Below, piece by piece: positions 1 to 64,000 of a DNA stretch of 64,000 bases. The stretch is taken from the NCBI RefSeq assembly GCF_003568845.1, contig NZ_CP030126.1, positions 1,577,001 through 1,641,000 of the forward strand, in the 5' to 3' direction. The translations under genes and the position numbers were made by a program. The notes under the pieces are model-generated. The model searched no databases. It was not told where the DNA came from and saw only the letters and a list, made by a program, of their open reading frames with translations. Each line of letters begins with the position of its first letter. The stretch's first letter is position 1. Origin of the DNA: Indioceanicola profundi (GTDB taxonomy: Bacteria; Pseudomonadota; Alphaproteobacteria; Azospirillales; Azospirillaceae).

Positions 1-19
1 TCATTTCCGGCTCTCCCGC

Positions 20-2146
20 TCAGGAATGGGCCAGGATCGCCAGCAGCAGCAGGGCGACGATGTTGGTGATCTTGATCATCGGATTGACCGCCGGGCCGGC
101 GGTGTCCTTGTAGGGGTCGCCGACCGTGTCGCCGGTCACCGCCGCCTTATGGGCGTCGGAGCCCTTGCCGCCGAAATGCCCCTCCTCGATGTACTTCTTG
201 GCATTGTCCCAGGCGCCGCCGCCCGAGGTCATCGAGATGGCGACGAAAAGTCCGGTGACGATGACTCCCAGCAGCATCGCCCCGACGGCGGAGAACGCCG
301 CTCCCTTCCCCGCGATCAGAAGCACGACGAAGTAGACGACCACCGGCGCCAGCACCGGCAGCATGGAGGGGATGATCATCTCCTTGATCGCCGCCCGGGT
401 CAGCATGTCCACCGCCCGGCCATAGTCCGGTTTGCTGGTCCCGGCCATGATGCCGGGATTCTCGCGGAACTGCCGCCGCACCTCCTCCACCACCGAGCCG
501 GCTGCTCTGCCCACGGCGGTCATGCCCATGGCCCCGAACAGATAGGGCAGCAGACCGCCGATGATCAGCCCGACGACGACGAAGGGGTTTGCGAGGCTGA
601 AATCGAGCTGGAAGCCAGTGAAGTAGGGATACTCCTCTGGCCGGGCCATGAAGTACTTCAGATCCTCGTTATAGGCTGCGAACAGCACCAGCGCACCAAG
701 ACCCGCGGAGCCGATGGCATAGCCCTTGGTCACGGCTTTGGTCGTGTTGCCGACGGCGTCCAGCGCGTCGGTCGTGACCCGCACCTCCTTGGGCAGGTCC
801 GCCATCTCCGCGATGCCGCCGCCATTGTCCGTCACCGGCCCGTAGGCATCGAGCGCCACCACCATTCCGGCCAGGGCCAGCATGCTGGTCACGGCGATGG
901 CAATGCCGAACAGGCCCGCCAACAGGTACGTCGCAATGATCGCCCCGCAGATCACCAGGGCCGGCAGGGCCGTGGATTCCATGGAGACCGCCAGCCCCTG
1001 GATCACATTGGTGCCGTGTCCCGTCCTCGAGGCTTCAGCGACCGACCTCACCGGACGGTATTCGGTGCCTGTGTAATATTCCGTGATCCAGACGATCAGT
1101 CCCGTCACCACCAGCCCGATGACGGCGCACAGGAACAATCCGGTCCCGGTGAAAGTGACCCCGGCATCGGACGTGAAGGCGCTGCCGAACCCGTCGGGCA
1201 GGACCCAGAGCGTCATCAGGCCGATTCCCACCAGCGAAAGCACGCCCGTGGCGATGAAGCCCTTGTAGAGGGCGCCCATGATGCTGTTGTTCGCACCGAG
1301 CTTCACGAAGTAGGTGCCGATGATCGAGGTGATGATGCAGATGCCGCCGATCGCCAGCGGATAGATCATCAGCGAATTCATCGCGTCGGCCTGGGCGCCG
1401 AAGAAAATGCTGGCCAGGACCATGGTCGCCACCACCGTGACGGCATAGGTCTCGAACAGATCGGCCGCCATGCCGGCGCAGTCGCCGACATTGTCGCCGA
1501 CATTGTCCGCGATGACCGCCGGATTCCGGGGGTCGTCCTCCGGAATTCCAGCCTCCACCTTGCCGACCAGATCGGCGCCGACGTCAGCGCCCTTGGTGAA
1601 GATGCCGCCGCCCAGGCGGGCGAAGATCGAGATCAGGGAGGCGCCGAACCCGAGTGCGACCAACGCATCCACCATTCCGCGGCCGCTCACTCCCAAGGCC
1701 AGAAGCAGCACGTAGTAGCCGGCCACCGCTAGCAGGGCGAGACCAGCGACCAGCATGCCGGTCACCGCGCCCGCCCGGAACGCGATGGACAGGCCGTGGG
1801 CCAGCCCCTGCCGCGCCCCCTCGGCCGTCCTGACATTGGCGCGGACGGAGATGTTCATGCCGATATAACCGGCCGCCCCGGACAGAACCGCACCAATGAT
1901 GAAGCCTATGGCGACGTAGAAGCCCAGCAATATTCCGACGATGACGGCGATCACGGCGCCGACGATTCCGATGGTCGTGTACTGCCGGTTCAGATAAGCA
2001 TTTGCGCCGATCTGAATGGCGCGGGCGATTTCCTGCATCCGCATATTGCCGGCGCTGGCCGCAAGCACTGAACGCGCCGTGAAGATCCCGTAGACAATGG
2101 CGAGTACGCCACATCCCAGGACGAACAGAAGAACTCCCTGGTGCAT
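20..2146 (-). CDS. hppA: Membrane-bound proton-pumping pyrophosphatase, K+-independent type
   Basis: Integral inner-membrane pump that uses pyrophosphate hydrolysis to move H+ across the membrane. The 708-residue product matches the usual family length. Visible motifs are [11 protein letters not shown] (pyrophosphate/Mg loop), [13 protein letters not shown] and the C-terminal [15 protein letters not shown]. In [10 protein letters not shown], residue 470 (codon 737-739) is Lys; K+-dependent members have Ala there, so this enzyme should work without K+. The frame is open to 2365, but ATG 2146 is chosen because the family begins at the first membrane segment ([11 protein letters not shown]) and AGGAAG lies at 2151-2156. 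It is the last gene of the leftward housekeeping block, separated by 215 bp from the FliL-like gene, so it may also have its own promoter. Confidence 0.97.
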
Positions 2147-2361
2147 GTCGCTTCCTACCCTGTTCGGGGCGCCGGGGATTATTGTTTGTCCCGCGAAGGC
2201 GGTCCGACGCCGGTTTGATCCCGTCAGGATGCCAGCCGTCAAACTCCATGGCAATCCAAGGGCGAATCGCCGGCGGGGTACGTCCGGCATCCGTCCACGG
2301 ACGCGAAAGAGTGGGAAATGGAAACAGGGCGACGGAGGCCGGCGTCGCCGCTCCCCGACGG

Positions 2362-2823
2362 TCACATGGCCGGGCGCTGGGTAACCGCCTGGATCAGCAC
2401 GTCCCAGACCACGCCGACCCCGAGAACCTCCTCCGAGGCGGCCATCAGCTTGTCCCGGATCGCATTCACGTTGACGAGCTGGCCCTGCATCACGTCGCCG
2501 GCCTCGATGTCGCCGTAGAGCGCCCGCAGGAAGGCGTCGTTCAAACGCGGCGTCAGTTGGCGCACCGACTCCCGCGTTGCATCCCCGTACACCTCCAGCG
2601 ACACCTGCAGCAAGATGTTCTGCTCCACCCGTTTGTCACGGATCACAGGCAGGACCAGGGGACCGATACTCACGAAGGTCGGCACCCCCGTGGGCTTTAC
2701 CGGAAGCTGTGGCTCATCGCTCTCGGCAACCTCCTCATGCTTCGGCCCGAACAGCACATAGCCGCCGACTCCGGCGCCGATCAGCACCATGAGGGCAAGG
2801 ACGAGGAGGATGATCTTTTTCAT
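2362..2823 (-). CDS. FliL-like single-pass membrane protein (orphan paralogue)
   Basis: 153 residues. An N-terminal membrane anchor ([21 protein letters not shown]) is followed by a short linker and a FliL/SPFH-like periplasmic domain ([20 protein letters not shown], then [18 protein letters not shown]). FliL proteins bind flagellar stator units, but this copy lies between thiL and hppA rather than in the flagellar operon, which has its own fliL at 38138-38659. The ATG at 2823 was chosen because it begins the anchor; the in-frame upstream extension looks non-coding. The family call rests on pattern recognition and the function is unknown. It may act at the membrane outside the flagellum. Confidence 0.75.
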
Positions 2824-2923
2824 GAGGCCGCAGCCGCCCGCATCCGTGCTGGGTAATACGGTTGGAGTATAAGCCAGTCCCAGCCTTGGCGCGACGTGTT
2901 TGCGTGCGATCCGACGCGACCGC

Positions 2924-3958
2924 TCAGAAGTGGCGCCAGCCGCCGGCTCCAAGGTCCAGGGGGATGCCGGCGCGGTCCAGCACCTGGACGCCCCGCCCTG
3001 CCGCCACCCGGCCGATTGCGGTGACAGGCACGCCTACGGCGGCAGAGGATTCCACGATCTGCTCCCGCGCATCCGCCGGGGCGGTGAAGGCCACTTCGTA
3101 ATCGTCACCGCCGGTCAGGATGTCGGCCAGCAGTCCGGGCCAGTTCCCGAGATGCTCCGCCGCGGCACTGGAGATCGGCACCTGCGCCGCCTCGACCACC
3201 AGCCCGACCCCGCTCGCCTGCGCCAGATGGCCCAGGTCTGCGACCAGCCCGTCGGATACGTCCAGGGCCGCCGTCGCGTGTTCCAGCAGCATCGACGCCA
3301 GGGCCAGCCGGGGCTCCGGCCGGCGGAGACGGGCGATCAGGACCTCGTCGGATCGGAAATCCGCTGTCCGCTCCAGCTGTCCCAACGCCAGCAGAAGGCC
3401 CAGCGCCGCATCCCCGATCGTTCCGCTGACGAAAAGAAGGTCTCCCGCCTTGGCCCCGGCCCGGCGGACCATGCGGCCGGCAGGCACGGTGCCGAGTGCG
3501 CTGATGGTGAGATTCATCGGGCCTGGGGTGGAGACGCTGTCGCCGCCGAGCAACCCGATGCCCCAGCGGCGCTGCGCCGCCTCCAGCCCCTGGGTGAAGC
3601 TTGCCAGCCAGCTTTCCGACTGGTCCTTGGGCAGGCTGGTGACCAGGCTGTATCCCAGCGGCCGGGCACCCTTGGCTGCCAGATCGGAGAGGTTCACGGC
3701 CAGCAGCTTGTGGGCGATGTCGGCGGGCGGGTCGCTGGGCAGGAAATGGACGCCGGCCACCATGGCGTCGGTGGTGACGACAAGCTGGCTGTCCGCCGGC
3801 ACATCCAGCACCGCTGCATCGTCCGTCAGGCCGAAGGCTCCGGGCACGCCCTCGGCCAGCGGCTTCAGGTAACGTTCGATGCGCCCGAATTCCCCAAGCG
3901 CGCCATCGGGCCGGGAACCGGGATTGGAACCGGGCGGGGTATCCCCCGCCCCGGTCAC
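2924..3958 (-). CDS. thiL: Thiamine-monophosphate kinase
   Basis: Phosphorylates thiamine monophosphate with ATP to thiamine diphosphate, the last step of cofactor synthesis in the cytoplasm. The 344-residue protein has the AIR-synthase-like fold signatures: GLTDDAAVLD and TTDAMVAGVHF near the N-terminus, LLGGDSVSTPGP in the middle, then ALDVSDGLVADLGHLA and LTGGDDYEV. The start is a GTG at 3958 that overlaps the nusB stop (GTGA), so the pair is translationally coupled. The frame stays open further upstream, but that part reads as nusB antisense-frame noise. The gene order nusB-thiL after the rib genes is typical of alphaproteobacteria. Confidence 0.95.
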   Translation of the reverse strand: MTGAGDTPPGSNPGSRPDGALGEFGRIERYLKPLAEGVPGAFGLTDDAAVLDVPADSQLVVTTDAMVAGVHFLPSDPPADIAHKLLAVNLSDLAAKGARPLGYSLVTSLPKDQSESWLASFTQGLEAAQRRWGIGLLGGDSVSTPGPMNLTISALGTVPAGRMVRRAGAKAGDLLFVSGTIGDAALGLLLALGQLERTADFRSDEVLIARLRRPEPRLALASMLLEHATAALDVSDGLVADLGHLAQASGVGLVVEAAQVPISSAAAEHLGNWPGLLADILTGGDDYEVAFTAPADAREQIVESSAAVGVPVTAIGRVAAGRGVQVLDRAGIPLDLGAGGWRHF

Positions 3959-4494
3959 GGCTGCTCCCCGCGGGGGGGCATCTCCGCACTCCGAAGCGTG
4001 CGGGCCAGACGGTCCAGGACGCCGTTCACCATGCCCGGCTCCTTGCCAGCAAAGAAGGCGTGGGTCACGTCGATATAATCGTTGATGATGATGTGGGGAG
4101 CCGTCTCCGGCTTCTCCATCAGCTCGAACACGCCGGCACAGAGAATCCAGCGCAGCACGGTCTCGATCCGGTCGAACTGCCACTGGCCGGTCAGAGCGCC
4201 CCGCAGCACGCTCTCGATGTCCGCCCGGCGGGCCATGACGCCGCGCACGATGTCGGCGAAGAGCTGGGCGTCAGCCGTCACCAGCGTGTCGCCGTCATGC
4301 TCATGCCCGATGCGGTAGCGCACGAATTCGCCGATGGCGACTTCCGTCGGCGTGCTTCCCATCTCGATCTGATACAGCGCCTGGACTGCGGCAAGACGGG
4401 CGGAGCTGCGCCGTGCCTTTACGGAGCCGGTCTGCTTCGGCCTGGGCGGCTCCTTCGGCACAACCGGATCGGGGGTCTTCTTGGCGCGGGGCAT
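3955..4494 (-). CDS. nusB: Transcription antitermination factor NusB
   Basis: RNA-binding factor that works with NusE (S10) at boxA sequences in rRNA antitermination. 179 residues, slightly longer than the ~140-160 norm because of a basic, Pro-rich N-terminal tail of about 25 residues (KKTPDPVVPKEPPRPKQTG). The core begins with ARLAAVQALYQIEMG and ends with the conserved APHIIINDYIDVTHAFF segment. It lies 22 bp after ribH and overlaps thiL by 4 bp. Confidence 0.95.
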   Translation of the reverse strand: MPRAKKTPDPVVPKEPPRPKQTGSVKARRSSARLAAVQALYQIEMGSTPTEVAIGEFVRYRIGHEHDGDTLVTADAQLFADIVRGVMARRADIESVLRGALTGQWQFDRIETVLRWILCAGVFELMEKPETAPHIIINDYIDVTHAFFAGKEPGMVNGVLDRLARTLRSAEMPPRGEQP

Positions 4495-4516
4495 CGGCTC
4501 TACTCGCAGGTAACGG

Positions 4517-4981
4517 TCAGCGGTCGTGCAGGCGGAACTGGCGCTTCAGCTCGATCATGTCAAGGCAGGCGCGGGCAGCGCCGCCCCCCTTGTTCTTCTT
4601 GTCCACGGAGGCACGGGCCCAGGCCTGCTCTCCGTTTTCCACGGTCAGGATGCCGTTTCCGATGGCCAGGGTGTGCCGCAGGGCCAGATCCTGCAGCCCG
4701 CGGGCGCTTTCCCCACAGACATAGTCGTAATGGGTGGTCTCGCCCCGGATCACGCAACCCAGCGCCACGTAACCGTCGAAGCGGCGGCGGCCGGAGTAGA
4801 AATCCATGGACTTCACCGCGAACTGGATCGCCGCCGGGATCTCATAGGCGCCGGGAACGGAAAAGCGCTCATAGGTGGCGCCCGCCTTTTCCAGCTCCGC
4901 GATGGCGCCGCGGACCAGCTCGTCGGCGATGTCCTCGTAGAAGCGGGCTTCCACGATCATGATATGGGGCCGTTCGGCCAT
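4517..4981 (-). CDS. ribH: 6,7-dimethyl-8-ribityllumazine synthase
   Basis: Condenses 5-amino-6-ribitylaminouracil with 3,4-dihydroxy-2-butanone 4-phosphate to form lumazine, the penultimate riboflavin step. The 154-residue length fits the family. Key motifs are RFSVPGAYEIP (substrate pocket), ALGCVIRGETTHYDYV with the catalytic His region, and the C-terminal NKGGGAARACLDMIEL. It lies 12 bp downstream of the ribBA-like gene in the rib operon. Confidence 0.97.
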   Translation of the reverse strand: MAERPHIMIVEARFYEDIADELVRGAIAELEKAGATYERFSVPGAYEIPAAIQFAVKSMDFYSGRRRFDGYVALGCVIRGETTHYDYVCGESARGLQDLALRHTLAIGNGILTVENGEQAWARASVDKKNKGGGAARACLDMIELKRQFRLHDR

Positions 4982-4993
4982 AGCCCGTCTCCT

Positions 4994-6154
4994 TCAGTCC
5001 TTCGTGCCGGCAAGGCCGGTGGGTATGGCGCGCTGGCCGACAATGGTCAAGCCATAGCCCTCCAGCCCAACCACGGTCTTCCGCGTATTGGTCAGCAGCA
5101 CCATCTCGCCAACGCCGAGGTCGGTCAGGATCTGTGCCCCGACGCCGTAGTCGCGCAGTTCCCCCTGGGGCAGCCCGCCATCCTGGTCCAGCGTGCGCAG
5201 ACGGTCGGACAGGGAGAAGGGCTGCGCATCGCGCAAAATCACGACGACGCCGCGCCCTTCCCGCTCGATCTCGCGCATCGCGACTTCCAGGTCGCCGCCC
5301 GGCCCGCGCCTCGTGTCGCCCAGCAGGTCCTTGACGATGTCCAGCGCATGCATGCGCACCAGCGGCGGCGGGCCGCCCCGCACATCGCCCTTCACCAGCG
5401 CCAGATGCTCGGCCCCGCTGACGCGGTTGCGGTAGACGATCATGTCAAAGCCGCCGCCGAAATGGCTGTCCAGCCGCGTCCGGTACATGCGCTCGATCAG
5501 GGTCTCGGTGCGGCGGCGGTGCGCGATCAGGTCGGCGATGGTGCCGATCTTCAGGCCGTGCAACTGGGCGAACTGGATCAGGTCCGGCAAGCGGGCCATG
5601 GTGCCGTCATCGTTCATGATCTCGCAGATCACGCCGGCCGGCAGCATCCCCGCCATCCGCGCGATGTCCACCGACGCCTCGGTATGCCCCGCGCGGACCA
5701 GCACCCCGCCGTCGCGGGCCAGCAGCGGGAAGATATGGCCGGGCGTCACGATGTCGGCCGGATCGGTCTTGGGATCGATGGCGACCTGGATGGTGCGGGC
5801 CCGGTCGGCGGCGGAGATGCCGGTGGTCACCCCCTCCCGCGCCTCGATGGACACGGTGAAGGCGGTCTGATGACGGGTGCCGTTCTGCTGCGCCATGAGC
5901 GGCAGGCGCAGACGTTCGATCTGCTGGCTGTCCATGGCAAGGCAGATCAGGCCGCGGCCGTACTTGGCCATGAAGTTGATGGCTTCGGGAGTCGCCGCCT
6001 GGGCCGGGATGACCAGATCCCCCTCGTTCTCCCGGTCCTCGTCATCGACCAGGATGAACATGCGGCCCTGCCGGGCCTCTTCGATCAGCTCCTCCGGCGA
6101 GGAGAGGACGAGCCGGTCCTCCGGCGGCAGGCGGGTGTCGTCGGCGGGGCTCAT
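4994..6154 (-). CDS. ribB: 3,4-dihydroxy-2-butanone-4-phosphate synthase with degenerate GTP cyclohydrolase II domain (RibBX type)
   Basis: 386 residues. The N-terminal domain (about 20-220) is an intact DHBP synthase, with [15 protein letters not shown] at 37-51 and the metal/substrate segment [10 protein letters not shown] at 154-163. It makes the four-carbon riboflavin precursor from ribulose 5-phosphate. The C-terminal domain aligns with GTP cyclohydrolase II, but the three Zn-binding cysteines are replaced by Asp272, Arg283 and Pro285. This half therefore cannot be a normal GCHII. Such fusions are known in proteobacteria as RibBX. A separate RibA should exist elsewhere in the genome. The start ATG overlaps the ribE stop (ATGA). 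Confidence 0.92.
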
Positions 6155-6756
6155 GCATGCTTCTCCGAAATACGGGCGCCCAACATGCGCTCCACATAGC
6201 GGGCCAGCATGTCGACTTCCAAATTCATCCGATCACCCGGCTTCAGGGTACCGAAGCTGGTCTTCTCGGCCGTGTGCGGAATGATGTTCACGCCGAACAC
6301 GGCCCCCTCGACCTCGTTCACGGTGAGCGAGACGCCGTCCAGCGCGACCGAGCCCTTCGGCGCGATGAAGCGAGCCAGATGCTCCGGCGCGTGGAAGGTC
6401 CAGCGGTGGCTGCCCCCCTCCGGCTTCACGCCCAGCACCTCGAGCACGCCATCCACATGCCCATAGACCAGGTGACCGCCCAGCTCGTCGCCGAAGCGCA
6501 GGGAACGCTCCAGATTGACCGGCGTGCCGACGGTCCAGCTGCCCACGGTGGTCTTGGACAGCGTCTCCCCCGACACATCCACGGCGAAGCGGTCCGGTCC
6601 CTTCTCCACCACCGTCAGGCAGACGCCATTGCAGGCGATGGAGGCGCCAAGCTCGACCGTATCCATGTCGAAGCGCGTCTCGATGGTCAGCCGGGTATCG
6701 CCCCGCTGCTCCACGGCGGCCACACGGCCGACATCTGTGATCAGTCCTGTGAACAT
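6151..6756 (-). CDS. ribE: Riboflavin synthase, alpha subunit
   Basis: Dismutates two lumazine molecules to riboflavin and the pyrimidine precursor. 201 residues made of two lumazine-binding repeats. The first starts at MFTGLITDVGRV and includes GASIACNGVCLTVV; the second begins near LGGHLVYGHVDG and includes GSVALDGVSLTVNEV. It overlaps the ribBA-like start by 4 bp and lies 82 bp downstream of ribD. I looked for an FMN riboswitch in that gap and in the gaps around ribD and saw none. Confidence 0.97.
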   Translation of the reverse strand: MFTGLITDVGRVAAVEQRGDTRLTIETRFDMDTVELGASIACNGVCLTVVEKGPDRFAVDVSGETLSKTTVGSWTVGTPVNLERSLRFGDELGGHLVYGHVDGVLEVLGVKPEGGSHRWTFHAPEHLARFIAPKGSVALDGVSLTVNEVEGAVFGVNIIPHTAEKTSFGTLKPGDRMNLEVDMLARYVERMLGARISEKHA

Positions 6757-6838
6757 GGCCGTAAACTAGGTCGCCGGATGGAAAGTTGCGAGAGCCATTT
6801 GCGTGCGCTCCGCGCATGGCCGGGCACGCGGGAAAGTG

Positions 6839-7975
6839 TCAGACCCGGCGCAGGCTCTCCAGCACGTCGGGTCCTACGGCGCGCAGGGCCGTCCGCTTGA
6901 AGCGCGGGGCGCGGGCCAGCTCCGTGATGCCGAAGCCCTGGGCCGCAGGCAACCCGTCGCCGCCCACGACCACGCCGGCCCGGAACCATTCCAGCCGGTC
7001 CACCAGATCGTCCCGCAGCACCGAAGCGGCGAGCCGGGCGCCGCCCTCCGCCAGAACCCTGGTGATTCCCCGCGCAGCGAGCGCGACCAGCGCGCCGCCG
7101 GCCATCAGCTCGCCGGCGGATGTTGGCTCCACCTCGATCACCTCGGCCCCGCACTGCTCGATGGCTTCACGGCGCAGGGGATCGCAGCCATCTTTCAAGG
7201 TCACGATCCAGGTCGGCACCTCGCGCGCCGTGCGGATCAGGCGACCCGTGAGCGGCAGGCGGAGCCGACTGTCCACCACAACCCGAACCGGTGACCGCCC
7301 CTCCAGCCCAGGTAGACGGCAGGTCAGGTCCGGATCGTCGGCCAGCGCCGTTCCGATTCCGACCATGATGGCATCGTGCCGGGCACGCAGCCCGTGGCCC
7401 CAGCTCCGCGCCATCTCCCCTGTGATCCACTTGCTCTCGCCGGTGCGGGTGGCGATGCGGCCGTCCAGGGTGGTGGCAAGCTTCAGGGTCAGCATGGGCC
7501 GACGATCGCGGATGCGGCGGAAGAAGCCCTCGTTCAGCTCCGCCGCCTCTTCCATCAGAAGCCCGGTCTCCACCCGGATGCCGGCGGACCTCAATCGCTC
7601 CAGCCCGCTGCCATGGACCCGCGGGTCGGGGTCCTGGCAGGCGACGACGACCCGCGCCACGCCGGCCGCCATCAGCGCCTCGGTGCAGGGCGGGGTCTTG
7701 CCGTGGTGATTGCAGGGTTCCAGGCTGACATAGACTGTCGCGCCGCGGGCCAACTCGCCTGCCTGTGCCAGGGCGATGGTCTCGCCATGCGGCCGTCCCC
7801 CCTTGCCGGTGGCGCCGCGGCCGACCACGCGCCCATCCCTGACGATGACGCACCCGACCGACGGGTTGGGCCAGACCTGGCCCAACCCGCGCGCAGCCAG
7901 GGAAAGGGCCGCCCCCATATGGGCGCGGTCCTCATCAGTGAATGCGGCTGGTGGCGCTGCTGTGGGAGAGGCCAT
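6839..7975 (-). CDS. ribD: Bifunctional diaminohydroxyphosphoribosylaminopyrimidine deaminase / uracil reductase
   Basis: Carries out the second and third steps from GTP: deamination of the pyrimidine, then NADPH-dependent reduction of the ribosyl chain. 378 residues. The N-terminal cytidine-deaminase-like domain (about 15-145) has NPSVGCVIV, the Zn/proton-shuttle segment PHGETIAL (HGE instead of the commoner HAE) and EPCNHHGKTPPC. The C-terminal reductase domain includes MLTLKLATTLDGRIAT and VLAEGGARLAAS. ATG 7975 is preferred over a TTG at 7987 that overlaps the nrdR stop, because GAGG precedes the ATG by 6 nt. Confidence 0.95.
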   Translation of the reverse strand: MASPTAAPPAAFTDEDRAHMGAALSLAARGLGQVWPNPSVGCVIVRDGRVVGRGATGKGGRPHGETIALAQAGELARGATVYVSLEPCNHHGKTPPCTEALMAAGVARVVVACQDPDPRVHGSGLERLRSAGIRVETGLLMEEAAELNEGFFRRIRDRRPMLTLKLATTLDGRIATRTGESKWITGEMARSWGHGLRARHDAIMVGIGTALADDPDLTCRLPGLEGRSPVRVVVDSRLRLPLTGRLIRTAREVPTWIVTLKDGCDPLRREAIEQCGAEVIEVEPTSAGELMAGGALVALAARGITRVLAEGGARLAASVLRDDLVDRLEWFRAGVVVGGDGLPAAQGFGITELARAPRFKRTALRAVGPDVLESLRRV

Positions 7976-7983
7976 TGCCGGCC

Positions 7984-8454
7984 TCAATCCGCATCCGCGT
8001 CCACGTCCGAACGCAGCGTCTCGACGAACTGGTTGAAGTCCGCGACCTCGCGGAAGTCCTTATAGACCGAGGCGTAGCGGATGTAGGCGACCTTGTCCAA
8101 GGCCGCCAGATGGTTCATCACCATCTCGCCCACCTGCTTGGACGGGATTTCCGTCTCGCCGGAGGATTCGAGCTGGCGGACCAGGGAGTTCACGACCCGG
8201 TCGATGCGGTCGGCATCCACCGGGCGCTTGCGGAGCGCGATGCGCATGGAGCGCAGCACCTTCTCCCGGTCGAAGGGCTCCCGCGCTCCGCCGCTCTTTA
8301 CCACGGTCAGCTCGCGGAGCTGAACCCGCTCGAAGGTCGTGAAGCGGGCCCCGCAGGCGGGGCAGAAGCGGCGCCGCCGGATGGCCGAGTTGTCCTCGGT
8401 CGGCCGGCTGTCCTTCACCTGGGTATCGTCATTCCCACAGAACGGGCACCGCAT
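7984..8454 (-). CDS. nrdR: Transcriptional repressor NrdR
   Basis: Nucleotide-sensing repressor of ribonucleotide reductase genes. 156 residues. The N-terminal zinc ribbon has CPFCG at 3-7 and CPACG after the RRRRF segment. It is followed by an ATP-cone domain ([20 protein letters not shown]) and the conserved RYASVYKDF. It lies between glyA and ribD, its usual place in alphaproteobacteria. No NrdR boxes were located in the window. Confidence 0.97.
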
Positions 8455-8485
8455 GCTGCCTCCCCTTCCCCGCTTGTTCTTGTTG

Positions 8486-9775
8486 TCAGAGCGTGGGGTA
8501 GATCGGGAAGCGGCTGCACAGTTCGCGCACCCGCTCCCGCACCCGCTGCTCGGCGGCGCTGTTGTCGCCGTTGGACTTGGACAGCGCGTCCAGCACTTCC
8601 ACGATCATGTCGCCGACCTGCGTGAACTCCTCCACGCCGAAGCCGCGGGTGGTCGCCGCCGGGCTGCCCAGACGCACGCCGCTGGTGACGAAGGGCTTTT
8701 CCGGGTCGAACGGCACGCCGTTCTTGTTGCAGGTCATGCCGGCGTGCTCCAGGCTCGCCTCGGCCGCCTTGCCGGTCAGCTTCTTGGGCCGGAGATCGAC
8801 CAGCACGATGTGGCTATCGGTGCCGCCGGACACCACGTCCAGCCCGCCGGCCAGCATGCGCGACGCCAGCGCCTGGGCATTGTCCACCACCTGCTGGGCA
8901 TAGCGCTTGAAGTCGGGCCGAAGCGCCTCGCCGAAGGCCACGGCCTTGCCGGCGATCACATGCATCAGCGGGCCGCCCTGCAGGCCAGGGAAGACGGCGC
9001 TGTTGAACTTCTTGCCCAGGTCGGGATCGTTGGACAGGATCATGCCGCCGCGCGGGCCGCGCAGGGTCTTGTGCGTGGTGGTGGTCACCACATGGGCATG
9101 CTGGATCGGGCTGGGATAAATCCCGGCCGCGACCAGCCCCGCATAGTGGGCCATGTCGACCATGAGATACGCGCCGACCTCGTCCGCGATCTGGCGGAAG
9201 CGGGCGAAGTCGATCTTCCGCGGATAGGCGGAGCCGCCGGCGATGATCAGCTTCGGCTTGTGGGTCCGCGCCTTCTCCGCCACCTCGTCGTAATTGATCA
9301 AGTGGTCGTCGCGGTTCACGCCATAGCTGACCACGTTGAACCACTTGCCGGACTGGTTGGCGGGAGCGCCATGGGTCAGGTGGCCGCCGGCCGCCAGATC
9401 CATGCCCATGAAGGTGTCGCCCGGCTGCAGCAGGGCCATGAACACGGCCTGGTTCGCCTGTGCGCCGGAATGCGGCTGCACATTGACGTAGGTGCAGCCG
9501 AAGAGCTGCTTCGCCCGCTCGATGGCGAGCGTCTCCGCCTCGTCCACGAACTCGCAGCCGCCGTAGTAGCGCTTGCCCGGATAGCCCTCGGCGTACTTGT
9601 TGGTCAGCACCGAGCCCTGGGCCTCGAGCACGGCGCGGGAAACGATGTTCTCCGACGCGATCAGCTCGATCTGGTCCTGCTGGCGGCGAAGTTCCCGACC
9701 GATGGCGCCGAACAGTTCCGGATCGGCATCGGCCAGGCTGTCGGCGAAGAAACGGGAGCCCTGATGATGGTCCAT
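8486..9775 (-). CDS. glyA: Serine hydroxymethyltransferase
   Basis: PLP enzyme that interconverts serine and glycine with tetrahydrofolate, the main source of one-carbon units. 429 residues. Motifs: [34 protein letters not shown], the PLP-lysine segment [15 protein letters not shown], and the C-terminal [12 protein letters not shown] 9775 ([10 protein letters not shown]) is chosen over an upstream extension because TGGAGG stands about 9 nt before it and the family begins here. It lies 46 bp downstream of rpiB. Confidence 0.97.
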
Positions 9776-9821
9776 GGCAAAAATCCTCCAGGCTCTGCGG
9801 CCTTGCTTCAATCGGCGGGCG

Positions 9822-10268
9822 TCAGCACAGCTTGGCGACGCGCCGGGCGTGGCGGCCGCCCGCGAACGGCGTGGCCAGGAAAGTGGTGACGCAATCGCGG
9901 GCGATCTCCGCACCGGTGGTCCGCGCGCCCAGCACGATCACATTGGCGTCATTGTGCTCCCGGCACAGGCGCGCGGTCGTCGCGTCGTGGCACAGGGCCG
10001 CACGCACATGGCGGTGACGGTTGGCCGCAATGCTAATGCCGATGCCGGACCCGCAGATCAGCACGCCCCTGGCCGCCCGGCCGTCCTTCAGAGCGGCGGC
10101 CAGCGCATCGGCAAAATCCGGATAGTCCACGCTGTCCCTGGAGTGCGGGCCGAGGTCCAGGACCGTATGACCGGCCTCCTCCATCATGGCGCGTAGTTCC
10201 GCCTTCATCTCTAGGCCGGCATGGTCGGAGGCGATGACGATGGGGCCGGCGGCTTGTTCGCTGTTCAT
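9822..10268 (-). CDS. rpiB: Ribose-5-phosphate isomerase B
   Basis: Interconverts ribose 5-phosphate and ribulose 5-phosphate. The latter feeds the DHBP synthase step of the rib genes downstream. 148 residues. [11 protein letters not shown] at the N-terminus, the phosphate-binding/catalytic segment [17 protein letters not shown], and [12 protein letters not shown] match RpiB. ATG 10268 ([15 protein letters not shown]) is the natural start. It is the first gene of the leftward block. Confidence 0.95.
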
Positions 10269-10805
10269 TGGCCTGATCTGTCCCGTGCCGATAAGTAAAC
10301 CGCGATGTATTTCCCAGGTAACGCCTGGGACGGGCGGCGCACGCGGCACCACCCCTCGCTGGGCCGGACCCTACCAGATGATGTGGTCCGGTGCCAGTTC
10401 CCGCACCATACCGCATCGCAGGGCGGCCTTGCCCGAGGCGCGCAACTCTCCCAGCCGGTATTTCTGCAATTGGACCGCCCTCCAGTCCGGCGAGTCCTTG
10501 TCCCGGCGAGTCGGCAGTCGTGCATGGAAGACTGAAGTTTGCCGCTGCGCTTTCAGGTTGACCGAAAGTCAAGTTACCACTGGCGGGCGAGCTATATCCA
10601 GGTACGAGCCGCCACAAAACATCGATCTCCTCACTAGAGTCCGCTGCTGAAAAGCCATGCGAATTCCGCCTTTTCCAGATCAACGACTTGCCGCTACAAG
10701 TGCGCCGAAGTAACACTATGGATAGCTTGAAGATTTTTGATTGACACTCAAGTCCTACTATGCGAAGCGATTTCGACCTTCACATTTACTCTCAGGGCAT
10801 TGGCA
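10269..10805. other. Divergent intergenic region between rpiB and mucR
   Basis: 537 bp without a convincing gene. It must contain the promoters for the leftward rpiB-to-hppA block and for mucR. The right third (about 10550-10800) is clearly richer in A/T than the surroundings, which is typical of DNA bound by Ros/MucR proteins, so autoregulation is plausible. A TTGACA occurs at 10741-10746, but no acceptable -10 element lies 16-18 bp from it. Confidence 0.5.
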
Positions 10806-11249
10806 ATGACGGACCAGAACGGGAATGATCTCCAGACCGGTGAGCTTCTGCGCATGACGGCGGAGATTGTCTCCGCCTATGTCGGAAAGAATGTGCTGCC
10901 CACGCAGCAGATACCGGAAGTCATCAATACCGTGTATACATCGCTTACCGGTCTGCAGGGCGGCGCGCGCGAGCCGCAGGCGGAGCCGCCGCGGCCGGCC
11001 GTTGCGATCAAGAAGTCGGTGACTCCGGAATACATCGTCTGTCTTGAGGACGGTAAGAAGCTGAAGATGCTGAAGCGTCATCTTCGCTCCACCTACAACA
11101 TGACGCCGGACGAATACCGGGCCAAGTGGGGCCTGCCGCCGGACTATCCGATGGTCGCCCCGAACTATGCCGCCCAGCGTTCGGAGTTCGCGAAGAAGAT
11201 CGGCCTCGGCCGCACCTCCCCCCGGCAGACGCGCCGCCGCGCTTCCTGA
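10806..11249 (+). CDS. MucR/Ros-family transcriptional regulator
   Basis: 147-residue global regulator that binds A/T-rich DNA; in alphaproteobacteria it controls exopolysaccharide, motility and cell-cycle genes. The N-terminal half (about 10-50) is the oligomerisation region. The C-terminal Ros-type finger spans about 75-135 (LKRHLRSTYNMTPDEYRAKW, then DYPMVAPNYA). Compared with Ros, which uses C79/C82/H92/H97, this protein has Cys79, Asp82, His92 and Tyr97, so two zinc ligands are changed. ATG 10806 is preferred to an upstream in-frame codon because the family begins with a short tail before TGELLRMTAEIVSAYV. A strong terminator follows. Confidence 0.93.
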   Translation: MTDQNGNDLQTGELLRMTAEIVSAYVGKNVLPTQQIPEVINTVYTSLTGLQGGAREPQAEPPRPAVAIKKSVTPEYIVCLEDGKKLKMLKRHLRSTYNMTPDEYRAKWGLPPDYPMVAPNYAAQRSEFAKKIGLGRTSPRQTRRRAS

Positions 11250-11272
11250 CGCAGCGAACTGCCGGAACGAAG

Positions 11273-11302
11273 AAAGGCCGCACCTCCAGGTGCGGCCTTT
11301 TT
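11273..11302. terminator. Rho-independent terminator after mucR
   Basis: Twelve-base-pair stem (11273-11284 with 11289-11300), four-base loop TCCA, followed by a T run. It ends mucR transcription and, being A-rich on its left side, probably also the leftward transcript from 11330. Confidence 0.92.
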
Positions 11303-11329
11303 CATTGGTCGGGGAAGCCGGCTTCGCGG

Positions 11330-11521
11330 TCAGCCGGCCCTCTTCCCCAAAACGTAGTTCAGCTTCGCGATGGCGGTGCGGGTCAGCGTAGCCCGACCCG
11401 CACTGCTCGGCCCCTGGATGACCACTTCCGTGTTGGTCGCCGGATCAATGGCGCTGACGCGCGTGATCGTTCCTACGGTACGGAACTCCAGAAGCGCGCT
11501 TCCATCCCGCACCTGCGCCAT
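11330..11521 (-). CDS. Small conserved protein, DUF6898-like
   Basis: 63 residues, no membrane segment or signal peptide. The sequence (LLEFRTVGTITRVSAIDPAT, then EVVIQGP, then AKLNYVLGK) resembles a small alphaproteobacterial family that I know as DUF6898; this is from memory. The start is supported by GGGAGAGG upstream of the ATG. It lies 22 bp downstream of the MarR gene and is probably co-transcribed with it. Function unknown. Confidence 0.7.
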   Translation of the reverse strand: MAQVRDGSALLEFRTVGTITRVSAIDPATNTEVVIQGPSSAGRATLTRTAIAKLNYVLGKRAG

Positions 11522-11543
11522 GCCCGCCTCTCCCGAACGGCTC

Positions 11544-12014
11544 TCAAGCCGCCGTGATGGAGAAGTTCGTATAGTCCAGGGCCGAGGTCCAGAAGCGCTC
11601 GAGCTTCCGCATGGTCTCGTTCGCCTTGGTCAGCTCCTCCGTCGAGAGGCCGGACTTGTCGAGAGCGGCGATCTGGCGCTCGAACAGGGCGCTGACCTTG
11701 TCGCGCAGGGCCAGCCCCTTTTCGGACAGGCGCACACGCACCGACCGACGGTCGTGCGGCGAGCGCTCCTGCGTCAGATAGCCGTTCTCGTACATCTTCT
11801 TGACGTTGTAGGAGACGTTGGAACCCAGATAGTACCCCCGGGCGGTCAGCTCCCCGACAGTCAGCTCATCGTCGCCGATGTTGTAGAGGATCAAGCTCTG
11901 GACGTTATTGATGTCCTGGACGCCTAGTCGGTCTAGTTCAACTTTAAGCACCTCAAGGAAGTGTCGGTGCAACCGCTCGATGAGCAGAATGCTGTCGTAA
12001 TAGGGCTGGCGCAA
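11544..12014 (-). CDS. MarR-family winged-helix regulator, LdtR-like
   Basis: 156 residues if started at TTG 12014. Winged-helix DNA-binding region: ELTVGELTARGYYLGSNVSY, then GYLTQERSPHDRRSVRVRL (recognition helix and wing). Flanking helices serve dimerisation. The pattern resembles LdtR of Rhizobiales, a regulator linked to L,D-transpeptidase and osmotic stress; the match is from memory. No ATG is available. TTG 12014 has GGGAG about 7 nt upstream and gives the LRQPYYDSILLIERLHRHF N-terminus; a TTG at 12056 would add 14 residues. Confidence 0.85.
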   Translation of the reverse strand: MRQPYYDSILLIERLHRHFLEVLKVELDRLGVQDINNVQSLILYNIGDDELTVGELTARGYYLGSNVSYNVKKMYENGYLTQERSPHDRRSVRVRLSEKGLALRDKVSALFERQIAALDKSGLSTEELTKANETMRKLERFWTSALDYTNFSITAA

Positions 12015-12109
12015 GTCTGTACTCCCTTGCTCCTTAACTGCCGGGACAGCACACAAGTGCGGCCCCGGCCAGTGGCTCAGGTTATCTCGGATGGCGAGAG
12101 ACTAGCGCA

Positions 12110-12997
12110 TCAAACGCCGCTAAGCATCTTGATTATTCCAGAGAAATCCAGGTTGCCCCGGCCCGAGGCGGAAAAGAGCTGGTAAAGGGCGGCAGCGTTG
12201 GCTCCCAGCGGGGTCGCGGCCTTGGAGCCGGCGGCCGCCTGCTGCGCCAGCTTCAGATCCTTCAGCATCATGTCTACGGTAAATCCGGGCTGATAGTCCC
12301 GGTTCGCCGGCGAGGTCGGCACCGGTCCCGGCACCGGGCAATAGGTCGTCAGCGACCAGCACTGGCCGGAGGAGGTGGAGCTGATGTCGAACAGCTTCTG
12401 CCGGTCCAGGCCCAGCTTGTCTGCCAGCGTGAAGGCCTCGCAGACGGCGATCATGCTGATCCCGAGAATCATGTTGTTGCAGATCTTGGCCGCCTGTCCG
12501 GTGCCCGGCCCGCCGGCATGGACGATGTTCTTGCCCATCGTCTCCAGGATCGGCTTCGCCCGTCCGAACGCCGCGTCGGACCCGCCCACCATGAAGGTCA
12601 GCGTGCCGGCCGCAGCGCCGCCGGTGCCGCCGGAGACCGGGGCGTCCACCATCTCGAAGCCCTTTTCTTCCGCAGCTGCGGCCACCGCGCGGGCGCTGTC
12701 CACGTCAATGGTGGAGCTGTCGATGAAAAGGGCGCCGGATTTGGCCCGCTCCATGACCCCGCCGGTCCCCATATAGACCTCGCGCACATGCGGGCCGGCG
12801 GGCAGCATGGTCACGACGGCATCGGCGTCAGCGGCAGCCTCACCGGCGCTGGCCGCGCGCCGGCCGCCGGCCTGTTCCAGCCCGGCCATGTTGGCCTCGG
12901 CCACGTCGAAGCCGACGACCGTGTGCCCGGCCTTGACCAGGTTCTTCGCCATGGGCAGGCCCATATTGCCCAACCCGATGAATGCAATCGTGCCCAT
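12110..12997 (-). CDS. mmsB: 3-Hydroxyisobutyrate dehydrogenase
   Basis: Oxidises 3-hydroxyisobutyrate to methylmalonate semialdehyde with NAD+ in valine degradation. 295 residues. The Rossmann motif IAFIGLGNMGLPMAKNL opens the protein. DAPVSGGTGGAAAGTL (substrate-binding) and the catalytic-lysine segment GTGQAAKICNNMILG follow. GGGAGG lies upstream of the ATG. It is the last gene of a three-gene leftward valine operon. Confidence 0.95.
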   Translation of the reverse strand: MGTIAFIGLGNMGLPMAKNLVKAGHTVVGFDVAEANMAGLEQAGGRRAASAGEAAADADAVVTMLPAGPHVREVYMGTGGVMERAKSGALFIDSSTIDVDSARAVAAAAEEKGFEMVDAPVSGGTGGAAAGTLTFMVGGSDAAFGRAKPILETMGKNIVHAGGPGTGQAAKICNNMILGISMIAVCEAFTLADKLGLDRQKLFDISSTSSGQCWSLTTYCPVPGPVPTSPANRDYQPGFTVDMMLKDLKLAQQAAAGSKAATPLGANAAALYQLFSASGRGNLDFSGIIKMLSGV

Positions 12998-13042
12998 GCT
13001 TTCCTCCCGAATCGTCTTGTATGTTGTTTGACCGCGCCGGCC

Positions 13043-14137
13043 TCAATCCTCGAAGGTCAGCTCGTCGTCGCCGAGTTCGGCGAAGTGCCGGTCCACGTCA
13101 GCCTCGCTGACACCCTCCAGGCTGGCCGGGCTCCATTTCGGTGACCGGTCCTTGTCTATCACGGCGGCGCGGATGCCCTCATAGACGTCGTGGTCGTTCA
13201 GTAGAGCGCGGGTGATGCGGAATTCCAGCCGCATGGCATCATCGAAGGACAGCTCCACGCCCTTGTGCAACTGAGCCAGCGTGACCTTCAGGCTGGTCGG
13301 CGACAGGCCGCGCATGCTCTTGATCGCGGCAGCGGCGAACTCGCTTCCGTCCGCCTCCAGATCGGCAAGCACCTCCTCCACCCGCTCATGCTGGAACGCG
13401 CGGTCGATCAGTTCCCGGTGCTGAGCCAGGATGGGCGGGTCGACCTTGATCTCGTGCCCGGCCGTGATGTCGTCGGCCAGCTTGTAGGGGTCCGCGTCGG
13501 TGGACCAGGCGGCCTTGGCGAAATCCTCGACCAGGGCGTCCAGCTTGTCGCTGGGCACATGGCCGGTGCCAATGCCGAGATAGTGCAGGTCGCCGGCCTG
13601 CAGGCGGGCGCCGGTCAGGCCGATGTAGCGGCCGGTGTAGCCGGGCATGCGGGGCAGGAAATAAGTAGCGCCCACGTCCGGGAACAGGCCGATTCCCGCC
13701 TCCGGCATGGCGAACAGGGTCCGCTCCGTCGTGACCCGGTGCGACCCGTGGACCGAGACGCCGACGCCCCCGCCCATGGTGATGCCGTCGATCAGCGCGA
13801 TATAGGGCTTGGGGAAGACCTTGATCTGGCGGTTCAGCCGGTATTCCTCACGGAAGAAGTTGCGGGCGATGCGACCCTCGCCACGCCCTTCCCGCATGTC
13901 CTTCCCATCCTCCCAGATGGCGCGGATGTCGCCGCCGGAGCAGAAGGCCCGGTCGCCGGCCCCGCGGATCACCACGGCGCTTACCGCAGAGTTGCCGGCC
14001 CACTCCCTTAACTGCCGGCCGATCTCCAGGATCATCTCCAGGGTCAGCGCGTTCAGGGCCTTCGGCCGGTTCAGGGTGATCAGCCCGATCGGGCCCTTCA
14101 CCTCAAAGATCACGTCCTGGGTCACAGATTTCCTCAT
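13043..14137 (-). CDS. 3-Hydroxyisobutyryl-CoA hydrolase (enoyl-CoA hydratase superfamily)
   Basis: Releases 3-hydroxyisobutyrate from its CoA thioester in valine breakdown. 364 residues, as expected for the hydrolase and longer than true hydratases (~260). Crotonase-fold oxyanion segments are DRAFCSGGDIRAIWEDG and IDGITMGGGVGVSVHG. MPEAGIGLFPDVGATYFLPR carries the catalytic Glu/Asp of this class. ATG 14137 (MRKSVTQDVIFEV) is chosen by family alignment; no strong ribosome site is seen, so coupling to the upstream gene 69 bp away is possible. Confidence 0.92.
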   Translation of the reverse strand: MRKSVTQDVIFEVKGPIGLITLNRPKALNALTLEMILEIGRQLREWAGNSAVSAVVIRGAGDRAFCSGGDIRAIWEDGKDMREGRGEGRIARNFFREEYRLNRQIKVFPKPYIALIDGITMGGGVGVSVHGSHRVTTERTLFAMPEAGIGLFPDVGATYFLPRMPGYTGRYIGLTGARLQAGDLHYLGIGTGHVPSDKLDALVEDFAKAAWSTDADPYKLADDITAGHEIKVDPPILAQHRELIDRAFQHERVEEVLADLEADGSEFAAAAIKSMRGLSPTSLKVTLAQLHKGVELSFDDAMRLEFRITRALLNDHDVYEGIRAAVIDKDRSPKWSPASLEGVSEADVDRHFAELGDDELTFED

Positions 14138-14206
14138 TATTGGGGATTTTCGAAGGCTGGCGCGGGTGCGGAACCCGCATTCCAACAATCCCGTAGCCTT
14201 GTCGGA

Positions 14207-15349
14207 TCACGCCCCGCCCAACAGCTTGCGGGCGATGATGAGGCGCATGACCTGGTTCGTGCCCTCAAGAATCTGATGGGCGCGCAGGTCGCGGACGAAG
14301 CGCTCCACCGGATATTCCTTTATGTAGCCGTAGCCGCCATGGAGCTGGAGCGCCTCATTCGCCACCTTGAAGCCGTAGTCGGTGGCGAAGCGCTTGGCCA
14401 TGGCGCAGTAGGTGGTGGCGTTCGGGTCGCCGGAATCCAGGGCGCTGGCCGCCCGGTGGACCATCAGCCGCGCGGCATCAAGCTCGGTCGCCATGTCGGC
14501 GAACATGAATTGCAGTGCCTGGAAGTCGGCCAGCTTGCTGCCGAACTGCTGCCGGCTGTTCATATAGTCCCGCGCCTGATCCAGGCAGGCCCGCGCCCCG
14601 CCCAGCGAGCAGGCGGCGATGTTGATGCGCCCGCCATCCAGCCCCTTCATGGCGAACTTGAAGCCGTCGCCTTCCTCGCCCAGCCGGTTCGCCACCGGCA
14701 CGCGACAATCCTCCAGGATCACCGTGGCCGTGGGCTGGCTGTTCCAGCCCATCTTCTTTTCCTTTTTCCCGAAGGAGAGGCCGGGCGTGCCCTTCTCCAC
14801 GATGATGGTGGAGATGCCCTTCGGCCCCGGCCCGCCGGTACGGCACATCACGGCATAGAGGTCCGTGGCCCCGGCGCCGGAGATGAAGGCCTTGGACCCA
14901 TTCAGCACATAATGGTCGCCATCCCTCTCCGCCTTGGTGCGCAGGGAGGCCGCGTCGGACCCGCTGCCCGGCTCGGTCAGACAATAGCTGGCGAGCGTGT
15001 CCATGGTGAACATGCCCGGCAGCCAGCGCTCTTTCTGCTCCTCGCTGCCGAAGCTGTCGATCATCCAAGCCACCATGTTGTGGATGGAGATGTAGGCGGC
15101 GGTGGAGGGGTCGGCGGCGGAAAGCTCCTCGAACAGGATGGCGGCGTCCAGCCGGGTCAGCCCGGTGCCGCCATGATCCTCCTTGCAGTAGAGACCCGCG
15201 AATCCGAGCTTAGCCGCCTCCCGCAGCTTCTCCACCGGGAAGTGCCCCGTTTCGTCCCATTCCGCGGCATGGGGCGCCAAGTGCTCGGCCGCGAAATTCC
15301 GCGCCATGTCCTGGAATGCACGCTGGTCGTCGGAGAGGGTGAAGTCCAT
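14207..15349 (-). CDS. Acyl-CoA dehydrogenase, probably isobutyryl-CoA dehydrogenase
   Basis: FAD enzyme that makes methacrylyl-CoA from isobutyryl-CoA and passes electrons to ETF. 380 residues. Motifs: [20 protein letters not shown] (FAD/substrate), [20 protein letters not shown], and the catalytic-base segment [18 protein letters not shown]. Substrate is inferred from its neighbours, which do the next valine steps; a short/branched-chain relative cannot be excluded. First gene of the operon. Confidence 0.9.
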
Positions 15350-15520
15350 GGTTCTCCCGGCCTGTTCTTATGATTGTTTCATTGGAAACGGGATCATAGC
15401 CGCGCCCCCTTCCCTGTCAATCAAAGCACCCAGGCGCGTCGGGGGTGCTACCATTCCGGAACCCGTTCCACCCTGCCGCCGTTCCTTGTGTGGTCACATG
15501 AAGGGGATCGGCGGGCAGCC

Positions 15521-16468
15521 ATGAAACTCAGTGTCGTGCTGAACAGTTCCGCCGGATCGCTGCTCGACCGCCCCCCCGAGGAGGCGGTGCGGGAGGTGGA
15601 GGAGGCGTTCGAAGCGGCCGGCCACCGCGTCGTCTGCACCGCCGTGCCGGCCCATGACATTCAGAAGGCGCTGGAGCAGGCGCGCGACGGGGATGCCGAT
15701 GTCGTGGTTGTTGGCGGCGGGGACGGCACCATCGCCAGCGCCGCCCATATCCTGACCGGCAGCGGCAAGGCGCTGGGCGTGCTGCCGCTGGGCACCATGA
15801 ACCTGCTGGCCCGCGATCTCGGTATTCCGTTCGACATCAAGGAAGCCGCAAGGGCCCTGGCCGCCGGCCGGATCGAGCCCATCGACATGGCGGAGATGAA
15901 CGGCCGCCCCTTCCTCAACAACTCCGCCCTCGGCCTTTATCCCCGGATGGTGCGCGAGCGGGAGAGGGAGCGGAAGCGCCACGGCCTCAGCAAATGGCCA
16001 GCCATGACGCTGGCTTTCATCCATACCCTGCTCGATTACCAGCGGTTCGAGGTCACACTCGTCCTCGATGATGGGCCGCGCCGCCTGGTCACGCCTTTCC
16101 TGGCGATTGCCAACAACCAGTATGACGAGGGTCTTGGCCCCATCCTGCGCCGCGCCAGCCTGACGGACGGCATTCTTGCCATCTACGCCTCCCGCCACCG
16201 CGCTCGCTGGCGGGTGTTGAAGCTGATCGCCCAGATCATGATGGGCAATTGGCGCGGCGATCCGGATCTGGAAGTCTACCGCACGACGGAGGCTACCGTG
16301 TTCCGCAACCGCCGGAAAGTGCGCGTCGCGAATGATGGAGAGCTGCTGGAGGTCGAGACCCCGCTGCATTACCGCATCCTGCCGGGCGCGCTGAAGGTGC
16401 TCCGCCCGGGTTCCGTGCAGCAGGACGCTGAACCCGCCGAACCGGGACGAGTTGCCGCGCCGACTTGA
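15521..16468 (+). CDS. Diacylglycerol/lipid kinase family protein
   Basis: 315 residues of the YegS/DagK-type lipid kinase family, which phosphorylates a lipid hydroxyl with ATP. The nucleotide-binding glycine loop VVGGGDGTIASAAHIL and GVLPLGTMNLLARDLGIP are clear. The C-terminal beta-sandwich contains PFLAIANNQYDEGLGPI and RVANDGELLEVETP. The ATG at 15521 (MKLSVVLNSSAG) is the family start. The substrate cannot be told from sequence. It is followed by hemB after 56 bp. Confidence 0.9.
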   Translation: MKLSVVLNSSAGSLLDRPPEEAVREVEEAFEAAGHRVVCTAVPAHDIQKALEQARDGDADVVVVGGGDGTIASAAHILTGSGKALGVLPLGTMNLLARDLGIPFDIKEAARALAAGRIEPIDMAEMNGRPFLNNSALGLYPRMVRERERERKRHGLSKWPAMTLAFIHTLLDYQRFEVTLVLDDGPRRLVTPFLAIANNQYDEGLGPILRRASLTDGILAIYASRHRARWRVLKLIAQIMMGNWRGDPDLEVYRTTEATVFRNRRKVRVANDGELLEVETPLHYRILPGALKVLRPGSVQQDAEPAEPGRVAAPT

Positions 16469-16524
16469 GCAGGAGCCGGGCCGGGCGTAGCTTCTCGCTA
16501 TCCTGTCCAATCGGATCACGTTCC

Positions 16525-17535
16525 ATGACGAGCCTGCCCCATCTGAACGCCGCCTTCCCGCGCACCCGCCTGCGCCGCAACCGCACGGACGCCTGGACGC
16601 GGGCGCTGGTCCGGGAACACACCCTCACCACCGACGACCTGATCTGGCCGGTCTTCGTAATCGAGGGCGAAAACCGGCGGGAGCCCATCGCCAGCATGCC
16701 GGGGGTGGAGCGCCGGACCATCGACCTGATGGTGGAGGCGGCGGCGGCGGCGCGTGATCTCGGCGTCCGCTGGCTGGCCCTGTTCCCGATCACCCCGCCG
16801 GAACTGAAGGACCCGCAGGGCAGCTTTTCCGGCGATCCCGACAATCTGATGTGCCGCACCATCCGCGCGATCAAGGCCCAGGTTCCGGATGTCGGCCTGC
16901 TCTGCGATGTCGCCCTCGACCCCTACACCAGCCATGGTCATGACGGCATTGTGAAGGACGGCCGCGTCCTGAACGACGAGACGGTGGAGGTGCTGGTCCG
17001 CCAGTCCGTCGTGATGGCGGAAGCCGGCTGCGACATCATCGCCCCGTCCGACATGATGGATGGCCGCATCGGCGCCATCCGCGACGGGCTGGACGCCTCC
17101 GGCCACGACATGGTCCGGATCTGCTCCTACGCCGCCAAGTACGCCAGCGGCTTCTACGGCCCCTTCCGCGATGCCGTGCAGACCGGCGGCCTGCTGAAGG
17201 GCGACAAGAAGACCTACCAGATGGACCCCGGCAATGCGGAGGAGGCCCTGCGCGAGGTCGCCCTGGACATCCAGGAGGGGGCCGACATGGTGATGGTGAA
17301 GCCGGGGCTGCCCTATCTGGACGTCATCCGCCGGGTGAAGGACGCCTTCCAGCTTCCCACCTTCGCCTACCATGTCAGCGGAGAGTACGCGATGCTGCGC
17401 GCCGCCTCGGCCAATGGCTGGCTGGATTATGAGAAGTGCCTGCTGGAGACGCTGCTGGGCTTCAAGCGCGCCGGCACCGACGCCATTCTGACCTATGGCG
17501 CCCTGGACGCCGCGCGCTTGCTGAAGCAGGGCTGA
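16525..17535 (+). CDS. hemB: Delta-aminolevulinic acid dehydratase (porphobilinogen synthase)
   Basis: Condenses two 5-aminolevulinates to porphobilinogen in tetrapyrrole synthesis. 336 residues. Schiff-base lysines lie in YAAKYASGFYGPF and MVKPGLPYLDVI. The metal-site segment reads DVALDPYTSHGHDGI, with Asp where the zinc enzymes have Cys. This is the Mg2+-type arrangement known from Pseudomonas and Bradyrhizobium. ATG 16525 (MTSLPHLNAAFPRTRLRRNR) is chosen by family N-terminus. Confidence 0.97.
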   Translation: MTSLPHLNAAFPRTRLRRNRTDAWTRALVREHTLTTDDLIWPVFVIEGENRREPIASMPGVERRTIDLMVEAAAAARDLGVRWLALFPITPPELKDPQGSFSGDPDNLMCRTIRAIKAQVPDVGLLCDVALDPYTSHGHDGIVKDGRVLNDETVEVLVRQSVVMAEAGCDIIAPSDMMDGRIGAIRDGLDASGHDMVRICSYAAKYASGFYGPFRDAVQTGGLLKGDKKTYQMDPGNAEEALREVALDIQEGADMVMVKPGLPYLDVIRRVKDAFQLPTFAYHVSGEYAMLRAASANGWLDYEKCLLETLLGFKRAGTDAILTYGALDAARLLKQG

Positions 17536-17540
17536 CGGAT

Positions 17541-17577
17541 CGGGCGGAACGGGCATTTCGAAGCCCCGTTCCGCCCG
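17541..17577. terminator. Convergent terminator hairpin after hemB
   Basis: Thirteen-base-pair GC-rich stem (17541-17553 with 17565-17577), 11-base loop. It lies between the ends of hemB and the leftward hydrolase gene. There is no clean T run, so termination efficiency is uncertain. Confidence 0.65.
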
Positions 17578-17586
17578 GCGCCCCTT

Positions 17587-18561
17587 TCACGCCGCGTGCC
17601 GCAGCAGGAACTGCGCCAGGCAGCGGTCGTGCCAGATCCCGTCCACGCCATGGAACCCCACATGCCCGCCCCTCGCCGGCAGCAATGGGGTGAGCGCCGG
17701 ATTGCCGGCCCAGTCGAACGCGGTGTATGCGCTGCCCGGAATCCAGGGATCGTCCAGCGCATGGATCACCAGGGTGGGCACCTGGATCGCCGGCAGGAAC
17801 TGGAGGGCGGAATTGATCCGGTAATACTCCTCCGCCCCGGACCAGCCGTTCCAGCGCGCCACCACCCGGTCGTCGAACTCCCACACCGACCGGACCTCCC
17901 GCACCGCCTGTGCCAGCTCGTCCGGAAGGTCCGGGCCGAGGGCCAGCGTCTCCCTCTTCATGCTGCCCAGCAGCCGGCGATGATAGAAGGCGTTCCGCTT
18001 CAGCAGGAAGCAGCGGCTCGACCCCGATAGGTCGATGGGGGCGGAGATGCCGGCCCCGGCCCGCACCGGCACCGGAAACTCCCCCTCGCCCAGCAGCTTC
18101 AGCACGGCATTGCCGCCCAGGCTGTAGCCGATTAGGGCAACTCCGTTTTCCAACTCCGCCTGCGGCAGCCCGCCCAGCACCTTGCGCAAATCGCCCGTCC
18201 GGCCGGCATGGTAGCGCTGCCTGCAAGTGGCCGAGCTGGGGCCGGCGCCCCGCAGGTTCAGGCGCAGGACCGGAAACCCCTCGTCCAGCAGCGCCCGCGC
18301 CGTGGCGCGCACATAGAAGCTGTCCTCGCACCCGGTCAGCCCATGCACCAGCACCACCAGAGCCCTCCCTTCCGCCGCCATTTCCCGCCGGGTCAGGGTG
18401 CCGGCCAGCACGTCACCGGTCCCGTCCTCCATGGGAAAGCGCAGGCATTCGCCCGGAGGCAGACCGACCCGCGGATGCACCAGCGTGTTGCGCACGGTCT
18501 GGAGGTGGGGCCCGATCCAGGGGAACCGCTCCCGGAAAGGCGGAAATCCGAGAGGCGACAT
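17587..18561 (-). CDS. YheT-like alpha/beta-fold hydrolase
   Basis: 324 residues, UPF0017/YheT (ABHD1/3-like) family, length typical. N-terminus PWIGPHLQTVRNTLV is characteristic. Catalytic triad elements: Ser in LIGYSLGGNAVLKLLGE, Asp in IHALDDPWIPG, His in RGGHVGFHG. VLVHGLTGCEDSFYVR carries the oxyanion hole. Substrate unknown; related proteins act on esters or lipids. It lies 10 bp downstream of another hydrolase gene and is probably co-transcribed. Confidence 0.9.
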   Translation of the reverse strand: MSPLGFPPFRERFPWIGPHLQTVRNTLVHPRVGLPPGECLRFPMEDGTGDVLAGTLTRREMAAEGRALVVLVHGLTGCEDSFYVRATARALLDEGFPVLRLNLRGAGPSSATCRQRYHAGRTGDLRKVLGGLPQAELENGVALIGYSLGGNAVLKLLGEGEFPVPVRAGAGISAPIDLSGSSRCFLLKRNAFYHRRLLGSMKRETLALGPDLPDELAQAVREVRSVWEFDDRVVARWNGWSGAEEYYRINSALQFLPAIQVPTLVIHALDDPWIPGSAYTAFDWAGNPALTPLLPARGGHVGFHGVDGIWHDRCLAQFLLRHAA

Positions 18562-18571
18562 GCGGAGCGGG

Positions 18572-19423
18572 TCAGGCGCCGAGGAAGTCGCGGATCGCGG
18601 CGATCTGGGCCGGGTCCATCAGCGCCGGGGCATGCCCTGTCTCCGCGATCTCCACCACCTTCGCCTTCGGCCCCTCCTCCGCCATGCGCCGGGCCGTCTC
18701 CGGCTGCAACAGGTCTGAGTCCACGCCCCGGATGGCCAGCACCGGGCAGCGGATCATGGACCAGACCGGCCAGAGGTCCACGTCGCCGATAGGGGCCTGG
18801 GCGAAGATGCGGGCGATGCCGGTGTCATAGGCCAGCCCCAACCGGCCGTCCGGAAGCCCCCGCGCGCTGTGCTGCGCCAGATGCGCCCACTGCGCATCCG
18901 TCAGCTTGCCGAAGCCGGCATAGGTCGCGCGCAGGTAGGATTCCAGCTTGTTCAGATCCTCGAAGGCATGCTCGACCCCGACATAGTCGGCGATGCGCTG
19001 AAGGGCGGCCTTGGGCACGAAGGGGCCGACATCGTTGATGACCATGCGGCTGATCGGGCTGTTCGGCTGGGCGGCCAGCAGCATGCCGATCAGCCCGCCC
19101 ATGGAGGTGCCGACCCACTCCACCGTTTCCACATCCAGCCGGGCGATCAGCGCCGCCATATCGGACATGTATTGCGGATAGCCGTAATTGTCCGGGTTCA
19201 CCAGCCGGTCGCTCCGGCCGCGCCCGACCACATCTGGGCAGACCACCCGCGCCTTCAGCGTCTCCGCCAGATCGGCCGCCAGCACGTCGAAATCGCGGCT
19301 GTTCCGGGTCAGCCCGTGCACGCAGACGATGGTGCGCGGCCCTGTTCCCCATTCCGTGTAGGCGACGCGGTGGAAGCCAGTGGCGGAGAGGCCCAGGAAG
19401 GACCGTTCGGTCATGGTCGGCAT
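18572..19423 (-). CDS. Alpha/beta-fold hydrolase
   Basis: 283 residues. Triad elements: VCVHGLTRNSRDFDVLA (oxyanion hole), EWVGTSMGGLIGMLLAA (nucleophile Ser), IRGVDSDLL (Asp) and ETGHAPALMD (His). No signal peptide, so it acts in the cytoplasm. The substrate is not predictable. It forms a tandem with the YheT-like gene downstream. Confidence 0.88.
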   Translation of the reverse strand: MPTMTERSFLGLSATGFHRVAYTEWGTGPRTIVCVHGLTRNSRDFDVLAADLAETLKARVVCPDVVGRGRSDRLVNPDNYGYPQYMSDMAALIARLDVETVEWVGTSMGGLIGMLLAAQPNSPISRMVINDVGPFVPKAALQRIADYVGVEHAFEDLNKLESYLRATYAGFGKLTDAQWAHLAQHSARGLPDGRLGLAYDTGIARIFAQAPIGDVDLWPVWSMIRCPVLAIRGVDSDLLQPETARRMAEEGPKAKVVEIAETGHAPALMDPAQIAAIRDFLGA

Positions 19424-19492
19424 GGGGCGGACATCTCCTACAGGATCAGGGCTGCCGGTCTGGATAGCATGCGTCCGCCGCCGCCTGGAAGG

Positions 19493-20701
19493 CTACTCCG
19501 CCGCTGGCACTAACTCGGGCGGGCGCATCTCCAAGGTGGGTAGGAAGGGTCCATCCGCCACCTCGACATAGCGTCCGGCGAAGAAACCGTTGAAGCTGGT
19601 GCGGGTCACGGTGGTGTAGGCGCCCGCCTGCCCGATCTCGATATAGTCGCCCTCCCGCACATCCTCGGCCAGCATGTACGGCCCCTCCAACTGGTCATAG
19701 CAGTCGCAGGTCGGGCCGAAGAAGCCGAAGGGGGCCAGCCGTGCCGATCCCTGCCCGCCGGGCCGGATCACCCGCATCGGGAAATGGATGCCGGGGAACT
19801 TCAAATCGCATAGCGAACCGTAGAGCCCGTCATTGATATAGAGGTGGTTGTCGCGGCGAAGCTCCACCCGCACCACCACGCTGGCCCCGCTGGCCACCAT
19901 GCCGCGGCCGGGCTCGCACCAGAGGCGGCAGTCGGAGGGACGCCTGATCTCCGCCAGCCCGCGCTGGATCGCGTCCATGAAGTCGGACAGGGGCGGCGCC
20001 TGCGGCCCGACATAATCGGTCGGGAATCCGCCGCCGACATCGATCACCGCCGGCTCCACCCCGGCCAGATCCAGGGCGCGCCCGACGAGGCCAAGTGCCG
20101 CCACATAGCTCTGCGGGGTCATGCACTGGCTGCCGACATGGAAGCACATGCCGGCGCGCAGGCCCCGGCTGGCGGCCATGCGCAGCAGTTCCGCCCCCTG
20201 CTCCACCGTGCAGCCGAACTTGCCGCCGAGGTCGTAGACCGCCGCCCCGCGCGCGGTGGCGAGGCGCACCATGATGACCACGTCCCGCGCCCGGCCGGTA
20301 CAGTCGCTGATCTTCTCTAGCTCGTCCGGGTGGTCCACGACGAAGTGGCGGATGCCGTGCTGCTCATAGGCCGCCCGGATCGCCTCGCGGCTTTTGACCG
20401 GATGCATGAAATAGCAGCCGGCCTCCGGAAACTGCCGCCGCACATCCGTGATCTCCGGCAGGGAGGCCGTATCGAAATGCCGGATGCCGCCGGCCCAGAG
20501 CGCGTCCATCACATGCGGCTCCGGATTGCACTTCACGGCGTACAGCACCTCGCCGGGGAAGCTCTGCACGAACTGCCGGGCGCGCGCGGTCAGCACATGG
20601 GGACGATAGCAATAGACCGGGTCCTCCGGCCGCATCTCCGCAACCATGGCAGCGGCGTCGGCGAATTTCGGCAGCGTCACGGCAGCTCCCCGCTGATTCA
20701 T
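19493..20701 (-). CDS. Type III PLP-dependent decarboxylase (ornithine/lysine decarboxylase-like)
   Basis: 402 residues of the alanine-racemase-fold decarboxylase family, which makes putrescine or cadaverine. PLP lysine in VLYAVKCNPEPHV. The glycine-rich phosphate loop is LWCEPGRGMVA, and VIDVGGGFPTDY is present. FGPTCDCYDQLEG carries the active-site Cys/Asp of ornithine decarboxylases. Ornithine versus lysine specificity cannot be settled by eye. No partner antiporter is adjacent. Confidence 0.88.
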   Translation of the reverse strand: MNQRGAAVTLPKFADAAAMVAEMRPEDPVYCYRPHVLTARARQFVQSFPGEVLYAVKCNPEPHVMDALWAGGIRHFDTASLPEITDVRRQFPEAGCYFMHPVKSREAIRAAYEQHGIRHFVVDHPDELEKISDCTGRARDVVIMVRLATARGAAVYDLGGKFGCTVEQGAELLRMAASRGLRAGMCFHVGSQCMTPQSYVAALGLVGRALDLAGVEPAVIDVGGGFPTDYVGPQAPPLSDFMDAIQRGLAEIRRPSDCRLWCEPGRGMVASGASVVVRVELRRDNHLYINDGLYGSLCDLKFPGIHFPMRVIRPGGQGSARLAPFGFFGPTCDCYDQLEGPYMLAEDVREGDYIEIGQAGAYTTVTRTSFNGFFAGRYVEVADGPFLPTLEMRPPELVPAAE

Positions 20702-20981
20702 TTTACGATCCTGTGACTGCAGTTATGCGGACAGCGCCCGGCCCTGTGAAGATGGCCGGCAAAAAAGAAAGGCGAAACGGCTGCACACAGGCATGAGCCG
20801 CGAAATCGAAAGCAGGAGCACTCTGCCGCGCAAGGAACAGACCCGATTCCTGTCCGTCCGGTCAGGTTCCCCGACTCGTCCGGTGGGGTTTGCCGCCCCC
20901 CGCCGGTCTGCTACAAGGGCAGCAGCACCGGGCCGCGCCCATGGCGCGACCGCACCAACGAAAACTCGGGAGTAAACGTCG

Positions 20982-22475
20982 ATGTCGAGCACCCTAACCC
21001 CGGTTCTGGACCCGTACGCGCTGGCCAAGGAGCTGTCGGGCAAGCACCTGATCGGCGGCAAGCTGGTGCCGGCCGCCTCCGGCAAGACCTTCGACGTGGT
21101 GAACCCGGCCAAGGGCGAGGTCGTGGGTCAGGCCGCCTATGGCGAGGCTGCCGACGTTGACGCCGCCGTCCGCGCGGCCGCCGAGGCGCAGAAGGCCTGG
21201 AAGATGGTCCCGGCGCGGGAGCGCGGCCGGCTGGTCGCCGAATGCGGCCGCGCGCTGACCGAGCACAAGGAGGAGTTGGCCCGCCTGATCGCGCTGGAGA
21301 CCGGCAAGGCCCTGCGCACGGAAAGCCGGGTGGAGGCGAACGTGCTTTCGGACGCCTTCACCTTCTTCGGCGGGCTGGGCGGCGAGCTGAAGGGCGAAAC
21401 GGTGCCCTTCAATCCCAAGATGCTGACCATGACAGTGCGGGAGCCGGTGGGCATTGTCGGCGCCATCATTCCCTGGAACGTGCCCATGATGCTGATGGCG
21501 CTGAAGATCGCGCCGGCGCTGGTGGCGGGCAATGGCGTGGTGGTGAAGTCGGCGGAGGAGGCCCCCTTCTGTGTGCTGCGCGCCTGCCAGATCATGGCCC
21601 AGGTGCTGCCGCCCGGCATCCTGAACATCCTGTCCGGCTACGGCCCGGAATGCGGCGCGCCGCTGGTCAGCCACCCGAAGGTCGGCAAGATCACCTTCAC
21701 CGGCTCGGTCGAGACCGGCAAGATCGTCTCCAGGACCGCCGCCGACCGGCTGATCCCCGTGACGCTGGAACTGGGCGGCAAGTCGCCGATGATCGTCATG
21801 GGCGATGCCGACCTGGATCAGGCCGTGGCGGGCGCCATTGCCGGCATGCGCTTCACCCGCCAGGGGCAGAGCTGCACGGCGGCCAGCCGCATCTTCGTCC
21901 ACAGCTCCATCCATGACCAGTTCGTGCAGGCGCTGAAGGCCAAGGTGGACGCCATGGTCATGGGCGACCCGCTGGATGAGAAGACGGACATCGGCACCAT
22001 CGTCTCTCCCGACCAGTTCAAGAAGGTGAAAGCCTACATCGACCACGGCGTGACGGAGGGCGGCACCGCCCACTCCTGCTCCGCCATGCCGGAGCTGGAG
22101 GGCCTGACCAAGGGGCTGTTCGTGCAGCCGGTGATCTTCACCGGCCTGACCAACGCCAGCCGGCTGGCGCGGGAGGAGATTTTCGGGCCCGTCACCTGCG
22201 TCATCAAATTCGACGATTATGAGGACGTCATCGCCCAGGCCAACGATACGGAATTCGGTCTGGCCGCCACCATCTGGACCAGGGATCTCCGCACCGCCCT
22301 GGACGCCACCCAGCGGCTGGAGGCCGGCTTCGTGCAGGTGAACCAGAACCTGGTGGTGCAGCCGAACCTGTCCTATGGCGGCGTGAAGTCGTCCGGGCTG
22401 GGCAAGGAGGCCACGCTCGAGGCCATGCTGGAGCACTTCACCCACAAGAAGACGATCATCATCAACATGGCGTGA
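20982..22475 (+). CDS. NAD(P)-dependent aldehyde dehydrogenase
   Basis: 497 residues. Active-site Cys in FTRQGQSCTAASRIFV and general-base Glu in VTLELGGKSPMIVMGDAD. NAD-binding segments are IIPWNVPMMLMALKIAPAL and FTGSVETGK. The C-terminus YGGVKSSGLGKEATLEAM is typical. GGGAG precedes the ATG. Substrate unknown. It lacks features of methylmalonate-semialdehyde dehydrogenase, so it is not the missing step of the valine operon. A poor GGAAC-N16-CGTC element lies at 20834-20858. Confidence 0.92.
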   Translation: MSSTLTPVLDPYALAKELSGKHLIGGKLVPAASGKTFDVVNPAKGEVVGQAAYGEAADVDAAVRAAAEAQKAWKMVPARERGRLVAECGRALTEHKEELARLIALETGKALRTESRVEANVLSDAFTFFGGLGGELKGETVPFNPKMLTMTVREPVGIVGAIIPWNVPMMLMALKIAPALVAGNGVVVKSAEEAPFCVLRACQIMAQVLPPGILNILSGYGPECGAPLVSHPKVGKITFTGSVETGKIVSRTAADRLIPVTLELGGKSPMIVMGDADLDQAVAGAIAGMRFTRQGQSCTAASRIFVHSSIHDQFVQALKAKVDAMVMGDPLDEKTDIGTIVSPDQFKKVKAYIDHGVTEGGTAHSCSAMPELEGLTKGLFVQPVIFTGLTNASRLAREEIFGPVTCVIKFDDYEDVIAQANDTEFGLAATIWTRDLRTALDATQRLEAGFVQVNQNLVVQPNLSYGGVKSSGLGKEATLEAMLEHFTHKKTIIINMA

Positions 22476-22514
22476 TCGTCCGGCGGGGGCGGCGGGCCCT
22501 TATCCGCCCGCCCC

Positions 22515-22997
22515 TCAGCCTTCCACCGCGCGGTAGACGCCGCGCAGATAGACCAGCGGCGCTCCGTCCGGCCGGGAGCCCAGGCGCAACACCCGGCCGA
22601 CCACGATCACGTGGTCGCCGCCGTCATGTACCGCATGCAGCGCGCAATCCATGGCCGCCAGCCCGCCCTGGATCACCGGCGCGCCGGTCTCCCATTTTTC
22701 AGTCCGCACCCCCGCCCAGCGCTCCTCCGCCGGCCGGAAGGCGAAGGCGATGGAGACGTCCTGCTGTTCCGCCGAAAGGATGGTCAGGGCAAAGCCGGGA
22801 CCCGAGGTGAAGGCGGACATGCTCTCCGCCTCCCGGTCCAGGCAGAAAAGCACCAGCGGCGGATCGAGGGAGACGGAGCTGAAGGAATTCACCGTGATGC
22901 CGACGGGCTGTCCGCCGGGCGCCACGGTCGTCGCCACGCAGATGCCCGTGGCGAAGCAGCCCATGGCGTCACGGAAGGCGCGCGGATCGATGATCAT
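22515..22997 (-). CDS. Flavin reductase-like domain protein
   Basis: 160 residues, flavin reductase-like FMN-binding split barrel. FRDAMGCFATGICVATT at the N-terminus, VGITVNSFSSVSLDPPLVLF (flavin-binding) and the C-terminal GDHVIVVGRVLRL are typical of the reductase component of two-component flavin monooxygenases. It would use NAD(P)H to supply reduced FMN or FAD. No monooxygenase lies nearby. ATG 22997 (MIIDPRAFRDAM) is chosen by family start. Confidence 0.88.
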   Translation of the reverse strand: MIIDPRAFRDAMGCFATGICVATTVAPGGQPVGITVNSFSSVSLDPPLVLFCLDREAESMSAFTSGPGFALTILSAEQQDVSIAFAFRPAEERWAGVRTEKWETGAPVIQGGLAAMDCALHAVHDGGDHVIVVGRVLRLGSRPDGAPLVYLRGVYRAVEG

Positions 22998-23222
22998 AGG
23001 CTGGTCCTGGACAGTCCGTCGGCAAGGGCATGGTGAACCGCATCCCCTAACGGAGCATTGGCGCGCGCGCAAGCCCGCGGGGACGGCGGACCTCCATCAC
23101 ATAAGCCGGCAGCGAGCCGGCGGAAGGGCCAGGGACGGCCGCCCCTGTTGCAAAGATGCCCTTTGTTCCCACCCCTCCCTTCGGGGTAGAGTTCCCCGGT
23201 TTCGCAAAATGCGGGGACGGAC

Positions 23223-24254
23223 ATGGCGGGCGGCAGTGGCAATGACCAGGCCCCGATCATCATCAAGAAGATCAAGCGTGGCGAGGAAGGGCACCATGGC
23301 GGCGCCTGGAAGGTGGCCTATGCCGACTTCGTAACGGCCATGATGGCGTTCTTCCTGCTGCTCTGGCTGCTGAACGTCACCACCTCAGAACAGAAGATGG
23401 GCATCGCCGACTATTTCAGCCCGGCCAGCCCGTCGAAGCAGGAAAGCGGAGCCGGCGGCATTCTGAGCGGCCGCACCATCACCGTGGAAGGATCGAAGGC
23501 GAACGCCAGCTCTCCGCCCCAGATCACCCTTCCCACCCCGTCCATTCCCAGTTCCAACGCGCCCGATGACGGGATGGAGGATTTCGAAAGCTCCGCCGAC
23601 GCGGCTGCAGGGTCCGAGGCCGACGGCCAGGGCCGTTCCCCCTATATAGAGGGCATGGCCGAACTGGACGCCGCCGGCCGGCGGGCCGAGGCGGATCGCA
23701 ATCGGGATGGCGAACTCAGCCCGGAGGAGGTCCGGGACGCGCTGGCGAAGCTTGAGCAGGAGCGGTTCGATGAGGCTGTCCGGAAGCTTCGCCAAGCCAT
23801 CCAGGCCGTGCCGGAGATGCAGACGCTGGCGGAAAGCCTGATCATCGACCAGACGCCGGAGGGGCTGCGCATCCAGCTTGTGGACCAGTTCGGCTATTCC
23901 ATGTTCCCTTCCGGCGGCGCCCAGATGTTCCCACAGACGGCGCAGCTTCTCTCCGCCGTGGCGCAGGCCGTGGCGCGGCTGCCCAATCGCCTGTCCGTCA
24001 CGGGCCATACGGACGGCCTGCCGTTCCGCCAGGGTGCCGGCTTCTCCAATTGGGAGCTTTCCACCGATCGCGCCAACGCCAGCCGCCGGGCGCTGGAGGC
24101 TGCGGGCGTGAGCCCCGACCGTTTCGAGTCCGTAATCGGGCGGGCGGACAAGGAGCATCTGTTTCCGGAGGACCCGAACTCCCCGCGGAACCGCAGGATT
24201 TCCATCGTCCTGCTGCGCGAACAGCCAATCGGCGAGGCGGCGAACGGTCCTTGA
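23223..24254 (+). CDS. motB: Flagellar motor protein MotB with EF-hand-like loop
   Basis: Stator subunit that anchors to peptidoglycan and conducts ions with MotA. 343 residues. The N-terminal membrane helix carries the ion-binding Asp35 (AYADFVTAMMAFFLLLWLLN). A Ser/Pro/Asp-rich linker spans about 60-150. The OmpA-like peptidoglycan-binding domain spans about 215-335 (VTGHTDGLPF, FSNWELSTDRANASRRAL). Residues 158-169 (DRNRDGELSPEE, 23694-23729) fit a canonical EF-hand Ca2+ loop, with D, N, D, G, L and E at positions 1, 3, 5, 6, 8 and 12. motA is not adjacent; the gene stands alone. Confidence 0.95.
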   Translation: MAGGSGNDQAPIIIKKIKRGEEGHHGGAWKVAYADFVTAMMAFFLLLWLLNVTTSEQKMGIADYFSPASPSKQESGAGGILSGRTITVEGSKANASSPPQITLPTPSIPSSNAPDDGMEDFESSADAAAGSEADGQGRSPYIEGMAELDAAGRRAEADRNRDGELSPEEVRDALAKLEQERFDEAVRKLRQAIQAVPEMQTLAESLIIDQTPEGLRIQLVDQFGYSMFPSGGAQMFPQTAQLLSAVAQAVARLPNRLSVTGHTDGLPFRQGAGFSNWELSTDRANASRRALEAAGVSPDRFESVIGRADKEHLFPEDPNSPRNRRISIVLLREQPIGEAANGP

Positions 24255-24437
24255 AGGTACTCCATGCGGAGATTCGCCGTTTCCGGTGGGTACTCCGCAG
24301 GAACTGCCTACCGGAGGCTGCGGAGGACCCTAGCCAATTGTTACTGATCTGCTAATGTCGTTTCGCGGCTGCGAAAAACCGGGGCTGCGCCGGATACGCC
24401 CACGGCGCCGGGTCCGCGCGGGACGTGCAGATTGGGA

Positions 24438-26009
24438 ATGGCGGGGGCGTCGGGGGCATTCGTGAACGGAACGGGCAATGGTGTGGGCCGCCTGCTTGAG
24501 GCCTACGATGCACAAGGCTTCTACGATGAACTTTTCGGCCGCCCCGACCGGCCGGCTCGGCATACAGAGCCGATCCGCAACACGCTCAGCGCCATCGATT
24601 ACGAGGATCTGAAGCGCCGCGCCAAAGATGCGGAACTGGAGCTCTACAATCTCGGCATCACCTTCCTGGTCTATTCCCAGGCCCAGGCGGTGGACCGCAT
24701 CCTGCCCTTCGATGTCATCCCCCGCGTCATCTCGGCCGCGGAATGGGCCCATCTCGAGGCCGGCGTGCAGCAACGCGTCGCCACCCTGAACCTGTTCCTG
24801 CACGACATCTACCACGACAAGAAGATCATCAAGGACGGCGTCATCCCGGCCGACCTTGTCTTCGGCAACGCCAATTACCGCCCGCAGATGGAGGGGTTGG
24901 ACGTTCCCTTCGGCACCTACATCCACATCATGGGCGTGGATCTGGTGCGCGACCATGAAGGCACCTTCCGGGTGCTGGAGGATAATGGCCGCGTGCCGTC
25001 GGGCGTGTCCTATGTGGTGGAGAACCGCCACATGATGATGCGCGCCTTCCCGGACCTGATGTCCGACATCGGCATCCGCCCGATTGAGAATTACGGCATG
25101 AAGCTGCTGGAGGCGATGAGCGAGATCGCTCCGGCCCAGTACCAGGACCCGCAGGTCGTCCTGCTCTCCCCAGGCCCCTACAACTCCGCCTATTTCGAGC
25201 ACATCTTCCTGGCGCGCGAGATGGGCGTGCCGCTGGTGGAGGGGCGCGATCTGGTCGTCCTGGACGACCGGGTGTGGATGAAGACCACCGGCGGCCTCGC
25301 CCCGGTCCATTCGATCTATCGCCGCATCGGCGACGACTTCCTGGACCCGCTGGCCTTCAATCCGGACAGCGCGCTGGGCGTGCCCGGCATCTTCGAGGCC
25401 TACCGGAAGGGCAATGTGGCCCTGGCCAACGCCATTGGCACCGGCGTCGCGGACGACAAGGCGGTCTATGCCTATGTGCCGCGCATGATCAAATACTATC
25501 TCGATCAGGACCCGATCATCCCGAACGTCGAGACCCATATCTGCCGGGAGCCCGACGCGCTCCAGTTCACGCTCGACAATCTGGACAAGCTGGTGGTGAA
25601 GCCGGTGGGCGAGGCTGGCGGCTATGGCATCACCATCGGGCCGCGCGCCAGTGCTGCGGAGCTGGATGCCTGCCGCCGGCAGCTTCTGGCCGATCCCGCC
25701 AACTACATCAGCCAGCCCATGGTCCCGCTCTCCGTCTGCCCCACCCTGGTGGATGAGGGGATCGAGCCGCGCCATGTGGACCTTCGCCCATTCGCCATCA
25801 CCGGCAAGGACACCTGGGTGCTGCCCGGCGGGCTGTCGCGGGTTGCGTTGCGCAAGGGCACGCTGATCGTGAATTCCAGCCAGGGCGGCGGGTCCAAGGA
25901 CACCTGGGTGCTTGAGAGCGACACGCCGGTGCAGTCGCAATCCCAGGGACAGCAGAGCCAGAGCATGCCCGGCATATCGCAGTCCCAAGCCCAAAGCCAG
26001 GAGGGCTGA
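24438..26009 (+). CDS. Circularly permuted ATP-grasp type 2 protein
   Basis: 523 residues. Predicted amidoligase-type ATP-grasp enzyme with permuted strand order (CP_ATPgrasp_1/DUF404 group). Motifs: LNLFLHDIYHDKKIIKDGV, RVLEDNGRVPSGVSYVVEN, LLSPGPYNSAYFEHIFLA and VVKPVGEAGGYGITIGP. The C-terminal tail (about 495-523) is unusually Gln/Ser-rich. ATG 24438 is preferred to TTG 24432. It is followed after 3 bp by an alpha-E gene. Iyer and Aravind proposed that such pairs, with transglutaminases, build or modify peptides; the product is unknown. Confidence 0.9.
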   Translation: MAGASGAFVNGTGNGVGRLLEAYDAQGFYDELFGRPDRPARHTEPIRNTLSAIDYEDLKRRAKDAELELYNLGITFLVYSQAQAVDRILPFDVIPRVISAAEWAHLEAGVQQRVATLNLFLHDIYHDKKIIKDGVIPADLVFGNANYRPQMEGLDVPFGTYIHIMGVDLVRDHEGTFRVLEDNGRVPSGVSYVVENRHMMMRAFPDLMSDIGIRPIENYGMKLLEAMSEIAPAQYQDPQVVLLSPGPYNSAYFEHIFLAREMGVPLVEGRDLVVLDDRVWMKTTGGLAPVHSIYRRIGDDFLDPLAFNPDSALGVPGIFEAYRKGNVALANAIGTGVADDKAVYAYVPRMIKYYLDQDPIIPNVETHICREPDALQFTLDNLDKLVVKPVGEAGGYGITIGPRASAAELDACRRQLLADPANYISQPMVPLSVCPTLVDEGIEPRHVDLRPFAITGKDTWVLPGGLSRVALRKGTLIVNSSQGGGSKDTWVLESDTPVQSQSQGQQSQSMPGISQSQAQSQEG

Positions 26010-26012
26010 CCC

Positions 26013-27005
26013 ATGGCCGTTCTCCTCGCCCGCTATGCCGAATGCATCTTCTGGCTCGCCCGCTATATGGAGCGGGCGGAGAATCTGGCGCGCATCCTGG
26101 ATGTGCACGAGACCTTCTCCCGCGACAGCCACGGCTCCAAGAACTGGCTGCCCATCGTCGAGCTGAACGCCGACCGGGAGCGCTTCTTCCAGTGCTACAC
26201 CAACGCCTCGGCCGAAAATGTGGTGAAGTTCTATGTGCTGGATGCGGAGAACCCGACCAGCATCATCGCCGCCATCCGCGCCGCGCGGGAGAATGCCCGT
26301 CAGCTCCGTCCGCTGATCAGTACGGAGATGTGGACCCAGATCAACGTCTTCTACGGCCGCCTGCAGACTTTGACCGTGACGGATATCGCCCGGCACAACC
26401 TGCCCAAGCTGTGCAACGGCATCAAGGAGGCCTGTCAGGCCCATATGGGCATCACGGAAGGCACCTTCTTCCGGGATCAGGGCTGGCACTTCTACGTGAT
26501 GGGCAAGTATCTGGAGCGGGCGGACCAGACCACCCGCCTGCTCGACATCAAGTACCACACGCTTCTGCCCAGCACGGCGGATATCGGCTCGCCCTTCGAT
26601 ATCAGCCAGTGGAACTCGCTGCTACGCTCCGCCGCCGGTTATCATGCGTTCCGTCGGGTCTATCCGCGCGGCATGACCGCATCCGGCGTTGCCGGTTTCC
26701 TGCTTTTCAACGACGCGTTCCCCCGTTCAGTTGCCGTCTGCATTCGGGAGGTGGAGCAGGTTCTGGGCCGGCTCACCTCCAAGTACAGGCTGCGCCGCGG
26801 CAATCTCGCCTTGGAGCGCCTTGACGAGATCCAGGCCGCCTTGCAGACCCACGCGATCGACGATGTGATCGACAGGGGCCTGCACGAATATCTGGACTGG
26901 CTGCAACTCCGCCTCGGCTCCGTGTCGGAGGAGATCAGCCGCGCCTTCTTCGGGATGGAGCAGCCGGTGCCAGCCCTGACGGAGGGCCCCGGCGTGGCGG
27001 AGTAG
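26013..27005 (+). CDS. Alpha-E domain protein
   Basis: 330 residues, all-alpha alpha-E (DUF403) domain. The start LLARYAECIFWLARYMERAE and the later WHFYVMGKYLERADQTTRLL are the repeated hallmarks. It is almost always encoded beside a permuted ATP-grasp protein, as here (3-bp gap, GGAGGG ribosome site inside the preceding gene end). Catalytic role unknown; probably a partner in the amidoligase system. Confidence 0.92.
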   Translation: MAVLLARYAECIFWLARYMERAENLARILDVHETFSRDSHGSKNWLPIVELNADRERFFQCYTNASAENVVKFYVLDAENPTSIIAAIRAARENARQLRPLISTEMWTQINVFYGRLQTLTVTDIARHNLPKLCNGIKEACQAHMGITEGTFFRDQGWHFYVMGKYLERADQTTRLLDIKYHTLLPSTADIGSPFDISQWNSLLRSAAGYHAFRRVYPRGMTASGVAGFLLFNDAFPRSVAVCIREVEQVLGRLTSKYRLRRGNLALERLDEIQAALQTHAIDDVIDRGLHEYLDWLQLRLGSVSEEISRAFFGMEQPVPALTEGPGVAE

Positions 27006-27090
27006 CGGCGGACGGCGGTGAAAGCTGGCGGATCGTTAAGCTTTGACGGATGATGATGGGGCCGACGCGATCGAGAGGTCCGACTGCACG

Positions 27091-27900
27091 ATGAGCATCA
27101 TTCCGCCCTATTTCCGTCCGTTGCAGCAGTTCTACCGGTCGGGGCCGATGCCCTGCCCCTACATCCCGGGCCGGATTGAGCGCAAGCTGTTCACCCGCCT
27201 GTCCGGCGCCCATGCGCCCGAAGTGAATTCCAGCTTGTCGCGGGCCGGCTTCCGCCGGAGCCACGACATCGTCTATCGGCCGGTGTGCCCGGGATGCAAT
27301 TCCTGCGTCCCGGTGCGCATTCCGGTGGAGCAGTTCACCGGCAACCGCACCCAGCGCCGGCTGCGCCGCCGCAACGCCGACCTGACCCTGACTCCGGTTC
27401 CCGCTGGCGCCACCATCGAGCAGTATCAGGTCTTCACCGCCTATCAGGTCGCCCGCCATGTGGAGAGCGAGATGCGGCGGATGAGCCTGGCTGATTTCGC
27501 CGCCATGGTGGATGAGGGCCGGGTGGACAGTTGGCTGTTCGAGGCACGCTCGCCGGACGGAAAGCTCCGCGGCGGGCTGTTGGCCGACCGGCTGGATGAC
27601 GGCTTCTCCGCCGTCTACAGCTTCTACGACCCGTCCGAACCGCAACGGAGCCTCGGCTCGTGGCTGATCCTGGCGATGGTGGAGGAGTGCCGGCGTCTGG
27701 GCCTGCCCTACCTCTATCTGGGCTACTGGATACGCGAGAGCCGTAAGATGGCATACAAAGCCAAGTTCCAGCCCATCGAGATGCTAGGCCGGGAGGGCTG
27801 GGTGCCGCTGCCGCCGGCCGAGGCCGAGCCGGCGAAGATGATGCCAATTCCGCCCGATCTGGACGATGATGGCGGCTACGACGGGGATGGGCTTTACTAG
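27091..27900 (+). CDS. bpt: Aspartate/glutamate leucyltransferase
   Basis: N-end-rule enzyme that transfers Leu from Leu-tRNA to proteins with N-terminal Asp or Glu, marking them for ClpS/ClpAP. 269 residues from ATG 27091. FYRSGPMPCPYIPGRIERKL is the family N-terminus, and VYRPVCPGCNSCVPVRIPV is the Cys motif. YSFYDPSEPQRSLGSWLIL and LGYWIRESRKMAYKAKFQP are the acyl-transferase core. A TTG at 27043 would add 16 residues not typical of the family. It lies 85 bp after the alpha-E gene. Confidence 0.95.
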   Translation: MSIIPPYFRPLQQFYRSGPMPCPYIPGRIERKLFTRLSGAHAPEVNSSLSRAGFRRSHDIVYRPVCPGCNSCVPVRIPVEQFTGNRTQRRLRRRNADLTLTPVPAGATIEQYQVFTAYQVARHVESEMRRMSLADFAAMVDEGRVDSWLFEARSPDGKLRGGLLADRLDDGFSAVYSFYDPSEPQRSLGSWLILAMVEECRRLGLPYLYLGYWIRESRKMAYKAKFQPIEMLGREGWVPLPPAEAEPAKMMPIPPDLDDDGGYDGDGLY

Positions 27901-27960
27901 GATCGGACCGGCCCTTCCCGGAAGCGCCAATCAAGAAGAAATCGGACGAGGACTCCCATC

Positions 27961-29076
27961 ATGAAGCGCCGCGCCTTCCTGACCGCCGCAGGTGCGGCCA
28001 CCGCATCGGCTACGGTGCCTGTCGCGGCGGCACGCGCCCAGGCTCCGGCCATCCTGTCCGGCCGGCAGGAATGGCGAATGGTCACGAGCTGGCCGAAGGG
28101 TCTTCCCGGCGTCGGCACCGGTGCCGAGCGACTGGCCCGGCGCATCGCCGAGCTTACCGACGGCCGCATCACGGTGCGGGTCTATGCGGCGGGCGAACTG
28201 GTGCCAGCCCTTCAATGCTTCGACGCCGTGGCCAATGGCACGGCGGAGCTTGGCCACGACGCCTCCTACTACCACCTGTCCAAATCGGAGGCGACGGCCT
28301 TCTTCACCTGCTTCCCCTTCGGCTTCACGGCCAATGAGCTGGATGCCTGGGTCCATCATGGCGGCGGGCAGCCGCTGTGGGATGAGCTTTATGCAGGTTT
28401 CGGGCTGAAGGGCTTCCTGGCCGGCAATACAGGAGCGCAGATGGTCGGCTGGTTCCGGAAGGAGATCAGAACCGCCGCCGATCTGCGGGGCCTCAAAATG
28501 CGGACGCCGGGCAACAATGCCAGGGTCCTCTCCAAGCTCGGCGCCACCATCGTCAATGTCCCGGCTGGCGAAATTTTCACCAACCTTCAGTCCGGCGCGC
28601 TGGACGCGGCCGAATGGGTCGGGCCCTTGAACGATCTGGCGCTGGGATTTTACCAGGTGGCGCCCTACTACTACTCTCCCGGTTATCAGGAACCCAGCGC
28701 CGGTCTCCAACTCACCGTGAACAAGGCGAAGTACGACGCGCTGCCACGCGACCTCCAGCTTGCTCTCCAGATTGCGGCACAAGCGGAGAACAACAATATG
28801 CTGGCGGAATATACGGCGCTCAGCGGGCCGGCACTGCGGACCCTGGTGGAAGCGCATGGCGTCCAGCTCCGCCGCCTGTCGCCCGAACTGCTCCAGGCCC
28901 TCGGCGATGCGGCGAATGAGGTTCTGAACGAACTCCACGCCAATGGCGACCCCATGACCAGGAGGGTGATCGAGAGCTTCCTGGAATTCAGGACCAAGGT
29001 CCGGCCATGGACCCGCGTGGGCGAGTTCACCTATATGCAGGCCCGCAATCACGACGTCCGGCTGGCCCTGGAATAG
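27961..29076 (+). CDS. TRAP transporter solute-binding protein, DctP family
   Basis: 371 residues. The N-terminus MKRRAFLTAAGAATASATVP has a twin-arginine-like export signal with cleavage near ARA-QA. The mature part (VTSWPKGLPGVGTGAERLAR, NTGAQMVGWFRKEI, MRTPGNNARVLSKLGA) resembles periplasmic receptors for 2-oxo acids such as TakP. That subgroup assignment is from memory. No DctQ/DctM membrane genes are adjacent, so it must pair with a transporter encoded elsewhere or work alone. Confidence 0.9.
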   Translation: MKRRAFLTAAGAATASATVPVAAARAQAPAILSGRQEWRMVTSWPKGLPGVGTGAERLARRIAELTDGRITVRVYAAGELVPALQCFDAVANGTAELGHDASYYHLSKSEATAFFTCFPFGFTANELDAWVHHGGGQPLWDELYAGFGLKGFLAGNTGAQMVGWFRKEIRTAADLRGLKMRTPGNNARVLSKLGATIVNVPAGEIFTNLQSGALDAAEWVGPLNDLALGFYQVAPYYYSPGYQEPSAGLQLTVNKAKYDALPRDLQLALQIAAQAENNNMLAEYTALSGPALRTLVEAHGVQLRRLSPELLQALGDAANEVLNELHANGDPMTRRVIESFLEFRTKVRPWTRVGEFTYMQARNHDVRLALE

Positions 29077-29371
29077 CTCGTGTGAACAAGCCTTCCCCAC
29101 AGCCGGACAACCGTCCCGTTGGAGGACCGGAAGGAACGAGCGCGCCGTCTCATCGTATCAGGCGCCGATGCGGCGAATTTGCTTGAGCTTGCCATCCACG
29201 ATGCTTGGTCCCAGTCTTCGCCAATGCTCGGCATCGGGGAATGACGGAGCGTTTCGATTGGAACTCTACGATGAGCGATGTCCGCCTTGCCGGGCGTCCA
29301 GCGGCCGACCTCCCCCTATGATGAAGAGCGTTGTCCAGAACCGACCTGTCCAACCGTAGTGAGCGCAGCGC

Positions 29372-29827
29372 ATGAGCACCTTGACCCCGGAAGAGCCGAC
29401 CGTTCAGGCCCGCATCCAAGCCAGCTTCGACAAGCAGGGGCTGATGGGCACCCTTGGCGCGTCGATCCTGCGCATTGCACCGGGAGAGGTCGACATTGCC
29501 CTGTCGCCGAGCTCGGCAGTCTCGCAGCAGCACGGGTTCGTTCATGCAGGGGCCGTTTCGGCAATTGCGGACACCGCCGCCGGCTATGCCGCGCTCAGCC
29601 TCATGCCGCCGGGCGCCGGAGTGCTGACCACCGAGTTCAAGATCAACCTTGTGGCGCCCGCCGCCGGTGAGCAAATCGTGGCCAGAGGCCGCGTCGTAAA
29701 GGCCGGACGGACCCTCACCCTGGCGCAGACCGAGGTCTTCGCCGAAACCGCGGGCAAGGAGAGGTTGGTTGCCCTTCTCACTGCGACCCTGATGAAGATC
29801 GAAGGCCGGGACGGGGTGGCCGATTAG
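29372..29827 (+). CDS. PaaI-family hotdog-fold thioesterase
   Basis: 151 residues. The hotdog active-site helix is HGFVHAGAVSAIADTAAGYA, followed by LTTEFKINLVAPAAGEQIVA and AQTEVFAE. Members hydrolyse acyl- or aryl-CoA thioesters. The substrate is not evident from its neighbours (TRAP receptor upstream). The preceding 295 bp contain no recognisable gene. Confidence 0.9.
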   Translation: MSTLTPEEPTVQARIQASFDKQGLMGTLGASILRIAPGEVDIALSPSSAVSQQHGFVHAGAVSAIADTAAGYAALSLMPPGAGVLTTEFKINLVAPAAGEQIVARGRVVKAGRTLTLAQTEVFAETAGKERLVALLTATLMKIEGRDGVAD

Positions 29828-30202
29828 AGAACCGGGTGCTCCAAGAAAGTCCTTTCGCGACCTTGAACCGGAAACCGGGCAGAACCGGCCACAATCGGGT
29901 GGATTTCACACACGATCCGGTCCGTGATGACTGGCGCGGCAAATCCCGGACCGGCATGCGCAGCGCTTCACAAATAGGTATTAAGCCATTCGTCTAGGCG
30001 CGCTGTTCACAGGCGACCGCACCCAATAGATAGGTCGGACCAAACGGACAGTGCACTAGATATCTTGATCTCTCCTGCGACCGGCAGATGGTTACCTCCA
30101 GTTCGCAGCTACTTGTAAACATATTGACGTACTCTGGTCTTTACACTGTCATTTGCTTAACCAATCATTGCCTCACTCCAACGGGTGGGACACTGGTCAA
30201 AG
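29828..30202. other. Intergenic region with A/T-rich right half
   Basis: 375 bp. No gene seen. The part from about 29990 to 30190 is markedly richer in A/T than its surroundings. It contains TTGACG at 30124-30129 and TTTACA at 30140-30145, but only poor -10 candidates. It probably holds the promoter of the small gene at 30203. Confidence 0.4.
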
Positions 30203-30409
30203 ATGGTTGAGACATCTCTCTTTGAACGCACCCCGTGGCGATCGGACGCCAAGGAAGAGCGGCTGAGCCGGTACAGGAAGTACCTCGCACAGCATCCTGA
30301 ACGCCCCGCCCTTGATCCGGACGAGGATCAGGGCTTCCTACTGTTCGAGATTGCCAACCTTGTCAGCCCCCAGCGGACTCCACGCCCGCTCCGCTGCCGG
30401 GACCGGTAG
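30203..30409 (+). CDS. Small charged hypothetical protein
   Basis: 68 residues from ATG 30203, no signal or membrane segment. It is rich in Glu, Asp and Arg (WRSDAKEERLSRYRKYL, then LDPDEDQGFLLFEIANL). I do not recognise it. Support comes from its independent A/T-rich leader, its charged amphipathic helix and its compact fit, ending 18 bp before the convergent TPR gene. No clear ribosome site is seen, so the call is tentative. Confidence 0.45.
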   Translation: MVETSLFERTPWRSDAKEERLSRYRKYLAQHPERPALDPDEDQGFLLFEIANLVSPQRTPRPLRCRDR

Positions 30410-30427
30410 CCGCGCCCTTCCCTGGCG

Positions 30428-33400
30428 TCAGTTTCCCAGCGGTCCGCTGGGCGGCACGGCGGATGCCTCCTGCCGGGTCCTGTAGCCGTCCAGGAAGCTT
30501 CGGAACGTATCGATCTCCGCCATCCGGGCCTGAATGCTGTTCAGGTCCACCAGCCCCGCCGGTTCGCCCGGCCGGGTCAGTACGGTGAACATCTGCGCTT
30601 CGGCCGTCTCTCCCATCGCGGGTCCGAACCGGTCGCGCAGGGTCGCCAGCCCGGCATCGTCCTGGGCCAGCGACAGTGCCACCGCCTGGTTCACAACCAG
30701 TTTCGCCGTCTCGGCCGGGATTTTCGTGCCGTCCGCTGGCGGAGGACCGATGACATCCGCCAGCGCCTGCGCCGCGGCTGGCCACTGCTTATCCCGCCAC
30801 GCGATGTCGATCCGCAGCAGGGCCGCCGGCCTGGAGCTGTCGGCTGCCAGGAGCTGCACCGCATCCGCGCCTCTGCCGGTGCGCGACAGGGCCCGCGCCC
30901 GCAACAACCGCCGCTCCTCCTCCAGCGAGGGCGGCAGATCGGGCGCGTTGCTTTTGTCCAGAGCCGTGAGCGCGTCATCCGGCCTGTTGTCGAGCAGGCG
31001 GATCGCCGCCAACCGTGCGCCGACCTTCGCCTTTTCCGCGCCGCTCAGCCGGAACTGCACCTGCCGGTCCAGAAGCTCCGCAGCCCTGTCCAGCAGGTCG
31101 ATTTCCACCAGACGCTCGGCCAGCCGACGAATGATCCGGTCGCCATCCGCGCCCGGCGGGGTCAGCTCCCGGTACTGCTCATAGAGGGACAGCGCCTCCA
31201 GCGGTGAGAGGTGCGCCGCGCCGTCCTTCAGGAACAGGTCCGTGAAGGTGCCGGTCATCTGGTTCGCGATCTCCGCCGCCTGCGGATCATCGGGGAAGAG
31301 CGAGATGGTACGGCGCATGGTGTCGAAGGCCTGGGCGTAGTTGCCGGCCAGCACATGCATCTCCCCGAGCCGGCGCTGGATCGCCAGTTCAAGCCCGTCG
31401 CCGCGCCAGGCGAAGCGGAGTTTTTCGTATTCCTCAGCCGCCTGCTGCGCCGTGATCTCGCCATCGCCGAGACGCAGCTCGATCAGGTCGCGCGTGGCAA
31501 GGGTCCGGTTCAACCGGTCATCGCCCGCCGCCAGCCCGGCCAGCGTCTTCTTGGCCTTCGCCGTGTCCCCCAGCGCCTGCTGCACCCTGGCGCGGCGATA
31601 CCGGACATGGTTCGCATCCGAACCGTCCTCGGCGCCGCGCTTCACCAGCCGATCGGTCAACAGGGCCGCCGTTTCCACGGCTCCCTGTGCCAGCGCGCTA
31701 TCCACCGCAGCCATGGCGATACGGGTGAAGAAGGGGTCCGGGAAGCTATCCAGGCGGTCGCGCCGTGCCGTGAACAGGCGGTGGGCCAGCGCATGGTCGC
31801 CCGCCTTTGATGCGGCCATGGCCCGCCAGAGATCCGCATCCGGCTCTCCGCCCAGGTCCCGTGCTGACAAATCCTGCTGCGCGCCCTGGATGTCGCCTGT
31901 CAGCGCCCGCCCCACGCCCCTGACGGCCAGGAACTCCGGCCGCCGGTCAATATCGGGCTGCTCCTGCTGGACCAGACTCAGCATGGCCAGGGCTTCCGTA
32001 CCGAAACCATTGGCGGCGTAGAACCGGGCGAGGTCGAGCCGCGCCTTATCGCGCAGCTCCGCCGGCGCTTCGGTTTCCCGCTGCCACAGCACCTGCCGAG
32101 TCGGGATCATGTCCTTGGCAGCCACCCTGCCCCACCTGTCGAAGTCGAACAGAGCCTCGGGCTCAGCCGCGACGACCGGGGGATTGGCCGTCAGCGCGTC
32201 CTCCTCCGGTGACAGGCGCAGCCCGCCGGGCACGGTCATGTCCACGCCCTCCCGCACCGCGCGGACCTCCAGCCGGTCATCAAGCGGTCGGATCGCCAGA
32301 CCCTGCACCGTCGGCAGCAACTCCGCCTCGCGGAACCGCCTCGGTTCGGCGAGGCGCTGTCCAGCGACCGGAAGCGGAACCAGATGAAGCACATCCCCGA
32401 CGACAGGGTCCTGGAAGCGGAGGATCGTGTCCGCCTCCTCCGCCGCGATGACAACGCGTGCGCCGAGGGCGAAGTCCGGGTCCGGGCGGACATTGATGCT
32501 GGCCGGACCTCCGGTTGCGTCGGCCTGCTCCAACGAAATGCTCCAACGGGTTCCGTCGCGCTCCACCCGTGGAACCGCCAGCGGCGGCAGCGCCAGGCGA
32601 TAGCCGCTCCCCTCTTCCAGCTCCACCTTTTCGACGGTCCCGGTGAAACCGCCGAGGGCCGGACCCGAGGGCTGTGCATCCACGACGCGGTCGAACAGCA
32701 CATAGAACCAGCCCGCGCGCTCGAACATCACAGCGGCGGTGGGCTTGCGCGGATCGAAAACAATCTGTGCGGCGGAGTGTGCGGGCGGCGCTGTTTCCGT
32801 CCGGATCGCCGCCGCTGCCGGCTGCGGGGGGGAAGGCGGAGGCGCGGAAGGCTCCTGCGGCGTCTCCTGGGCCGGCGCAAGCGGTTGCGGCGTGCGGTCC
32901 GCGACGACGGGCCGGGCCTGCTGCGGCTCCGCCGCCTGCTGCCGGGCAGCTTCCTGCGCTTCCTCCGTTCCGGAGCCGCGGCCCGGAATCTTGTACAGCG
33001 GGACGTCTTCCGACGCCGATCCTGATGGTTTAGCAGCCGCGGCGGCCGACGCGGCCGGCTGCGCCGCCGGGGCGGGTTCCGCAGCTTCCGCCGCGGGCGG
33101 CTGCGGCGCGGCGGCCGCCCTGGCGGAGGGCGGCGGGTCGGAAACGTCGATCACCAGCCGCGTGCCGTTGCGGAAGTCCTTCAGCACCGCTCCAGGCGGT
33201 ACCGTGAAGGACACCGCCATCCCCTGCTCGGATGAGTCTTCCGCCGTCAGATCGGCTACGCGTGGCGGATTGATCCGGCGCGCCCGCGCCAGGTCAGCCC
33301 GTCCAGGAGCGGCGAACCGGACCGTAACCCGGTCGCCATTCCGCTCGATGACATGGGGCACCGGAGTATTCCAGTCGAATACCAGACGCGCATAGGCCGG

Positions 33401-33547
33401 ATGGATGCCGGCCCGCACAGGCACGGTCGGGATTTCAGTCGCGGCGGCCTCCGCCGGGGCGGCTTCCTGAGCCATCGCGGGCGGGGTCAGGAAAGTCGCG
33501 GCAAGCAGCAGGGCCGCGAAGGCGTCGGTCAATGGCCGGCGGTTCAT
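30428..33547 (-). CDS. Large secreted beta-domain/TPR protein of the flagellar operon
   Basis: 1039 residues. Signal peptide 1-26 (LLLAATFLTPPAMA). An AMIN-like beta domain spans about 45-138 (YARLVFDWNTPVPHVIERNG, GTRLVIDVSDPP). An Ala/Pro-rich linker spans about 140-260. A second beta-rich region spans about 265-470, and a long helical TPR-like repeat array spans about 480-1020 (ARLDLARFYAANGFGTEALA and similar units). It is probably periplasmic. The start overlaps the preceding MotB-like stop (ATGA), and it is the last gene of the fliL-fliM operon. The layout of beta domain, linker and TPR superhelix recalls Campylobacter PflA, a stator scaffold; this is analogy, not shown homology. Confidence 0.85.
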   Translation of the reverse strand: MNRRPLTDAFAALLLAATFLTPPAMAQEAAPAEAAATEIPTVPVRAGIHPAYARLVFDWNTPVPHVIERNGDRVTVRFAAPGRADLARARRINPPRVADLTAEDSSEQGMAVSFTVPPGAVLKDFRNGTRLVIDVSDPPPSARAAAAPQPPAAEAAEPAPAAQPAASAAAAAKPSGSASEDVPLYKIPGRGSGTEEAQEAARQQAAEPQQARPVVADRTPQPLAPAQETPQEPSAPPPSPPQPAAAAIRTETAPPAHSAAQIVFDPRKPTAAVMFERAGWFYVLFDRVVDAQPSGPALGGFTGTVEKVELEEGSGYRLALPPLAVPRVERDGTRWSISLEQADATGGPASINVRPDPDFALGARVVIAAEEADTILRFQDPVVGDVLHLVPLPVAGQRLAEPRRFREAELLPTVQGLAIRPLDDRLEVRAVREGVDMTVPGGLRLSPEEDALTANPPVVAAEPEALFDFDRWGRVAAKDMIPTRQVLWQRETEAPAELRDKARLDLARFYAANGFGTEALAMLSLVQQEQPDIDRRPEFLAVRGVGRALTGDIQGAQQDLSARDLGGEPDADLWRAMAASKAGDHALAHRLFTARRDRLDSFPDPFFTRIAMAAVDSALAQGAVETAALLTDRLVKRGAEDGSDANHVRYRRARVQQALGDTAKAKKTLAGLAAGDDRLNRTLATRDLIELRLGDGEITAQQAAEEYEKLRFAWRGDGLELAIQRRLGEMHVLAGNYAQAFDTMRRTISLFPDDPQAAEIANQMTGTFTDLFLKDGAAHLSPLEALSLYEQYRELTPPGADGDRIIRRLAERLVEIDLLDRAAELLDRQVQFRLSGAEKAKVGARLAAIRLLDNRPDDALTALDKSNAPDLPPSLEEERRLLRARALSRTGRGADAVQLLAADSSRPAALLRIDIAWRDKQWPAAAQALADVIGPPPADGTKIPAETAKLVVNQAVALSLAQDDAGLATLRDRFGPAMGETAEAQMFTVLTRPGEPAGLVDLNSIQARMAEIDTFRSFLDGYRTRQEASAVPPSGPLGN

Positions 33548-34290
33548 GGCAGGCCCCCCTGTTCTCCGCTCGCACGATGCTCCCGCACGATCAGGTCCAC
33601 GCGCCGCGCCAGCTCGCGCCGTCGGACCTCCGGAAGCCAGGGTGCGACCTCGCCGAACGCTGCATCGCCCTGGCCGCGGACGGTGATGTCGCGCTGATAT
33701 CCGGCGTCGGCCAGCGCATCCGCCACCGCACCGGCGCGTGCAAGCGACAGCTCCCAGTTGGAGGGCCAGCGCGGGCCGGGCGTGGCCGGATCGGCATGAC
33801 CGACCACATCCACCGCATTGCCGAGATTGGCCGCAATACCGCCCAGCAGGAAGACCGCGCGCCGCCCCGCCGGCGACAGCTCGGCGGAGTCGGAGGTGAA
33901 CAAAAGGTCCGACGGAAGGGCCAGCACGATATGGTCCTCACGCCGGGTCATCCGCACATTGGCCAGTTCCGCACGCCCGGCCATCTGGCTTTCGAATACC
34001 CGGCCGAGATAGCCCAGGTCGATCGCCTGCTCCCGGTCCGTTCCCTCGGCATTGAAAGCCGTGCGGGGAGTGGCCTCGCCATCCTGCCGGGGCGCGGCTT
34101 CGCCGGGCAGTCCCTGGGCGAAGGCTGCATATCGCCGTGGGTCAGGCTCCGACATGGCGAACAGCATGACGAAGAAGGTCAGCAGCAGGCAGACCAGATC
34201 GGTGAAAGTCACCAGCCAAGCGCGTCCCGCCGGGCCGCTCCCGCCAGGGATCAGACGTCCGAAGCCCGGAATTCCGGCGGCAGCGCTCAT
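33544..34290 (-). CDS. MotB-like membrane protein A (OmpA-type C-terminus)
   Basis: 248 residues. Transmembrane helix about 25-46 with a MotB-type Asp31 (WLVTFTDLVCLLLTFFVMLF). A linker follows, then an OmpA/MotB-like domain about 117-235 (IVLALPSDLLFTSDSAELSP, VVGHADPATPGP, SNWELSLARAGAVADAL). It overlaps its neighbours by ATGA on both sides. It differs from the ordinary MotB at 23223 in lacking the basic cytoplasmic N-terminus. It is probably a paralogous stator or stator-associated protein. Confidence 0.85.
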   Translation of the reverse strand: MSAAAGIPGFGRLIPGGSGPAGRAWLVTFTDLVCLLLTFFVMLFAMSEPDPRRYAAFAQGLPGEAAPRQDGEATPRTAFNAEGTDREQAIDLGYLGRVFESQMAGRAELANVRMTRREDHIVLALPSDLLFTSDSAELSPAGRRAVFLLGGIAANLGNAVDVVGHADPATPGPRWPSNWELSLARAGAVADALADAGYQRDITVRGQGDAAFGEVAPWLPEVRRRELARRVDLIVREHRASGEQGGLP

Positions 34291-34994
34291 GACCCGGCCT
34301 CCGGCGTAAGAGAGATCGCACGGCCGGCGGCGGTCAGGGTGAACAGCAGGCGCAGTCGGCCCGACGGTCCAGCCTCCATCCCGACCGTCAGCGCACCGGC
34401 GGGCGCGCCATGATGGACCAGTCCGCGGGCGATGGCTCCGGCCCCGTCGATCTGCCCGACCCTGGCGTCCGGATCGCCCCCCGCCGCGAGAAGCGCCTCC
34501 AGCCGCACCTGCACTCCGCCCGCACGCGGAAGCAGAATTCCTGCCACGCGGCTCAGCAGCGCCACCCGGTCCTCACGCACGGTCTGCTGCCCGCTTCCAT
34601 CCAGGAGCAGCTCCGTAGCCGGCATTTCCAGGACGAGAGTGCGCCCATCGGAATCCGGAGCAAGCTTGGCCAGCGGTATCTCCGCCAGGATCAGTTCGCC
34701 AAGTTCCCGCACCGCCGTGGCCGCCTCTGCCAGAGATCCGGCCCGGAAGCGGTCGCCCGACGGGTCCTCAGCGCCTTCTCCGCGGGCGAATGCCGCTTCC
34801 ACGCTTTCCAGCACGTCGCCGACCTTCGCCTCCTCGAACCGGGAAAGCGCATTCATCAGGATGAAGAAGCCCAGCAGCAGGATGAAAACGGCCAGATACT
34901 GGATCAGCCCGGACGAGCCATCCCCCTCGCCGCCCGGCGGATTGCCCGCCGGTCCGATGCCTTGTCCAGTTGTACTGTCCTGCGATCCGAACAT
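34287..34994 (-). CDS. MotB-like membrane protein B, lacking the ion-binding Asp
   Basis: 235 residues. A Gly/Pro-rich N-terminus (1-28) precedes one membrane helix at 29-50 (LIQYLAVFILLLGFFILMNA) with no acidic residue. The periplasmic part has a degenerate MotB/OmpA-like fold (TLVLEMPATELLLDGSG, RVALLSRVAGIL) matching the core of protein A. No peptidoglycan-binding TD..R signature is evident. It is coupled to protein A by ATGA overlap and lies 21 bp after cheZ. It could form a mixed pair with protein A. Confidence 0.75.
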   Translation of the reverse strand: MFGSQDSTTGQGIGPAGNPPGGEGDGSSGLIQYLAVFILLLGFFILMNALSRFEEAKVGDVLESVEAAFARGEGAEDPSGDRFRAGSLAEAATAVRELGELILAEIPLAKLAPDSDGRTLVLEMPATELLLDGSGQQTVREDRVALLSRVAGILLPRAGGVQVRLEALLAAGGDPDARVGQIDGAGAIARGLVHHGAPAGALTVGMEAGPSGRLRLLFTLTAAGRAISLTPEAGS

Positions 34995-35015
34995 TCCCGC
35001 CCGCCGGTCGTCGGG

Positions 35016-35651
35016 TCAGTCGAACAGGCTGTCGATGAAGGCCTGGTCCACCCCGGCCCCGCTGAGTTGCGGGCCGTGGAGCAGGAACTTGTCCTCGTCG
35101 TCCTTCTTGACCTCTTCCGCCACATTGGGATGGCGCTGCTGCACCTCCTCCCCCATGGCGAGCAGCATGGCCTCGACCTTGGCCTCGATATGCTTCAGCG
35201 CGCGGACTACCTTGGTGATGCGCTGGCCGGTAATGTCCTGGAAGTTGCAGGCCTCGTAGATGCCCGTGGTGACGTCCATCAGCTTCGCAGAGGTCTCGGC
35301 CGGTGCATCGCCCGCCAGCGCCATGATCTGGTCGCAGGCATCCATGATGCGGTTGGTGGCCTCCTCAGTATGGGTGACGACCGCGTCCAACTCATCGGTC
35401 GCGCGCGGAATATGCTCGGAGTGGATGTCGGCCGGATGCAGTTCCGCGATCTCGCGCTTGGCATTGTTGATGTAGCGCGCCAGCGCCTCCAACTCGGCAT
35501 AGACCTTCAGTTCCTGCTGCCCGACATCGCCGCCCATGGAGGCGATCACGGAGCTGACGATGCCCGCCACCTCCTCGCGGGTGAGCGGGACCTTCGCCTG
35601 AACGCGGGCGGTGTCGAGCATGTCCTGCAGGGCGGGATCGGCGGATCGCAT
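35016..35651 (-). CDS. cheZ: CheZ-type CheY-P phosphatase
   Basis: 211 residues. Long helical protein with the CheZ catalytic segment EACNFQDITGQRITKVV; Asp139 and Gln143 correspond to the E. coli catalytic pair. A linker rich in charged residues follows, then a C-terminal CheY-binding helix (GVDQAFIDSLFD). It would dephosphorylate CheY-P at the motor. CheZ is less common in alphaproteobacteria, which often use phosphate-sink CheY proteins. It lies 59 bp downstream of motE. Confidence 0.9.
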   Translation of the reverse strand: MRSADPALQDMLDTARVQAKVPLTREEVAGIVSSVIASMGGDVGQQELKVYAELEALARYINNAKREIAELHPADIHSEHIPRATDELDAVVTHTEEATNRIMDACDQIMALAGDAPAETSAKLMDVTTGIYEACNFQDITGQRITKVVRALKHIEAKVEAMLLAMGEEVQQRHPNVAEEVKKDDEDKFLLHGPQLSGAGVDQAFIDSLFD

Positions 35652-35710
35652 GATCTACTCACTTCTCGGGGCGGAGATTGGGATCTGGAAGGACGGGGGC
35701 CGGCGGACTG

Positions 35711-36547
35711 TCATTGCGGAAGCGCCGGAAGATTCGTGCGGGCGGCGCGCAGGGCCGTGATCTTGCTGGCCCTGGCCGGGTCCATTGCGCCGAAGATGGG
35801 GGCCAGCTTGCTTTCACGCATGCGGCCGATGACATCCAGAAGCACATCGTCGCCCAGTTGCTCGAAGACGGCCGCAGCCTCCTTCGGCTTCATGGTCTCG
35901 TAGATCTTGACCAGACTGTCGAGCTGAGCCTGCTCCTGCTCATTCACCTGCTGGATCAGCTTTCCGATTTCGGCCTTCAGCGCGTCCAGCTCGCCGATCT
36001 TCTGGTTCAGACGCTGCTCCGCGACCTGAACCAGCGCCTCTCTCTGGTCCAGCTCGCGGGCGCGCGCATCCAACTGCTCCCGGCGCTCCTGAAGCCGTTG
36101 CAGCAGCTCCACCTCCGACGGGTTGAAGGAGCGTTCCGGCTGCGGAGCGGCGGCAGGCGCCGGTGCGGGCTGTGCGGCGGCAGGGGGCTTCTCGGCGGCC
36201 GGCTGGGCGGCCGGCGCTTCCGCCACCTGGACAGGAGCAGCTTCGGCCGGCGCAGGCCGCAATGGCGGCAGACCTTCGGTTACCTGCTGGCTGGCAACCA
36301 CGCGCGCCACATCAGGAAACTCGCCGCCCGTAGCCACCGCGGTCCAGATATCGCCGACCCGCGCGCCCAGCAGCAGCACGGCCGCGAAAATCGTCGCCGG
36401 AATCAGTCGTGGCCGAAGGGAAAACCTCCGGCGCGGCGCTTTCTCCGATGCCTTGGCGGCCTTGCGGACCGGCTGCTTGGCCCGCACGGGCGGGCGGGCC
36501 GCAGCGGCGGGGACAGTCCTGGACGAGGTCTGCGCGTCGCGGGTCAT
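35711..36547 (-). CDS. motE: MotE-family flagellar motor chaperone-like protein
   Basis: 278 residues. A basic cytoplasmic N-terminus of about 45 residues precedes a membrane helix (LIPATIFAAVLLLGARVGDI) and an Ala/Pro-rich linker (about 95-140). A coiled coil follows (about 145-205), then an MgtE-N-like helical domain (IYETMKPKEAAAVFEQLGDD, LLDVIGRMRESKLAPIFGAM). In Sinorhizobium, MotE assists the periplasmic motor protein MotC. The start overlaps the upstream stop by ATGA. Confidence 0.88.
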   Translation of the reverse strand: MTRDAQTSSRTVPAAAARPPVRAKQPVRKAAKASEKAPRRRFSLRPRLIPATIFAAVLLLGARVGDIWTAVATGGEFPDVARVVASQQVTEGLPPLRPAPAEAAPVQVAEAPAAQPAAEKPPAAAQPAPAPAAAPQPERSFNPSEVELLQRLQERREQLDARARELDQREALVQVAEQRLNQKIGELDALKAEIGKLIQQVNEQEQAQLDSLVKIYETMKPKEAAAVFEQLGDDVLLDVIGRMRESKLAPIFGAMDPARASKITALRAARTNLPALPQ

Positions 36548-37026
36548 TGGCGCAGGTTCTCCAGCGCCTGGAGCAGTTCCTTTTCCGCCTTGGACCGGGG
36601 CTCCGCCGCATTGGCGGACGGCCCCGGCGCCAGACGGGCGGGCGGGGCCGGCGGAACCGGAGCGGGCGCCGGGCTCTGCGCCGACATCGCCGCCTGCCGC
36701 GCCTTGCCGCTGGCCGCCTCCAGACGGTTGGCGAGGCCATCGGCGGACTGCACGATGATCTCCAGCTCCTCCTTCAAATCCTGGGCCTTCAGGATTTGGG
36801 ACTGGAGCAGTTCACCGGATTCGCTGGCGGCCCTGCGCATACCCTTGACGCCGGCTTCCGCCTGCGCCGTTGCCTCGGCGAAGCCCTTCACCAGACCTTC
36901 CAGCTCGGACCGGCTCTCCTTCACGGCGGTAAGCTGCCGGTTCAGGCGGATGGCATAGACGATGGTGGCGATCAGCAGACAGATCACCACCAGATCCAGC
37001 AGGATGGAAATGACGCCCGGCATCAT
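36544..37026 (-). CDS. Small membrane-anchored coiled-coil protein, DUF6468-like
   Basis: 160 residues. N-terminal membrane helix (ISILLDLVVICLLIATIVYA), then a heptad-like helical region (about 30-110) and a Pro/Ala-rich stretch before a short C-terminal helix. I recall this as DUF6468, found beside fliM in alphaproteobacteria; role unknown. It is coupled to fliM and motE by ATGA overlaps, so it is very likely made in step with the switch complex. Confidence 0.8.
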   Translation of the reverse strand: MMPGVISILLDLVVICLLIATIVYAIRLNRQLTAVKESRSELEGLVKGFAEATAQAEAGVKGMRRAASESGELLQSQILKAQDLKEELEIIVQSADGLANRLEAASGKARQAAMSAQSPAPAPVPPAPPARLAPGPSANAAEPRSKAEKELLQALENLRQ

Positions 37027-38096
37027 GGCTGCCCCTCAGGCTTCGGCGCTTCCTTGTCGATGCGCACGGCAATGTTTCCGCCCTTGCGGCCCATTCGGCC
37101 AAGGAACATGGGCACGTCCCCGCAGCGGAGGTCGATGGTGTCGTCCGGCGCCACATTCAGCAGCACGCGGCTCCCGACGCGCCAGGACAGCACCTCGTTC
37201 AGCGGCAGCACGATCTCGTCCAGCACGGCGGAGAGGTGAATGTCCGTGCTCCACAGCTCGGACGCGAGGTGGGTTTCCCAGATGCTGTCGCGACCGAACT
37301 TCTCGCCCATGAACATCTGCAACAGCAGCTCGCGCACCGGCTCCAGCGTGGCATAGGGGATCAGCAGCTCCAGCCGGCCGCCGCGGTCCTCCATGTCGAT
37401 GCGCAGCTTGACCAGTACGGCGGCGTTGGCCTGCCGGGCGATGGTGGCGAAGCGGGGATTCGTCTCCAGCCGGTCGAAGCGGAAGGTCACCGGCGAAAGC
37501 GGGTCGAAGGCGGCGGACAGGTCGGACAGGACCACATGCACCATGCGCTCGACCAGATTGCGCTCGATGGTGGTGTAGGGCCGGCCTTCGATGCGCATCG
37601 CCGCGGTGCCGCGCCGCCCGCCCAGCAGCACGTCCACGATGGAGTAGATCAGCGCGGAGTCGATGACCATCAGGCCGTAATTGTCCCACTCCTCCGCCTT
37701 GAACACGGCCAGCATGGCGGGCAGCGGAATGGAGTTCAGGTAGTCGCCGAACCGGACCGAGCTGATCTGGTCCAGGCTGACCTCGACATTGTCGCTGGTG
37801 AAGTTGCGCAGGCTCGTCGACATCATGCGGACGAGGCGGTCGAAGACCACCTCCAGCATGGGCAGGCGTTCGTAATTCACCAGCGCCGAGTTCACCAGCG
37901 CCATCACGCCGGTGTTGTCGCCGTCGCCGTTGCCGTCGCTGTCGAAGCCGAGAAGGCTGTCGATCTCGTCCTGGTTCAGGACGCGCGTTGCCCCGCCGCC
38001 GCCCATGTCGCCGAAGCCGTCGCCGCCCTCATCCGCCAGGGCCGCCCATTCGGCGGCCATGCGTTCTTCCTCGCTGAGCTCCTGCGGGTCCGCCAT
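37023..38096 (-). CDS. fliM: Flagellar motor switch protein FliM
   Basis: 357 residues. C-ring protein that binds CheY-P and sets rotation direction. The VLNQDEIDSLLGF segment near residue 42 is the CheY-binding/N-terminal motif. The middle CheC-like domain carries LPMLEVVFDRLVRMMSTSL and the C-terminal SpoA domain carries LPLNEVLSWRVGSRVLLNV and GDVPMFLGRMG. An extra ~30-residue acidic stretch precedes the CheY-binding motif. No fliN follows in this operon. It lies 41 bp after fliL. Confidence 0.97.
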   Translation of the reverse strand: MADPQELSEEERMAAEWAALADEGGDGFGDMGGGGATRVLNQDEIDSLLGFDSDGNGDGDNTGVMALVNSALVNYERLPMLEVVFDRLVRMMSTSLRNFTSDNVEVSLDQISSVRFGDYLNSIPLPAMLAVFKAEEWDNYGLMVIDSALIYSIVDVLLGGRRGTAAMRIEGRPYTTIERNLVERMVHVVLSDLSAAFDPLSPVTFRFDRLETNPRFATIARQANAAVLVKLRIDMEDRGGRLELLIPYATLEPVRELLLQMFMGEKFGRDSIWETHLASELWSTDIHLSAVLDEIVLPLNEVLSWRVGSRVLLNVAPDDTIDLRCGDVPMFLGRMGRKGGNIAVRIDKEAPKPEGQP

Positions 38097-38137
38097 CTGC
38101 TCCCCTCACCCTCTCCGAAGCGTCGGTCGCGACACGC

Positions 38138-38659
38138 TCATTGCACCAGGAATTCGTTGATCAGCACGTCCTTGATCCGGACCGGGTGGGCAGCGGCGTT
38201 GACGCGCATCTGCAGTTCCTCCCGCAGCCGGTACAGCCCGGCGGAGCCGCGCAGATCATCGGGCCTCAGCTCACGCAGATAGACCTGGAAGGTGTCCACG
38301 ATCCGGGGCATGACGCCCTGGATCGCCGCCTGATCCTCCGGCCGCATCAACTCCAGTGTGATGTTGAGCTTGAGGAAGACCGGCCGCCGCTCCTGGGTAT
38401 TCAGATTGACCAGGATCTCTTCCATGGGCAGGAAGACCGGCGGGCCGGTATAGGCCGGCGCGGCAGGCTGCTCTGCGTGCTCTTCCCCATGCTCCCCGGC
38501 ATGTCCGCCGAGCAGCCCCGAGAAGAATACGGCAGCGCCGCCGCCGATCACGATCAGCAGCGGCAGCACGATGAAGAGGACGATCTTCTTTCCGCTGAGC
38601 TTCTTGCGCGGAATGTCCTGATCGGTGATCCCGCCGCCATCCGTCTCAATCGCCGTCAT
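38138..38659 (-). CDS. fliL: Flagellar basal body-associated protein FliL
   Basis: 173 residues. A cytoplasmic tail precedes a membrane helix (KIVLFIVLPLLIVIGGGAAV) and a His/Glu-rich linker (HAGEHGEEHAEQ). The stomatin-like periplasmic domain ends in VRIKDVLINEFLVQ. FliL rings surround stator units and support their activity. ATG 38659 (MTAIETDGG) follows GGTGAAG. It is the first gene of the leftward flagellar operon. Confidence 0.93.
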   Translation of the reverse strand: MTAIETDGGGITDQDIPRKKLSGKKIVLFIVLPLLIVIGGGAAVFFSGLLGGHAGEHGEEHAEQPAAPAYTGPPVFLPMEEILVNLNTQERRPVFLKLNITLELMRPEDQAAIQGVMPRIVDTFQVYLRELRPDDLRGSAGLYRLREELQMRVNAAAHPVRIKDVLINEFLVQ

Positions 38660-38986
38660 GGCTTCACCGCCCTGTCCCCGTCCCCATGCCGCATCGGAAT
38701 GCCGTTCCGCGGCGAACCGGCCGTTCCGGTCCCCGTGAACCGGCCAGCACCCACCACGCACGAATGCGGTACCACCTAATCATGGGGTGGTTAACAAGGG
38801 CTTTCAACAATTTCGAGGGGGACCGGCAAAGAACAGCGGCAGGTGAGTCCCCCATGCCGCACTGCCGGAAACGGAACGGGCCGGAATGCAACTCGTGTTG
38901 TGCAATGCACGCTTACCCGCCTGTTGGGCTGGTGTTACTCTGCGCCGTCCGAGGGGCGGCGGGACAATCAGCAGGAGGAGCGCGGC
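38660..38986. other. Divergent intergenic region between fliL and the transglutaminase gene
   Basis: 327 bp. No gene seen. It should hold the flagellar operon promoter on the minus strand and the transglutaminase promoter on the plus strand. TTGCAC and TTGCA occur on the minus strand near 38890-38910 but with an 8-base gap, wrong for sigma-54. A GGAAC with TGTT at an 18-base gap begins near 38873 and is also off-spacing. Confidence 0.4.
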
Positions 38987-41900
38987 ATGGGAATTCACGT
39001 GGCACTCAATCACAAAACGGTCTACCGCTACGACCGGTCCGTGAGTCTGGGGCCACAGGTGGTCCGGCTTCGTCCGGCCCCACACTGCCGCACGCCGATC
39101 CTGTCCTATTCCCTGAAAGTAACGCCCAAGAACCACTTCCTGAACTGGCAGCAGGACCCGCAGTCCAATTGGCTGGCCCGCTTCGTCTTCCCGGACAAGA
39201 CGACCGAGTTCACGCTGGAAGTCGATCTGGTCGCCGATATGGCCGCGATCAACCCCTTCGACTTCTTCCTGGAGCCGGGGGCGGAGCACTGGCCCTTCAC
39301 CTACGACACGCTGCTGGAGAAGGACCTGAAGCCGTTCCTGGAGGCGGAGGAGCCGGGACCCGGACTGGCGCGGCTTCTGTCCGCCATCGAGCGTAATAAG
39401 ACCGCGACCGTCGACTTCCTGGTGGGCCTGAACCAGAAGGTCCAGGGAAGTGTCGGCTATGTGATCCGGTTGGAACCGGGGGTGCAGTCTCCTGAAGAGA
39501 CGTTGGAGCTCGGTACCGGCTCCTGCCGCGACTCCGCTTGGCTGCTTGTGCAGGTGCTGCGCCACATGGGCCTCGCTGCCCGCTTCGTGTCCGGCTATCT
39601 GATCCAGCTCACGCCCGACCAGAAGCCGCTGGAGGGTCCCGAGGGGCCCAGCGCCGACTTCACCGACCTGCATGCCTGGGCGGAGGTCTACCTGCCCGGG
39701 GCCGGCTGGATCGGGCTCGACCCCACCTCCGGCCTGATGGCGGGCGAAGGGCACATCCCCGTCGCCGCCACTCCCGACCCCTTCTCCGCCTCTCCCGTGT
39801 CCGGCGCCCTGGAACAGTGCGAGGTCGAGTTCCATCATGAGATGTCGGTGACCCGCATCCGGGAAGAGCCGCGGACCACCAAGCCCTACAGCAACGAGCA
39901 ATGGGCCGCCATCGACCAGCTAGGCCGTCAGGTCGACCGGGAGATCGTGGAGGAGGATATCCGCCTGACCATGGGCGGCGAACCCACCTTCGTATCCATT
40001 GATGACATGGACGGGGCGGAGTGGACGGTGGCGGCCCAGGGTCCGACCAAGCGCCTGCTGGCCGGCGACCTGATCCGCCGGCTGAAGGCCCGCTTCGCTC
40101 CCGGCGGCCTGCTGCATTTCGGTCAGGGCAAATGGTATCCGGGGGAAAGCCTGCCCCGCTGGGCGCTCCAGCTCTACTGGCGCCGCGACGGGGATGCGCT
40201 CTGGACCCATGCCGAGTACCAGGCGGATGAGCGCAGGAACTACGGCTTCGGCGTCGACCACGCCCAGCGCTTCATCACCCGGCTGGCGGAGCGGCTGGGG
40301 GTACCCGGCGACCTCGCCCGCCCGGCCTTCGAGGACCCCTGGCACTACATCCAGCGGGAACGCAAACTGCCCGTGAATGTGGACCCGTTCGACGCCAAGC
40401 TGGACAATGAGGAGGAGCGGGCACGGCTGGCCAAGGTATTCGAGCAGGGGCTGGACCGCGCCATCGGCTACGCCCTGCCGCTGAACCGCCGGCATGAGGC
40501 ATCCGGCCCGGTCTGGCTGTCCAGCCCCTGGCCGATGCGCACGGACCGCCTGCTGCTGGCGCCGGGCGACAGCCCCATCGGCTACCGACTTCCGCTGGGT
40601 TCCCTGCCCTGGGTGGCGGAGGCCGATTATCCCCACGCGCCGGAGCAGGACCCGTTCGATTACCGCGGCCCGCTGCCGTCCCGGGATGAGCTGAACTCCC
40701 AACTTGCCCTGCATCTGGGCCGGACGGAGGGGGTTACACCGGAGCGGCGCATGGCCGATGTCCGCGCGGACGTGCCGGAGCGGGGGGAGAGCGCCTGGTG
40801 GGTGGTGCGCACGGCTATCTGCGTGGAGCCGCGCGACGGCCGCCTCTATGTCTTCATCCCGCCCGCCAGCCATCTGGAGGACTGGATCGAGCTGATGGCC
40901 CATATCGAGGCCACGGCGGTCGAGCTGGACATGCCGGTGGTGCTGGAGGGCTACGGCCCGCCGCGCGACCCGCGCCTGAATTCCATTGCCGTGACGCCCG
41001 ACCCCGGCGTGATCGAGGTGAATATCCACCCCGCCCACAATTGGGAAGAGCTGACCCACACCATCACCACCCTGTACGAGGATGCGCGCCAGACCCGGCT
41101 GGGGACGGAAAAGTTCGCGCTGGACGGCAAGCATGTCGGCACCGGCGGCGGCAACCACATCGTGGTGGGCGGCCCGACCCCGGCCGACAGCCCGTTCCTG
41201 CGCCGGCCTAACCTGCTGCGGTCCCTGCTGACCTATTTCCAGAACCACCCCGGCCTGTCCTACCTGTTCAGCACCCAGTTCATCGGTCCGACCAGCCAGC
41301 ATCCCCGCGTGGACGAGGCGCGGCACGACAGCCTGTACGAGTTGGAGATCGCCTTCCGCACGCTGGACCAGTGGCAGGGCAGCCCGCCGCCTTGGCTGGT
41401 GGACCGCGCCTTCCGCCACCTTCTGGTGGACGTGCAGGGTAATACCCACCGGGCCGAGTTCTGCATCGACAAGCTCTACAGCCCCGACAGCTCCACCGGC
41501 CGCCTCGGCCTACTGGAGCTGCGCAGCTTCGAGATGCCGCCGCACGCGCAGATGAGTCTGGTTCAGCAACTCCTGCTGCGTTCCCTGATCGCCTGGTTCT
41601 GGAAAGAACCCTACCGAGGCAAGCTGGTGCGCTGGGGCACAGAGCTGCATGACCGCTTCATGCTGCCCTACTACGTGATCCAGGATATCCAGGACGTGGT
41701 GGACGACCTGCGGAACGCCGGCTACGCCTTCGATCCGGCCTGGTTCGCGCCCCATGTCGCCTTCCGCTTCCCCGTTCTAGGGCATGTCGCGCAACGCGGC
41801 ATGACGCTGGAGCTGCGCACCGCGCTGGAGCCCTGGCATGTGCTGGGCGAGGAGCCGGGCGGCGGCGGCACCGTGCGCTATGTGGATGCCAGCCTGGAGC

Positions 41901-42307
41901 GCCTGCAGGTTCGCCTCGCCGGCGCTGCCGGCGACCGATACGCTGTCACCTGCAACGGCATGCTGGTGCCGCTGCGCCCGACCGGGACGGAGGGGGAGAT
42001 GGTGGCCGGCGTGCGGTTCCGGGCGTGGCAGCCGCCCACTGCCCTGCACCCCACCATTCCGGTGCACAGCCCGCTGGTCTTCGATATCCTCGATACCTGG
42101 ACGGGCCGTTCGGTTGGCGGCTGCACCTATCACGTCTCGCATCCGGGCGGCCGGAACTTCACCACATTCCCGGTGAATGCGAACGAGGCGGAGGGGCGGC
42201 GGCTTGCGCGGTTCTTCCCGTTCGGGCATACGCCGGGTCCGATGACCGCGCCGACGGAAATCCGCAACGCCGACTTCCCTCTGACCCTAGACATGCGCCT
42301 TGGCTGA
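38987..42307 (+). CDS. Transglutaminase-like/DUF2126 protein
   Basis: 1106 residues. An N-terminal bacterial transglutaminase-associated domain (about 5-120) precedes a transglutaminase core with Cys180 (LGTGSCRDSAWLLVQ), His229 (DFTDLHAWAEVYLP) and Asp245 (WIGLDPTSG). The rest is the large DUF2126 region, which includes LTMGGEPTFVSIDDMDGAEW and GTGGGNHIVVGGPTPADSP. An AGGAGGAG site precedes ATG 38987. It is the first gene of a three-gene set with ATP-grasp/alpha-E and a second transglutaminase. Such sets are predicted to process or build peptides; the substrate is unknown. Confidence 0.92.
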   Translation: MGIHVALNHKTVYRYDRSVSLGPQVVRLRPAPHCRTPILSYSLKVTPKNHFLNWQQDPQSNWLARFVFPDKTTEFTLEVDLVADMAAINPFDFFLEPGAEHWPFTYDTLLEKDLKPFLEAEEPGPGLARLLSAIERNKTATVDFLVGLNQKVQGSVGYVIRLEPGVQSPEETLELGTGSCRDSAWLLVQVLRHMGLAARFVSGYLIQLTPDQKPLEGPEGPSADFTDLHAWAEVYLPGAGWIGLDPTSGLMAGEGHIPVAATPDPFSASPVSGALEQCEVEFHHEMSVTRIREEPRTTKPYSNEQWAAIDQLGRQVDREIVEEDIRLTMGGEPTFVSIDDMDGAEWTVAAQGPTKRLLAGDLIRRLKARFAPGGLLHFGQGKWYPGESLPRWALQLYWRRDGDALWTHAEYQADERRNYGFGVDHAQRFITRLAERLGVPGDLARPAFEDPWHYIQRERKLPVNVDPFDAKLDNEEERARLAKVFEQGLDRAIGYALPLNRRHEASGPVWLSSPWPMRTDRLLLAPGDSPIGYRLPLGSLPWVAEADYPHAPEQDPFDYRGPLPSRDELNSQLALHLGRTEGVTPERRMADVRADVPERGESAWWVVRTAICVEPRDGRLYVFIPPASHLEDWIELMAHIEATAVELDMPVVLEGYGPPRDPRLNSIAVTPDPGVIEVNIHPAHNWEELTHTITTLYEDARQTRLGTEKFALDGKHVGTGGGNHIVVGGPTPADSPFLRRPNLLRSLLTYFQNHPGLSYLFSTQFIGPTSQHPRVDEARHDSLYELEIAFRTLDQWQGSPPPWLVDRAFRHLLVDVQGNTHRAEFCIDKLYSPDSSTGRLGLLELRSFEMPPHAQMSLVQQLLLRSLIAWFWKEPYRGKLVRWGTELHDRFMLPYYVIQDIQDVVDDLRNAGYAFDPAWFAPHVAFRFPVLGHVAQRGMTLELRTALEPWHVLGEEPGGGGTVRYVDASLERLQVRLAGAAGDRYAVTCNGMLVPLRPTGTEGEMVAGVRFRAWQPPTALHPTIPVHSPLVFDILDTWTGRSVGGCTYHVSHPGGRNFTTFPVNANEAEGRRLARFFPFGHTPGPMTAPTEIRNADFPLTLDMRLG

Positions 42308-44867
42308 ACCTGCGTACCAACTGACGGACGGTCAGCCGAGCCTTTTCGGCGAGGCCGACAGCATCGGCTACGGCATCGGTCCCGTCTGGGATGAGATGGT
42401 CACCGGGACGGGGCGGCTGCGTCCGCATTGGCAACGCTTCCTGTCCGCCCATGGCCCCTTCGCGCCGGAAGAGATGGCGGCGCGCTGGGACCTCGCGCGC
42501 CGCCTGCTCTCCCAGAACGGCGTCACCTACAACTTCTATGCCGAGAATGGCGGGCTGGAGCGGCCCTGGCCATTGGACCCGGTGCCCCTGCTGCTTCCGG
42601 CGGAGGAGTGGCGGACGATCTCCGCCGGCCTGATCCAGCGCGCCCGCCTGCTGGAAGCGGTGCTGGACGACGTGTACGGGCCGCAGCGGTTGCTGCGCGA
42701 GGGCGTGTTGCCGGCTTCGCTGGTCTATGCCGATCCCGGTTTCCTTCGCGCGGCCCACGGGGTCCCGCCGCCGGGCGGCATGCGGCTGGTCCTGTTCGCG
42801 GCCGATCTGGTGCGCGGGCCCGACGGGGTCTGGCGGGTGCTGTCCAGCCGCACCCAATCCCCCACCGGCGCCGGTTATGCGCTGGAAAATCGCGTGGTGA
42901 TGAGCCAGACCCAGGCAGACGCCTTCCGCACCTGCAATGTCGACCGGCTGGCTCCCTTCTTCGAGGCGGTGCGGGCGACACTGGCGCGTATCGCCCCCCG
43001 CCGCTCCGGCCCCGATGGCGCGGCCCGCGCCGTGCTGCTGACTCCGGGGCCTTTCAACGAAGCCTATTTCGAGCATGCCTATCTCGCCCGCTATCTCGGC
43101 CTCACCCTGGCCGAGGGGGCGGACCTCACCGTACGGGACCAGACCGTCTATCTGAAGACCCTGGCCGGGCTGGAGCGGGTGGATGTCATCCTGCGCCGCG
43201 TCGATGACGACTGGTGCGACCCGCTGGAACTCCGCCTCGACAGCGCCATCGGCGTCCCAGGCCTGACCCAGGCCGTGCGGTCGGGAAATGTGGCAGTGGC
43301 GAACGCCCTCGGCTCCGGCCTGACGGACAGCCCCAGCTTCATCCCCTGGATGCCCGCCCTCTGCCGCCGGCTGCTGGGCGAGGACCCCATGCTTCCCGAC
43401 GTGCCGACGCTGTGGGGCGGCAACCCCACGCAGCTCGGCCTCATGGCGGAGCGGATGGACAAGCTGGTGCTCCGCTCCGCCTTCTCCGCCGTGTCCGGCA
43501 AGGCCGTCTATGGCCGCGATCTGTCCCGCGAGGAGCGGGGGGAGATGGCGGACCGCATCCGGCAACGGCCCTGCGCCTGGGTGGGGCAGGACGCCATGAC
43601 GCCCAGCACGGCTCCCGTCTGGAAGGACGGGAGAATGGATGCCCGTCCCCTGGTCCTGCGCGCCTTCCTGTGCGCCAATGGAACTGGTAGCGAGCGCGGC
43701 TGGATCGCCATGCCGGGCGGCCTTGCCCGAATCAGCGCCGACCCGCGCTATCCCGCCGTGTCGCTTCAGGAAGGAGCCGGGGCAAAGGATGTCTGGGTGG
43801 TCGGCGGGGCGCCCTGCGCGCCGGCCATGCGCCGCCAGTCCGGCCCCGAAGCCGGCCGTCATGAGCCGGCACCCGTTCCGGGCGACCTGCCCTCCCGCGC
43901 CGCCGACCACCTGTTCTGGGTCGGCCGCTATGCGGAGCGGGCGGACGCTGCCGTCCGGGTTCTACGTGCCGCCACCTCCCGCATGGCCGACGACACCCGC
44001 CCCGGCGCGGTGGAGGAGCTGGTTCCCCTGCTGGGGCTCATGGGCGTGCAGGGCATGGCGCCGATGGCCATCGCAGACGTCTCCGTCGGCAAGGCCGCGC
44101 CGGGGGACGTGCCGCGCAGCATGCGCAAGGCGCTGGAGATCGTCGGCGATCCGGCCAATCCCGGCGGGCTGCGCACCGCCATCGAGCGGCTGCGCCGGTC
44201 GGCCATGGGCGTGCGCGACCGTCTTCCGCCGGACTTCAACCGCCTGCTGTCCGCCATGAACAGTCAGGCCAGCCGCCCGTTGCGCGCCGACCCGGCCGGG
44301 CTACACCTCCGCCTGGATGAGCTTGCAACCGGCCTGTCCGCCCTGGCCGGGCTGGAGCAGGACGGGATGAGCCGAGGGCCCGGCTGGCGCTTCATGGTGA
44401 TGGGCCGGCGGCTGGAGCGGGCCATCGGCCTTGCCACCGCATTCGCCGGCACTGGCATCGTCCGCCCGCTTCCCCGCGTTGCTCCGGCGCTGGAGGTGCT
44501 GTTGGAGCTGGCCGATGCGGCCACCGTCTATCGGGAGCGTTTTCCAGCCGGTCTGCGGCGGGAGCATGCGCTGGATCTGCTGCTCTCCGACTCGGAGCAT
44601 CCCCGCTCCCTCGTCTTCCAACTGGACAAGGTCGGACGCATGTTGTCGGCCCTGCCGGCGGCGCCGGCGTCGGAAAGCGGGGTCAGCCCGACCGAACTGG
44701 CCCGAAGCCTTGTCGAGGCTGCGGCACGGCTGGTCCGTGATCCAGCCCCTGCCCGCGATCCGGCAGCGCTGGCCGCCATGACGGACAGGCTGCATCGTCT
44801 GCTGCCTGAGATTTCCAACCTCATTTCCCAGGCTTATTTCGCCCATGTCTTCGCCCGACCTACATGA
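42300..44867 (+). CDS. Fused circularly permuted ATP-grasp / alpha-E protein
   Basis: 855 residues. The N-terminal permuted ATP-grasp domain (about 1-515) has RVLSSRTQSPTGAGYALENR, LLTPGPFNEAYFEHAYLARY, LVLRSAFSAVSGKAVYGRDL and WIAMPGGLARISADPRYPAV. The alpha-E domain (about 535-855) has DHLFWVGRYAERADAAVRVL and FMVMGRRLERAIGLATAF. This joins in one chain what 24438-27005 encodes as two proteins. The start is TTG 42300, overlapping the previous stop by 8 bp; no strong ribosome site is seen and ATG 42394 is the next option. The ATP-grasp is more diverged than the other copy. Confidence 0.9.
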   Translation: MAEPAYQLTDGQPSLFGEADSIGYGIGPVWDEMVTGTGRLRPHWQRFLSAHGPFAPEEMAARWDLARRLLSQNGVTYNFYAENGGLERPWPLDPVPLLLPAEEWRTISAGLIQRARLLEAVLDDVYGPQRLLREGVLPASLVYADPGFLRAAHGVPPPGGMRLVLFAADLVRGPDGVWRVLSSRTQSPTGAGYALENRVVMSQTQADAFRTCNVDRLAPFFEAVRATLARIAPRRSGPDGAARAVLLTPGPFNEAYFEHAYLARYLGLTLAEGADLTVRDQTVYLKTLAGLERVDVILRRVDDDWCDPLELRLDSAIGVPGLTQAVRSGNVAVANALGSGLTDSPSFIPWMPALCRRLLGEDPMLPDVPTLWGGNPTQLGLMAERMDKLVLRSAFSAVSGKAVYGRDLSREERGEMADRIRQRPCAWVGQDAMTPSTAPVWKDGRMDARPLVLRAFLCANGTGSERGWIAMPGGLARISADPRYPAVSLQEGAGAKDVWVVGGAPCAPAMRRQSGPEAGRHEPAPVPGDLPSRAADHLFWVGRYAERADAAVRVLRAATSRMADDTRPGAVEELVPLLGLMGVQGMAPMAIADVSVGKAAPGDVPRSMRKALEIVGDPANPGGLRTAIERLRRSAMGVRDRLPPDFNRLLSAMNSQASRPLRADPAGLHLRLDELATGLSALAGLEQDGMSRGPGWRFMVMGRRLERAIGLATAFAGTGIVRPLPRVAPALEVLLELADAATVYRERFPAGLRREHALDLLLSDSEHPRSLVFQLDKVGRMLSALPAAPASESGVSPTELARSLVEAAARLVRDPAPARDPAALAAMTDRLHRLLPEISNLISQAYFAHVFARPT

Positions 44868-45774
44868 GCTGACGGCCTTGGGGCCATCCGCGGCCGCGCC
44901 GGCGCGCGTGCGCTACCGCTGCCGCCATGTGACCCGCTATTCCTATGCGGACATGGTCACGTCCTCCCAGCTTCTGGCACATCTGGCGCCGCGCCCGCAT
45001 CCGCGACAGACGGGCGGCATCGCGAACCTGACCATTTGGCCGGTGCCGGCGTTGGCTATTGCACGGTTGGACTGGTTCGGCAACCCGACCACCTATGCCA
45101 GCATCCAGGTTCCGCATGAGAACCTGACCGTAACCTCCGAACTGATCGTCGAGGTACGCGTTGGCCTCGTCTTCGACCCCGCCGACACCCCGCCCTGGGA
45201 GCAGGTGCAGGCGCTCGCCATCGAGGACGGCCCTGCCGCGGAGTTCCTGGCGCAGAGTCCGCGGGTGCCGGTGCCCAACCCGGATCTGGCCGCCTATGCC
45301 GCGGAGGATTTCTTGCCGGGACGCCCGGTGGCGGAGGCTGCCATTGCCCTGATGCGGCGCATCCACCGCGAGTTCACCTTCCGCGCCGGTTCCACCACCG
45401 TCAGCACGCCGGTGGCCGAGGTGCTGGCGCAGCGTTGCGGCGTCTGTCAGGACTTTGCGCATCTGATGATCGGCTGTCTGCGCGTCATGGGCGTGCCGGC
45501 GCGGTATGTGAGCGGCTATCTCCGCACTCTGCCCCCGCCTGGCCAGATGAAGCTTCAGGGCGCGGACGCCAGCCATGCCTGGCTCCAGGCCTGGTGCGGT
45601 CCCCGTCTCGGCTGGCTGGACCTGGACCCTACCAACGCGACCCTGGTGGAGCTCGATCATCTCACCGTCGCCTGGGGCCGCGACTATGACGACGTCTGCC
45701 CGCTTCGCGGCGTCATCCTCGGCGGCGGAAGCCATACCGTCGACGTGGCCGTGGATGTGGAGGAGATTGCCTAA
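44845..45774 (+). CDS. Transglutaminase-like cysteine peptidase family protein
   Basis: 309 residues. N-terminal beta domain (about 20-115), then the transglutaminase core with Cys201 (RCGVCQDFAHLMIGCLR), His244 (ADASHAWLQAW) and Asp261 (WLDLDPTN). No signal peptide. It overlaps the fused ATP-grasp/alpha-E gene by 23 bp, so the three genes are one transcription unit. In analogous systems this enzyme is thought to cut or transfer isopeptide bonds. Confidence 0.93.
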   Translation: MSSPDLHELTALGPSAAAPARVRYRCRHVTRYSYADMVTSSQLLAHLAPRPHPRQTGGIANLTIWPVPALAIARLDWFGNPTTYASIQVPHENLTVTSELIVEVRVGLVFDPADTPPWEQVQALAIEDGPAAEFLAQSPRVPVPNPDLAAYAAEDFLPGRPVAEAAIALMRRIHREFTFRAGSTTVSTPVAEVLAQRCGVCQDFAHLMIGCLRVMGVPARYVSGYLRTLPPPGQMKLQGADASHAWLQAWCGPRLGWLDLDPTNATLVELDHLTVAWGRDYDDVCPLRGVILGGGSHTVDVAVDVEEIA

Positions 45775-45825
45775 TTCGGCTGGTTCGACGCGCCGGTTCC
45801 AATCCTGCGCCGCCGCGGCGGAGGG

Positions 45826-46311
45826 CTAGGCTCCCCTGCCGCTCTCTATCCAGACGCGGTGGACTTCATCGATGCCCAGCGTCCCGAACCCATCCATGTA
45901 GGCCGTGCTGGCGTCGAGATAATCCGGCTTATGCAGCCGCCGCCACTCCTCAAGGCTCCACGGCTCTCCCGTATGGCGGATATCCGGCGTGGCGGTGCAG
46001 ACCAGGGCGGTAACCGGCCCACGCACGGCGCATGCCACCACATGCTCTCGAAGCAGCAGTTCGAACCCTTCGAAGAACTGGACACGGTCCCTTTCGCACC
46101 CGCTCCGCAGCGGCACGAGCAACCCGTCCACCGTCCCCCCTGGATCGGGCAGAACAGTGGGATAGACCTCGTCCTCCACCCTCACCCGCCTGTGCCCGTG
46201 CAGAATGGCCGGAGTGGCTTCTGCCGTCGGACTTGGGCGATTCAGGACGATCCTGCGCACATCGGGGTCGAGCAAAGTGCCATAAGCGAACAGCAACATG
46301 GGGCGGAACAT
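45826..46311 (-). CDS. Gamma-glutamylcyclotransferase-fold (AIG2-like) protein
   Basis: 161 residues. LLFAYGTLLDPDVRR is the AIG2/GGCT substrate-binding start. GTVDGLLVPLRSG and FFEGFELLLREHVVACAV continue the fold. Activity on gamma-glutamyl amines is possible. Its place next to an amidoligase-type cluster, convergent with it, is suggestive, since GGCT-fold proteins were linked to such systems. ATG 46311 (MFRPMLLFAYG) has GGAGGG upstream; ATG 46299 is an alternative. Confidence 0.82.
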   Translation of the reverse strand: MFRPMLLFAYGTLLDPDVRRIVLNRPSPTAEATPAILHGHRRVRVEDEVYPTVLPDPGGTVDGLLVPLRSGCERDRVQFFEGFELLLREHVVACAVRGPVTALVCTATPDIRHTGEPWSLEEWRRLHKPDYLDASTAYMDGFGTLGIDEVHRVWIESGRGA

Positions 46312-46366
46312 GTAACGAAACGCCCTCCGGCTTCCACCGGAACCTGCCGGACAGGCGCGCTGCGGG

Positions 46367-47833
46367 TCATGCCACGTCGAGCTTTTCCATGAACATGGCG
46401 ACCGCACGCCGCAGGCTGACGACCTCCCGATCCAGCGCTGCGGCGGTATCGATCAGGACGCCGGCCTCGCCCCGGCTCTGAAGGGCGGCATGCGCCACCT
46501 CTGTAATGGTGGTTGACAGATGTTTCGCCCCGGATGACGCCTCCGTCACGTTCCGCGCGATCTCGCGGGTCGCCGCCTGCTGCTGATCCACGGCGGCGGC
46601 GACTCCCGCGGCAATCTCGTTCAGACGGTCCATGGTGCCGGTGATCTGCCCGATCGCCATGGCGGCCTCCCGCGCCACCTGCTGGATACCGGCAACCTGC
46701 GCGATGATGTCCTCCGTCGCGCGGGAAGTCTGGTTCGCGAGGCCTTTCACCTCGCTGGCAACCACGGCGAATCCCTTGCCGGCCTCTCCCGCCCGTGCCG
46801 CCTCGATGGTCGCGTTCAGCGCCAGAAGGTTTGTCTGGCCGGCGATCGATCCGATCATGTCCACGACCTCGCCGATGCGCCGGGCCGCTTCGTTCAGCCC
46901 GTCCACCGTGCCGTTGGTCAGCTTCGCCTGGGCGGATGCGGCGGCGGTCAGCCGCGCGCTTTCATTCACCTGGGCCGCGACCTCCCGGATGGTGGCGGCC
47001 AGCTCCTCCGCCGCAGCCGACACACTTTCCACCCCTTCGGCGGTCTGGCTTGCGGCCCCTGATACCCGTTCCGTCTGCCGCCCGGCTTCCTCAAGCAGCC
47101 CGCCCATGCTGCGGGACGAAGCGCCGACGCTGTGCGACGCCGTGTCCACCCGGCCGATCAGCGTGCCGATCTCCTCCTGGAAATTCTGGGAAATGCGGGC
47201 GCGGGCGTCGCGGCGGTCGGCACTCGCCTGCTCCGCCGTCCGCCGCGCCTGTTCCGCAAGGGCCGAAATCTCGCCAGCCGCAGCTTCCGCCTTGGAAATC
47301 GCCTCTTCCGACCGGGCGAGCGCCCTCTCAAGCGTCCAGGTCAGCCAGCCCAGCACGCCGCATTCGAGAATGACGACGACCGCGTGCAGGACCACTCGGC
47401 CAAAATCCGCGCCATCTGGAAAGACCGCATAGGGCAGCAGGAAGTTCAGGCCGAGATGATGCAGCGCCGTCGCCGTCGCCGCGACCAGAACCACGCGCCA
47501 ATCGCAGTAGGCGGCCAGCATGGCGAAGATCGCGTAATAGTACATGTGGACGTCGATCTGCCACGGTCCCGCCGACTTGCCGACGATCAGCGACGCCATT
47601 CCGACGAAGCCCACGGCGATCAGGTAGGACGTCGTCTCCCCGTTCCGGTCCAGCCGCAAGGAAAAGGTGGCCGTCGCGGCGAGAAGAAGGGCTGCCGCCT
47701 CATGCATCCAGCCGCCGGTTCCGCTCGCCCACCCGATGGCCAGCAGCACCGGGACATGCAGCCAGAGCGCCAGCGCAAAAATGCGATTGACCCTGCTCCG
47801 CAGCCGAACAACCTCCCGCACCATCGCAACCAT
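46367..47833 (-). CDS. Methyl-accepting chemotaxis protein with multi-helix membrane sensor
   Basis: 488 residues. The N-terminal ~170 residues are five or six membrane helices without a large periplasmic domain. They carry conserved-looking histidines and aromatic residues (His96 in [10 protein letters not shown], His125-126 in [16 protein letters not shown]). There is no HAMP domain; a coiled coil leads to the signalling domain (about 215-470) with the tip [20 protein letters not shown] and [21 protein letters not shown] 47833 has GAGGGGGG upstream. The ligand is unknown; membrane-potential or redox sensing is possible. Confidence 0.92.
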
Positions 47834-47843
47834 TTCGCCCCCC

Positions 47844-48179
47844 TCAGACGCCGCCGGCGTCCTTTGCTTTTTCTGCCGCCGCACAGCCCCAGGCGGCTTC
47901 GGGATCCAGGATCAGCAGAGCGCCGGCCCGGCGCAGCCGCCCGGGCAAGCCCGGTCGATCCGACCGGACCACCCATATGAAGGGAATCACGCCCGACCGC
48001 ACCGGGACGGCATCCGCCCTTGCAATGATGTCCATACGGGCCGGGCTTCCAGTCCAGGGAGGGAAAAACACTGCGGCCGTGGCCGCCTGCTCCCGGGGAG
48101 CCGCCATGATCATCCCGGCAAGCGGCACGCTGAAGGCCAACAGCATCGCAGCGGGAACGAAGGTGCAAAGGCGGCGCAT
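47844..48179 (-). CDS. Small secreted hypothetical protein upstream of the chemoreceptor
   Basis: 111 residues. The N-terminus ([20 protein letters not shown] then AGMIMAAP) looks like a signal peptide cleaved near Ala27. The mature part (about 85 residues) is Ala/Arg-rich with [20 protein letters not shown] and [21 protein letters not shown] do not recognise it. It ends 10 bp before the chemoreceptor start, so the two are probably co-transcribed; it might be a periplasmic partner. Confidence 0.6.
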
Positions 48180-48297
48180 GGAGGCGGACCCAATGGTTTT
48201 CCGTCCTAACTTTATGTGGCTTACATCAGGCGTAGTTCTACCGTCAGTATACTACCACTTTTTGCATAGGAGAAGTGGGGTCTCTGATCGCCGACAG

Positions 48298-48326
48298 CAA
48301 AAAAGGGGGCCGAAACGGCCCCCTTT
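48298..48326 (-). terminator. Rho-independent terminator of prfC
   Basis: Eleven-base-pair stem (48302-48312 with 48316-48326), three-base loop; on the minus strand it is followed by a six-T run (complement of 48299-48304). It lies 26 bp beyond the prfC stop. Confidence 0.92.
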
Positions 48327-48352
48327 CCTATGCGGTCTGCGGTGCGGATGTT

Positions 48353-49966
48353 TTATGCCGCCTGCGTCGTCACCGACTTGCTCTGCTCCCGCGTCTTCAG
48401 CAGGCGGATGTGCGGATAATCCTCGGTCAGCCGGTTCAGGGTCCAGGAGTTGCGGGCCAGGAACACCAGCGCACCGTCATGATCCTCCGCCAGATCGCCG
48501 CGTTTGGCATCCACGAAGGCCTTCAGCTTCACCGGGTCGTCGCACTCGACCCAGCGGGCGCTGTCATAGCCCGCCGTCTCGAACCGGCCCTTCAGCCCGT
48601 ATTCGGCCTCCAGACGCGCAGCCAGCACCTCGAACTGGAGCTGGCCGACAACGCCCACGACCCAGTCGGCGCCGATCATGGGCTTGAAGACCTGGGAAGC
48701 GCCCTCCTCCGCGAAATGCTCCAGCGCCTTGCGCAGATGCTTCACCTTCAGCGGGTCGTCCAGCCGGACGCGCTGCAGCAGCTCCGGCGCGAAGCTCGGC
48801 ACGCCGGTGTAGCGCAGCTCCTCCCCCTCGGTCAGCGTGTCGCCGATGCGCAGCGTGCCGTGGTTGGGAATGCCGATGATATCGCCAGGGAACGCATCCT
48901 CCGCCAGCTCCCGGTCGCGCGCCAGGAACAGCACGGCGTTGTTCACCGCCAGCGTCTTGCCGGAGCGCATATGCTTCAGCTTGATGCCGCGCTTGAACTG
49001 GCCGGAGCAGAGGCGGAAGAAGGCGATGCGGTCGCGATGGTTCGGGTCCATGTTGGCCTGGACCTTGAACACGAAGCCGGTGACCTTGCCCTCGTCCGGC
49101 TTCACCTCGCGGCTGTCGGAACTCTGCGGCCGCGGCGGCGGGGCGTATTCCGCCAGGCCCAGCAGCAGCTCCCGAACGCCGAAATTATTGATGGCGGAGC
49201 CGAAGAACACCGGCGTCTGGTGGCCGGAGCGGTAGGTCTCCAGATCGAAGGGCGGGCAGACGCCGCGCACCATCTCCACATCCTCGCGCAGCTTGGCGGC
49301 AAGGTCGGCGGGGATCAGCTCGTCGATCCTCGGATCGTCGATGCCGTGGCACTCGATGCCCTCGGACGCGACGTCGCCGGCGCGGCGGTCCATCAGGATC
49401 AGCCGGTCGCGGATGATGTCGTAGCAGCCCTTGAAGTCGGAGCCGGAGCCGATCGGCCAGGAGGCCGGCGTGACCTCGAGCTGGAGGTCGCGCTCGATCT
49501 CGTCCATCAGCTCGAACGGGTCGCGGGCCTCGCGGTCCATCTTGTTGACGAAGGTGGCGATGGGCACGTCGCGCATGCGGCAGACCTCGAACAGCTTGCG
49601 GGTCTGGCTCTCGATGCCCTTTGCGGCGTCGATCACCATCACCGCGCTGTCCACGGCCGTCAGCGTCCGGTAGGTGTCCTCGGAGAAGTCCTCGTGGCCC
49701 GGCGTGTCCACCAGGTTGAAGGTGCGCTCCGCATAATCGAAATTCATCACCGAGGCGGTGACGGAGATTCCGCGCTCCCGCTCCACCTTCATCCAGTCCG
49801 ACTTGGCGCGCCGCTGCTCGCCACGCGCCTTCACGGCGCCCGCCATCTGGATGGCGCCGCCGAACAGCAGCAGCTTCTCGGTCAGGGTGGTCTTGCCGGC
49901 GTCCGGGTGCGCGATGATCGCGAAGGTCCGGCGCTTCTCGACCTCTTGAAGGAGATTCTCGGGCAT
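48353..49966 (-). CDS. prfC: Peptide chain release factor 3
   Basis: GTPase that recycles RF1/RF2 from ribosomes after termination. 537 residues. P-loop segment FAIIAHPDAGKTTLTEKLLL, LVDTPGHEDFSEDTYR (G3) and TFVNKMDREARDPFELMDEI (G4). ERGISVTASVMNFDY is the switch I region. ATG 49966 (MPENLLQEVEKRRT) is chosen; a GTG at 49975 adds three residues. It carries its own terminator. Confidence 0.97.
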   Translation of the reverse strand: MPENLLQEVEKRRTFAIIAHPDAGKTTLTEKLLLFGGAIQMAGAVKARGEQRRAKSDWMKVERERGISVTASVMNFDYAERTFNLVDTPGHEDFSEDTYRTLTAVDSAVMVIDAAKGIESQTRKLFEVCRMRDVPIATFVNKMDREARDPFELMDEIERDLQLEVTPASWPIGSGSDFKGCYDIIRDRLILMDRRAGDVASEGIECHGIDDPRIDELIPADLAAKLREDVEMVRGVCPPFDLETYRSGHQTPVFFGSAINNFGVRELLLGLAEYAPPPRPQSSDSREVKPDEGKVTGFVFKVQANMDPNHRDRIAFFRLCSGQFKRGIKLKHMRSGKTLAVNNAVLFLARDRELAEDAFPGDIIGIPNHGTLRIGDTLTEGEELRYTGVPSFAPELLQRVRLDDPLKVKHLRKALEHFAEEGASQVFKPMIGADWVVGVVGQLQFEVLAARLEAEYGLKGRFETAGYDSARWVECDDPVKLKAFVDAKRGDLAEDHDGALVFLARNSWTLNRLTEDYPHIRLLKTREQSKSVTTQAA

Positions 49967-50085
49967 GGCTGTCACTACGCACTTGGTGTTCGGTCCGGAT
50001 GGCCGCCCCCGTGTGGAGGGGCCACAGGGTGGAGGCTGCCGCCTTCACCACCGTCATCCGGTCGAAAGCCGGGACGACGGGAAAC

Positions 50086-50123
50086 AAGTGAGGCTGCAAG
50101 CCCTGGAGCCTACAGCCTCACTT
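50086..50123 (-). terminator. Probable terminator hairpin after the DEAD-box gene
   Basis: Eleven-base-pair stem (50086-50096 with 50113-50123) with a 16-base loop, starting 9 bp past the helicase stop. The following bases read TGTTTCCC on the minus strand, a weak T tract. Confidence 0.6.
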
Positions 50124-50132
50124 CACATCAGG

Positions 50133-51599
50133 TTACATGCCCGAGCGCGGGGCGCGGCGCAAGGGGGCCGCACCCTGGGGACCGTTGGCCCGGGGAGCGC
50201 GGGCCGGACGGCCCTCGCCCCGGAACTCGCGGTGCTCCCGCGGCTCGCGGTCCGGACGGGCTTCCCCGGCCGGACGCCCCTCGCCGGGACGCTCGTCCCG
50301 GAAGCGGGGCTTGCCCCAGCCGCCGTCGCGACCGCCCTCACGCGGGGCGCCATGACCGCCGCCATGGCCCTTGTAGCCGCCGGTCTTGTGACCGAAGGGC
50401 TTGCCGAAGCCGCCCGGCTTGCCAGCGAACCCACCCGGCCGGCGCGCCGGCTCCGGCGACGGCTCCAGACCCGGAAGGGTGCTGAAGACGGCGCGCTCGT
50501 TGGTGTAGCGCTCGATGGCCTTCACCAGCCCCATCTCCTGACGGGTGAAGAGGCTGTAGCTGATGCCGCTGTTGCCGGCGCGGCCCGTCCGGCCGATGCG
50601 GTGGACATAGTCCTCCGCATTGCGGGGCAGGTCGAAGTTGATGACGTGGGTCAGGTCGGCCACGTCGATGCCGCGGGCGGCAACGTCGGTGGCGACCACC
50701 AGGCGGACACGGCCCTGGCGCAGGGCGGTGACGACCCGGTTGCGGTCGCGCTGCTGCATGTCGCCATGCAGGGCGGCGGACGCATGGCCCTTGTCGAACA
50801 GCTCACCGGCAAGCCGGTCGGCGTCGCGCTTGGTGGCAGCGAAGACGATGCCCTTCTCGAAGCTCTCATCCGCCAGCAGGGCGTCCAGGAGCTTGTGCTT
50901 GTGGTCGAGACCGTCGGCCTTGAGCCAGCGCTGGTCGATGTTGACGGAGGTCACGACCTGACCGGCAACGTCGATGCGCACGGGATCGTTCAGCAGGCGC
51001 TTGGCCAGCCGCTCGGCATTGCCGTCCAGCGTCGCCGTGAACAGCAGGGTCTGCCGGGTCGGCGGGCACTTGGAGGAGATTTCCTCCACCGCGTCACGGA
51101 AGCCCATGTCCAGCATGCGGTCGGCCTCGTCCAGGACCAGCAGCTCGATGCCGGAAAGGTCGATCCGGTCGCGGCCCATATGGTCCAGCAGGCGGCCCGG
51201 CGTGGCGACGATCAGGTCGACACGGCGGCGCAGCATCTCGAGCTGCAAGCGGTAGGGCATGCCGCCCAGGATGGTGCCGGTATGGACGCGGGAGAACTTG
51301 GACAGCGCCTTCACATTGTCCATGACCTGGGTGGCCAGCTCACGGGTCGGGGTGAGGACGAGGACGCGGGGACCCCAGCTACCCTCGGCGCGCTGGTTCT
51401 GGGCGATGCGCTGCAGGGCAGGCAGGACGAAGGCGGCGGTCTTGCCGGTGCCGGTGTTGGCGGACGCCATGACGTCGCGGCCTGCCAGGGCATGCGGCAG
51501 GGCTTCGGCCTGGATCGGCGTCGGCTGGGTGAAGCCCAGCGCGTCGATGGCCTTCAGAAGATTTTCGGTGAGGCCGAGATCGTGGAACGTAACAGACAT
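50133..51599 (-). CDS. DEAD-box ATP-dependent RNA helicase (RhlE-like)
   Basis: 488 residues. Motifs in order: Q motif FTQPTPIQAEALPHAL, ASANTGTGKTAAFVLPAL (I), PTRELATQV (Ia), LVLDEADRMLDMGF (II), LFTATLDGNAERLAK (III; TAT instead of SAT), VATDVAARGIDVADLTHVIN (V) and YVHRIGRTGRAG (VI). The last ~115 residues are a Gly/Arg-rich disordered tail suited to RNA binding. It probably acts in ribosome assembly or RNA decay at low temperature. Confidence 0.95.
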   Translation of the reverse strand: MSVTFHDLGLTENLLKAIDALGFTQPTPIQAEALPHALAGRDVMASANTGTGKTAAFVLPALQRIAQNQRAEGSWGPRVLVLTPTRELATQVMDNVKALSKFSRVHTGTILGGMPYRLQLEMLRRRVDLIVATPGRLLDHMGRDRIDLSGIELLVLDEADRMLDMGFRDAVEEISSKCPPTRQTLLFTATLDGNAERLAKRLLNDPVRIDVAGQVVTSVNIDQRWLKADGLDHKHKLLDALLADESFEKGIVFAATKRDADRLAGELFDKGHASAALHGDMQQRDRNRVVTALRQGRVRLVVATDVAARGIDVADLTHVINFDLPRNAEDYVHRIGRTGRAGNSGISYSLFTRQEMGLVKAIERYTNERAVFSTLPGLEPSPEPARRPGGFAGKPGGFGKPFGHKTGGYKGHGGGHGAPREGGRDGGWGKPRFRDERPGEGRPAGEARPDREPREHREFRGEGRPARAPRANGPQGAAPLRRAPRSGM

Positions 51600-52278
51600 C
51601 TACTCTCACTCTCCAAACGGGCGGCGCCCGCCGAAGCCACGGCGGAAACGCAAAGCGCCCCTGTGCGGCGCCCCGGACGTAGACACGTCGCAGGTCCGCG
51701 ATTGCAAAAGAGCGGCTCGGCTTGTTCGGAAGGTGAGGAGCAGCGCGCGGCAGCGGAACAATGCCGCCGGCGATACATGCACGACCCGAAAATTCGTCGG
51801 GGCGTACACGATGGTGCCGGACAGTCTAGTCGCCGGCACCGGGGGCCCCACAGCCACTCGGTTCAGTGCGACCACATATGGCACAGTTGTTGCCCTGTTC
51901 CAGTAGAAAATCGCAGCACACCCGCCCCGCGTTCTGAGCAGGGCAGAACCGGGCAGTCATATCCGGCAGCACGTCGGTCCCTTGTGACAGCCGACGCGCC
52001 CCGAATCAAAAGCCATCCCTCACGAGTTGCAGCCCCTGCTCCGCACCGAGCCGGATATCCCGCCCGGCGCTTGGCGGATCAGCCGCTCTGGTAATGTGGC
52101 GCAGTTCACCTACGCCATCGAGAATGAGACGCCGGATACGGGCAGCCGCCTGCACAGTCGCTGACGGTCGGCCTTTCGCCTTCCCCTCACGGCGCGATGG
52201 CTCCACAATCCCGCTCGCACGACAGGGCCTGCCGGTACGCACCGGAAGGCCCTGAAAAGAACGGGACAGGGAGATCGC
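51600..52278. other. 679-bp divergent intergenic region
   Basis: Lies between the leftward helicase gene and the rightward amidohydrolase gene. I see no convincing gene. From about 52006 to 52160 the minus strand has an open, codon-like stretch, but with no start and no recognisable product. The helicase promoter and leader must lie in the left part. No riboswitch or tRNA pattern was seen. Confidence 0.4.
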
Positions 52279-53646
52279 ATGTCCATCCGCCTTTCCGCCG
52301 GCCGGGCCGCCCTCGCCGCCGGCCTGTTTGCCATTTCGAATCTGCCTGCCGCGACGGTCCAGGCGCAGGAGCCTTCCGCCACGCTGATCCACGCCGGCAC
52401 CCTGCTGGCGGTTCCGGGTGAGCAGCCGAGGTCCCGACAAACCATCATAGTCCGCGACGGTCGCATCGCCGAAGTCCGTGACGGCTATGCCGACCCGGCC
52501 GCGGTCGGAGCCGATGGCGCACGCGTGATCGATCTCAAGGACCGTTTCGTCCTGCCGGGCCTGATCGACAGCCACGTCCACATCACCGGCGAACTGGGTC
52601 CCCGCTCCCGGCTCGAGGATGTGGAGGACGATCCGGAGGATACGGTGCTGATGGGCACCGTCTTCGCCGACCGCACGCTGCAAGCCGGCTTCACCACCGT
52701 GCGTGATCTCGGCTCCCCCGCCCGGACCGGCTTCGCCCTGCGCGACGCCATCGAGGCGGGCCGAGTTGCCGGCCCCACCATCCTAGCCGCCGGGCGGATG
52801 CTCTCGGTCACCGCAGGGCATGGCGACGTGAACGGCATGAACGCCGACATCACCGAGTTCCTGCACAGCCTGCACGGGGAGAATGTCTGCGACGGTGTCG
52901 ACGCCTGCCGACAGGCGGTGCGCACCCAGGTCCGCAATGGCGCGGATGTCATCAAGCTCGCTACAACCGGCGGCGTCCTGTCCAACATCGCCGCCGGCAC
53001 CGGGCAGCAGATGTTCGATGACGAGGTCCAGGCCATCGTGGATACCGGCCACATGCTGGGCAAGAAGGTCTCCGCCCATGCGCACGGCACGCCCGGCATC
53101 AACGCCGCCCTGCGCGCCGGCATCGACAGCGTGGAGCATGGCAGCTACCTGGACAAGGAGTCCGTGAAGCTGTTCCGGGAGCATGACGCCTGGCTGGTGC
53201 CGACATTGCTGGCCGGCGACACCGTGGCCCGCATGGCCGCGGGCAGCAGCACCCTCACCCCCGCCCAGCGGGAAAAGGCGGCCACCGTCGGCCCGATCAT
53301 GCAGAAGAACTTCGGCAGCGCCGTCCAGGCCGGCGTGAAGGTCGCCTTTGGAACCGATAGCGGCGTCAGCCCGCACGGTCAGAACGCGAAGGAGTTCAAG
53401 CTGATGGTGGATGCCGGCATGAGCCCGGCCGACGCGATCCGGAGCGCCACGACGGGTGCTGCCGCCCTGCTGGATCGTGCGGACCGCATCGGTACCATCG
53501 AGCCCGGCAAGGACGCCGACATCATCGCCGTAGCCGGGGACCCGCTGGCAGACGTGACCAGGCTGGAAACCGTGGATTTCGTGATGCGCCGCGGCACGAT
53601 CCACAAGCAAGGCGGCCTGCGCCAGCCCTTCACCCCGGCCAACTGA
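52279..53646 (+). CDS. Secreted metal-dependent amidohydrolase
   Basis: 455 residues. Signal peptide about 1-29 (LAAGLFAISNLPAATVQA). Amidohydrolase metal site: DSHVHITGELGP (His99 and His101), DVIKLATTGGVLS (bridging Lys), KVSAHAHGTPGI, DSVEHGSYLD and KVAFGTDSGVSPHG (Asp). It is related to imidazolonepropionase-like and Xaa-Pro/acyl-amino-acid hydrolases, often acting on N-acylated amino acids or dipeptides. Likely periplasmic. The substrate is not certain. Confidence 0.9.
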   Translation: MSIRLSAGRAALAAGLFAISNLPAATVQAQEPSATLIHAGTLLAVPGEQPRSRQTIIVRDGRIAEVRDGYADPAAVGADGARVIDLKDRFVLPGLIDSHVHITGELGPRSRLEDVEDDPEDTVLMGTVFADRTLQAGFTTVRDLGSPARTGFALRDAIEAGRVAGPTILAAGRMLSVTAGHGDVNGMNADITEFLHSLHGENVCDGVDACRQAVRTQVRNGADVIKLATTGGVLSNIAAGTGQQMFDDEVQAIVDTGHMLGKKVSAHAHGTPGINAALRAGIDSVEHGSYLDKESVKLFREHDAWLVPTLLAGDTVARMAAGSSTLTPAQREKAATVGPIMQKNFGSAVQAGVKVAFGTDSGVSPHGQNAKEFKLMVDAGMSPADAIRSATTGAAALLDRADRIGTIEPGKDADIIAVAGDPLADVTRLETVDFVMRRGTIHKQGGLRQPFTPAN

Positions 53647-53660
53647 GCAGGTGAAAAGGA

Positions 53661-53694
53661 AACGGCCCGGATGCCAAAGCGTCCGGGCCGTTTT
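53661..53694. terminator. Bidirectional terminator between amidohydrolase and glgP
   Basis: Eleven-base-pair stem (53661-53671 with 53682-53692), ten-base loop, followed by a T run on the plus strand. An A-rich left flank serves the convergent glgP transcript. Confidence 0.88.
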
Positions 53695-53713
53695 CATTGG
53701 GCCGTGCGGACTT

Positions 53714-56200
<2,487 letters not shown>

Positions 56201-56589
56201 GGGCAGGAATCGTCTTTCTAGGTCTGCATCCGGACCAGGGCGTCATCCCTGATCCACACTCTGAACAGATAGCAGCGGGCAGAGTTAAGGATCGTTTGAC
56301 GGCGGGCAAGCCCCATTCCGCCAACGGCAATTGCGCCCTGTTCAACGGGATTTGGCAACTGCCAATCACGAATAAGGGGCAGACACCCCCAACATGCTCA
56401 AACCGCGCAATCGTAAATCAGCAAGAGCGGATGGAAATACCGCTTCTAAAGATATTTCCAGGTTCTGCCGCAATGCAAATCAGGCCATTTCATGTCGAAA
56501 GTGGCGAACATCCGGCACTTCAACCCATTAGATCGGCAACACAACTCTCGTTTTCCCAAAGACTTGAAGTCGATTCCTGAGAAGACCTC

Positions 56590-56614
56590 GGAACATACCC
56601 CAGGGCGTCGCGTT
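56590..56614 (+). promoter_or_regulatory. EcfG-type (general stress) promoter candidate
   Basis: GGAAC at 56590-56594 and CGTT at 56611-56614 with a 16-base spacer, exactly the alphaproteobacterial EcfG consensus. It points toward the sigma-factor gene at 57021, about 400 bp downstream, and the small frame at 56710. Autoregulation of an EcfG-like sigma factor would be normal. Confidence 0.6.
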
Positions 56615-56709
56615 TCCCAACCACACCGGCGATGATGCCGAAGCAATAGCACGTCAGGGAAACCCCTTCACCCCACCTGCGTGCTTGAGAGTGACCCGGA
56701 GGCAACAGG

Positions 56710-56799
56710 ATGAAGAGCGACAGAGCCGATCACCTGACCGGTCCGATGCTTGGTACGGCCCCAGTGCTTCACAGCATGAGCACAGTCCGGGCCGACTAG
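56710..56799 (+). CDS. Possible 29-residue leader peptide
   Basis: ATG 56710 follows GGAGG (56698-56702) by 7 nt, an excellent ribosome site, and the frame ends at a TAG at 56797-56799. Product starts MKSDRADHLTGPMLG; no similarity recognised. It would be the first coding element after the EcfG-type promoter. It could equally be chance. Confidence 0.28.
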   Translation: MKSDRADHLTGPMLGTAPVLHSMSTVRAD

Positions 56800-56836
56800 C
56801 AGCCACTGGCCTGATCACCTTCCCCTGAACATCCGA

Positions 56837-56862
56837 CGCGGACGGACGGTGTTGCGTCCGCG
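56837..56862 (+). other. GC hairpin in the leader of the sigma-factor gene
   Basis: Eight-base-pair stem (56837-56844 with 56855-56862) and ten-base loop, without a T run, 160 bp before the sigma-factor start. It could be an mRNA stability or attenuation element, or a weak terminator after the small frame. Confidence 0.4.
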
Positions 56863-57020
56863 AAGGAAGTCACTTGCCCTCCGCCGGGCCGATTGCCTGG
56901 CGGACGACGGCGGAGCCATGCCCGGAACCGCCGCCGGATCACTGTCCGAATGATCACCTCCGAGCACGAGCGAGTCCCAGTCCCCCACCAGGACATCACG
57001 AAACGCAACGGAGCCCGAAC

Positions 57021-57494
57021 ATGGCCTATTCCTTCTCCGACGAGCTGGTCACCTGCATCCCCGCGCTGCATCGCTACGCCTGCAAGCTGACCCGTGACGC
57101 GACCCAGGCCGAAGATCTGACGCAGGATTGCGTCGCCCGCGCCCTGTCCCGCTCCCACCGGTTCGAGCCGGGAACCAACATGCAGGCGTGGCTGACCACC
57201 ATGCTGAAGAACCTGCACTTCAATAATCTCCAGCGCGACAAGCACATGACGAAGGTCGAGCTGTGGGACCACGCCGCATCCTGCGACGCCACGCAGCTTT
57301 CACGTCTCGTCTGCCGCGATGTGGACCGCGCCTTCAAGACCCTGACTCCCTGCCAGCGCAAGGTGGTGAAGCTTGTCGCCATCGAGGGCCGCCCCTATCA
57401 GGAAGCGGCGGAGAAGCTGAACGTCTCCATCGGGACCATCCGTTCCCGTCTGTGCCGGGCGCGCGAGCGCCTGAACAACATGATGTCCGCGTAA
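57021..57494 (+). CDS. ECF sigma factor, EcfG-like
   Basis: 157 residues. Region 2 (about 10-75): IPALHRYACKLTRDATQAED, then FEPGTNMQAWLTTMLKNLHF. Region 4 (about 102-152): AFKTLTPCQRKVVKLVAIEG, then GTIRSRLCRARERLNNMM. The GTN-x-x-AWL-x-x-x-L-x-N pattern resembles EcfG (ECF15) general-stress sigma factors; the subgroup is from memory. No nepR/phyR pair is adjacent, so this may be one of several EcfG paralogues. A strong terminator follows. Confidence 0.9.
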   Translation: MAYSFSDELVTCIPALHRYACKLTRDATQAEDLTQDCVARALSRSHRFEPGTNMQAWLTTMLKNLHFNNLQRDKHMTKVELWDHAASCDATQLSRLVCRDVDRAFKTLTPCQRKVVKLVAIEGRPYQEAAEKLNVSIGTIRSRLCRARERLNNMMSA

Positions 57495-57557
57495 ATCCGG
57501 AGGGGGAACGGGGCGGTCCGTCCGGTCGCCGCCCCACTTTCCCGTCCTGCTCCGTAC

Positions 57558-57590
57558 AAAAAGGGCCGATCCGGAGGGATCGGCCTTTTT
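57558..57590. terminator. Bidirectional terminator after the sigma-factor gene
   Basis: Nine-base-pair stem (57564-57572 with 57577-57585), four-base loop, flanked by A5 on the left and T5 on the right. It serves the sigma gene and the convergent SDR gene. Confidence 0.92.
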
Positions 57591-57612
57591 GCCGTCCGGC
57601 TGTGACGGGCCG

Positions 57613-58491
57613 TCAGCTTTCGACCGGTTCCCCGCCGTTCGGGTGCAGGATCTGACCGCTCATATAGGCGGCATCGGCGGACGCCAGGAAGACGTAGCAG
57701 GGAGCCACGTCCGAGGGCTGCCCCACCCGGCCCAGCGGTTCGCTTCCGCCGAACTTCTCCACCTTCTCCGCCGGGAAGGTGGACGGGATCAGCGGTGTCC
57801 AGATCGGCCCCGGCGCGACGCCGTTCACCCGGATGCCTTTCTCCGCCAACTGCGCCGCCATGGAGCGGACGAAGGTTACGATGGCGCCCTTGGTGGAGGA
57901 ATAGTCGACGAGCTGAGGATTGCCCCGGTAGGCGGTGACCGAGGTGGTGCAGATGATGCTGCTGTCCTTCTGGAGATGCGGCAGCGCCGCCTTGGTCAGG
58001 AAGAACTGGGCGAAGATATTGGTGCGGAAGGTCCGCTCCAACTGCTCGGCCGTGATCTCGTCCAGGCTGCCCTTGGGGTGCTGCTCGGCGGCATTGTTCA
58101 CCAGGACGTGGATGCGCGGCCCGAACGTCTCGACGACGCGGGCGATCAGGTCCCGGCAGGTTTCCTCATAGCCGAGATCACCCCTGAACAGCAGGCAGCG
58201 GCGGCCCTCGGCCTCCACCAGACCGCGGGTCTCCTCGGCGTCGCGATCCTCGTTCAGATAGGCGATGGCCACATCGGCCCCTTCACGGGCGAAATGGACG
58301 GCGACGGCTCGGCCGATGCCGCTGTCGCCGCCGGTTACGACCGCGACCATACCCTCTAGTCGGCCAGAGCCCTTGTACCCGTCCCGGATATACTCCGGCC
58401 TGGGATTCATCTCGTGCTCAAGGCCCGGCTGCACGGACTGGTGCTGGGCAGGAACCGTCTTGGGTTTGCTGGAATCGCCGGTATCGGACAT
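57613..58491 (-). CDS. SDR-family NAD(P)-dependent oxidoreductase (YghA-like)
   Basis: 292 residues. NAD(P)-binding VAVVTGGDSGIGRAVAVHFA, HVLVNNAAEQHPKG, catalytic Ser-Tyr-Lys in TTSVTAYRG and VDYSSTKGAIVTF, and the C-terminal YMSGQILHPNGGEPV. A 40-residue N-terminal extension before the Rossmann fold (HEMNPRPEYIRDGYKGSGRL) marks the YghA/YhdF stress-dehydrogenase subgroup. ATG 58491 follows a GGAG; a GTG one codon upstream is possible. A GGAAC-type promoter lies 33 bp upstream. Confidence 0.92.
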   Translation of the reverse strand: MSDTGDSSKPKTVPAQHQSVQPGLEHEMNPRPEYIRDGYKGSGRLEGMVAVVTGGDSGIGRAVAVHFAREGADVAIAYLNEDRDAEETRGLVEAEGRRCLLFRGDLGYEETCRDLIARVVETFGPRIHVLVNNAAEQHPKGSLDEITAEQLERTFRTNIFAQFFLTKAALPHLQKDSSIICTTSVTAYRGNPQLVDYSSTKGAIVTFVRSMAAQLAEKGIRVNGVAPGPIWTPLIPSTFPAEKVEKFGGSEPLGRVGQPSDVAPCYVFLASADAAYMSGQILHPNGGEPVES

Positions 58492-58523
58492 CACTTGCTC
58501 TCCGTTGCGGAAATCGCCGCGTC

Positions 58524-58549
58524 AACAGCCGAAGGAAAGCCCGCGTTCC
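58524..58549 (-). promoter_or_regulatory. GGAAC-type promoter of the SDR gene
   Basis: Read on the minus strand: GGAAC (58549-58545), 17 bases, TGTT (58527-58524). The -10 differs from the EcfG consensus CGTT by one base. The predicted start of transcription is about 25 bp before the SDR ATG, an ideal distance. It mirrors the plus-strand element exactly. Confidence 0.55.
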
Positions 58550-58550
58550 G

Positions 58551-58576
58551 GGAACAAGTGCGCTGCCGTCGATGTT
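58551..58576 (+). promoter_or_regulatory. GGAAC-type promoter toward the anti-sigma-like gene
   Basis: GGAAC (58551-58555), 17 bases, TGTT (58573-58576). It is the mirror image of the minus-strand element about base 58550, with the two -35 boxes back to back (GTTCCGGGAAC). It would drive the 79-residue anti-sigma-like gene and possibly the PhoD-like and LrgAB genes after it. Confidence 0.5.
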
Positions 58577-58717
58577 GACTGGGCACCCGCGGCAGCCTCA
58601 CTCTCGCGGGCGGCGTTCCTCCGCTGGCGGCTCCTGTCGGCAGCGACGGGCTTCGCGCGGAAAGGAACGCAATACCGGCAAGTGCCGGATGGCAATCGGG
58701 TGGTCTGGAAAATGTTG

Positions 58718-58957
58718 ATGAGAAAACTGACCATGCAGGACATCAACGCCTATCTCGACGGCGCTTTGAGCGACGAGGAGAGGCTTGAGATCGAAACAGT
58801 CCTCGCCCGTGACCCGGCTGCCCAGAGCATGGTGAACCGCTACCGCCGGCAGGTGGACGAGCTGCGTCGGATCTACGACCCCGTGATGGACGAGCCGGTG
58901 CCGGAGAACATGCTCTCCCTCCTGCGCAGCGGGTCTTCCAAGAACACGAAGGATTGA
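58718..58957 (+). CDS. Short anti-sigma-factor-like protein without membrane segment
   Basis: 79 residues from ATG 58718, which has GGA 8 nt upstream; ATG 58712 would be too close. The N-terminal half (MQDINAYLDGALSDEERLEI, then LARDPAAQSMVNRYRRQVDE) matches the anti-sigma domain that precedes the membrane helix in many anti-ECF proteins. The end (LRRIYDPVMDEPVPENMLSL) recalls the NepR core. It stops there, with no membrane or periplasmic part and no CHCC zinc motif. Likely partner: the ECF sigma factor at 57021 or a related one. Confidence 0.75.
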   Translation: MRKLTMQDINAYLDGALSDEERLEIETVLARDPAAQSMVNRYRRQVDELRRIYDPVMDEPVPENMLSLLRSGSSKNTKD

Positions 58958-58990
58958 CTGCCCCGGCCCGGGCGGGATCATGTTGTACGC

Positions 58991-59008
58991 GCCGCCCCTG
59001 CGGGCGGC
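58991..59008 (+). other. Short GC hairpin between anti-sigma-like and PhoD-like genes
   Basis: Seven-base-pair stem (58991-58997 with 59002-59008) and four-base loop, without a T run. It may attenuate or protect the transcript; read-through to the phosphatase gene remains possible. Confidence 0.35.
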
Positions 59009-59039
59009 AGGATGTCCGTTCCGCCCGACCTGATCACCC

Positions 59040-60563
59040 ATGAAGAGACGAAGAAGCCGACGGCCGGCCGCGAAGCTGGTGCTTGGCCCCATCCTCCACG
59101 CCCGCGGCACCCAGGGTGACCGCTGGCGTGTGGCCGTCTGCGTCGTCATGGGCGGGGAGGAAGAACCGCCCGACCTTCAGGTGGAGGGCGTCGGCCTCCC
59201 GGTCCCTCCCCGGTTCCTGCACGATTGGGGAGAGGTCGACCGCACCGCCGGGCGTCTGCGGATGTGGCGCTATGACTTCGCCGTTCCGCGCGGACTTCTG
59301 GATGGCCGCGTCGCCTACGGTTTCCTGTACCAGGAGGAGCGCTGGCATTTCGCCGTGCCGGGCACGGCGGTGCCGACGCGCATCGCCTTCACCTCCTGCG
59401 GCGGGTCCGAGGACGAGTCGGAGATTCCCCGCCACGGCCTGTCCCGCAATGCCCGCTGGGCCCACCTTCTCGGCCGCCACCGGGCGGAGCCATACCATCT
59501 GCTGCTGATGGGCGGCGACCAGATCTATGCCGACGGGCTGTGGGAGCATGTGCCGGCACTGGCGGAGGTGGCGGCGCTCTCCCTGTCCCGTCGCCCTTCC
59601 GTGACCAGCCTGCCGGACGATCTGGACCTGCAGTTGGATGTCTGGTACCTGGCCACATACCGCTATACCTGGGGTCAGGCCGAAGCGGCGGCGGTGCTCG
59701 CCTCCGTCCCGAACTTCTGCATGTGGGACGACCACGACATCATCGACGGTTGGGGCAGCCACCCTGTGGAACTGCTGGACAGCCCCGCCTACCGCGCCAT
59801 CCTTGCCGCTGCGACGCGGGCCTTCCGCCTGTTCCAGCTCGGCATTGCGGAGGACGACCCGGCGGAAACGGTCTGGGGCGCCGAACATGACGATGGCGAT
59901 TACAGCCAGGGCCTGATCCTCAACGATGTCGGCGTGCTTGCCCCCGACCTGCGCAGCCGCCGCCGCCCCGACCGTGTCATGTCGGCCGGCACACGCGCGG
60001 CCTTGCCTGACTGGCTCGACCGCTTCCGGGAGTGCCGGCACCTGCTGGTCATGTCCAGCGTGCCGCTGGTGTTCCCCAGCTTCGGCCTGCTGGAGCGGGT
60101 GCTGAACTTCATTCCCGGACGCCAGCGGATCGAGGACGATCTGCGCGACCAGTGGCGGAGCCCGACCCATGCGGAGGAATGGAGCTGGTTCATCCGCCAG
60201 CTCGCCGCCTTCTCCCGTGAGACGCGCTGCCGCGTCACCATCCTGTCCGGGGAGGTTCATCTGGCCTCCGTCGGCGTGATCCGAGGTCTCGATCTGGAGA
60301 TCTGGCAGCTCATCAGTTCCGGTATGGTGCATCCGGCCCCCTCCGACAGGCTGGTGCGCGGCATGGAGCGGCTTGCGGCCCGGCAGGAGCGTCTGTTCGA
60401 CGGGCTGACGCTGGAGATGCCGGGCTTCCCGGAGACCGGGCGCAAGATGCTGCCGGCGCGGAACTGGCTCGCCCTGACCACCGGGCCGGACGGCGAACTG
60501 GTAGCCGAATGGAACGCCGAGGGCGCCCCGGCCACCTTCCGTCGCGTCATTACACGTATGTGA
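59040..60563 (+). CDS. PhoD-like metallophosphatase family protein
   Basis: 507 residues. Binuclear metal-site motifs: RIAFTSCGGSEDE, LLMGGDQIYADGLWEH, FCMWDDHDIIDGWGSH and TILSGEVHLASVGVI. These match the PhoD-like/MPP_PhoD family (phosphodiesterases and phosphatases). There is no signal peptide; the N-terminus is basic ([16 protein letters not shown]), so the protein may stay in the cytoplasm, unlike Tat-exported PhoD. Substrate unknown. It follows the anti-sigma-like gene in the same direction. Confidence 0.88.
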   Translation: MKRRRSRRPAAKLVLGPILHARGTQGDRWRVAVCVVMGGEEEPPDLQVEGVGLPVPPRFLHDWGEVDRTAGRLRMWRYDFAVPRGLLDGRVAYGFLYQEERWHFAVPGTAVPTRIAFTSCGGSEDESEIPRHGLSRNARWAHLLGRHRAEPYHLLLMGGDQIYADGLWEHVPALAEVAALSLSRRPSVTSLPDDLDLQLDVWYLATYRYTWGQAEAAAVLASVPNFCMWDDHDIIDGWGSHPVELLDSPAYRAILAAATRAFRLFQLGIAEDDPAETVWGAEHDDGDYSQGLILNDVGVLAPDLRSRRRPDRVMSAGTRAALPDWLDRFRECRHLLVMSSVPLVFPSFGLLERVLNFIPGRQRIEDDLRDQWRSPTHAEEWSWFIRQLAAFSRETRCRVTILSGEVHLASVGVIRGLDLEIWQLISSGMVHPAPSDRLVRGMERLAARQERLFDGLTLEMPGFPETGRKMLPARNWLALTTGPDGELVAEWNAEGAPATFRRVITRM

Positions 60564-60635
60564 GCGCCCCCCTGGCGCGGCCGGAGGCACCGCGCCAGCA
60601 TGGTGGGCCGCACCGTAGCCAGGGAGCAGACGCCC

Positions 60636-61007
60636 ATGATCCAGGCCCTCGCCCTCATCCTGCTCTGTCAGCTCGCCGGGGAGGTTGCCGCCCGCGGCAC
60701 CGGACTGCCGGTGCCCGGCCCGGTTATCGGGGCGCTGCTGCTGTTCGGCTGGCTGGCATGGCGCAAGGGTGTCTCGGACGGACTGGGCACCGCTGCCGAC
60801 ACGCTGCTGTCCAACCTGTCTCTGCTGTTCGTGCCGGCGGGCGTCGGCGTCATGATGCAGTTCGCCCGCATCGGGGAGGCATGGCCGGCCATCCTGGCTG
60901 CCCTGATTATCAGCACCTTCCTGACCGTTCTGGTCACCGCCAAGGTCTTCTGCCTCGTCGCCGGCAACCGGCCGACGGGCGGCGATGCCGGGGAGAGCCG
61001 GCCATGA
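60636..61007 (+). CDS. lrgA: CidA/LrgA family membrane protein
   Basis: 123 residues, four membrane helices. LPVPGPVIGALLLFGWLAW and LLFVPAGVGVMMQFARIGE are the family hallmarks. Holin-like proteins associated with murein hydrolase control or with export of small carboxylates. ATG 60636 follows AGGGAG. The stop overlaps the next start (ATGA). Confidence 0.9.
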   Translation: MIQALALILLCQLAGEVAARGTGLPVPGPVIGALLLFGWLAWRKGVSDGLGTAADTLLSNLSLLFVPAGVGVMMQFARIGEAWPAILAALIISTFLTVLVTAKVFCLVAGNRPTGGDAGESRP

Positions 61008-61726
61008 TCGGGGATCTGACGGAGGTCTGGGTCTATCTCAGCGCAAGCCCGCTGCTGTGGCTCACGGCGACGCTGGTATCCTATCTGCTCGCCCGCGCAG
61101 CGTTCGAGCGCACCGGCCGGCAGGCCTGGGCCAATCCGGTGGCCGGTTCCATCGCGATCCTGATCGTTCTACTGACAATGTCCGGCACCGATTACCCGAC
61201 CTACTTCGACGGCGCGCAGTTCGTGCATTTCCTTCTCGGCCCGGCGACCGTGGCGCTCGCCGTTCCGCTCTGGCGCTACCGGGCGGAAGTGCGGCGGCAT
61301 GCCCTGCCGCTCGGCTGCGCCCTGCTGGCGGGAGCCGTCACTGCGGCGGCGAGCGCCATCGCCACGGCCATGCTGCTGGGCGCTGATCGGGAGACGGTGC
61401 TGTCGCTGGCCCCGAAATCCGTGACGGCGCCCATCGCCATGGGCATTGCGGAACAGATCGGCGGACTGCCCTCCCTGACCGCCACGCTTGTGATCGCCAC
61501 CGGCATCCTGGGCGCAGTCACCGGTCCCTGGCTGCTGCGCGTCGCCGGCATCCGGAGCCCCCAGGCTCAGGGAACGGCGCTCGGCACCGCCTCCCACGGG
61601 ATCGGCACCGCCGCCGCCTTCCAGATGCATCCCCTGGCCGGCACCTTTTCCGGCATCGCCATGGCGCTGAACGGCTTCCTGACGGCGGTGCTCGTTCCAC
61701 TGCTGGTCCGGCTGTTCGGAACCTGA
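61004..61726 (+). CDS. lrgB: LrgB family membrane protein
   Basis: 240 residues, about seven membrane helices. Family motifs: FLLGPATVALAVPLWRY, LSLAPKSVTAPIAMGIAEQI and GTASHGIGTAAAFQ. It works with LrgA; the ATGA overlap with lrgA implies coupled translation. Plant and bacterial relatives transport glycolate, glycerate or pyruvate. Confidence 0.95.
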   Translation: MIGDLTEVWVYLSASPLLWLTATLVSYLLARAAFERTGRQAWANPVAGSIAILIVLLTMSGTDYPTYFDGAQFVHFLLGPATVALAVPLWRYRAEVRRHALPLGCALLAGAVTAAASAIATAMLLGADRETVLSLAPKSVTAPIAMGIAEQIGGLPSLTATLVIATGILGAVTGPWLLRVAGIRSPQAQGTALGTASHGIGTAAAFQMHPLAGTFSGIAMALNGFLTAVLVPLLVRLFGT

Positions 61727-61766
61727 AAACTCATGCCCACCAATGGCGGACAGGGGCTTCAGCCGC

Positions 61767-63131
61767 TCAGGGCCGGCGCAGCACCACCAGCATGCCAGGC
61801 ACCGGCTGCCCACGGTCCCAGCGGGGAACCACATCCTCCAGCAGCTCGATCTCCAGACCGGCTGCGAGGGCGGCGGCGCGGACATGCCCCTCGCCATGGG
61901 CGTAGCGCCGCCCCTCATGCAGGAGATAGCCGTCGCCCTCCCCCCGCTCGCAGGTGAAGGCGACGCGGCCGCCCGATGTCAGCGCGCGGGCCGCGTTCTC
62001 CAGCACCGGAACGAGGTTGCCGATATAGACCATCACGTCGGCCGCGACGATCAGGTCCCAGGCCTCCGGCCCGGCCTGGAACGTCGCCACCAAGTCGCCC
62101 GCCGACAACTCGTCATAAATCCGGCGGGCACGCGCCTTCTCGACCATCCGGGGTGCCAGGTCCACCCCGGCCAGATGGCCGGCGAAGGGCCGCAGCTCAA
62201 CGCCGGCCAGACCGGTTCCGCACCCGGCATCCAGAATGCGCAGCCCCGCCCCCGGCGTAAGCCCCAGCCGCTCCAGCGCCTGCCGCAGGGCCTGCGGCGC
62301 GCCGTATTTGAGCTTGCCAACCAGATCGGCATCGAACCGGTCGGCATACCGGTCGAACAGGGCGCGGACGAAGGCCGGCGTCAGCTCGCCGTCCGCTTGC
62401 GCCTCCAGCGCCTGGAGCATCGGGCCGGCGCCATAGGGGTCAGCCTCCTCATCCATCTCCAGCGCCGCACGGAAGGCGGTGCGGGCCTTCTCCGTTTCCG
62501 CAAGGCTCATCCAGGCACGTCCAAGCGCAACCAGCCCCCTGCCCCGGTCCGGCGAGTCCGGCTCCACCCGACGGAGCGCCGGCTCCAACAGCTCGGCCAG
62601 CGCCATCGGCTCACCGGCTGCGATGAAGACGTCCGCCAGCTCGACCAGGGCGGACAGGCTCGAATCCAGGAAGCGCGCTTCCCAGGCGTGCTCCAGCGCC
62701 GACGCGACGTCGCCCGTGCGCGCCAGCAGACGGGCCAGACGGCGGTGCGTGACGGCGTCGTCCGGCCGCCGCTCCAGCAGGGTGCGCGCGGCGGCCGCCG
62801 CCTCGGCAGTTCGTCCTGTGGCCTCCAGGCTGGCGGCAAGCCCGCGATGCCAGGCCACCCGTCCGGGATCGCCTTCGAGCGCACGGGCAAACCGCTCCGC
62901 CGCCTCGTTGAACCGGGCTTCGGCCGCCAGTATCTCCGCCATGGCGCCGTTGGCTTCCGGAAAGGCCGGGTCGAGCGCCAGCGCCCGCTCAAGATGGCGC
63001 GCGGCCGCCCCGGCATCGTCCTGGTCCAGGCTGTCATAGGCAGCCGCAAGAGCCGCTTCCGCCTGGGCAAGAGCCGTGTTGGCCGAGCCAGCGGGCAGGA
63101 AAGCTGAAATGTCTGTCACGGTGGGGAGCAT
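61767..63131 (-). CDS. TPR-containing class I SAM methyltransferase
   Basis: 454 residues. The N-terminal ~230 residues are TPR repeats (AAARHLERALALDPAFPEAN, AAERFARALEGDPGRVAWHR and similar). The C-terminal methyltransferase domain (about 265-454) has the SAM loop LRILDAGCGTGLAGVELRPF, followed by LAGVDLAPRMVEKAR and DLIVAADVMVYIGNL. GGAGGGG lies upstream of ATG 63131. The substrate is unknown; TPRs suggest a protein target. It is convergent with lrgB, 40 bp apart. Confidence 0.9.
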   Translation of the reverse strand: MLPTVTDISAFLPAGSANTALAQAEAALAAAYDSLDQDDAGAAARHLERALALDPAFPEANGAMAEILAAEARFNEAAERFARALEGDPGRVAWHRGLAASLEATGRTAEAAAAARTLLERRPDDAVTHRRLARLLARTGDVASALEHAWEARFLDSSLSALVELADVFIAAGEPMALAELLEPALRRVEPDSPDRGRGLVALGRAWMSLAETEKARTAFRAALEMDEEADPYGAGPMLQALEAQADGELTPAFVRALFDRYADRFDADLVGKLKYGAPQALRQALERLGLTPGAGLRILDAGCGTGLAGVELRPFAGHLAGVDLAPRMVEKARARRIYDELSAGDLVATFQAGPEAWDLIVAADVMVYIGNLVPVLENAARALTSGGRVAFTCERGEGDGYLLHEGRRYAHGEGHVRAAALAAGLEIELLEDVVPRWDRGQPVPGMLVVLRRP

Positions 63132-63445
63132 CCATGCCGAATCAGCCCCTCCGACAGGGCCGGATGCGCCATATGAGGCAGTCCGGGCTGCTTCACAACT
63201 GCTGAAAATGGGGGTGATCGCATCCGGCCATGCCAAAGGCGCGGAGCATGGTTTCCGGCTGATTAACGCCCCTGCGCCGAGCCTTTCCGCCCTGTTCCAG
63301 AGGCATGGATGGCCGCGACAAAGGGGGGATCACCGGTGCTCCTACCTCTTTATCCAAGAACCGGGTTGACTCCCGGACCCCAAATCGGGAAAGGCTATGC
63401 AGCCGGCACATGGGTCCGGTGCTGATTCGAGGGAGATGAAGGAGC
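63132..63445. other. Divergent intergenic region
   Basis: 314 bp with no gene seen. It should hold the promoters of the leftward methyltransferase and the rightward transglycosylase. TTGACT at 63366-63371 lacks a usable -10. Confidence 0.4.
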
Positions 63446-64000
63446 ATGACGCAGAAGCGCCGCGCGCCCCTGTTCTCCCGTCTGCTCGGCTCCGCACTTG
63501 CCGCGGCGACGGCCGTGAGCCTGTTCGCCCTCCCGGCCCAGGCCACCGCTCCCCAGAAGAAGCCGCGGCCCACCACTGTGCAGTCCGCCGCCGATGGCTG
63601 CCTGGACGCGATCCTGGCAGCGGAGAAGGAGCTGTCCATTCCCGCCGGCCTGCTGCTGAGCGTCTCGCTGGTGGAAAGCGGGCAGAATGGTACGCCCGCT
63701 CCCTACGCTGTGAATGTTCAGGGCCGCTCCCTCTTCCCGAAGACGGAGCGTGAAGCGGCCTCGCATCTGCGGGACGATAAGGGCAAGCTGCGCCGCAACG
63801 TCTATGCCGGCTGCATGCAGCTCTCGGTCGCCCACCACAAGAACAGCTTCCGCCCGGTCGAGAAGATCGTGAACCCGGCGGAGAATGTTCGCTATGCCGC
63901 CCGTTATCTGGTGCGCCTGCGCCAGGAGACCGGAAGCTGGGCGGCCGCCGTCGCGCGCTACAATGGCGGCACCGGAGATCGGCGGCAGCATTACCAGTGC
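63446..64000 (+). CDS. Lytic transglycosylase (SLT domain), 5' part
   Basis: The gene runs off the right edge; 185 residues are visible. Signal peptide about 1-33 (LLGSALAAATAVSLFALPAQ). SLT domain: catalytic Glu in LLLSVSLVESGQNG, then VYAGCMQLSVAHH, NPAENVRYAARYLVRL and AAAVARYNGGTGD. It would cleave peptidoglycan glycan strands in the periplasm. GGGAG lies 10 nt before ATG 63446. Confidence 0.9.
   Translation, partial: MTQKRRAPLFSRLLGSALAAATAVSLFALPAQATAPQKKPRPTTVQSAADGCLDAILAAEKELSIPAGLLLSVSLVESGQNGTPAPYAVNVQGRSLFPKTEREAASHLRDDKGKLRRNVYAGCMQLSVAHHKNSFRPVEKIVNPAENVRYAARYLVRLRQETGSWAAAVARYNGGTGDRRQHYQC

Follow-up and report, generated by a model that had tools for sequence, protein, structure and literature searches.

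In the established stator model, five MotA subunits surround two identical MotB helices, and the aspartates of both helices take part in proton transfer. In alphaproteobacteria, MotE is the proposed E-ring protein, and the MgtE_N domain is used to recognise the MotE/FlgY/FlbB family to which it belongs (PMC13023049). AMIN/TPR or TPR proteins that are required for motility are encoded beside MotE, namely MotK in Cereibacter sphaeroides and CC_2058/FssB in Caulobacter crescentus; defects in rotation or motility have been published for motK, motE and fssB mutants, and the MotK and CC_2058/FssB mutants still build flagella yet fail to swim (PMC10954123, PMC7885107).

We analysed a 64,000-nucleotide stretch of the Indioceanicola profundi genome (the window), in which the original prediction had placed two MotB-like genes and a gene for a giant secreted protein, joined by short overlaps. 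All three ORFs are present on the minus strand: MotBn (MotB-like, 235 aa, 34287..34994), MotBd (MotB-like, 248 aa, 33544..34290) and a secreted AMIN/beta/TPR protein of 1039 aa (30428..33547), which is a candidate for a MotK/FssB/PflA-like spoke. Both junctions are 4-nt start/stop overlaps, as claimed (34287..34290 and 33544..33547, minus strand). The trio had also been said to close a fliL-fliM operon; it does lie at the operon's end, but three further genes intervene after fliM. As read here, the operon starts with fliL (38138..38761) and continues on the same minus strand with fliM (37023..38096) and the genes for a DUF6468 protein (36544..37026), a MotE-like protein (35711..36547) and a CheZ-like phosphatase (35016..35651), before the translationally coupled end formed by MotBn, MotBd and the TPR gene. 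The MotE-like protein matched MgtE_N (PF03448) over the cut-off (2.2e-6) and the FlbB collar model under it (1.6e-7).

With MotBn as the query for the homologue search of genomes, MotBn was found in 95 of the 289 sampled alphaproteobacterial genomes, class-wide. The gene order was conserved in all 20 relatives from the same order of bacteria, and the trio was adjacent in 37 of 40 loci (36 further alphaproteobacterial families), the exceptions being a locus cut by a contig end (L205), one in which the TPR gene was not found (L223) and a rearranged one (L227). Thus, the arrangement is not due to chance. A CheZ-like gene usually lies immediately upstream of MotBn in the homologous loci, and the MotBn-MotBd junction is a 1- or 4-nt overlap in 86 of 115 of them. 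Such coupled translation fits co-assembly, but it is no proof of the fixed stoichiometry that had been deduced from it. The neighbourhood survey placed the homologues in fliL-fliM operons across the class, and therefore not mostly outside flagellar operons, the outcome that the original prediction had named as telling against it; its proposal of a flagellar, stator-linked periplasmic module is supported.

As predicted, only one of the two MotB-like proteins carries the membrane Asp. MotBd has MotB_plug (1e-13) and OmpA (3.6e-8) domains in Pfam searches, and its nearest named models are MotD/PRK08944/MotS, not E. coli-type MotB. Its presumed proton carrier, Asp31 (codon 34198..34200, minus strand), was present in 117 of 117 MotBd homologues, and so was each of the residues W25, F39 and F40 of the surrounding MotB helix signature. 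The OmpA-like domain of the window MotBd carries peptidoglycan-binding residues (GHAD, NWELSLARA). Of the 117 homologues, 52 retain the full peptidoglycan set D167/N178/R185, and all 65 that are without it have kept the Asp. MotBn has a single TM helix, at its N-terminus, and a periplasmic domain that is OmpA-like/MotB-like, and it matched Pfam MotB_plug weakly and below the cut-off (2.4e-4). The membrane Asp is absent from it, its counterpart being Ala35 (codon 34890..34892, minus strand); the equivalent position is S, G or A in 114 of 115 MotBn homologues and D in one (L195). The AlphaFold model of MotBn (pLDDT 82.1) found its best PDB match in the periplasmic domain of H. pylori MotB (3s06, E 5e-6), and in this predicted structure MotBn has the MotB periplasmic fold.

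The two proteins are inherited together or not at all: both were present in 94 loci, neither in 16 and a single one in 0. Of the module that the three genes had been said to make up, the pair is indivisible but the trio is not, as other lineages often have MotE and the TPR gene and lack the pair. When FliM and FliL were removed, the residual tree-distance correlation was highest between MotBn and MotBd (0.44), followed by MotE and the TPR protein (0.41), whose Cereibacter counterparts bind each other (PMC10954123). No description of the MotBn/MotBd pair was found in the literature searched, whose coverage did not extend to most subscription journals. What is new at this locus is the hitherto unreported MotB pair, not the large TPR protein. 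An inseparable couple of an Asp-bearing and an Asp-less MotB beside a spoke protein suggests an unstudied, perhaps asymmetric variant of the unit by which the flagellum is driven or anchored.

The TPR protein was modelled by AlphaFold with a mean pLDDT of 83.7, and the model contains the two beta regions and the long helical repeat array that had been anticipated. The N-terminal domain (residues 41-136; 33140..33427, minus strand) is built of eight strands and a short helix with high pLDDT; by sequence, its AMIN-like character was seen only in weak matches (AMIN-like 0.022, PilQ 0.003). It is followed by a second beta region (residues 261-438; 32234..32767) and a TPR superhelix (residues 477-1029; 30461..32119), both on the minus strand; Pfam TPR models match the protein but remain under their cut-offs. 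The most conserved stretch lies in the C-terminal part of the superhelix (LYEQYRELTPPG...LAERLVEIDLLDRA). In line with the suspected resemblance to PflA/PflB, the Campylobacter scaffold chain 9hmf_K was the top PDB match of the model (E 1.8e-9, 871 columns) and 9hmf_L ranked 19, but the TM-scores were low (0.17-0.23) and unrelated TPR proteins scored nearly equally. In PDB sequence searches, only generic TPR and weak PilQ matches were obtained, with no detectable relation to PflA/PflB. The TPR gene stands beside motE in the flagellar operon across many families of the class, and we class the protein as a probable new representative of the known E-ring/spoke type. Two attributes that the original prediction gave to the module are unsupported for this protein: "undescribed", as MotK and CC_2058/FssB beside MotE are already published (PMC10954123, PMC7885107) and the Campylobacter scaffold is its best fold match, and "built independently", given the top match to 9HMF and a MotE neighbour as for MotK and FssB.

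From the observed gene content, co-inheritance, residue conservation and predicted folds, we infer that MotBn and MotBd together make up a heteromeric B subunit of the MotB type, which would obtain MotA from elsewhere and be held by the MotE/TPR spoke; we give this reading an even chance. In this reading, the trio is part of the flagellar motor, with the TPR protein as this lineage's periplasmic spoke of the MotK/FssB/PflA type. The AMIN-like domain of the spoke may extend in the direction of the cell wall, and the TPR array would connect the MotE E-ring with the stator zone. A MotBn/MotBd heteromer, most simply a heterodimer, would replace the MotB dimer. The proton-accepting aspartate would reside in MotBd only, and MotBn would supply an inert partner helix and a MotB-fold periplasmic domain. 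In alphaproteobacteria, the pair would work with a MotA whose gene lies at another place in the genome, would act alongside the canonical MotB and would be held by the spoke and not by peptidoglycan alone.

Where could this MotA come from? We obtained 0 MotA matches in the alphaproteobacterial operons of the 125 loci searched, and MotA counts with PF20560 are lower bounds, the model being weak on or blind to MotA-like genes in some genomes. The I. profundi genome has two flagellar MotA, both of the E. coli type and both encoded away from the operon, and MotBd belongs to a different MotB subfamily; a canonical E. coli-type MotB (MotB1) lies outside the trio operon (23223..24254, plus strand). 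A MotA/ExbB-family gene at C1:1706356 was rejected as a third MotA, as it sits in a tol-pal cluster, and of the three MotA/ExbB-family frames at C1:593-600 kb considered as the missing A subunit, two looked ExbB-like on reading.

Operons without MotA would also suit a pair that conducts no ions of its own, a structural or regulatory element of two membrane-anchored MotB-fold proteins tying the TPR spoke and the E-ring to the inner membrane and the canonical MotAB stator. The absence of the usual proton site from MotBn, the decay of peptidoglycan residues in many MotBd and the pair-free persistence of the TPR gene and MotE point the same way. However, without a MotA-type channel it is difficult to account for an invariant Asp31 with W25, F39 and F40, the Asp being retained even where the wall-binding residues are lost. 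Moreover, in another class of the phylum the pair directly follows MotA: eleven loci are ordered MotA-MotB(E/Q)-MotB(D)-FliL, with FliM visible next in nine, and both of the two A subunits examined were PomA-type. We regard a non-conducting pair as rather unlikely. In the tree, the Asp-less proteins of the alphaproteobacteria stand apart from those of the other class, but they may have a single origin, as the AU test does not reject one clade (p 0.43).

More than one stator type can serve one motor in several bacteria, and the MotB layout of MotBd is complete, so MotBd alone might form a homodimeric stator, the second of the cell, for which it would share a MotA, leaving MotBn as a separate inhibitor, plug or assembly chaperone. 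Yet neither protein is ever found alone, and the TM-plus-MotB fold that MotBn shares makes a partner role the simpler reading; we consider this alternative quite improbable. AMIN and TPR domains are widespread in envelope proteins, but that the trio are general envelope proteins placed in the operon by happenstance, with no motor role, is scarcely credible, given their position after fliL-fliM-DUF6468-motE in many families of the class and the motility defects published for the mutants of MotK and FssB (PMC10954123, PMC7885107).

For the heteromeric B subunit we counted all-or-none inheritance, opposite residue states, Asp31 retention without the peptidoglycan set, translational coupling, the MotBn fold, the MotA-linked loci of the second class, the tree-distance correlation, the 9HMF match and the published mutants. 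Against it we counted the lack of an operon MotA, the E. coli type of the genome's own MotA versus the other subfamily of MotBd, the Asp in the L195 MotBn and the low TM-scores of the TPR protein to 9HMF. A more specific proposal, which we put forward tentatively as a possible one, is a stator with an obligate heterodimeric B subunit and a single proton-carrying aspartate, which possibly evolved twice (in alphaproteobacteria and the other class) and in alphaproteobacteria is clamped by the MotE/TPR spoke instead of peptidoglycan. If true, a heterodimer with one aspartate would break the rule of two equivalent aspartates in the MotA5:MotB2 rotary unit. A class-wide pair with the Asp always in one partner and almost never in the other would be a natural test of the need for both, and also of what determines step size and proton cost and whether a protein spoke can anchor stators. 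MotE and its TPR partner were already known as parts of the alphaproteobacterial motor, and the pair adds to them.

Compared with described systems, the MotE-like gene of the window shares MgtE_N with the MotE/FlgY/FlbB E-ring proteins and is a neighbour, not a member, of the trio. In layout and gene position, the TPR protein resembles MotK and CC_2058/FssB, being secreted, with an AMIN-like N-terminus and TPR helices, and having its gene as a neighbour of MotE in an operon with fliL; MotK differs in its length of 652 aa and in a described operon that has motA and no MotBn/MotBd pair. With the PflA/PflB spokes and rim of Campylobacter jejuni (9HMF) it shares a periplasmic beta domain and a TPR superhelix, but at 1039 aa it is the longer protein, and a second large beta region sets it apart. 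Among the stator B subunits MotB/PomB/MotS/MotD, MotBd has the same TM Asp, plug region and OmpA domain, and MotBn the same layout and MotB periplasmic fold; unlike them, the two are tandem paralogues, one of them Asp-less, with no adjacent MotA in alphaproteobacteria. Two MotB homologues per one MotA homologue also occur in the AglR-AglQ-AglS motor of Myxococcus, where heterodimers versus homodimers of AglQ and AglS are likewise undecided (PMC9389320). That motor serves gliding and not a flagellum, and AglQ and AglS, unlike MotBn, both keep the Asp.

On the minus strand of the window, fliL (38761-38138) and fliM (38096-37023) are followed by a DUF6468 gene (37026-36544), a MotE-like gene (36547-35711), cheZ (35651-35016), the genes of two MotB-like proteins, MotBn (34994-34287) without the membrane aspartate and MotBd (34290-33544) with it (Asp31), and the gene of a 1039-aa AMIN/beta/TPR protein (33547-30428). 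The MotBn/MotBd and MotBd/TPR junctions are 4-nt overlaps. The original prediction that this trio closes the fliL-fliM operon describes the arrangement well, except that three more genes (DUF6468, MotE-like and cheZ) separate fliM from the trio. The gene order was identical in all 20 loci fetched from the order to which the genome belongs (one locus lies on a contig stretch that begins at CheZ). Both in the window and in relatives, the gene directly upstream of MotBn is usually CheZ; in L220 and L225, the two are separated by genes that look CheB- and CheA-like. Several Azospirillum keep CheZ, MotBn, MotBd and the TPR gene together, with fliL, fliM and MotE absent from ~7 kb upstream.

MotBn was present in 70 of the 79 genomes of the order and, at E <= 0.001, in 95 of the 289 genomes of the class (alphaproteobacteria), where the weakest matches may be other MotB proteins. 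We annotated 125 loci with profiles: 80 named loci retrieved by the TPR profile, 5 from genomes of the order without a MotBn match, and 40 class loci from 36 further families, which were picked via MotBn and are hence unable to show absence (L075 and L117 are one locus counted twice). Both MotB-like genes were found in 94 loci, neither in 16 and only one in 0, with 15 loci not judgeable. The TPR gene, mostly together with MotE, is retained in lineages that lack the pair, such as Parvibaculum, Arenibaculum and a Micavibrio MAG. Thus, MotE and the TPR protein are the base, and the pair is one unit gained by or lost from it. In addition, we correlated distances over 49 loci with the FliM and FliL distances removed. 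The residual correlation was highest for MotBn-MotBd (0.44), followed by MotE-TPR (0.41), MotE-DUF6468 (0.38), DUF6468-TPR (0.37), MotBd-TPR (0.34) and MotBn-TPR (0.33), which is weak evidence because adjacent genes share history.

At the proton-carrier position of MotB, MotBd has Asp in 117/117 sequences; the residue in MotBn is Ser (83), Gly (20), Ala (11) or, in one case, Asp. This sole Asp-bearing MotBn (L195:8801-9559, genome G118) is the first branch of the MotBn clade in the tree, and its Asp may be ancestral or stem from conversion of the helix. We take D167, N178 and R185 of MotBd, by analogy with OmpA-like domains, to be the expected peptidoglycan-binding set. The set was complete in 52 of the 117 MotBd sequences and Asp31 was kept in all 65 others; thus, selection on the membrane Asp outlasts selection on wall binding. 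The predicted fold of MotBn (pLDDT 82.1) consists of a TM helix and an OmpA-like domain, and the best PDB matches of the model include the periplasmic domains of Helicobacter and Salmonella MotB.

A phylum-level search gave weaker matches in another class, often two of them adjacent. We read 11 of these loci (L236-L239, L242 and L262-L267; two families, ten loci from one). All 11 run from a MotA-like gene through two MotB-like genes to FliL; the first MotB-like gene has Gln or Glu in place of the Asp, and the second has Asp. FliM is visible after FliL in 9, and the stretches of L263 and L265 end at FliL. PomA was the best fit for both A subunits examined. As Glu at this position could still carry a proton, the alphaproteobacterial state is not reproduced exactly in the second class. 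The tree separates the proteins that lack the Asp in one class from those in the other, but an AU test does not reject a single clade for them (p 0.43).

With the profile of one MotA from the window genome, a MotA-like gene was found in 0 of the 125 loci. The same profile does detect the second-class MotA-like genes and is therefore not blind to other subtypes. The window genome has two flagellar MotA, both of the E. coli type (TIGR03818), of which one lies on another contig next to its own MotB and the other stands apart; MotBd falls on the MotD/PomB/MotS side of the MotB family. Of 34 genomes of the class that carry the pair, 32 had exactly one MotA_N match above cut-off and 2 had none, counts that are a lower bound since the model scores weakly or misses some MotA-like genes, which in some genomes lie beside a B gene of their own. 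MotB_plug matches numbered two to five in each of the same 34 genomes, and in pair-less genomes of the order with fliM the MotB_plug and MotA_N counts were equal in 7 of 8. Taken together, the alphaproteobacterial pair seems to be without a dedicated MotA.

Several further observations concern MotA and MotB genes. The MotA at G000:C1:2858235 of the window genome lies ~1.26 Mb from the canonical MotB1 (window 23223-24254), so that the two are not one operon. The periplasmic linker of MotB1 contains an EF-hand-like stretch at residues 156-177, DRNRDGELSPEE (Pfam EF-hand_1 0.0016, under cut-off). A 1.7-Mb genome that is 97% complete (G160; L220, L257) has the pair with 0 MotA_N and 0 other MotB_plug matches, which may reflect an assembly gap, diverged genes or a pair-only motor. 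Some alphaproteobacterial genomes carry more MotA-like/MotB-like gene pairs (L258, L259), with the MotB helix DAITLLMAFF and not obviously flagellar.

From the gene content, order, co-inheritance, conservation and predicted folds observed for the trio, we infer a mechanism in which MotBn and MotBd would assemble into a mixed B subunit in which a single Asp carries protons, this subunit would use a MotA encoded elsewhere, and the TPR spoke, linked to the MotE ring, would hold the two proteins. As a reading of the pair, we give the mixed B subunit about an even chance. The pair could also be a non-conducting anchor, or MotBd could form stators of its own that MotBn regulates. Both the invariant Asp31 and the MotA-Bn-Bd gene order seen in the second class speak for the mixed subunit; the lack of MotA in the alphaproteobacterial operons speaks for the anchor. 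In the part of the literature that we searched, we found no prior mention of the MotBn/MotBd pair.

The AlphaFold2 model of the large protein, built from 49 aligned homologues, had a mean pLDDT of 83.7. A signal-like region at the N-terminus is followed by an 8-strand domain (41-136), an Ala/Pro-rich linker of low confidence, a second beta region (261-438) and, at 477-1029, an array of helical repeats. The window genome also encodes a second such protein, a 758-aa secreted homologue of the large one (hhalign 99.6%, E 1e-24; L013:3610-5886, G000:C2), whose gene lies immediately upstream of the genome's second pair of MotA and MotB genes (MotA2, MotB2).

The top PDB match of the large protein in Foldseek was 9HMF chain K (E 1.8e-9, 871 columns), with chain L at rank 19, low TM-scores (0.17-0.23) and other TPR proteins close behind; the match is support, not proof, for a likeness to a scaffold. 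This PDB entry is the model of the motor scaffold in the Campylobacter jejuni periplasm, with PflA and PflB among its components (PMC12222027). The MotE-like gene in the operon of the large protein has an MgtE_N domain, the feature by which E-ring proteins are recognised (PMC13023049). MotK, an AMIN/TPR protein of Cereibacter, binds both MotE and MotB2, and rotation requires it (PMC10954123); in Caulobacter, CC_2058/FssB, encoded beside a MotE homologue, is required for motility, with filament assembly not lost (PMC7885107). The large protein, a candidate spoke, is encoded near MotE, as MotK and CC_2058/FssB are described to be. On the basis of the fold match, the MotE-like neighbour and these precedents, we file it by analogy as a further member of the MotK/FssB/Campylobacter-scaffold kind, and the term "undescribed" in the original prediction is not supported for it. 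The pair is a variant of the MotB type, and the putative spoke is of a kind already known.
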